Below are positions 1 through 26,168 of a stretch of 26,168 nucleotides of DNA, piece after piece. Source of the DNA: a virus. Numbering within the stretch: the first letter of the stretch is position 1; each line of letters begins with the position of its first letter. Position numbers and translations under genes: made by a program. The notes beneath the pieces are model-generated. The model saw only the letters and a list, made by a program, of their open reading frames with translations, was not told the DNA's origin and made no database searches. The stretch lies in IMG/VR virus record IMGVR_UViG_3300009285_000726, positions 1 through 26,168 of that record; one strand, 5' to 3'.

Positions 1-165
1 ATTGAGCGAAAGAACGGGGAGATCCGGTTTGGACTGTTAGATCTGACGAACAAAGAAGCCAGCCACGTGGCAGATGTAGTCAGGGCTGTCTATCCTGGGC
101 CGTGTTACGGAGCCCAGTGTGCGATGATGCTTGAAGGGGAGTCGGAGGAAAAGGCGGGGGAGTGA
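1..165 (+). CDS. 3' end of an unknown protein (54 residues visible)
   Basis: The frame is open from the window edge to TGA at 163-165. The visible 54 residues carry a short Cys-containing stretch (GPCYGAQC) and end in an acidic Glu/Gly/Lys tail. No family is recognised. The stop overlaps the GTG of the next gene (GTGA at 162-165), the arrangement usual for co-translated phage genes. The 5' part lies outside the window, so neither length nor function can be given. Confidence 0.6.
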   Translation: MERKNGEIRFGLLDLTNKEASHVADVVRAVYPGPCYGAQCAMMLEGESEEKAGE

Positions 166-356
166 CTGATTCAGCGGAGATTGATGTGAAGGTTATGCTG
201 GCAGATTTGGTCACAAGGGGGTTCTCTGACCAGATAGCTGAAGCCTCTGCTGAGCTGGTGCTATCTGCAAGCGTGGTTCCTGGGGAGAGCCTGGTGGTCG
301 TCAGTTTAGAAAGGTTCCAGCGGTTAGTGCGAGCTCTGCACGAGAGATACAGATAA
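162..356 (+). CDS. Hypothetical 64-aa protein
   Basis: GTG start overlapping the stop of the preceding gene (GTGA), with GGAGG and GGGGGAG stretches just upstream as ribosome binding site. The protein is small and probably helical, with acidic N-terminal and basic C-terminal parts; there is no membrane segment or cysteine motif, and no family is recognised. Its TAA (354-356) directly abuts the first copy of the 23-bp junction repeat, which in turn supplies the ribosome binding site of the 1847-aa gene. It is therefore probably co-translated with the virion block. Confidence 0.7.
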   Translation: MTDSAEIDVKVMLADLVTRGFSDQIAEASAELVLSASVVPGESLVVVSLERFQRLVRALHERYR

Positions 357-379
357 CTCTGTATCAAGATGTTACGGAG
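357..379 (+). repeat. Junction repeat copy 1 (stop-hairpin-SD element)
   Basis: Left arm CTCTGTA (357-363), centre TCAAGATGT, right arm TACGGAG (373-379). As RNA the arms pair over 7 bp with one U-G wobble. The TAA of the upstream gene ends at 356, directly before the left arm. The GGAG at 376-379 sits 8 nt before the ATG at 388, so the right arm is the Shine-Dalgarno of the 1847-aa gene. Confidence 0.85.
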
Positions 380-387
380 ATTGAAGA

Positions 388-3300
388 ATGACAAATCTGT
401 ACGTGTCAAACGCAACCCAGGCAGCGCTGGGCATTCCGCTGGGGGCTAAAAAGAAGACCCCACGGCAGATTATTGGCGCAGAGGACGACCCAGAGGAGGC
501 CGCGTTGAAAGCGGCACGAAACCAGGCGCTGACCCGCGGAATGACAGCTGCAGTGGGCGGAGATCTAGCTGCAAGCCGGGCTGCTGCGTTAAGCAAGGCA
601 GGAGGGCTGAGCTTTGACCGTGCAGGATTAGAGAAAGAGCTGGTTGGAGAGACAGAACGGGAAGCCCAGGAGCAACGTGCGAGGCTTGCTCGGCAGTTTG
701 GGATTGACCCGGGTGGGGCGCAAAGTGGGACTAGCCAGCGTGCGTTTGAGAATCTTGAGAGCGGTGTGCTCGGTGCAAAGGCGAGTATTCGTACTCAGCT
801 CCGCCAAATGGAGGGCGAGCAGCAGCGCGCGAATGTTGGGGCTCTGGCTGGTGTATATAGCCAAATGAGCGAGCGGGACCTTTCGGTGGAGGCCCAGAGG
901 CTACAAGCCGTCCAAGCTGCTGGTCAGGCGCTAAGCCAGGATGAACAAAACTTACTGGCTGCATATCAGACCGTAGGGCAGCAAGGGGTAGCTGAGCAGC
1001 AAGTTGCGATAGCCGGCCGTGCGCAGACCGAGACTGAATCTATGGGCGCGGCTCAGCGCACGCAGATGGTCGCACAGACGGGCATCGCACAGAGAGCGCA
1101 GACTGAGACTGAAAAGATGGGCACGGCTCAGCGTGATCAGATGGCTGCAGTAACTGAACTCCAACGCCAAGCACAGAATTTAGACGACGAAATTCGACGT
1201 GCTGAGCTAAGTGGAGACATACGGGGGAAAGCTACTCTGCAAGCACAGCGGCAAGAGTTGGAGGCTGAGATTCAACGCGCTCAAGTTGAGGTACAGCGTG
1301 GGCAGTTGACTGGGCTGTTTGCCGGCAAGCAGACTTTGGCTGCGCAGGCCCAGACCTTTGCTGAAGGGATCGAGCAGGCTCGGCTGACTGGTACGTTCAA
1401 CAACCTACCTACCTTGGAAGCAGCGGCGCAGCAGGTTACTCTGGCTCTACAAGAAGCAGCGGCGACAGGGACGTATCAGAGCAAACAAACTTTGCAGGCG
1501 ACTTTACAGGACGCACAGTTAGAGCTAGAGGAGGCGGGTCTGACGGGTAAGTTTGCTGGCCAAGCTACCTTACAGAAGCTTCTGCAGGATGCTCAAGTCG
1601 CGTTGGAAGCTGGGCAGTTGACTGGGACTTACGGTGGTGGCATGGTAAGTCTGACGACCCTGGGAGTGGACATCAAAGGCCTGTCGAGGGAGGATGCCTT
1701 CTTCTTGGTAGAGGACCGCCTGACACGCTTGGGGTACCTAGAGGGAAAAACGGACGACGAAAAGCACGATATGGTGATGACCCTACTTGGGGGCAACCAG
1801 ATTTCCATTCCGGGAGCGCAGACACTAGCTGCAGAGCGCCAGACTGCTGATATTGAAGCCCAGCGGGCGCAGACGACTCTTGCGCGTGCACGGTTGACCC
1901 AAGAGGGGCAGCAGTTTCTTACCCAGGTGACCGGCAAAGTCAACGCGGGGATGCCTGTCAAGGCTGAAGACTTTGGCATTGATGTAACTGGGGCCTTCGA
2001 CAAGACGGGGAACTTTACAGAAGCAGGTATTGCTGCCTGGCTCAACTTGTCTGACTCCTTGGGAGTTGCGGGTATAACGCTCACTCCACAGCAGACAAAA
2101 GATATCATGCATGGCCGGCCGGTGACAGCGGCCGTAGGAACGACGTTGGAAGCACGAACGCAGGGTGCAGCGACCAGTCTACAAAGCAGACAGCTGGCCC
2201 AACAAAAGGATCTGGAGCAGCAAAGGATAAACAACCAGAAGAAGATCGAAGAGGCGCAGATAAGTGGGAAGCTGGACGACCTTCCCACTCTTCAAGCCAA
2301 GCAGCAGGAGATAGATAAAACTCTTAGGCAGGTAGAGCTTCGAACGCAAGCGCAGCAGTTTCTGACCCAGGCTACTGGAAAAGTCAACGCGGGCCTGGCT
2401 GTATCCGCTCAAGACTTTGGAATAGACACAGGGGGAGTATTCGACGAGAAGGGGCAGCTCACTTCAGCTGGTTTTGACAGGTACTTTGAGCTGGTTGACG
2501 CACTGACCGTTGCCGGACTTGAGGCGACTCCCACTCAGCTTAATAGCATGCTCAGGGGAGTTCCTACCAATCTTGCTGGGCCAGGGACCACCTTGGCAGC
2601 GCGAGCTCAAGGAGCAGATGTAGCACTCCGGGGGCGCCAGGTGGCTCAGCAGCAAGACCTGGAGCAGAAGAGAATTAACTTACAGCAAGAAGCCCAAGAT
2701 AACCAAAAGAAGATCGAAGAGGCGCAGCTAAGCGGGCGGTTAAACGACCTTCCCACTTTGCAGGCTCGGCAGCAGGAAATAGACCAAAGTCTTCGACAGA
2801 TAGAGCTACGCACGCAGGCTCAGCAGTTTCTGACCGAAGCCACTGGGAAGGTGAACGCTGGGCTGGCTGTATCTGCGCAGGACTTTGGAATCGACACCGT
2901 GGGGATTTGGGACGAGAAGGATCAGCTTACTACAGCCGGGTATGATAAGTACTTTCAGCTAGCCGATGCCTTAAATGTCGCAGGTATGGAACCGACTGAC
3001 GAACAGCTGAAAGCCATGCTCCACGGACTCCCGGTCAACTTAGCCGGTCCTGGGACCACTTTGGCTGCGCGGGTTCAAGGGTCTGAGGTTGCGTCACGGC
3101 AGCAGCAGCTAGATCTACAACAGAAACAGCTGGATCTGCAACAGGAACAGCAAGACAACCAAAAGAAGCTTGCTGAGGCTGAAATCAGTGGGACGCTTAA
3201 CGACCGGGATACTTTGGCCGCTCGGCAGCAGCAGATTGACCAACAGCTGAAGCAGATCGACCAACAGATGCAGCAGCAGCGGTTCTTGACTGAGCAGACA

Positions 3301-5931
3301 GGGAGAGTTGGCGGTACAGGGACAATAAGCGCAGCTGATCTGGGGATAGACGTCACAGGGATATACAATCCTGACCGTTCGTTGAACGTAGATAAGTACC
3401 TGGCAGCTGTGGGGCAAGTAGATGCCGCTTTGCAGGCTGCTGGGATCACGCTGGACCCGCAAAAGATGGAGTCGTTCTTGCGGGGGCAGTCGGTACAGGC
3501 TACTGGGGCGACGACTATTGAAGCCCGACGACTTGGGGTGGAGGCGAGCGAGCTAGTAGCCCAGAGGGGCTTAGAGTACAATAGGCAGCAGATTCAGGTT
3601 GGGGAGATGCTCGGGAAATATGGGGAGAAAGACACTTTAGCCGCGACTCAGCAAAAGGCAGTGGCAGAAATCCAGCAGGGCACGTTGTCTTTAGACACAC
3701 AGAGGGAGCTTGCCAGACAGCGTGAGGAGGTAATGCGGCAGACAGGGAATTATACTGCGGTGATGAGTATTGACACCTTGATCCCTGGAGTGCTGAATGA
3801 AAACGGGACGGTAGATCCACAGCGATTTCTTGCTGGAGCAGATAGTTTTGTTGCAAATTTCCGGGCCATGAGTGGACGAGAAGCTACGCCGGAAGAGCTC
3901 GCAGCTATAGTACGCGGGCAAGTAATCACGGTTACGACGGGACAGACTCTGGAGAAGCAAATAGCGGATAACCAGAACGCGCTGCAGCGAGCAGAGCATA
4001 GTGGGCTGCTGTGGGACCCAGAGACAGGACAGAATCTTGATACGCTGAGGAAGCAAGACCAACAGTTTCAGCAAAGCCTTGCAGATCGACAGCAGAGCTG
4101 GGCTCAGATCATGGATCTGGCTCGTGAGGCTGGATACGTAAGTGTAGGGCAGAATGGAAAGCTGACTGCTAAGGATCTAGGGGTGGACGCACAGTTCCTG
4201 CGCAGTATGCCTGCAGCTGACCGAGTAACGACTGTCGAGGCACAAAGGCTAAAGGAGTCTTATCGAGCTATGACTGGAGGGGAGCTGAGCAGCCAACAGC
4301 TGAATCTGTTGCTGGACGGAAACGAGGTTCAGCTTGCGCAGCCCATCCGGGTTGAGACAGTAGAGGCAAGGGCTCAGCGAGAGCAGAGTTCCTTAAGTTG
4401 GAGCGAGTTAAGCGGCAAGATAGGAACCGCAAAGACTGAAGTCGCCCGTGAGTTTGACGCAACCTTGTTGGACAGAGGGAACTTAACGACTGCGCAGGTA
4501 GCACAGATCAACGCAGGGATTAGACAAGCTGATACACAGATAGAGCAGCAGTTGATTCAGTTTGCTGCAGAGAAGCAGATAGCTTGGGCTGAGTTGCTTG
4601 GGGAGGGATATGGAAATGGAACGGTGAACGCTGGCACGTTGAGTGTGACCCTCCCTGCCGGTCCGCCAGGCACGTGGTCAGAGGAGCAGCGGCAACACAC
4701 GGCGCAAACTCTGGCTAACTCATACACTGCGATGACTGGACAGCCTCCCACTCCAGCAGAAATAGCCACTATCATCAATAGGGGGAGCGTCAACGTTAGC
4801 AACGCTCCGACCCTTGCAGCACGGGAGCTGGCAGCTACAGTGAGCACGCAGGGCCTTGATCGACTGAATGACTTGCACAAGTTCAGTACCCAATTTGGCT
4901 TGGATGAGCGGAAGTTCACTGAAGCACAAGAAGAAGCCGACCGCCAATATGCTCAAGCTGCGACCCAGATTTCTCAGGCTTACGGTTTGGACCAGCAAAA
5001 GTTCTTGCTGGCTAAGATGGAGGTTTCAGCAAAGGCAACAGGCCGAATTGGGATAAGTGGAAACTTAAGTGCACAGGATCTTGGGATAGTCTTACCGAGC
5101 ACGCCGCCGCAGTATTTATCGAACGCGGAGCGAACCAAGCTGAACGACGATATTAGAGTGACGTTCACTGCCTTGCAAGGGCGTGCTCCAACAGCTCTTG
5201 AGATTGGGGCGATATCTGGTGGTTCGTCGGTGTCTGTGCAGGCACAGAGTACACAGGAAGCACGTGAATGGGCTGCTTCACAGGCTGAGGTGGCACGCAG
5301 ATATGGGCTGGACGAACGCCAATTCACAGAGGCCAGTAGTCAGTTTGATCGGCAGTATCAGACGAACGAAAGAAACTCGTGGCTGCAGCTGAACGGGTTT
5401 GCCAATGTGGACGCGGCCACAGGAGAGCTAAAGTATACTGGTGTAGCTAACGTATGGACTACAGAGTACAGAAAGTACAGCGACGCAAAGACAGAGTTCG
5501 AAAAAACAGAACGGAAGCGTGACGATCTCTGGCAGAAGGCCATCTACAACAGTATGGCGCCAGAGAACGTAACTCTTCAAGAGATGATACAGCGGGGCTT
5601 GCTGCCTAGCAATGCTCAGGACCTAATGTGGCAGAGTACATCCGAGCTGAACCAAGTTAATGCTTACTTCGAGGAGCGGACGGGCTATCGTTTGACGCAG
5701 GATCAGTTGGTTGCTTTGCGTGGATCGTACAGTTCAAGGGGAGGCTCGCTGGCGGGCTTAATCATTCCAAAGATGTCAGAGCAGGACATTAACGCTCTTG
5801 TTGCTATGATTAGTGGGCATGAAGTGGCAGTATCGCAGTCTAATCAAGGTAACGGCTGGATGCAACTTGCAGGAACAGCGATCGCGACAGCAGGCACGAT
5901 TTACGCTTCCAGACAGGGAGGAACACCATGA
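388..5931 (+). CDS. Giant Gln-rich repeat protein, putative internal virion or ejection protein (1847 aa)
   Basis: ATG at 388 lies 8 nt after GGAG of junction repeat 1. The protein is rich in Gln, Ala and Glu and almost entirely helical or coiled-coil. Residues about 270-415 hold repeats of roughly 30-37 aa built around LTG-x-F-x-G-K-x-TL. From about residue 420 on, a degenerate 65-70 aa module recurs about nine times (starts near 420, 526, 673, 829, 981, 1126, 1259, 1414 and 1561). Its hallmarks are (D/L)xGID, a DxxG-like loop, TPxQL, an LxGxxV segment and TLEAR, and the copies are separated by coiled coil. The C-terminus ends in a Gly/Ala-rich hydrophobic stretch, possibly membrane-inserting. 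The size, repeats and position beside two other large virion-type proteins fit a podovirus-like internal protein ejected with the DNA; a tape-measure or fibre role is the alternative. Its TGA overlaps the next ATG. Confidence 0.85.
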   Translation: MTNLYVSNATQAALGIPLGAKKKTPRQIIGAEDDPEEAALKAARNQALTRGMTAAVGGDLAASRAAALSKAGGLSFDRAGLEKELVGETEREAQEQRARLARQFGIDPGGAQSGTSQRAFENLESGVLGAKASIRTQLRQMEGEQQRANVGALAGVYSQMSERDLSVEAQRLQAVQAAGQALSQDEQNLLAAYQTVGQQGVAEQQVAIAGRAQTETESMGAAQRTQMVAQTGIAQRAQTETEKMGTAQRDQMAAVTELQRQAQNLDDEIRRAELSGDIRGKATLQAQRQELEAEIQRAQVEVQRGQLTGLFAGKQTLAAQAQTFAEGIEQARLTGTFNNLPTLEAAAQQVTLALQEAAATGTYQSKQTLQATLQDAQLELEEAGLTGKFAGQATLQKLLQDAQVALEAGQLTGTYGGGMVSLTTLGVDIKGLSREDAFFLVEDRLTRLGYLEGKTDDEKHDMVMTLLGGNQISIPGAQTLAAERQTADIEAQRAQTTLARARLTQEGQQFLTQVTGKVNAGMPVKAEDFGIDVTGAFDKTGNFTEAGIAAWLNLSDSLGVAGITLTPQQTKDIMHGRPVTAAVGTTLEARTQGAATSLQSRQLAQQKDLEQQRINNQKKIEEAQISGKLDDLPTLQAKQQEIDKTLRQVELRTQAQQFLTQATGKVNAGLAVSAQDFGIDTGGVFDEKGQLTSAGFDRYFELVDALTVAGLEATPTQLNSMLRGVPTNLAGPGTTLAARAQGADVALRGRQVAQQQDLEQKRINLQQEAQDNQKKIEEAQLSGRLNDLPTLQARQQEIDQSLRQIELRTQAQQFLTEATGKVNAGLAVSAQDFGIDTVGIWDEKDQLTTAGYDKYFQLADALNVAGMEPTDEQLKAMLHGLPVNLAGPGTTLAARVQGSEVASRQQQLDLQQKQLDLQQEQQDNQKKLAEAEISGTLNDRDTLAARQQQIDQQLKQIDQQMQQQRFLTEQTGRVGGTGTISAADLGIDVTGIYNPDRSLNVDKYLAAVGQVDAALQAAGITLDPQKMESFLRGQSVQATGATTIEARRLGVEASELVAQRGLEYNRQQIQVGEMLGKYGEKDTLAATQQKAVAEIQQGTLSLDTQRELARQREEVMRQTGNYTAVMSIDTLIPGVLNENGTVDPQRFLAGADSFVANFRAMSGREATPEELAAIVRGQVITVTTGQTLEKQIADNQNALQRAEHSGLLWDPETGQNLDTLRKQDQQFQQSLADRQQSWAQIMDLAREAGYVSVGQNGKLTAKDLGVDAQFLRSMPAADRVTTVEAQRLKESYRAMTGGELSSQQLNLLLDGNEVQLAQPIRVETVEARAQREQSSLSWSELSGKIGTAKTEVAREFDATLLDRGNLTTAQVAQINAGIRQADTQIEQQLIQFAAEKQIAWAELLGEGYGNGTVNAGTLSVTLPAGPPGTWSEEQRQHTAQTLANSYTAMTGQPPTPAEIATIINRGSVNVSNAPTLAARELAATVSTQGLDRLNDLHKFSTQFGLDERKFTEAQEEADRQYAQAATQISQAYGLDQQKFLLAKMEVSAKATGRIGISGNLSAQDLGIVLPSTPPQYLSNAERTKLNDDIRVTFTALQGRAPTALEIGAISGGSSVSVQAQSTQEAREWAASQAEVARRYGLDERQFTEASSQFDRQYQTNERNSWLQLNGFANVDAATGELKYTGVANVWTTEYRKYSDAKTEFEKTERKRDDLWQKAIYNSMAPENVTLQEMIQRGLLPSNAQDLMWQSTSELNQVNAYFEERTGYRLTQDQLVALRGSYSSRGGSLAGLIIPKMSEQDINALVAMISGHEVAVSQSNQGNGWMQLAGTAIATAGTIYASRQGGTP

Positions 5932-7643
5932 GCTTGGCAGGTAAGCTTCGTAGCTTCGGTCGGGCACTCAACAGCCCAACGGGGCAGAGCCTTGCCTTGG
6001 GGCTAAGCGAGGGGATGCGGTCTACACTTCCTCTTATGTTACAGCAACAGTCGAGGCAGCAAGAAAGAGACTGGCAGGGAAAGCAGCAGGAAAAGCAGCA
6101 GTACGGACAGCAACAGCAGGAGCTGGCGAGCAACGTGGCCGCGGCTGAGTCTCTACAGGCTGGGATGGATCTAAGCGCTCCTGAAAGCCGACAAGCTGCG
6201 GTATCCACAGCCCAAGAATGGATCCCCCGCGTGGCTGGCTCTGCAGGGCAGCTGGGGGCGCTAGAAAGCGCTGGAACTAGACTACAGGGAAGATTTGGGG
6301 CACAGCCGGCTAGTACTAGTGTCGCAGCCCCTACAAGAGCGGCTGTTCCTGAAGTGGTGGGAAAACTTCAACAAGTTATAGGCTACGCCGACGAGATAGA
6401 GCAGGCGTTCAAGCGGATTGACCCCCTGGCAGTAGATAACACTGACGCCTGGGAGAACTATCGTGCGGTCATGTTGTCAAAGGGGGTCTCTGAAAGTCAA
6501 GCTGACACAGCGATACTGAAGCAGCGGCGGACTTTTCAGAAACTGCGCGATGACTTCTTTTTAGAGACGGTTTTGCGGGGCGACAACGCCACATCTGAGG
6601 GAATTAGAACTGGGATGCTGCGCTTTGGAGTTAGCCCAACTGTGTCTGTGGTGGGGGAGCTAGCCGCAGATAGATTGAAAGCGCAAGAGGAGATGCAAAC
6701 GGGGCAGCTTGGGCTGTCACGGGAAGCTAGCACGCGAGCGGCAAAGGCGCAGGATTTGGATGAAGCGTGGAAGGCTGTGCAGTTAGCTCAAGCCATGTCA
6801 AGTACCAACGTAGACCAAGCTAAGGCATTGCTTGGTAAGGGTGCGCAGATCTACGAGAAGTACAACCCAGATTTTGCCCAGATACTACGGGCGGGAAGTG
6901 ACTCAATACTGGGTTCGTCACGACAGGCGTCAATGCGAGAAAAGATATGGTGGATAGATCGGCAACTTCTGTCAGGAGACCCTGTACTAGCGAACGAGAC
7001 CCTTGCGAACTACGGGGCCATGAACGGACTATGGCCGGATGTTCCAAAGATGACGCTTACAGCCGAGCACATAGGACAAATCAAAGACTACATCTATAAG
7101 CAGGAGATGCAGGACACGACCACTTTTTACAACATAGATGCAACGATTGACCGTGTAGCCAAGAACTTCGCTGAGGTTATAATGAGCATTCCCCCTGGGC
7201 AGAAAAGAGAGGCTAAGATTGGAGAAGTGATAAGCTTGATTATGGAAGGGGACAAGCCAGATCCGCAGTTGATCCTGGCTAAGCTTGAAGAGCTTGGAGT
7301 GCTGAAGAGTGCGGTTGAAGCCGTGAAAGCTGAGGCGGCGACTCCTGAGCAACCGTCTGGTTCGTTGGCTGCGGTAATCGGGAAAACCGTCGCTAAGGAG
7401 CAACTTAGCAATAGCCCCTCCAAAGGTCTTGGTCCGGTTCTTCCGCAGAGCTCTGAGATGGCTAGCACTGTGGAGGATCTATTCGGTCGCTTCTCGCGGG
7501 GAAAGGCCGATAGTTTGAGTCCTGGTGGTTCAGACAGCGTGAAGAAGCAGCTTGAGAAGAACCTACAGGAAGCTCTACGTCGCACAGGGGATATGTCTGC
7601 AGCTAGGCGTGAGGTTGAACTGCAGTTTCGGTTGAGCCAATAA
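5928..7643 (+). CDS. Putative virion-associated protein (571 aa)
   Basis: ATG overlaps the stop of the 1847-aa gene (ATGA at 5928-5931), with GGAGG 6 nt upstream. The N-terminal 60 residues include a Gly/Leu-rich segment and then a very Gln-rich helix (residues about 38-65), like the Gln-rich N-termini of phage internal or minor structural proteins. The remainder is predicted mainly helical with no recognised enzymatic motif and no cysteines noticed. It is co-translated between two giant virion-type proteins, which suggests a shared internal-core or tail-associated complex. Its TAA (7641-7643) abuts junction repeat 2. The virion role is inferred from neighbourhood and composition only. Confidence 0.8.
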   Translation: MSLAGKLRSFGRALNSPTGQSLALGLSEGMRSTLPLMLQQQSRQQERDWQGKQQEKQQYGQQQQELASNVAAAESLQAGMDLSAPESRQAAVSTAQEWIPRVAGSAGQLGALESAGTRLQGRFGAQPASTSVAAPTRAAVPEVVGKLQQVIGYADEIEQAFKRIDPLAVDNTDAWENYRAVMLSKGVSESQADTAILKQRRTFQKLRDDFFLETVLRGDNATSEGIRTGMLRFGVSPTVSVVGELAADRLKAQEEMQTGQLGLSREASTRAAKAQDLDEAWKAVQLAQAMSSTNVDQAKALLGKGAQIYEKYNPDFAQILRAGSDSILGSSRQASMREKIWWIDRQLLSGDPVLANETLANYGAMNGLWPDVPKMTLTAEHIGQIKDYIYKQEMQDTTTFYNIDATIDRVAKNFAEVIMSIPPGQKREAKIGEVISLIMEGDKPDPQLILAKLEELGVLKSAVEAVKAEAATPEQPSGSLAAVIGKTVAKEQLSNSPSKGLGPVLPQSSEMASTVEDLFGRFSRGKADSLSPGGSDSVKKQLEKNLQEALRRTGDMSAARREVELQFRLSQ

Positions 7644-7666
7644 CTCCGTAACATCTTGGGACGGAG
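7644..7666 (+). repeat. Junction repeat copy 2
   Basis: Left arm CTCCGTA (7644-7650), centre ACATCTTGG, right arm GACGGAG (7660-7666). The centre is in the opposite orientation to copy 1. The TAA of the upstream gene (7641-7643) abuts the left arm. The right arm runs into GGAGAAGGG, the ribosome binding site of the ATG at 7680. Confidence 0.85.
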
Positions 7667-7679
7667 AAGGGAACCAAAA

Positions 7680-10646
7680 ATGAACTTGACTGATTTAGCC
7701 CAACGTTCGGAGCAGATGCGGCTGCAAGTGGGCGGAGCAAAGCCAGGGTATGATAGTCTCCTTCAGGCGGCCCAAGAGCCAAGAGAAGACTACGGCCCAC
7801 TAGATTTCCTGTCGGGTGCAGAGCTTCCAAAGACAAGTGAGCTGGGGACTAGCTTGGATCTCGATCGTAGACAGAGAATCGCCGAGCGGGCAGCAGAGAC
7901 TGAGCTTCGTCGGGCAGAGCGGGACTTTGCTCGAATGGGGAAGATGGAGGATTGGGATGAGTATAAGGAAAAGCGTGGAAGAGTCGGCCTATGGGGGACG
8001 CTGAGCTACGCTGGAGAGCGCACGTTGACTCCAGCGTTTGATCTACTAAGCATAGGGAACTACAGCACTGCTGGCTTTGTAGACGAAATGCTGAAGACCG
8101 GAAGCGTGTGGGAGGGGTTCAAGCAAGCTGGAAGAGAATTCGCCAACGCGTTGCCTTGGGTAGAAGTCACAGAGGCGCGGAGGCCGAGCTTTGTTGATGT
8201 GTTCAAGGAGCAAGGTTTTAGCCGCTGGGGCGCGTGGACAGGAGGGTTGGTGCTGGACATGGTCCTGGACCCAGTGAACTTAATCCCCGGCGCGATGCTG
8301 GCGAAGGGAGCAAAAGCTGGCGGTGCAGGCCTACTGAGGCACTCTGGGCCGATCAAGCGCGGGCTCGACTTTCTGTTTACTCCGCATAGAGAGATAGCCC
8401 GCTTAGGTGAGGCCGGAGAAGCCGTGCTGGAACACTACGGACATGCAGTGACCAAGCGGGAGGCAGATCAAGTCCGCTTGGTGGGAAAGGTAGACCAGCT
8501 ATTTGCTGCCCTGCAGCCGCACGAGCGGATATTGTTTGGTACGTTTATGGACAGCCCCGTGAAGTTCGACAAGCAGCTGAATGAATTCGTTCAGGCTGGA
8601 GCGGTCAAGGCAGCTGATCTGCCGGCGTTACGGCAGTCTTTTCAGGATATAAACGACTACACAGACTCACTATTCTTTGAGTTGAGGGCCAAAGGCTTGA
8701 TCGACAACAGCATGTATAGGCAGTTCTACCTACATGGAATGGAAGCGTTGGACCCTCGCATGCGTCGGGCGCAGAGCAAAGCGGTAGCACAACGTAGCCC
8801 GCAGATGGTGTCACAGAGTGTACTGAACACGTTGGCTGGACCGGGTGTGACAAAGCAGAAAAAGCACGACACAATCGCGGAAAGGCTGGAGCTTACTCTG
8901 TCAGGGAAGCTAAGAGTCAACGGCGAGGTTTTGTCTACTGAGATGGACATAGGCAATAACTTACGTAAGCTTACCGCTGATCACGTGGGTTGGCTCGTGT
9001 CGCACCAGTTTTTGAACAACGTGATAAACGATGGCAGAATTGCCGCGAAGGTTGTAGGCGGTCCAGCGCAGTTCGCAAAGCCTGCTACGTGGAACCGCAT
9101 GAAGGAAGCTATCCGCTCATCCCAGCCAGGATATGATGTACTTGAGGTCACACAAAAGAAGCGCAGCAAGAGTGGAGGGGTGGTAGATAGCGTCGTTGGG
9201 GCGTTCGTTCTTCCAAAACCGATCGTAGACTTTGTCACCAAAGCTGATACCCTGTTAAAGAACGAGGGCGATATAGCGCGGCTGTTCGACGCAGCAGACA
9301 AGTGGATGCAGGTCTGGCGAGGGTACGCCTTACTGAGCCCCGGATACCACGCGAGAAACACCATCTCAGGCTTGATAACCAACTGGCTATCGGGGGTTGG
9401 CGCGAGTAAGCCTTGGGGAAGCGCTGGGATACAAGTGCCCACAGGAAAGTTTCTGCTTAGACATTTGCAGGCACTGCATGTTCAGTCTCAGATTGAGGGG
9501 CTTGGCAAGATGCCACGGCCGCTAGAGATAGCTGCTGCTCGTTTGACTGGACTGATTGGGCGACCTCTTGTTGCACCGAGAATCGTACGAGGAGGAAAGC
9601 TAGTCTCTGTTGAGGAGATATATAGCAAGGCACAAGAATACGGCGTGGTGCAGAACCTATCTAAGCTGTTTGATCTACCCGACGAAGCAGTACGTTCAGT
9701 CTGGGAGGGTATAGATCCAGCCATCACTGCACGACTCAGCAGGAGCGGCACTTTTGATCCTACGCTAAAAGCGGCAATGTCGCTACAGCCAGGAAAGCGA
9801 CCTATTCTGGAGTCAGCTAACCGGCACTTTGGAACAGAAGGCGTGGCAATCAAGGCAAATAGAGCCGTTGGTGCTACAATAGAAAACAACCTTCGTCTAG
9901 CTTTGTTTATTGATCGCTTGGATAAGGGAGCTGACTGGCTGGAGGCTGCACAGGCGACGAAGACGTGGCACATTGACTACAGGAATATAACAGAGGTGGA
10001 GAAGAAAGCGTTTCGGTTCATGCTGCCGTTCTACACGTGGTCTCGCTTTATGGTTCCCCGGATGTTCATGGCCATGCTGGAGAATCCTGGTCGGGTGGCA
10101 AAGATTCCCAAGGCTGAGGCTGCAATGCATAGGCTAAGTGAGGACTACAAGGACCTTCCTACGCCGGACTATTATGATGAAGTTCGAATGGTGCAACTTC
10201 CGTTGGTGCGGAACAGTAAGCCTTTGGGAGTAATAATAGACTCCCCGATTTTAGAGTTGAACAGACTGAACAAGGACGATGTTCTGTCAAGCATGAATCC
10301 GTTCATTAAGCGTGTGTTCGAGAGTATTCCCGCGCGAGGGATGAACTTCTTCACTGGAGCTCAGGAGGAAGCGTTCCCTGGGCAGGAGAGCGAAGCTATT
10401 CCGGGGATCAGCCGTAGCACAGAGGCCACGCTGAGTGCCTTCTTTCCACCAGCTGGGAAGATCATTCGGATGAGGAAAGCTGCCAAGCTGGGGCAAGCGG
10501 GAGAGCAGCTCTTTAGCGAGTTTACTGGGCTACGTGTGAAGCTTCTCGACGTTCGTCGCGTCCTTCGCGCGCAGACGTTCGAGAGGCGGCAGCTAGCCCG
10601 AGACTTCAGGCGCCGCCTGGAGCAGGATGCGAAGGTGGAGGAGTAG
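7680..10646 (+). CDS. Large virion-type protein, putative internal or ejection protein (988 aa)
   Basis: I chose ATG 7680, behind GGAGAAGGG; an in-frame TTG at 7656 lies inside junction repeat 2 and is unlikely. The protein is long and helical. An amphipathic/hydrophobic Trp- and Gly-rich segment lies near residues 150-220. A stretch around residues 545-570 (RGYALLSPGYHARNTISG) is followed near residue 780 by FMLPFYTWSRFMVPRMF. That aromatic signature recalls large structural proteins of other phages (from memory, not searched). The C-terminus is strongly basic. It is the last gene of the rightward block, and no catalytic motif is seen. A DNA-ejection or internal-core role is inferred from size, hydrophobic patches and neighbours; a large polyvalent-type protein is the alternative. 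Confidence 0.82.
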   Translation: MNLTDLAQRSEQMRLQVGGAKPGYDSLLQAAQEPREDYGPLDFLSGAELPKTSELGTSLDLDRRQRIAERAAETELRRAERDFARMGKMEDWDEYKEKRGRVGLWGTLSYAGERTLTPAFDLLSIGNYSTAGFVDEMLKTGSVWEGFKQAGREFANALPWVEVTEARRPSFVDVFKEQGFSRWGAWTGGLVLDMVLDPVNLIPGAMLAKGAKAGGAGLLRHSGPIKRGLDFLFTPHREIARLGEAGEAVLEHYGHAVTKREADQVRLVGKVDQLFAALQPHERILFGTFMDSPVKFDKQLNEFVQAGAVKAADLPALRQSFQDINDYTDSLFFELRAKGLIDNSMYRQFYLHGMEALDPRMRRAQSKAVAQRSPQMVSQSVLNTLAGPGVTKQKKHDTIAERLELTLSGKLRVNGEVLSTEMDIGNNLRKLTADHVGWLVSHQFLNNVINDGRIAAKVVGGPAQFAKPATWNRMKEAIRSSQPGYDVLEVTQKKRSKSGGVVDSVVGAFVLPKPIVDFVTKADTLLKNEGDIARLFDAADKWMQVWRGYALLSPGYHARNTISGLITNWLSGVGASKPWGSAGIQVPTGKFLLRHLQALHVQSQIEGLGKMPRPLEIAAARLTGLIGRPLVAPRIVRGGKLVSVEEIYSKAQEYGVVQNLSKLFDLPDEAVRSVWEGIDPAITARLSRSGTFDPTLKAAMSLQPGKRPILESANRHFGTEGVAIKANRAVGATIENNLRLALFIDRLDKGADWLEAAQATKTWHIDYRNITEVEKKAFRFMLPFYTWSRFMVPRMFMAMLENPGRVAKIPKAEAAMHRLSEDYKDLPTPDYYDEVRMVQLPLVRNSKPLGVIIDSPILELNRLNKDDVLSSMNPFIKRVFESIPARGMNFFTGAQEEAFPGQESEAIPGISRSTEATLSAFFPPAGKIIRMRKAAKLGQAGEQLFSEFTGLRVKLLDVRRVLRAQTFERRQLARDFRRRLEQDAKVEE

Positions 10647-10680
10647 CCCCAGACGTGCCGCTATAGCTCGACCTCTAGGG

Positions 10681-10703
10681 CTTCGTACCAAGATGTTACA
10701 GAG
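10681..10703 (-). repeat. Junction repeat copy 3, at the convergent gene end
   Basis: On the - strand: CTCTGTA, centre ACATCTTGG, right arm TACGAAG. The endolysin stop TAA (10698-10696) lies inside the left arm/centre. No gene follows on this strand, and this is the only copy in which GGAG has decayed to GAAG. That fits the idea that GGAG is kept elsewhere because it is a ribosome binding site. Confidence 0.8.
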
Positions 10704-11238
10704 CCGAGCACGTACGCAGCGCGTGCTCGACTTCTGCTGGGGATTCAAAGTGGGTTAATGGAGAGCGTTTAGCCACGAATTGAACGTGCGGAAACTCACA
10801 AAAGCTAGTCCAGCTCCCCGCCCAGGTCAAGCCAAGATACTGAGCAGCCTGGCCATAGACTTGCCACTCGGGAGCACTAGCATCCCAGAGGAACTTTCCT
10901 CCAACAAATGGAGCTCCATCCACGGCGAGCCCATATTGGTGAAAGCTTTCCCCGGGGGCTGCATTGGTGATGTGCGCTCCTAACTTTCCCGCTTGAGGCC
11001 CCACGGACAGTAAAGACTCGGCCAAGAATGGGAATCCACGATCCGTGAGCGATTGGGCACGCTGGGCCACCTCCCTTCTCGTGCGCGAGCGCCGGAAAAG
11101 TTTGGCCTGCTCAGTGCAGGTGCGAACCGTGCAGTAAATCCGGATCTCCAGTCCCTGCTGCTCACAAAGACGGAGAAGTTCCTGGCACGCAATGTGAAAC
11201 TGGGGGTGCAAAGATCCAAGCGAGCTTGTGTATTGCAC
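10696..11238 (-). CDS. Endolysin, peptidase M15 type (180 aa)
   Basis: Zinc peptidase of the VanY / L-alanyl-D-glutamate or D-Ala-D-Ala peptidase group (Peptidase_M15_4-like, as in T5 endolysin), expected to cut peptidoglycan cross-links or stem peptides for host lysis. The SxHxxGxAxD motif is present as SFHQYGLAVD (zinc ligands His100 and Asp107), and ExPH as EFPH (Glu148 catalytic, His151 third ligand). There is no signal peptide, so export would need a holin, and no separate cell-wall-binding domain, as is usual for this length. GTG start 6 nt after GGGAGG, overlapping the stop of the upstream ATPase gene by one base (TAGTG). It is the last gene of the leftward operon. No holin is adjacent; the two tiny membrane peptides near 21.7 kb are candidates. 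Confidence 0.9.
   Translation of the reverse strand: MQYTSSLGSLHPQFHIACQELLRLCEQQGLEIRIYCTVRTCTEQAKLFRRSRTRREVAQRAQSLTDRGFPFLAESLLSVGPQAGKLGAHITNAAPGESFHQYGLAVDGAPFVGGKFLWDASAPEWQVYGQAAQYLGLTWAGSWTSFCEFPHVQFVAKRSPLTHFESPAEVEHALRTCSAL
10705..10729 (-). terminator. Possible hairpin at the end of the endolysin gene
   Basis: Perfect 8-bp arms CGAGCACG and CGTGCTCG enclose 9 nt, within the last codons of the endolysin gene and next to junction repeat 3, where the two transcription blocks converge. There is no clear T-run on either side, so a terminator function is only suggested by position. Confidence 0.25.
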
Positions 11239-12404
11239 TATGTCCTCCCGCGGTAGAGAACGACCTTGTTTATCACGTCTATTTGGATTAGCTTTTGCTG
11301 CTCTAAGGCAGCCAGTGCCTCGCCAATCTGACTATGCGTGGCGTCGTTAGCGAACGCCACAGCAATGTCCGACACTGACAACTGCCCTGAAGCCTGAAGC
11401 ATGTTTCGCATTCGTGACTGGACGCTGGCTAGCGGATTCGCCCCAATCCCTGAAAACACAGATGGCATATCTTTCTCAACCTCGTCAAGTGTGTTAATCG
11501 CACGCTCTAGGTCGCATACATCTATCAGCATGGTTTCCGTGCGCGCCGCGGAGTATATCATGCTCAGCTTAAACAGATGGTTTGGCCGACGTTGGGTATA
11601 GTATTCCAGCCGACTATCTTTGAAAGGTGGATGGTCTTCCGTGTCCATCCGCCAACGTGCATACAGATCGTCAAAAGCTGTAGCTGTGCTGTATGGACCA
11701 TACAACAGATGAATCCGTCCAAGGTCGGCCAGAAGTAGTTCACCTATTTTCTTTTGTTCTTCGCTAAGGGTAGGCTTGACAACGATCTTGCCCTTCTGAG
11801 TAGCGTGCACAAACACGACTCTACTGGTAAACCCCGAGCCAATGAACCCTTGTGGGACAGCAGCTTGAAGCTGCGCTGGTGTAGTTGCCCCAATGAGGTT
11901 GAGCCAAACGTTCTGTATCTCTTCTCTTCCACGTGACAGTGTGTCGTAGACAAAGTGAGACTCACAGTCGTACAGCTTGCATAACATGGCCAGCAGCTCC
12001 ATGTTTTCATACCCAAGAAAGACGGTGAGCTCAGAACTAAACACAGTTAAACTTGAGTGGTAAATCGGCAGCCCGTTAGGAGGCGTAACCATGGCTTCAG
12101 ACTCAATCAGGGCGCGCACAATAGCTTGCCGGCTGGACTCGTCAGCAGAAACACGGATGCCTAGCTTGTCGAGAAATACCCTACTGAACCGCAACGCTGT
12201 CCCCTTGCGTGTAGCGGGAGTGCCGATTAGCACGACAAACATGTTTGGGTAGAAAGTCTCCGTTCCCCATTCAAGCCAACACCGCCGCTGAAGAACGCTG
12301 GCTATAGTAGAGATTGCCGCCCATCGGTGGTATATTTCTGGTGGCTCTGTGTTTTCTGTGAAGAACATGTAGCTATCAACCCAGTTCTCCAGCTGTCGAG
12401 ACAT
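11238..12404 (-). CDS. DUF3987-type P-loop ATPase, replication protein (388 aa)
   Basis: The N-terminus (NWVDSYMFFTENTEPPEIYHRW) and the P-loop variant GTPATRKGT (residues 61-69) are typical of DUF3987 / primase-helicase-associated ATPases of phages and plasmids. They are thought to act as the replicative helicase or its loader at the fork. Around residues 110-180 it has the conserved SSELTVFL block and a 'NLIGATTPAQL' strand. The last 60 residues look like a winged-helix DNA-binding tail. No primase domain is seen in this protein or elsewhere in the window. ATG overlaps the polymerase gene by 29 bp; a half-copy of the junction repeat (TTACGGAG, 12422-12415 on the - strand) lies just upstream. 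The family assignment is fairly secure; helicase activity is inferred. Confidence 0.82.
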   Translation of the reverse strand: MSRQLENWVDSYMFFTENTEPPEIYHRWAAISTIASVLQRRCWLEWGTETFYPNMFVVLIGTPATRKGTALRFSRVFLDKLGIRVSADESSRQAIVRALIESEAMVTPPNGLPIYHSSLTVFSSELTVFLGYENMELLAMLCKLYDCESHFVYDTLSRGREEIQNVWLNLIGATTPAQLQAAVPQGFIGSGFTSRVVFVHATQKGKIVVKPTLSEEQKKIGELLLADLGRIHLLYGPYSTATAFDDLYARWRMDTEDHPPFKDSRLEYYTQRRPNHLFKLSMIYSAARTETMLIDVCDLERAINTLDEVEKDMPSVFSGIGANPLASVQSRMRNMLQASGQLSVSDIAVAFANDATHSQIGEALAALEQQKLIQIDVINKVVLYRGRT

Positions 12405-14766
12405 AAATAGCTAGCTCCGTAAGAAGCTGCTCACGTGGAGCAGTCATTTCGTCGGCTTTCCACTTAAGCATAGACTTCTTATTGAAGGTGAATCCAAGCT
12501 CCGTGTCCACGGGGATAAAGAAGCTACGGTCTTTCCATGTTATCGGCGTCTCCAAGCTAGCCTTAACAAGCTGTATGATGTCTAAGGCAGCAGGGAGCCC
12601 AAGGCTAAGTGGAAGCTGATAGCGGATAGAGTCATGGATGGTATTGAGGAAGACTACAGGGGAAAACAGATCCTGACGGGAGTAGAGATAGAGCACCCCG
12701 TAGCGGTTCATCAAGTCAGCAATGGTGGATTGCGGAATGAATGAGTAAGCGACTTTGAACAGATCGAGCCCCCAGCGGTCGAGGAAAGTTCTACGCCGGC
12801 CAAAGCAGTTAACCAAGGTACGACTGTTTTGGGAAAGCTCATAACGAACGGAGGCATGCCACTCACGGATAGCAGGGTAGACACGATGGTAGCTGTCAAG
12901 AACGAACTTAGCATCGGATGCAGACAGCTGGTAGTACCGTGCAAACTCTCCAGCAGTGATATCGTAGTTTGCAGAGTGATTCCCCCGTTTTCCACCTTCT
13001 CTCATTTCTTCTGTAACAGCTGACATAGGGACGTTGTATATCAGGCTGGCAGTCTGCTTGTGGATATCTATGCCCTGCTCAAAGGCTGAAATCATTCGAT
13101 CTTCCCCTGAGACATATGCAACCACGCGGTTCTCTGCTTGCCCAAGGTCTTGGTTCACAAGGATGTATCCAGGGTCTGAGTGCATAAGCCTCTGCATGTC
13201 TGGCGGGACGTTCTGAAAGTTTCCCCCTGTACCCTGGAGGGTCTTTGAGCTACTAATCCTCCCTTGTGCGGTGCCTACCGGGTTGAACGAACACCGCATC
13301 CGGCCGTCCTGGTCCAGCTGCATCTTATAGTACGTCTCAAGCATCTTACGCTCGTGACGTAGGTTTAATATAAGCTGGGCTTCAGGAACTCCCTTAGAGG
13401 CGATGGCTTTAAGTGCCTTATCGTCAACGGTGACGCGGCCACCTTTGGTATGTGCACGAAGGCGCTTGTCTACATAGAAGTATTTCTGAAGCTGTGGACT
13501 GGAGCCGACATTTAGCTCTCGACCACATATAGCATTAAGCTGGGATTGCATCTTGCTTATTCGTTCGGAGCACTCTTGGGCAGCAGTGGCCATCCCAGCG
13601 GTGTTTATCCTAATACCTTTGTTGCCGGCGTAGACTAGCGGATGGATTAGGCTCTTCTGCTGGAGATATGCTGGCCAGTTGCCGACCCTGTGTAGCTCGG
13701 CTTCTTGCTGCGGCCAGATCTCCATAAGCACGGCTGAATCCATCGCGTTGTACCGACGAAAGATCTCCTCTGAGCCGAAGGGATTCTTGAACCACTCCTT
13801 TCCGTCGTCCTTATAGTAGGGTTCTCCATGACAGTAGACCGAGGTAAGAAAATCCAGCCCCTTAGGGAAGTCAGGGAAGAGCACTCCCTGGGCGACCATA
13901 GTATCATGAAGAGGATTGGTAACTATGTTGTACTTGCTATAAAGGAACGTGGCGTCAAAGGCAAGGTTCTGACCAATCTTGGTCACGCGGGGATTTTCAA
14001 GGAACTCAGCAAGAGCAAGCATAACCTCAAGCTCGGCATCTGGGCTCCAGTAATCCGACGCGCCATCAACGAAAGGAATACACATTGCGAGGACTGGGCT
14101 GGCAGCTAGAGAGATATGACTAAGCTCGTGCCCACGGGTCTCAATGTCATAAGCAGCAGTTGGTAACGTCCCGCAATGCCGAATGAAATCTAGTGCTTCA
14201 TGAAGACGTGGCTGGAGTATTAGCTCCCGTTGGAGGAGTCTAAGTTCAGGGAAATGCATCTGCTCTTTAGCGAGCCGAAAGGCGTGGGCAATGGGGTAGC
14301 GAAACAGGTACTCTCGAAGAGCAGCTGCTGGATGCACACAGGGCATGACTTTGCGACCACCAAGGACCTCACTGCGTAGTAGCGAGCCGCTTCTCTTGGT
14401 GATCGCGTGCTTGCCCGTTAGGGCATAGGTGGGAACATTGCCCAGGGTGATGATGAGGTTAGCCGTGGTCTGGCTTAAGCGGGAGATGAGTGCGTCCCGT
14501 TGTGTAATATAGGTCTGGCTCTCCTTGACACGGCTTGAAGAGAAGGTAATATACGGGGTTAGATCGTTCCGTTCTGGACGGAACTGGAACACGTTGTCTA
14601 GGTAGCATTGGTCACGCTGGATTCCGGCAGACGTAAGAAGCTGGTTTAGAAGACTCCCAGCTGGACCAACGAACGCACCTCCAAGGCGCTCTTCTTCGGC
14701 ACCTGGTGCCTCGCCGATTAGGACGAGAGAGGAGTTTACAGCGCCGGAGAGATACAGTGGATTCAT
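12376..14766 (-). CDS. Uracil-DNA glycosylase / family A DNA polymerase fusion (796 aa)
   Basis: Residues about 1-190 form a family 4-like uracil-DNA glycosylase: IGEAPGAEEERLGGAFVG matches the GE(A/G)PG...G.PFVG motif, and HPAA the HP(S/A) motif. Residues about 200-370 are a 3'-5' exonuclease (YDIET near 206, NLAFD, YNAMD). The rest is a Pol I-type polymerase with motif A as DLGQAENR (near 540), motif B as NHSANYD (near 596) and motif C as HDS (near 709). Tyr takes the place of E. coli Phe762, His that of Lys758, and Asp follows where Gly is usual. The four cysteines that hold the Fe-S cluster in family 4 glycosylases appear to be absent. ATG 14766 was chosen because AGGAGG lies 7 nt upstream; the frame is open further upstream but overlaps the 66-aa gene. 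Role: genome replication with in-built uracil recognition. Confidence 0.92.
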   Translation of the reverse strand: MNPLYLSGAVNSSLVLIGEAPGAEEERLGGAFVGPAGSLLNQLLTSAGIQRDQCYLDNVFQFRPERNDLTPYITFSSSRVKESQTYITQRDALISRLSQTTANLIITLGNVPTYALTGKHAITKRSGSLLRSEVLGGRKVMPCVHPAAALREYLFRYPIAHAFRLAKEQMHFPELRLLQRELILQPRLHEALDFIRHCGTLPTAAYDIETRGHELSHISLAASPVLAMCIPFVDGASDYWSPDAELEVMLALAEFLENPRVTKIGQNLAFDATFLYSKYNIVTNPLHDTMVAQGVLFPDFPKGLDFLTSVYCHGEPYYKDDGKEWFKNPFGSEEIFRRYNAMDSAVLMEIWPQQEAELHRVGNWPAYLQQKSLIHPLVYAGNKGIRINTAGMATAAQECSERISKMQSQLNAICGRELNVGSSPQLQKYFYVDKRLRAHTKGGRVTVDDKALKAIASKGVPEAQLILNLRHERKMLETYYKMQLDQDGRMRCSFNPVGTAQGRISSSKTLQGTGGNFQNVPPDMQRLMHSDPGYILVNQDLGQAENRVVAYVSGEDRMISAFEQGIDIHKQTASLIYNVPMSAVTEEMREGGKRGNHSANYDITAGEFARYYQLSASDAKFVLDSYHRVYPAIREWHASVRYELSQNSRTLVNCFGRRRTFLDRWGLDLFKVAYSFIPQSTIADLMNRYGVLYLYSRQDLFSPVVFLNTIHDSIRYQLPLSLGLPAALDIIQLVKASLETPITWKDRSFFIPVDTELGFTFNKKSMLKWKADEMTAPREQLLTELAIYVSTAGELG

Positions 14767-14795
14767 TACGCCCTCCTGTGTAGACTCTATCGACG

Positions 14796-14996
14796 TCAGC
14801 TGCATTCATTTTGCCGCCCCTCCTCTTGCCGGTAGCGCACGTGCTCACACCAGCTGCTGAAGTCCATTCCCTGCTTAGCCTTAGTCTCCTTTCTCTTGCG
14901 GGCTAGAAGCAGCGAGATGGCCGGAGCATGGTCTTCCCGCCGTGTAGGGCTAAGCTTAGCCAGTCGCTGGTCAATCTCCGCTATGGTTGGTTTCAT
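14796..14996 (-). CDS. Hypothetical 66-aa basic protein
   Basis: ATG overlaps the stop of the ParB-methyltransferase gene (ATGA, 14996-14993), with GGAGAGG from junction repeat 4 as ribosome binding site. The protein is short, charged and Lys/Arg-rich in its middle (LLLARKRKETKAKQG), with a Trp-Cys-Glu-His stretch near the C-terminus. No family is recognised. It lies between the methyltransferase and polymerase genes, so a small accessory role in replication is possible but unsupported. Confidence 0.7.
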   Translation of the reverse strand: MKPTIAEIDQRLAKLSPTRREDHAPAISLLLARKRKETKAKQGMDFSSWCEHVRYRQEEGRQNECS

Positions 14997-16420
14997 TTCA
15001 TCCTCTCCGTAACATCTTGGTACGGAGTATCCTTTGGGCCGTAGCTCTTGAATTCTTTCAGCTTTCCTTCCATGACCTTTCTAGTGAAAGTCGGCTTAAA
15101 CACATCCCCATGTATCTCCCAGCCGACCCCACTGCAACCAGCGTTGTTCACTGCCAGCAGTGTGTTACCTGAGCCAAGAAATGGGACTAACACACGGTCG
15201 TTTGGCGCGATGAAAGTGTCAATGATCTCGGTGAGTAACTCAACTGGCCGCTCCGTAGAATGGGACTTGTCCTCGCTAAACAAAGGTTTGAACGGAAACA
15301 CATTCGAATGGCCCGGGCGGCGCAGGGTGGCCGAGCCTTTGCTGGCATATATGAATGTCTCATAGCAGCTAGCCAGTGTAAAGTCAGGATTGTGGGTCTG
15401 TCCAGCAAAGTTTAGCTTGTACCAGATTGCTGGGGCGGGCCGTGGAGAGAAGCCAGCGGCTTCGAGCTTTTCTCCTACTGTGTCTCTCCACTGCCAGCTG
15501 CACCAAACAATGATCCAACTGATCGGGAATGCCACACGAAAGCATTCAGTGAACAGGCGCTCGAGAAACATAGGGTAATCAGCATCTGCAACCTCTGTAT
15601 AGTTACCGTGCATTCTCTCTGCACCCCTCTTTACATGATGTAGATCTATCCCGTACGGAGGGTCTACTTCGATCAGCTGGAAGTTGCTGGCTGGGACAAC
15701 TGGAACCCCCTCAAAGAAGTCTCCGCAAATGTATTCGTTGACCAGCACGCGCCGGACGTAGTCATCACCTTTTTCTGCAACAGTTTCCTCAAATTTCTTG
15801 GCTACTTTCTTGTCGTGATCGTGGCGCTCTAGTCGCTTAAGAGTTCGAAGGGCTTCACTTTTGGTCTTGGCCAGCCTTTTCAGTGTGTCACCGTACTTTT
15901 CTAGCCCCCGAGCTAGGTATCTATCTCGGCTTACAGACATGGGACTAACTTGAAGGATCTTCGCGGTATCTGCAGCTGAGTGCCCAGCGCTTGGGCCGGC
16001 CGCCACACCGAAGCGCTCAACTTGGAGTCGGTGAATCTGCTCGGTAAGCCAAACTTCCTCAGGCCAGGTAAGATCCGCGCGTTGGACATTCTCCATCAGC
16101 TCAATCTCTCGGGTGTCCAGCTCAGACAGGTAATCTGGATAAACGCGACAGGGGATTGTTTGGATCTGTGCGAACACAGCAGCAGAAAAGCGCCTCCCGC
16201 CAGCAAGCAAGAAGAAAGGCTTCGTGGACCCTGGAGGCTGGTGCTTGACCGCGATGGGCTGGATAACTCCGCGCTTTCGGAAGTCTTCCGCCAAAAGAGC
16301 TAGGTCCTTGTAGTTCTTCCGCGCACGATCTCCAAACTCAATGTCTGACACGGAAACGTTGAGTAGCTCTACTGGGGCGTTAGCTAGATCCGGTGTGCTA
16401 TTCAGGGAGGGAGTTTCCAC
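14993..16420 (-). CDS. ParB-like nuclease domain / DNA methyltransferase fusion (475 aa)
   Basis: Residues about 18-115 are a ParB/sulfiredoxin-like domain (GGRRFSAA; ENVQRADLTWPEE), followed by a helical HTH-like region to about 200. Residues about 230-455 are an amino-methyltransferase with DPPYG near 253 (motif IV) preceding FLGSG near 414 (motif I, SAM binding). This order is typical of beta-group N6-adenine or N4-cytosine enzymes. Such fusions are known from phages and mobile elements and are thought to methylate phage DNA, with the ParB part helping target it. GTG start 8 nt after GGAG. Most likely a genome-protecting or regulatory modification enzyme with no cognate restriction enzyme in view. 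Site specificity cannot be read from the sequence. Confidence 0.9.
   Translation of the reverse strand: METPSLNSTPDLANAPVELLNVSVSDIEFGDRARKNYKDLALLAEDFRKRGVIQPIAVKHQPPGSTKPFFLLAGGRRFSAAVFAQIQTIPCRVYPDYLSELDTREIELMENVQRADLTWPEEVWLTEQIHRLQVERFGVAAGPSAGHSAADTAKILQVSPMSVSRDRYLARGLEKYGDTLKRLAKTKSEALRTLKRLERHDHDKKVAKKFEETVAEKGDDYVRRVLVNEYICGDFFEGVPVVPASNFQLIEVDPPYGIDLHHVKRGAERMHGNYTEVADADYPMFLERLFTECFRVAFPISWIIVWCSWQWRDTVGEKLEAAGFSPRPAPAIWYKLNFAGQTHNPDFTLASCYETFIYASKGSATLRRPGHSNVFPFKPLFSEDKSHSTERPVELLTEIIDTFIAPNDRVLVPFLGSGNTLLAVNNAGCSGVGWEIHGDVFKPTFTRKVMEGKLKEFKSYGPKDTPYQDVTERMK
15005..15027 (-). repeat. Junction repeat copy 4, inside the 3' end of the ParB-methyltransferase gene
   Basis: Perfect arms CTCCGTA and TACGGAG around CCAAGATGT (read on the - strand). 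Unlike other copies it is translated: it encodes the residues YQDVTE near the C-terminus of the upstream protein. The stop then overlaps the next ATG, and the GGAGAGG that follows serves the 66-aa gene. Confidence 0.85.
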
Positions 16421-16631
16421 CTACAGTCTCCAGTAGTTTTAGTAGCTGTTCTATGCTAAGGGCGGCCAACGGTGGGACGGGCTTCTGCTTCGGTGCAGCT
16501 TTGGCACGAAGTTTGGTGGACATCACTGCCCGCTGCTCCCGGCGCCGCAGACGGACGGAAAGAATCAAGTCAAGTGCTGCTTGTGGCGGTAGACTCTGCA
16601 GGCTCGTCCGCTCGCTCCAAAGATCGGCCAT
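16398..16631 (-). CDS. Hypothetical 77-aa basic protein
   Basis: ATG 16631 (MADLW...) follows GGAG at 6-7 nt; a TTG four codons upstream would include that site, so the ATG was preferred. The middle is strongly basic (RLRRREQR, KLRAKAAPKQK) and a leucine-rich helix (SIEQLLKLLE) closes the protein. It overlaps the end of the preceding 94-aa gene by 62 bp and the start of the ParB-methyltransferase gene by 23 bp, all in one operon. A small nucleic-acid-binding protein is plausible from charge alone; no family is recognised. Confidence 0.65.
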   Translation of the reverse strand: MADLWSERTSLQSLPPQAALDLILSVRLRRREQRAVMSTKLRAKAAPKQKPVPPLAALSIEQLLKLLETVGGNSLPE

Positions 16632-16854
16632 AAGAAGCTCCAACGGAAAGGAGGGAGGAATAGTTTATATGGCGAGAGACTAGCTCACGAAGGGCCTGCT
16701 CTGGGTGCTCACGAAGATACAGCGCGAAACCCTCCATGAGCCAGCGATATGCATACCGGCGGAATCCGTGAGGGATCAAGCAGAGCGATGCATGAACCTC
16801 AGGGCCGACGTCAAAGGTTATGCGAACAACACGAGGGGCTGGTTCTGCGTTCAT
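16570..16854 (-). CDS. Hypothetical 94-aa protein
   Basis: The frame starts with a TTG at 16878 inside a strong hairpin; ATG 16854 (MNAEPAPRVV...) is the likelier start although its ribosome binding site is weak. The N-terminal strand-like VVRITFDVGPEVHASLCL and the following Tyr/Arg-rich helices suggest a small compact fold, possibly ribbon-helix-helix-like, but this is not secure. It is the first gene after the 15-bp hairpin, which separates it from the SSB-like gene. Confidence 0.6.
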   Translation of the reverse strand: MNAEPAPRVVRITFDVGPEVHASLCLIPHGFRRYAYRWLMEGFALYLREHPEQALRELVSRHINYSSLLSVGASYGRSLERADEPAESTATSST

Positions 16855-16863
16855 GGCGTACCC

Positions 16864-16876
16864 GTCACGTAGTGAC
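16864..16876. other. Short palindrome beside the large hairpin
   Basis: GTCAC, 3 nt, GTGAC: a 5-bp inverted repeat just upstream of the ATG at 16854 on the - strand and one base from the 15-bp hairpin. It could be a small operator or occlude initiation; it is short enough to be chance. Confidence 0.3.
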
Positions 16877-16877
16877 A

Positions 16878-16914
16878 AGGGAAGAGTAGAAGTTCGTCCC
16901 TTCTACTCTTCCCT
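16878..16914 (-). terminator. Perfect 15-bp hairpin between the SSB-like gene and the 94-aa gene
   Basis: The arms AGGGAAGAGTAGAAG (16878-16892) and its exact complement (16900-16914) enclose a 7-nt loop. It lies in the only real gap of this part of the leftward operon. No U-run of note follows on the - strand, so it may be a partial terminator, an RNA processing site or an RNA 3'-end stabiliser instead of a classical intrinsic terminator. Confidence 0.6.
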
Positions 16915-16930
16915 AAAAGGCTAGCGACAG

Positions 16931-17335
16931 TTAGCGTCGTGCAACGAACCGACGGACGCTATTCTGTGGAGTACCGTTCAGCGGATTGATCTCCTCAGAC
17001 ACGATAGCCCACGCTTCCCTACCAAGAAGGTCATCAACTTGCACAGGCATCTCCACACGGAAGGCATACACAAACTCCTTGAAGCGGTTGGCAGTCTTGA
17101 TGTATGCCTTCTGGTCATCGACCTTCTGTTCGGCGGAGGGAATAGGAATCCAGACCCGAATGTCGTCAGCTAACGGACGCTCTGGCACGTCAAGGACGAG
17201 CGCGAGATTGTTGCGGTTGGGGAAGTTCTTCTGGGTAGTGATCTCAGCGCGCTTGATCCGCAGCATGGCCTCAGAGCCATCAACGAGATGTTCGAGCTCA
17301 GGAATGTCATCCAGGTTGATGTCGAGAAGAGACAT
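16931..17335 (-). CDS. DUF669/SSB-like protein, probable single-stranded DNA binding (134 aa)
   Basis: The N-terminus is acidic (LDINLDDIPELEHLVDG). It is followed by alternating strands (EAMLRIKRAEI, NLALVLDVPE, IRVWIPIPS) and a helix with FKEFVYAFRV, then a basic C-terminus. This order matches DUF669-type phage proteins, which usually sit directly downstream of Sak4-like ATPases and are regarded as OB-fold single-stranded DNA binding proteins. Here the ATPase gene is indeed the neighbour upstream. ATG at 17335 has GGAG about 9 nt upstream. Family membership is inferred from layout and pattern. Confidence 0.6.
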   Translation of the reverse strand: MSLLDINLDDIPELEHLVDGSEAMLRIKRAEITTQKNFPNRNNLALVLDVPERPLADDIRVWIPIPSAEQKVDDQKAYIKTANRFKEFVYAFRVEMPVQVDDLLGREAWAIVSEEINPLNGTPQNSVRRFVARR

Positions 17336-17394
17336 GGTAGAGGCTCCAGTGATTGAAGTGAGGATGGCAGAAGCTATAGAATGTAGTACTTGTG

Positions 17395-18234
17395 CTAGCC
17401 AGTGACCGTCTGGCTGCCCGCGTCCTGGGCGGGAAGGAGGGAAGGTCTTCCGGCGTCGGATTTGCCAGCTTTACGTAGAAGAGCACGAAAGTCTGGCAGC
17501 TCAAAGGTCTCGAACTTAGCCCCACCCATGCGGGTCTCGGCTTTGTATCTACTGTCGGAGTGGACTTGGAGCTTATAGTCTCGATCTTGTAGAACGCGAG
17601 TGATGTATTTCTCACTGAATACAAGGGGGACTTTCTCGGAGAGCTTCCCCGCAAGCAGAAGCCCGGTTTCAATGCTCCCACGGAGATCGTCTTTCATAAA
17701 CGCCATGTGGCCAGAGACTAAGACATGGCATGGAAGTCCCATCAACACACCAAGCCAGTCCACAGTGGTCATCTGCTGCACGAGGTAGTCTTGTAGCTCC
17801 GGGTTTTGCCCAACGCGGGTGACGCTCCTAGACCCCCGACGGAGAATCTCGAACATCATAGAGTCCGACCACTTAGTGACTGAGTCCAGCATGTAGGTGG
17901 CTATATGGTCGAAGAAGCCCTCACGCTGGCGCTCAGACATCTCACGCTCCCACTCACGGAAGGCCCATGGAGACTTCCAGCTATCCTTTTCCCACTTATT
18001 GCAGACAATGATATCGCCAGAGGCAATGAGAGGCTGCAGTGCAGCTGTGGTAGTCCCTCCTGGGTCGAAGCAGTCGATAAAGACTGGAGTCGGGCATGTA
18101 GCCGCCAGCTGCGTCTTACCAGTGCCAAAGTCGCCGTAGACTAAGGCGTTGACCCAGCTGCTCGCAGACTGCGAGTACTGTTCGCGGACCTTGGCTACAC
18201 GTTGCTGCACGAGAAGGAACTTGTCGTCGGCCAT
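17395..18234 (-). CDS. Sak4-like (AAA_24) recombination ATPase (279 aa)
   Basis: RecA-like P-loop ATPase: Walker A GDFGTGKT at residues 34-41, a Walker B-like strand TYMLDS near 113-118, and VLVSGHM (171-177) as a sensor strand. The segment SRYKAETRMGG (228-238) is typical of the phage AAA_24/Sak4 group, single-strand annealing or recombination mediators. After the core, residues 240-251 (core FELPDFRA, 244-251) are shared with the 202-aa protein of the GC-rich cassette. ATG 18234 follows GGAGGTG of junction repeat 5. It works next to an SSB-like protein and a PD-(D/E)XK nuclease, a classic phage recombination set. Confidence 0.85.
   Translation of the reverse strand: MADDKFLLVQQRVAKVREQYSQSASSWVNALVYGDFGTGKTQLAATCPTPVFIDCFDPGGTTTAALQPLIASGDIIVCNKWEKDSWKSPWAFREWEREMSERQREGFFDHIATYMLDSVTKWSDSMMFEILRRGSRSVTRVGQNPELQDYLVQQMTTVDWLGVLMGLPCHVLVSGHMAFMKDDLRGSIETGLLLAGKLSEKVPLVFSEKYITRVLQDRDYKLQVHSDSRYKAETRMGGAKFETFELPDFRALLRKAGKSDAGRPSLLPAQDAGSQTVTG
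17483..17517 (-). repeat. Shared 35-nt segment encoding the FELPDFRA motif (copy A)
   Basis: This segment of the Sak4-like gene matches 22856-22890 at 31 of 35 positions, in the same strand and frame. It encodes K-F-E-T followed by FELPDFRA; the other copy encodes K-L-D-A followed by the same eight residues. Confidence 0.8.
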
Positions 18235-18242
18235 GGCTTCAC

Positions 18243-18265
18243 CTCCGTATCAAGATGTTACAGAG
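18243..18265 (-). repeat. Junction repeat copy 5
   Basis: Read on the - strand: CTCTGTA, ACATCTTGA, TACGGAG. The TAA of the 67-aa gene lies inside it (18260-18258), and its GGAG extends to GGAGGTG, 6-8 nt before the ATG of the Sak4-like gene. The one C-to-T change in the left arm still pairs as U-G in the sense RNA. Confidence 0.85.
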
Positions 18266-18461
18266 TTGTGTGTTTATGCGTTGGGATGGCTTCCCCGCGA
18301 CGACGGCGGATCTCCAATAGCTGTCCTGCGTCGGCTATCAGACGAATTAGGTCGTCCGAGCTAGGAGACATGATAGTGATGGTGAGCCCCGCAAAGTTTG
18401 GCACATGCTCTACGCAGACACGCTCTGCAGAGATGAGTATAGAGTTCCGTCTTTTAGACAC
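18258..18461 (-). CDS. Hypothetical 67-aa protein
   Basis: GTG start about 8 nt after AGGAG. The N-terminal half is strand-rich (NSILISAERVCVEHV, LTITIM), followed by a helix (DDLIRLIADAGQLLEIRRRRG) and a basic, His/Lys-containing end. No family is recognised. The stop TAA is supplied by junction repeat 5, whose right arm then drives the Sak4-like gene, so the two are probably translationally coupled. Confidence 0.65.
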   Translation of the reverse strand: MSKRRNSILISAERVCVEHVPNFAGLTITIMSPSSDDLIRLIADAGQLLEIRRRRGEAIPTHKHTTL

Positions 18462-18510
18462 TAGTCAAGCTCCTGTTTCAAGCCGCGGGGGCCAACTTTG
18501 GTAGACTTAC

Positions 18511-18729
18511 TTACGGCAACAACTCTGCAAGGGTCCTCTCCATGATAGACAAAGTCCTTTCTATCCCATGCAGAGAGTCACGAATCTGTTCAAGCAGCTG
18601 TATGTCTGAAGGACCATCAGTTAGCCTTAGGCTTCCACATAGCCCGCAGTGGAGAGTTACTTCGTCCGTCTTCATCTTTGGAAGGAGAACTTCTACCCAC
18701 GCGCTCCCGCATTCTTTACAGCGTTTCAT
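18511..18729 (-). CDS. Small zinc-ribbon protein (72 aa)
   Basis: Two CxxC knuckles, Cys4/Cys7 and Cys28/Cys31, form a likely treble-clef or ribbon zinc site over the first 35 residues; a helical coiled-coil segment (LLEQIRDSLHGIERTLSIMERTLAELL) follows. ATG overlaps the stop of the nuclease gene (ATGA) with GGAG 8 nt upstream. Such small ribbon proteins are common in phage early operons; a DNA- or protein-binding accessory role is likely, with no specific function readable. Confidence 0.75.
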   Translation of the reverse strand: MKRCKECGSAWVEVLLPKMKTDEVTLHCGLCGSLRLTDGPSDIQLLEQIRDSLHGIERTLSIMERTLAELLP

Positions 18730-19703
18730 GGCTTAATCTCCATTGTCTCCCGAAGATACTCAGGGCTGCGTGGGTCCCAGTGGAAAATCTGAAAGTTCGT
18801 CGGCGGGGAGTCTGCGCGCTGCAGTGGATTATCCCAGGCAGCGCAGTAATCCAGGAACGGACAGATGCCATACTGAGTGCATGACTCTGTGCAGCGTGGA
18901 AAGGCTTGAAGAACTTCGTCCTCCTCTTTACTGTCGCTCAGCCGTGAGAACTCCCGGTTGATCTCGTCAAGCCAGAAGTTGGCCTCAACTAGCCATGCCT
19001 GCATGGACCTTAGAGAGCGCCTGACGGGGATTCGATGGAACTCGCAGTCGCTTGCTCCAGCGTATGGCGTTCCGTCTTTCTTCACTCTCGGGCCTTCGTG
19101 TGGGAAGAGTCCGTTGATTCTCACGCCCCAAACTCGGTCTGGGTCGTAGAGAGAGTAAAGCACATGAAGGTATGTTCCAACTTGAAACTTCTGCCGCCAC
19201 TGGGAAGCCCACACGGTAGAGAAACGAGTTCCCGTCTTGTGCTCAAGGCTGAAAAACCCCTCGCTGCCTTCACATAAGGCGTCGGTTTTGAAGTAAAGTA
19301 GCCTATCTGCGCTTACAGGTACTGAGCCAGACACCTCGACGTGGAGCACATCGAACTCAGTGGGGTCATACGGGTATTGGCGGAGATACATAGTAAGTAG
19401 CCTAAGTGCGGCGCTTGGGCTTTTGGGGCTGAGGGCTTGGTCTAAGTCCTCAGAGAAGAACCGACGGAAGTAAGACAGAAACCTACTGTACGCCTTGGAG
19501 AGGGATTCTACTGTATACCCCTCCAACAGCAATGTCTCCATCGCAAGGTGGATCCCTGTACCGAACTCAAGGTGCACATTGGGTCCTTCGTATTGCCAGC
19601 CAAGGACGTACTGGAAAAAGTACTTCCGTCGGCAGGTCATGAAGGTTTGAATCTTGGAGCTGTCTTGGATGGACCAAGTTGGGGATGAGACGAGGTTAGT
19701 CAT
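18726..19703 (-). CDS. PD-(D/E)XK exonuclease, RecB/Cas4-like (325 aa)
   Basis: The nuclease core has Asp141 (YFKTDAL) and Glu154-His-Lys156 (SLEHKTG), with a QxxxY-like helix following (QVGTYLHVLY, near 174-183). His52 in GTGIHLAME fits the conserved His of the RecB/Cas4 family (PDDEXK_1). Cys24 near the N-terminus and Cys271, Cys275, Cys281 and Cys287 near the C-terminus resemble the four-cysteine Fe-S cluster of Cas4/AddB-type nucleases, with one cysteine to spare. It probably resects phage or host DNA ends to provide single strands for the Sak4-like ATPase. ATG 19703 follows AAGGGGG. There is no CRISPR array nearby, so a spacer-acquisition role is not supported. Confidence 0.85.
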   Translation of the reverse strand: MTNLVSSPTWSIQDSSKIQTFMTCRRKYFFQYVLGWQYEGPNVHLEFGTGIHLAMETLLLEGYTVESLSKAYSRFLSYFRRFFSEDLDQALSPKSPSAALRLLTMYLRQYPYDPTEFDVLHVEVSGSVPVSADRLLYFKTDALCEGSEGFFSLEHKTGTRFSTVWASQWRQKFQVGTYLHVLYSLYDPDRVWGVRINGLFPHEGPRVKKDGTPYAGASDCEFHRIPVRRSLRSMQAWLVEANFWLDEINREFSRLSDSKEEDEVLQAFPRCTESCTQYGICPFLDYCAAWDNPLQRADSPPTNFQIFHWDPRSPEYLRETMEIKP

Positions 19704-19721
19704 GAATTTGACCCCCTTCTG

Positions 19722-20033
19722 TCACTCGTGGTTGAGTTCTATCCGGCGCTCAATATAGTGCTGTCTCCCTCCGTCGCCGTGGAAAAGCAGTAAGTTGAGC
19801 CGGCCATGCAGGGCAGCGAACATAGAGCAGGCAACGGCGTTCATTACTGTAGGGCCGGACAAGAGCATGTAATCGTTCGACGTGCTCTTGCATAGCTTTG
19901 GCTCGAACTCGCGTAGCATAGCGGTAAGTTGATATTTGTCTACCTTCCCTGCAGAGAGGACGACTAGCTCCCCGAACCGCCGTGCGTCGGAGAAGTCATG
20001 GCCAGAAGAAGAGACAACGAACACAGTTGGCAT
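19722..20033 (-). CDS. Conserved-looking phage protein of unknown function (103 aa)
   Basis: A compact alpha/beta pattern: strand PTVFVVSSSGHDFS, strand ELVVLSAG, then DYMLLSGPTVMNAVACSMFAALHG (helix after a Gly-Pro turn) and strand RLNLLLF. The SSSGHDFS and LLSGPTVMN signatures look conserved, but I cannot attach a function. Start ATG 20033 has only a weak ribosome binding site (AAAGAG). It lies in the early part of the leftward operon, before the nuclease gene. Confidence 0.7.
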   Translation of the reverse strand: MPTVFVVSSSGHDFSDARRFGELVVLSAGKVDKYQLTAMLREFEPKLCKSTSNDYMLLSGPTVMNAVACSMFAALHGRLNLLLFHGDGGRQHYIERRIELNHE

Positions 20034-20062
20034 GGCTTATGGGCTCTTTGTGTACTTGCTGA

Positions 20063-20482
20063 CTACCTTATGTTTCTGGCTGCCGACTCGTAGCTAGATC
20101 GGCCACTGGGGCCAAGCACCAGGTCATAAGCCATACTTGGAAGGACCCCAGGTGGACATGATATACTAGCAGTGAGTCCGGCAAATTGAGGGTAGAAAGG
20201 CTGCGCTAGGGACGGAAACTTCTCTACCAATTCCTCCTTGGTCATGGCTAAGATCTTCTTAGCGCGGAGAATTTCCGCCTCTAATCTACTTAGCTCGCCC
20301 GCAAGGGTGGACTTCTGTTCCTCCAGTGCTTTGACTTCCTCAGGAAGAAGAAGCTCTGGATGTAGGGCTTCAGTGATTCGCCTCTTTTCTCGGTGCAGTG
20401 CAATCTCAAGTCGGGCAAGCTCCATATATAGCGGATCGCCCTTGCCCCAGAGTGCCCGCCAGGCTTGCCTAAAATATAGCAT
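20063..20482 (-). CDS. Coiled-coil protein of unknown function (139 aa)
   Basis: Residues about 20-90 form a charged Glu/Lys/Leu-rich coiled coil (LARLEIALHREKRRI, VKALEEQKSTLAGEL); the last 45 residues are Pro/Gly/Ser-rich and probably flexible. ATG 20482 lies about 9 nt after AGAAGG. A strong GC-rich hairpin (20508-20539) sits directly upstream. It may be a scaffold or anti-host factor; no family is recognised. Confidence 0.7.
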   Translation of the reverse strand: MLYFRQAWRALWGKGDPLYMELARLEIALHREKRRITEALHPELLLPEEVKALEEQKSTLAGELSRLEAEILRAKKILAMTKEELVEKFPSLAQPFYPQFAGLTASISCPPGVLPSMAYDLVLGPSGRSSYESAARNIR

Positions 20483-20507
20483 AGAGGCTGCCTTCTACTT
20501 TCGTGAC

Positions 20508-20539
20508 GCTGGAGCCCCGAGAGGAGGCGGGGCTCCAGC
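20508..20539 (-). terminator. 12-bp GC-rich hairpin after the first operon gene
   Basis: Arms GCTGGAGCCCCG and CGGGGCTCCAGC around 8 nt, beginning 8 nt after the stop of the 153-aa gene. The typical T-run is missing, so it could attenuate read-through and make the first gene's transcript more abundant, or protect its 3' end. Confidence 0.6.
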
Positions 20540-20547
20540 TTTGGGAG

Positions 20548-21009
20548 TTACTGCGTCGCCTCCTGCCGACGGCGGATTTCGTCCATCAGCTGCTCCAGCG
20601 TTATCTCGCCGGCGTCGAGCTTCTTGGCGAACATCTGGAACGCCTTCTCCTTGGTGACTCCAGCATCAACGCGGCGGCGAGTCTTGCCCGGGAGGTAGCT
20701 GAGTGCTGCGGCGATCCCTTGCTCGACGGTATACTTGGGAAGGGTCTCGCCCTCAACTTCCTCCTGGATGTCGAGCGTGGTCCGACACGCACCTTGGACT
20801 CTGACAACGAACTCAGAGACGGCCATTGCGTGGACCACTTCCTCCCCATAGAGCTCAGCCATCTCACCCAGCGTTCGGCCAACCTCGCGCTCGAACGTAG
20901 CCTTCCGACCGCCGGTCTTCCTGCTAGTCACGGTCACGATGATGTGGCCGGTGCGGGTATATTCCTGCTCGGTAGCGTCGCTTGTCTCAGATGCGTTCTT
21001 CTCAGACAC
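20548..21009 (-). CDS. First gene of the leftward operon, unknown early protein (153 aa)
   Basis: GTG start 7 nt after AGAAGGAG. The first 15 residues are Ser/Glu/Thr-rich and disordered; then strands HIIVTVTSRK and FVVRVQGAC alternate with helices. The C-terminal half is charged and helical, ending in DEIRRRQEATQ. No family is recognised. Being first after a consensus promoter with a long structured leader, and followed by a strong hairpin, it is expected to be highly expressed early. This suggests a regulator, a host take-over protein or an abundant DNA-binding protein; which one cannot be read. Confidence 0.75.
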   Translation of the reverse strand: MSEKNASETSDATEQEYTRTGHIIVTVTSRKTGGRKATFEREVGRTLGEMAELYGEEVVHAMAVSEFVVRVQGACRTTLDIQEEVEGETLPKYTVEQGIAAALSYLPGKTRRRVDAGVTKEKAFQMFAKKLDAGEITLEQLMDEIRRRQEATQ

Positions 21010-21038
21010 GATGAGACTCCTTCTAGTTGAATAGGAAA

Positions 21039-21061
21039 CTCCGTAACAGTTTGATACGGAG
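21039..21061 (-). repeat. Junction repeat copy 6, in the leader of the leftward operon
   Basis: Perfect arms that extend to 10 bp here (AAACTCCGTA 21036-21045, TACGGAGTTT 21055-21064) around ACAGTTTGA. The centre differs from the other copies at three positions. It does not touch a start codon: the gene's own AGAAGGAG lies about 20 nt further on. It has no upstream stop codon, so it cannot be explained as a coding junction. Confidence 0.85.
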
Positions 21062-21066
21062 TTTGA

Positions 21067-21083
21067 CTGCGCTTTGAGCGCAG
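21067..21083 (-). other. Leader hairpin next to junction repeat 6
   Basis: Arms CTGCGCT and AGCGCAG around 3 nt, three bases from the extended junction repeat. Together the two hairpins make most of the 5' leader structured; an orphan AGGAGG with no usable start codon follows on the promoter side. An attenuation or mRNA-stability role is possible. Confidence 0.45.
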
Positions 21084-21117
21084 AAGCGCGGGGTCCTCCT
21101 TTCAGCCACGGATGGAA

Positions 21118-21156
21118 GTAGTACGTGTGTAGAATGCCCGCAATTATACGTACTAC
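21118..21156. promoter_or_regulatory. Dyad over the transcription start of the leftward operon (operator candidate)
   Basis: Exact 9-bp arms GTAGTACGT (21118-21126) and ACGTACTAC (21148-21156) are separated by 21 nt. The upstream arm covers the predicted start point (about 21152). This is where a repressor dimer or a DNA-looping pair would block transcription; the RNA could also form a 9-bp hairpin at its 5' end. A further TATAAT (21148-21143 on the - strand) is embedded in the dyad. Confidence 0.55.
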
Positions 21157-21158
21157 AT

Positions 21159-21187
21159 AATATAGGATTTAAGTGCCCACTTGTCAA
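21159..21187 (-). promoter_or_regulatory. Consensus sigma-70/sigma-A promoter for the leftward operon
   Basis: On the - strand, TTGACA (21187-21182), a 17-bp spacer and TATATT (21164-21159): a perfect -35, the ideal spacing and a -10 with one mismatch. It reads leftward toward the 153-aa gene with a leader of about 140 nt. This is the strongest promoter I can see in the window and implies use of the host RNA polymerase for early transcription. Confidence 0.8.
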
Positions 21188-21235
21188 GGGAAATCTCACC
21201 CCCGTGGTAAAGATTCTTTGCCAGGACAGGTGGAG

Positions 21236-21633
<398 letters not shown>

Positions 21634-21637
<4 letters not shown>

Positions 21638-21741
21638 GGTTGGTCCTTTCTTTTACTGAGCCAGCTATGTAACGCACTGACTATGCCTACGACGATGAAG
21701 CCAACGAAGATTAGATCAAACACTATCTCAGCGATTAGCAT
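21634..21741 (-). CDS. 35-aa single-pass membrane peptide
   Basis: ATG 21741 to TGA 21634, with the stop overlapping the ATG of the 133-aa gene (ATGA). The sequence reads MLIAEIVFDLIFVGFIVVG, then a continuing hydrophobic stretch, and a basic tail ending KRKDQP: one transmembrane helix with a cytoplasmic-type positive end. Junction repeat 7 lies 6 nt upstream, and its right arm (CAGAG) may act as a weak Shine-Dalgarno. Coupling at both ends and the coherent membrane profile support a real gene. A small holin-like, antiholin-like or membrane-regulator role is possible. Confidence 0.65.
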
Positions 21742-21747
21742 GACCGG

Positions 21748-21770
21748 CTCTGTAACATCTTGGGACGGAG
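21748..21770 (-). repeat. Junction repeat copy 7
   Basis: On the - strand: CTCCGTC, CCAAGATGT, TACAGAG. The TAA of the 28-aa peptide (21773-21771) abuts the left arm, as in copies 1, 2 and others. The arms are less perfect and the right arm lacks GGAG, leaving CAGAG 6 nt before the ATG of the 35-aa peptide. Confidence 0.8.
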
Positions 21771-21857
21771 TTAGCGGTTACGCCCGTTGAGCCAGGCCAG
21801 TATGACAAAGCTAGCCAGAAGAATAATAATAAGCACGTGTACTATCGCTTCCAACAT
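21771..21857 (-). CDS. 28-aa single-pass membrane peptide
   Basis: ATG 21857 to TAA 21771. The peptide is one hydrophobic helix (HVLIIILLASFVILAWL) with a short polar basic end (NGRNR). It starts 2 nt after the stop of the radical-SAM-like gene, with GGAAGG in that gene's last codons as ribosome binding site. It ends directly at junction repeat 7. Together with the next 35-aa peptide it forms a pair of tiny membrane proteins in tandem. Confidence 0.6.
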   Translation of the reverse strand: MLEAIVHVLIIILLASFVILAWLNGRNR

Positions 21858-21859
21858 TG

Positions 21860-22579
21860 TCAGCCTTCCAGCCTTTTTATGCGCTCCATTGTAGCATGCC
21901 ACTCACGAAGGCAGTTCCCACAGCGCGAGCAGCTCGAAGCCCATGGCGTGCCGCAGCTATACACGTAGGGATTTGTCTGGAAGCGGGCCATGGTGTTTCT
22001 CCACATATCTGGGCGTACTTGCCAGTATGGATTGGTCACGTGGATACGATGCTCATAGCTGTCTATGTAGGTGTCGGGGATAGAACTTTTATCTGGGTAG
22101 CACACCCAAGTAAGTACAACAGGCACGGACCGGAGATTATATGTATAGTATTCCACGGCGGCCGCAAGCACCTCCACGTTCCAGAGGTTGGTTCTGAAAC
22201 GAAGGAACATTAGGTTGTCTGGAATGCTGGTTAGGCGGTAAAAGTCCTTGTCTGTCATGTCCCGGGGGTTAAGAGTGAGAACCACGGGCGCAGGAAAGGA
22301 AAGCTCAGGGATGGAAGTGTTAAAGAAACGGTGTGGATACCATGTCGTCTTGTGGACAACTGTGCTCCAGTCATTGTTTGAGTCGTTTCCGTCGTTCACG
22401 CGGACTACTTGGTCTGCACGAACCTTGGGCGGCATGTTTGGCTCTGTAGAATCTGGTTCAAGATAGCTGCCGCCGCTATAGACGAAGCAGTCGGCGCAGT
22501 TGTGTGGGCATCTGCCCCACTGGGGGATACAAGCGAGTAGGCCAGAGCCTACAGTCTTGGGATTAACACGATAAACCAT
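21860..22579 (-). CDS. Radical-SAM-like enzyme (239 aa)
   Basis: Cys24, Cys28 and Cys31 (CPHNCADC) make the canonical CxxxCxxC motif that binds the 4Fe-4S cluster and S-adenosylmethionine. The C-terminus has Cys209, Cys217, Cys220 and Cys223 (CxxCxxC ending GNC), a likely auxiliary Fe-S or zinc site. Strands such as PVVLTLN and VPVVLTW fit the partial TIM barrel. The start was placed at ATG 22579 (MVYRVNPK), behind GGAGAAAGGG; an in-frame ATG at 22627 would translate junction repeat 8. The length is short but adequate for a minimal barrel. Substrate unknown: nucleotide or tRNA modification or peptide modification are options. It is first in the moderate-GC leftward block, beside the GC-rich cassette. 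Confidence 0.75.
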   Translation of the reverse strand: MVYRVNPKTVGSGLLACIPQWGRCPHNCADCFVYSGGSYLEPDSTEPNMPPKVRADQVVRVNDGNDSNNDWSTVVHKTTWYPHRFFNTSIPELSFPAPVVLTLNPRDMTDKDFYRLTSIPDNLMFLRFRTNLWNVEVLAAAVEYYTYNLRSVPVVLTWVCYPDKSSIPDTYIDSYEHRIHVTNPYWQVRPDMWRNTMARFQTNPYVYSCGTPWASSCSRCGNCLREWHATMERIKRLEG

Positions 22580-22592
22580 GGAAGATCCCTTT

Positions 22593-22615
22593 CTCCGTAT
22601 CAAGATGTTACAGAG
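22593..22615 (-). repeat. Junction repeat copy 8
   Basis: On the - strand: CTCTGTA, ACATCTTGA, TACGGAG, identical to copy 5. GGAG continues into GGAGAAAGGG, the ribosome binding site of the radical-SAM-like gene at 22579. No stop codon of an annotated gene touches it; the GC-rich cassette ends 51 bp upstream at 22666. Confidence 0.85.
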
Positions 22616-22665
22616 TTTCTTATTCAACCCTCTCCACGGGGGAACAGCCAGTTTAGCTGTAGCTG

Positions 22666-23274
22666 CTAGCCCACGAGCGCGTCCCCCTGACAGTAGGCGA
22701 CGAGGCGTCGCAGCTCACCTACCTCAGCCTGTAGTGTGGCAATCTGGCTGGCTTGGGTCTCGGCCTGATAGCGCTCGGGCCGTGCCTCCAATATCTCCAG
22801 CCGACGTGAAACCTCCTGCACGGCGCTCATGATGGTGACATGCTCGGCCTTGCTGGCACGAAAGTCTGGTAGCTCAAAGGCGTCCAACTTGTGCTTGTCG
22901 TCAGCGCCAGCATCCGTGTCCAGGTCCTCCATGGCCGTCTGCTGCTGCGCCTTCGCTACCACGTCTAGCAGGCCCTGCGGCGGATCTGCAGCTGGCACCG
23001 TGGTAGTGTCCACGTCGATTGACCAGCGGTTGCTCCCAGCCCAGTAAACGCTAGCCTCTTGGCAGTCCGGGCTGTAGATGTAGGCAGCATCATGGTCGGC
23101 CAGCCAGCGCATCACGCTTAGGAGGGTGTTGCGCTCGGCGGCGAGGATAGCGTAGTCGGTGTAGGACACCCAAGGACCACTCGATGACGGCTCCAGAGGG
23201 TTGTGTTCTGGGCCATCGGCGTACTCGCAAAGACTGAAGTCGCCCGTGAGTTTGTACCGCTGCACGTTAGCCAC
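22666..23274 (-). CDS. Coiled-coil protein with FELPDFRA motif (202 aa)
   Basis: GTG 23274 (MANVQRYK...) follows AGGAGG and overlaps the stop of the DUF7666-like gene by 8 bp. Residues 1-60 contain [15 protein letters not shown], a module shared in outline with the zinc-ribbon protein upstream (YVSGADYAALQAE). Residues about 60-95 hold an Ala/Trp/Tyr-rich strand segment. Residues 133-140 are FELPDFRA, shared with the Sak4-like ATPase. The rest is a coiled coil ([13 protein letters not shown]..., [15 protein letters not shown]). The frame continues upstream through the tandem repeat as a Leu-Arg-Gly run, which is an artefact. No function is known; it may be an adaptor binding the partner of the shared motif. 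Confidence 0.7.
22856..22890 (-). repeat. Shared 35-nt segment encoding the FELPDFRA motif (copy B)
   Basis: Matches 17483-17517 with four mismatches, two of them synonymous or conservative. The flanks do not align, so this is a short transplanted or co-conserved segment and not a gene duplication. Confidence 0.8.
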
Positions 23275-24193
23275 GTCTCTCCTCCTCTGTGACGCTTGGG
23301 ACCATCGCCCAGCCAAGGGTATTGAGTTCGATGGGACCGGCAAGGAACAGACCAGCAGCGTAGGCATCCTGCAGCCCGAGAGTGAGTTGTTGTGGGTCGG
23401 AGGAGGACCATCCTTGACGGGCGGCATATTGCACCATGAGTGCATCTTGCGCATCCCACGCAGCCTGCGCAGTCCGCGCAGCCCACGCAGTCCGCGCAGC
23501 CCACGCAGCCCACGCAGCTTGCACCTCCCACGCAGCCCACGCAGCTTGCACCTCCCGCGTAGTCCACACATCCCGCGCAGTCCACGCATCCCACGCAGCC
23601 CGCGCCCCCCACGCAGTCCGCGCAGTCCGCACAGCCCACACATCCTGCGCAATCCACGCAGTCTGCGCAGCCTGCGCGGTGTCAAACCGTCGTAACGTCC
23701 ATGGCAGTTCTCGTGCATCGAGGGCCACCTGGAGATAGAGGGCGACGGCCTCCGGATCGTGCCACGGGCGACTCAATGCCTCTCTCCACTGCATCTGTGC
23801 TGTGGTCATGTCCTCCTGGTGTGCGCCGAAGGGTGCCGAGAGTCCGTAGACTCCCTCTCGGACCTCCTCCTCGGGTACAACGCGGAGCATGCGTAGCGAG
23901 CTGGTCCGGCACTTGTCTGTACGCTGGACCACGGGGCCCTCCGGCCTGACCTCCACAACCACAGACGGCCATCCATCAGGCCATAGCCCGGCGATGCGCA
24001 GGGCATCCTCCATGCGCTCACAGTAGTGCCAGCCTCCGCCCGTGCCGCACACCTCCTCCGACGTGTCCAGAGGCACTATGGGCAACAGGACGTCAGGCGT
24101 GCCATCCCAGATTGGATCGCCGCCTTGGACAGGGGGGCGGTAGTCGTGCGTCAGTACTTTGTATGCCATCGACCGGGGGACTAGCTCATTCAT
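23267..24193 (-). CDS. DUF7666-like protein with Ala-Ala-Trp repeat tail (308 aa)
   Basis: Start ATG 24193 is preceded by GGAGGAG and overlaps the stop of the 52-aa gene. Residues about 9-110 follow the plan I recall for DUF7666-type domains. A '[12 protein letters not shown]' motif (54-65) comes first, then a VVVEVRPEG strand (78-86) and a [13 protein letters not shown] segment (93-106). Residues about 185-275 are an Ala/Trp/Arg repeat with a 3-residue period, encoded by the 9-bp tandem repeat at 23443-23676; such tails are common behind this domain. The last 45 residues are non-repetitive. The function of the family is unknown. Confidence 0.7.
23443..23676. repeat. 9-bp tandem repeat array (about 26 units)
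   Basis: Units follow CAG-Y-CC-R-CG on the + strand, about 26 in a row with frequent transitions. The period is three codons and lacks stop codons, so several frames on both strands stay open through it. Only the - strand Ala/Trp frame connects to plausible unique sequence at both ends. Confidence 0.9.
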
Positions 24194-24344
24194 GATGCTC
24201 CTCCTGGCTGTTTGTGTCCTGCAACGCGACCGCGACATCCTTGTGCCACTGGTTGGACGCTGCTCTCCAGGCAGCGAAGTCGTCCCACGAACCGCGGGAT
24301 AGGTTGGGAGTGGGGTGCATGGTCTGGGTGAGCTGGGGCAGCAT
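24186..24344 (-). CDS. Hypothetical 52-aa protein
   Basis: ATG 24344 lies 7 nt after GGGAGGAAG, just behind the stop of the zinc-ribbon gene. A longer frame upstream is only the shadow of that gene. The protein has DDFAAWRAASNQWHKDVAVAL, a Trp-rich helix, and an acidic/His-rich end. No family is recognised. It is coupled to the DUF7666-like gene by stop/start overlap. Confidence 0.65.
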   Translation of the reverse strand: MLPQLTQTMHPTPNLSRGSWDDFAAWRAASNQWHKDVAVALQDTNSQEEHHE

Positions 24345-24360
24345 GGGTTGACTTCCTCCC

Positions 24361-25725
24361 TCAGAAGACGGTCGGATCCGGGACGTGAGGCAGTGGGAGC
24401 CGCGCCACCTCGGCTGCCAGGGCGTCCCTCTCGGAGGTGAGCACCGCCATGCAGTCCTGCAGCCTGGCGATCTCGGCGTCCCGCAGCTCCACCTTGCCGG
24501 CTTCGGCGCAGGCGTGTTCGATGGCGGCAAGGCGTTGCAGCCCTTCGATAGCGGGACGGCGAGCCAGCGTTTCATCGACCATGCTCAGTTTGCCGCGCAG
24601 GGCAGCAATTTCAGTGTCCCTCTCGGCGATCATCTGCCGTGAGGCGGACAGATCCGTTTCGTGGGCCAGCTCGTCGCGGGCCTTGGGTTCGGCGCTTGGC
24701 AAATGTGGCAGCGACACCCCGCAGTCAGGACATGTGGACGCGTAGGACAGTGGGATGAGATTGTTGCAGTTGGGACAGCGCCAGTAACCGGCGCAAGCGT
24801 CTCGCTTGGCCACCAGCGCCGCCACGCGCTTGGCCACGCGCTCGGCCACGTCGTGCACGTTGCCCTCCGTGCAGAGGCCCAGGGCCGTGGCGACACCCCC
24901 GACCAGGGCGACGTATGTCTCGCGGACGTGCGTCTCCTCGGCCTGGAGGGCAGCGTAGTCGGCGCCGGAGACGTAGGTGCCCGGCCCTGGCCTGGTGCCC
25001 GGGATGCAGACCAGCAGGTGCCCCGCGCCGTCCGTTGTGCAGACCAGTAGGTCAGCCATGGTCTCCTCCTTCGCCGTTGTGACGTGTTCGCCGCTGTTGG
25101 CATCCAGCTTGGCGCAGATGTTGCGTATGGTCTGCTCGTCTGCGAGAGCATCCACAGCATCCTGCTCCCGGCGCTGCTGTAGATCCGCCACGGCGCTCTC
25201 CACGATCACGAGGCGCTCGTGGTCGGCTGGGTATTGCTCCAGTAGGTCCAGCCGGGCCCGAGTAGCGCGGGCGGCATCCTCCAGGGCGTTCAGGCGCCCC
25301 AGCGTTTGGTATGGCAGTAGCTGGTCCGCCGTCCGGGGCGGCTGGATGGCCTCCGTAGCCAGCACGACGTCAATATCGCGGATCAGTGCGTTGACCCGCT
25401 GATGCTGGCTCTCGGTCAGCGCGTCCGTGAGTACCTCCGTCAGCAAATCCGAGGCGCAAGACAGCAGGGCGTGGGTCGGGTCATGTGTCGACTTAGCCAA
25501 GGGCTCAGGGGCCGGGATCCGGTAGGACGTGTCCTCACAGTCAGGGCAGCCACGCAGGTGAGACATCGGGATGCGACGGCCGCATCCCAGACAGGTTCGG
25601 CTGCCGGCGTAGCGCGGGCGCTTCGGCGTGGGCGCGGGCGCTGCATCTACGGCCGACGCGGACGCACTGGCACGTGTCACCCACTCCACACGGTCAGACG
25701 TGGGCATGTCGCTTCTCTCGCTCAC
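24361..25725 (-). CDS. Duplicated zinc-ribbon / coiled-coil protein (454 aa)
   Basis: GTG 25725 overlaps the stop of the LuxR-type gene (GTGA) and has AGGAGG 8 nt upstream; ATG 25707 is the alternative. Two similar halves are visible. The first has a zinc ribbon with Cys45, Cys48, Cys60 and Cys63 (CLGC...IPMSHLRGCPDC). The second has Cys317, Cys320, Cys332 and Cys335 (CPNC...IPLSYASTCPDC). Each is accompanied by helical coiled coil. Between them, residue 223 is an in-frame ATG (25059) directly behind AAGGAGGAG, an apparently functional internal start whose product (232 aa) would begin MADLLVC, like the start of the 202-aa protein. A gene fusion or a nested gene pair is likely. The function is unknown. 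Confidence 0.7.
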   Translation of the reverse strand: MSERSDMPTSDRVEWVTRASASASAVDAAPAPTPKRPRYAGSRTCLGCGRRIPMSHLRGCPDCEDTSYRIPAPEPLAKSTHDPTHALLSCASDLLTEVLTDALTESQHQRVNALIRDIDVVLATEAIQPPRTADQLLPYQTLGRLNALEDAARATRARLDLLEQYPADHERLVIVESAVADLQQRREQDAVDALADEQTIRNICAKLDANSGEHVTTAKEETMADLLVCTTDGAGHLLVCIPGTRPGPGTYVSGADYAALQAEETHVRETYVALVGGVATALGLCTEGNVHDVAERVAKRVAALVAKRDACAGYWRCPNCNNLIPLSYASTCPDCGVSLPHLPSAEPKARDELAHETDLSASRQMIAERDTEIAALRGKLSMVDETLARRPAIEGLQRLAAIEHACAEAGKVELRDAEIARLQDCMAVLTSERDALAAEVARLPLPHVPDPTVF

Positions 25726-26027
25726 CTTGCCCCCTCCTGCGCTGCTCTGGGCAAGCACGGCGACTCCGGCAGTGCCGTGTCAAGCGCGGGGCGATCCAAG
25801 GCCACGAGGCCGTGCAGCAGGGCCAGGCGTACGATCTCTGTCTGGCTGTGCACCCGCAGGCGCCGGCCCAGATGCTCCCGGTGTTTCTCGACGGTACGGA
25901 CCGAGCAGCAGAGACAATCGGCGCACTCCTGGGCGGTGTAACCCGCAGCCAGCAAGACGAAGACCAGCAGTTGACGCGGCGTCAGCACGGCGCGGGCTAG
26001 CAGGTCGTGGGTCGTCTCAGCGGGCAT
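25722..26027 (-). CDS. Stand-alone LuxR/GerE-type HTH regulator (101 aa)
   Basis: Residues about 14-75 are a full LuxR C-terminal DNA-binding domain: LTPRQLLVFVLLAAGYTAQECADCL followed by SVRTVEKHREHLGRRLRV and EIVRLALLHGL. There is no receiver, PAS or autoinducer domain, so it would be constitutively active or respond by expression level. The usual Glu after LTxR is Gln here. ATG 26027 follows AGGAGG, and its first codons overlap the stop of an Ala/Trp repeat protein. It probably regulates its own cassette or host genes; targets cannot be told. Confidence 0.85.
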   Translation of the reverse strand: MPAETTHDLLARAVLTPRQLLVFVLLAAGYTAQECADCLCCSVRTVEKHREHLGRRLRVHSQTEIVRLALLHGLVALDRPALDTALPESPCLPRAAQEGAR

Positions 26028-26168
26028 TGGGGGCCTCCTCTCCGCGTGGGAACAGCCGGCTCAAAAGCAAGTCGCCCTGCCGTGCCAAGGCCGCGCTCCA
26101 GGCCGCGACCCTGGCCGTGCCCCTGGCCGCGCTCCAGGTCGCGCTCCAGGTCGCGCCCCAGGCCGCGC
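26017..26168 (-). CDS. C-terminal end of an Ala/Trp repeat protein (partial)
   Basis: Open from the window edge to TGA at 26019-26017, overlapping the LuxR-type start by 11 bp. The visible 49 residues begin with Ala-(Ala/Thr)-(Trp/Arg)-(Ser/Gly) units encoded by a 12-bp repeat and end with LARQGDLLLSRLFPRGEEA. It resembles the repeat tail of the DUF7666-like protein 2 kb away and may be the end of a paralogue. The other two frames (Ala-Arg-Pro-Gly, and Arg/Gly/Leu) are also open in the repeat, so the frame choice rests on the stop/start overlap and the Trp pattern. Confidence 0.55.
   Translation of the reverse strand, partial: AAWGATWSATWSAARGTARVAAWSAALARQGDLLLSRLFPRGEEAPNAR
26083..26166. 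repeat. 12-bp tandem repeat (about 7 units)
   Basis: Units like GCGCTCCAGGTC on the + strand are repeated about seven times with substitutions, running into the window edge. They encode four-residue Ala/Trp units on the - strand. The period differs from the 9-bp array at 23443-23676 although the encoded composition is alike. Confidence 0.8.

Follow-up and report, generated by a model that had tools for sequence, protein, structure and literature searches.

The gene on the minus strand at positions 21860 to 22579 of IMGVR_UViG_3300009285_000726, a viral record whose 26,168 bases we analysed in full (hereafter the window), encodes a 239-residue radical-SAM-like protein, P0001, that probably represents a large, previously unlisted family of radical SAM enzymes. 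This assignment draws on the open reading frame and its translation, on at least 132 IMG/VR stretches that encode relatives (found with a 69-row alignment), and on two AlphaFold models. The reading that best explains the evidence overall, with a probability of roughly 45%, is a radical SAM enzyme that carries an auxiliary metal cluster and acts on a nucleobase, a nucleotide or DNA. The parts of this reading differ in strength. Judging by the models, the radical SAM fold and chemistry are very likely for the family; a second metal cluster is to be strongly expected; that this cluster holds iron-sulfur rather than zinc is likely; and the choice of a nucleobase, nucleotide or DNA as substrate, drawn from gene context, is tentative, at a little under even odds. 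Were DNA or nucleotide modification indeed its function, the family would extend phage DNA modification and counter-defence by a new chemistry, with its recurrent partner genes as concrete candidates for a testable pathway.

Two conserved cysteine clusters

An earlier, sequence-only reading had placed a gene at these coordinates with a CxxxCxxC motif at residues 24-31 and a second, C-terminal Cx7CxxCxxC cluster, and both the exact reading frame and the two motifs are borne out. The frame runs from an ATG at 22579 to a stop at 21862-21860; AAAGGGA lies just 5' of the ATG as a plausible ribosome-binding site, and the start codon is consistent with the N-terminus of the relatives, M-x-Y-x-x-NPKT. 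The first motif, CPHNCADC (CX3CX2C; C24, C28 and C31; 22487 to 22510, minus strand), follows predicted strand 1, and its cysteines are the presumed ligands of a SAM-binding [4Fe-4S] cluster. The second, C209-x7-C217-x2-C220-x2-C223 (21911 to 21955, minus strand), is presumed to be an auxiliary [4Fe-4S] (or zinc) site. Across the aligned relatives, C24, C31, C209, C217, C220 and C223 are present in 69/69 and C28 in 68/69, patterns that lie far above chance. Spacing between the first and second C-terminal cysteines varies from 3 to 11 residues in the relatives, while the CX2CX2C portion is constant. The usual [4Fe-4S] ligand set consists of CX2CX2C cysteines plus one more, unlike the paired CX2C of zinc knuckles.

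The single exception at C28 is an archaeal copy (L041, 4845-5597) that adjoins RNase P p30 and has Cx8CxxxC instead of CX3CX2C. Another relative, at 10001-10801 of L034, bears a different cysteine-rich tail in place of the C-terminal cluster, and the canonical tail was not found in either of the remaining forward frames immediately downstream.

Conservation extends well beyond the cysteines. The most conserved polar loop, RVNDGNDS (residues 60-67; 22379 to 22402, minus strand), follows predicted strand 2 (E58-61) and takes the family form R-x-N-[DCS]-G-[NH]-D-S. Further invariant or near-invariant residues are NPK (6-8), R60-x-N62-x-G64-x-D66-S67, F85, N87-T88, T102, N104, R127, R129, N134, T157, Y161, Y175, N183 and Y185, and most of these are placed after predicted strands, the position of an active site in a barrel. 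Pairs of relatives with 72-85% protein identity mostly give dN/dS of 0.08-0.24, and one pair with saturated synonymous sites gives 0. P0001 itself sits on a long branch of the family tree, sister to L014, and deviates at otherwise conserved positions (A160C, R180H), with G at position 37 where most of the clade has R.

A predicted radical SAM barrel

The AlphaFold model of P0001, built on a 29-row alignment, has a pLDDT of 89.4 and a pTM of 0.88 and is weak only at residues 33-37, and that of a clade-2 relative (L094, 69 rows) reaches 94.2 and 0.91. Both of these divergent members are predicted to fold as a partial (beta/alpha) TIM barrel, CX3CX2C occupying the loop that follows strand 1. The sequence-only reading had named a structure lacking the SAM barrel, its cysteines forming zinc knuckles only, as the outcome that would speak against a radical SAM enzyme; a barrel is what the models predict.

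Foldseek alone returned no significant match in the PDB, its top rows being unrelated (a helicase complex, G proteins); its best viral matches were phage Radical_SAM proteins (probabilities 0.85 and 0.94), with E-values that are not significant. The radical SAM signal emerged only upon realignment of Foldseek's 1000 candidates with VIA-align 2, for which the stated Z background is 7 to 8. The leading rows were then all radical SAM enzymes, rows 1-27 for P0001 and 1-31 for L094, at Z 8-9.8, above that background, and the first rows outside the superfamily had Z 7.5 and 7.4. Viperin (Z 9.8, rmsd 4.0, 194 aligned) and NifB (Z 9.8, rmsd 3.3, 170 aligned) were followed by spore photoproduct lyase (SPL; 9.1 and 8.9), RlmN (9.1-8.3), QueE (8.4-8.9), the PFL-activating enzyme (8.1), SuiB (8.1) and TYW1 (7.7), with SkfB also among the matches. 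No radical SAM subfamily stands out, viperin being tied with NifB, SPL, RlmN and QueE. The return of one superfamily across two models weighs more than any single Z; the two are not fully independent because their alignments share rows.

Profile searches, a check that the sequence-only reading had proposed, gave the radical SAM assignment no support: neither PF04055 nor any other radical SAM profile matched P0001 (E <= 10) or 29 of its relatives (E <= 1). P0001 likewise had no match in Pfam, NCBIfam or PDB sequences and nothing significant among PHROGs (E >= 2). One relative does match PHROG 34815, which has no known function (E 2e-4); P0001 itself does not. The family also departs from the textbook CX3CXphiC at the residue before the third cysteine, which is mostly D, Q or E (D 46, Q 16, E 5, A 1 and G 1 among the 69) and never aromatic, the F/Y coming after that cysteine instead. 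An aromatic at this position and a PF04055-type match are usual for radical SAM proteins, not defining. Both departures could be taken to mean that P0001 is no enzyme at all and instead has a structural or DNA-binding role, binding zinc or iron-sulfur, with a CX3CX2C that is mere coincidence. We regard this as very improbable, given two confident models that land on radical SAM barrels with the motif after strand 1, and invariant polar residues disposed as in an active site. The radical-SAM-like character first proposed for P0001 is supported by predicted structure and by the invariance of its CX3CX2C.

The family can be compared with known radical SAM systems one by one. It had been suggested that the protein does not resemble the phage Gp37/Gp68 (DUF5131) proteins, which are likewise of radical-SAM type and of similar size; this holds, as PF07505 matched neither the gene itself nor any of 50 gene-bearing phage records, the window among them (0/50), and DUF5131 proteins are not known to carry a second cysteine cluster. 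The viperin barrel is the best or tied-best match for both models, and the viperin family is nucleotide-directed, acting on nucleoside triphosphates, but identity to the P0001 family is only 6-9%, there is no profile match, and the P0001 family is shorter and adds a C-terminal CX2CX2C cluster. NifB, QueE and SPL share the partial barrel and the CX3CX2C after strand 1 (Z 8.4-9.8), and the latter two have a nucleobase precursor (QueE) and DNA (SPL) as substrates. The P0001 family has no sequence similarity to these three and lacks their aromatic before the third cysteine, and their extra clusters differ from its own or are absent. The QueE likeness is one of fold, the NCBIfam model of QueE giving no match to the family.

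The SPASM/twitch enzymes (SuiB, SkfB, anSME; Z about 7-8) resemble the family in layout, combining a radical SAM barrel with a C-terminal auxiliary cysteine cluster. Such likeness to the auxiliary clusters of peptide-modifying enzymes, and the presence of the PFL-activating enzyme, SuiB and SkfB among the structural matches, would fit a radical SAM enzyme that acts on a protein or peptide, whether as an activase, a RiPP-type maturase or a modifier of host proteins. However, the family pattern, C-x3..11-C-x2-C-x2-C, is not that of SPASM/twitch, no Pfam/SPASM model matches, and no recurrent precursor-peptide or glycyl-radical-enzyme neighbour was seen, so that a protein substrate appears rather improbable.

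A family almost confined to uncultivated phages

The family became visible only gradually. Searched as a single sequence, P0001 matched nothing above chance in phages, plasmids, the PDB or the family libraries, and a single-sequence scan yielded a sole relative (L002, 48%); the resulting two-row alignment recovered 32 loci from IMG/VR and a 29-row alignment recovered 74. Contigs bearing relatives reach 548 kb. Among 50,697 phage records, queries from several branches of the family found none. Lacking a member in those records and a Pfam, NCBIfam or clear PHROG entry, the family escapes routine annotation, and we found no paper that describes it. The gene is single-copy in 50/50 phage records tested, and in one of them (G014) an insertion makes it appear as two pieces.

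Members come almost exclusively from uncultivated phages. Genome assemblies of Patescibacteria and archaea contain seven of the loci, and in at least three of these (L035, L040 and L041) the gene has chromosomal neighbours. A broad distribution across either phylum, Patescibacteria or the archaeal one, was considered and rejected, the gene occurring in 1/380 and 2/371 genomes, respectively.

Gene neighbourhood

In the window, the P0001 gene heads a same-strand cluster comprising a PD-(D/E)XK nuclease, an AAA_24 ATPase, a ParB-methyltransferase fusion, a UDG-polymerase fusion and a DUF3987 protein. The methyltransferase that the sequence-only reading had seen in this genome is the third of these, a ParB_N plus N6/N4 (N6_N4_Mtase) DNA methyltransferase (14993 to 16420, minus strand; identified by Pfam and by the placement of PF01555 in G000), and it is the window's nearest DNA methyltransferase to the P0001 gene, about 5.4 kb away. 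The fourth joins a uracil-DNA-glycosylase, a 3'-5' exonuclease and a family A DNA polymerase in one reading frame (12376 to 14805, minus strand; Pfam).

Elsewhere the association is tighter. One locus (L071) has the order ParB-methyltransferase, small gene, family gene and UDG-polymerase, the last with a short overlap with the family gene; its ParB-methyltransferase fusion, at 4556-5899, is like that of the window. The end of a methyltransferase gene coincides with the start of the family gene in L023, a D12 methyltransferase ends 3-11 bases ahead of it in L090, L091 and L094, in L015 and L060 its end is overlapped by a nucleoside-deoxyribosyltransferase-like (NDT-like) gene, and in L044 a dNMP kinase (DNMK) gene stands just upstream of it. 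In L035 (6500-9240), a contig from a Buchananbacteria chromosome, IMP dehydrogenase, the family gene and a downstream phosphoribosyltransferase run in one direction, and in Portnoybacteria (L040) IMP dehydrogenase is convergent with the family gene.

No conserved neighbour was seen in the first clustering, of 33 loci, and the methyltransferase link became visible only after loci beyond these were added. Methyltransferases of the D12, Dam, MT-A70 and N6/N4 types interchange beside the gene in 33 further loci, where DeoC and NDT-like genes are often present too. In a Pfam scan of 134 immediate neighbours, MethyltransfD12 is the commonest family (6), with Nuc_deoxyrib_tr at 4, Dam at 3 and N6_N4 at 2, and adjacency to D12 has at least two origins on the family tree.

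PF02086, PF01555 and PF05869 were searched across 50 whole records; at least one DNA amino-methyltransferase of these types was present in 28 and none in 22. Within the 28, the gene lies nearer a methyltransferase than under random placement (Fisher p 2e-6, or 5e-4 after collapsing related groups), in tests where records are possibly fragments and phage accessory genes cluster anyway. Shuffling labels within loci agreed: within 1 kb, 22 were observed where 10.8 were expected (p 1e-4), and 11 against 5.4 with groups collapsed (p 0.006). The same proximity test gave p 1e-6 for NDT-like genes, for which only Pfam-supported matches were relied on because the NDT2 neighbour cluster includes some HNH-like proteins, and several of the Pfam-supported matches score below Pfam's cut-off. 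Four unrelated types of DNA amino-methyltransferase are unusually close to the gene in many phages, and NDT-like, DeoC and dNMP-kinase genes recur near it. Two other candidate partners were rejected: DNA polymerase A (PolA) lacks proximity (p 0.19), and dGTP diphosphohydrolase (dGTPase) lacks overall proximity (p 0.34). No base-modification pathway genes, such as QueC/D, DpdA and similar, were identified.

Candidate substrates and a proposed role

Of the three kinds of substrate that the sequence-only reading had put forward (bases of phage DNA, tRNA, and proteins of the host), gene context favours the first, widened to a DNA base or nucleotide. Recurrent methyltransferase, NDT-like, DeoC and dNMP-kinase neighbours in phages point that way, as do the IMP dehydrogenase and phosphoribosyltransferase beside the rare cellular copies; together, the methyltransferases and nucleotide-handling neighbours suggest, but do not prove, that the family alters a DNA base or nucleotide.

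Two alternatives share the radical SAM chemistry. An enzyme acting on tRNA or rRNA, in the manner of RlmN/Cfr or TYW1, might keep translation working or change host tRNAs, and the placing of RlmN and TYW1 among the structural matches is compatible with such a role; no tRNA gene occurs in the window, and the neighbours include no recurrent tRNA or translation genes, DNA methyltransferase and deoxynucleotide genes being found instead, which makes an RNA substrate unlikely. We also think it unlikely that the family repairs DNA by reversing lesions as SPL does. SPL ranks with the best structural matches and UDG-polymerase fusions occur in the window and its relatives, but the SPL scores are tied with those of other radical SAM families, sequence similarity is lacking, and methyltransferase, NDT and DeoC neighbours better suit modification or salvage.

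For the preferred reading, modification of a nucleobase, nucleotide or DNA, a mechanism can be sketched. P0001 would be a small stand-alone radical SAM enzyme with a predicted partial (beta/alpha) barrel and CX3CX2C after strand 1. From what is known of the superfamily, C24, C28 and C31 would hold a [4Fe-4S] cluster that cleaves SAM reductively to yield a 5'-deoxyadenosyl radical. A second [4Fe-4S] cluster, bound by the C-terminal CX3-11CX2CX2C, could anchor the substrate or pass electrons. The substrate itself would be a nucleobase, a (deoxy)nucleotide or DNA. In phages, the enzyme would most plausibly either produce a modified base or nucleotide destined for phage DNA or modify that DNA itself, with parallel methylation protecting the DNA against host nucleases. 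One idea would unify these settings: the enzyme might act on a purine base or nucleotide, with the sugar handled by the NDT-like enzyme in phages and by the phosphoribosyltransferase in cells.

A bolder and more doubtful version, which we consider somewhat unlikely as a whole, holds that an undescribed, oxygen-sensitive radical SAM family uses two iron-sulfur clusters and makes a new base or deoxynucleotide, that it is central to a phage DNA or nucleotide modification route in which interchangeable DNA methyltransferases and the NDT-like, DeoC and dNMP-kinase genes work alongside it, and that the Patescibacteria and archaeal copies serve purine metabolism.

Several features of individual loci may be recorded alongside. 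An apparent DNA-modification island at 4168-8779 of L015 ends in the family gene and the NDT-like gene; it also holds a C5-methyltransferase-like reading frame, Dam and D12 methyltransferases, and a second, classical-looking radical SAM reading frame (CIRNCSFC). In the window, the region directly upstream of the P0001 gene (23450-23677) is a degenerate tandem repeat of 9/27/45 bases, open in several frames that encode Ala-Trp-rich or Leu-Arg-Gly-rich products. A six-base repeat at 21240-21277 encodes the Glu-Pro tail of a neighbouring 133-residue reading frame, and 12/36-base repeats occupy the right end of the record (26075-26168).
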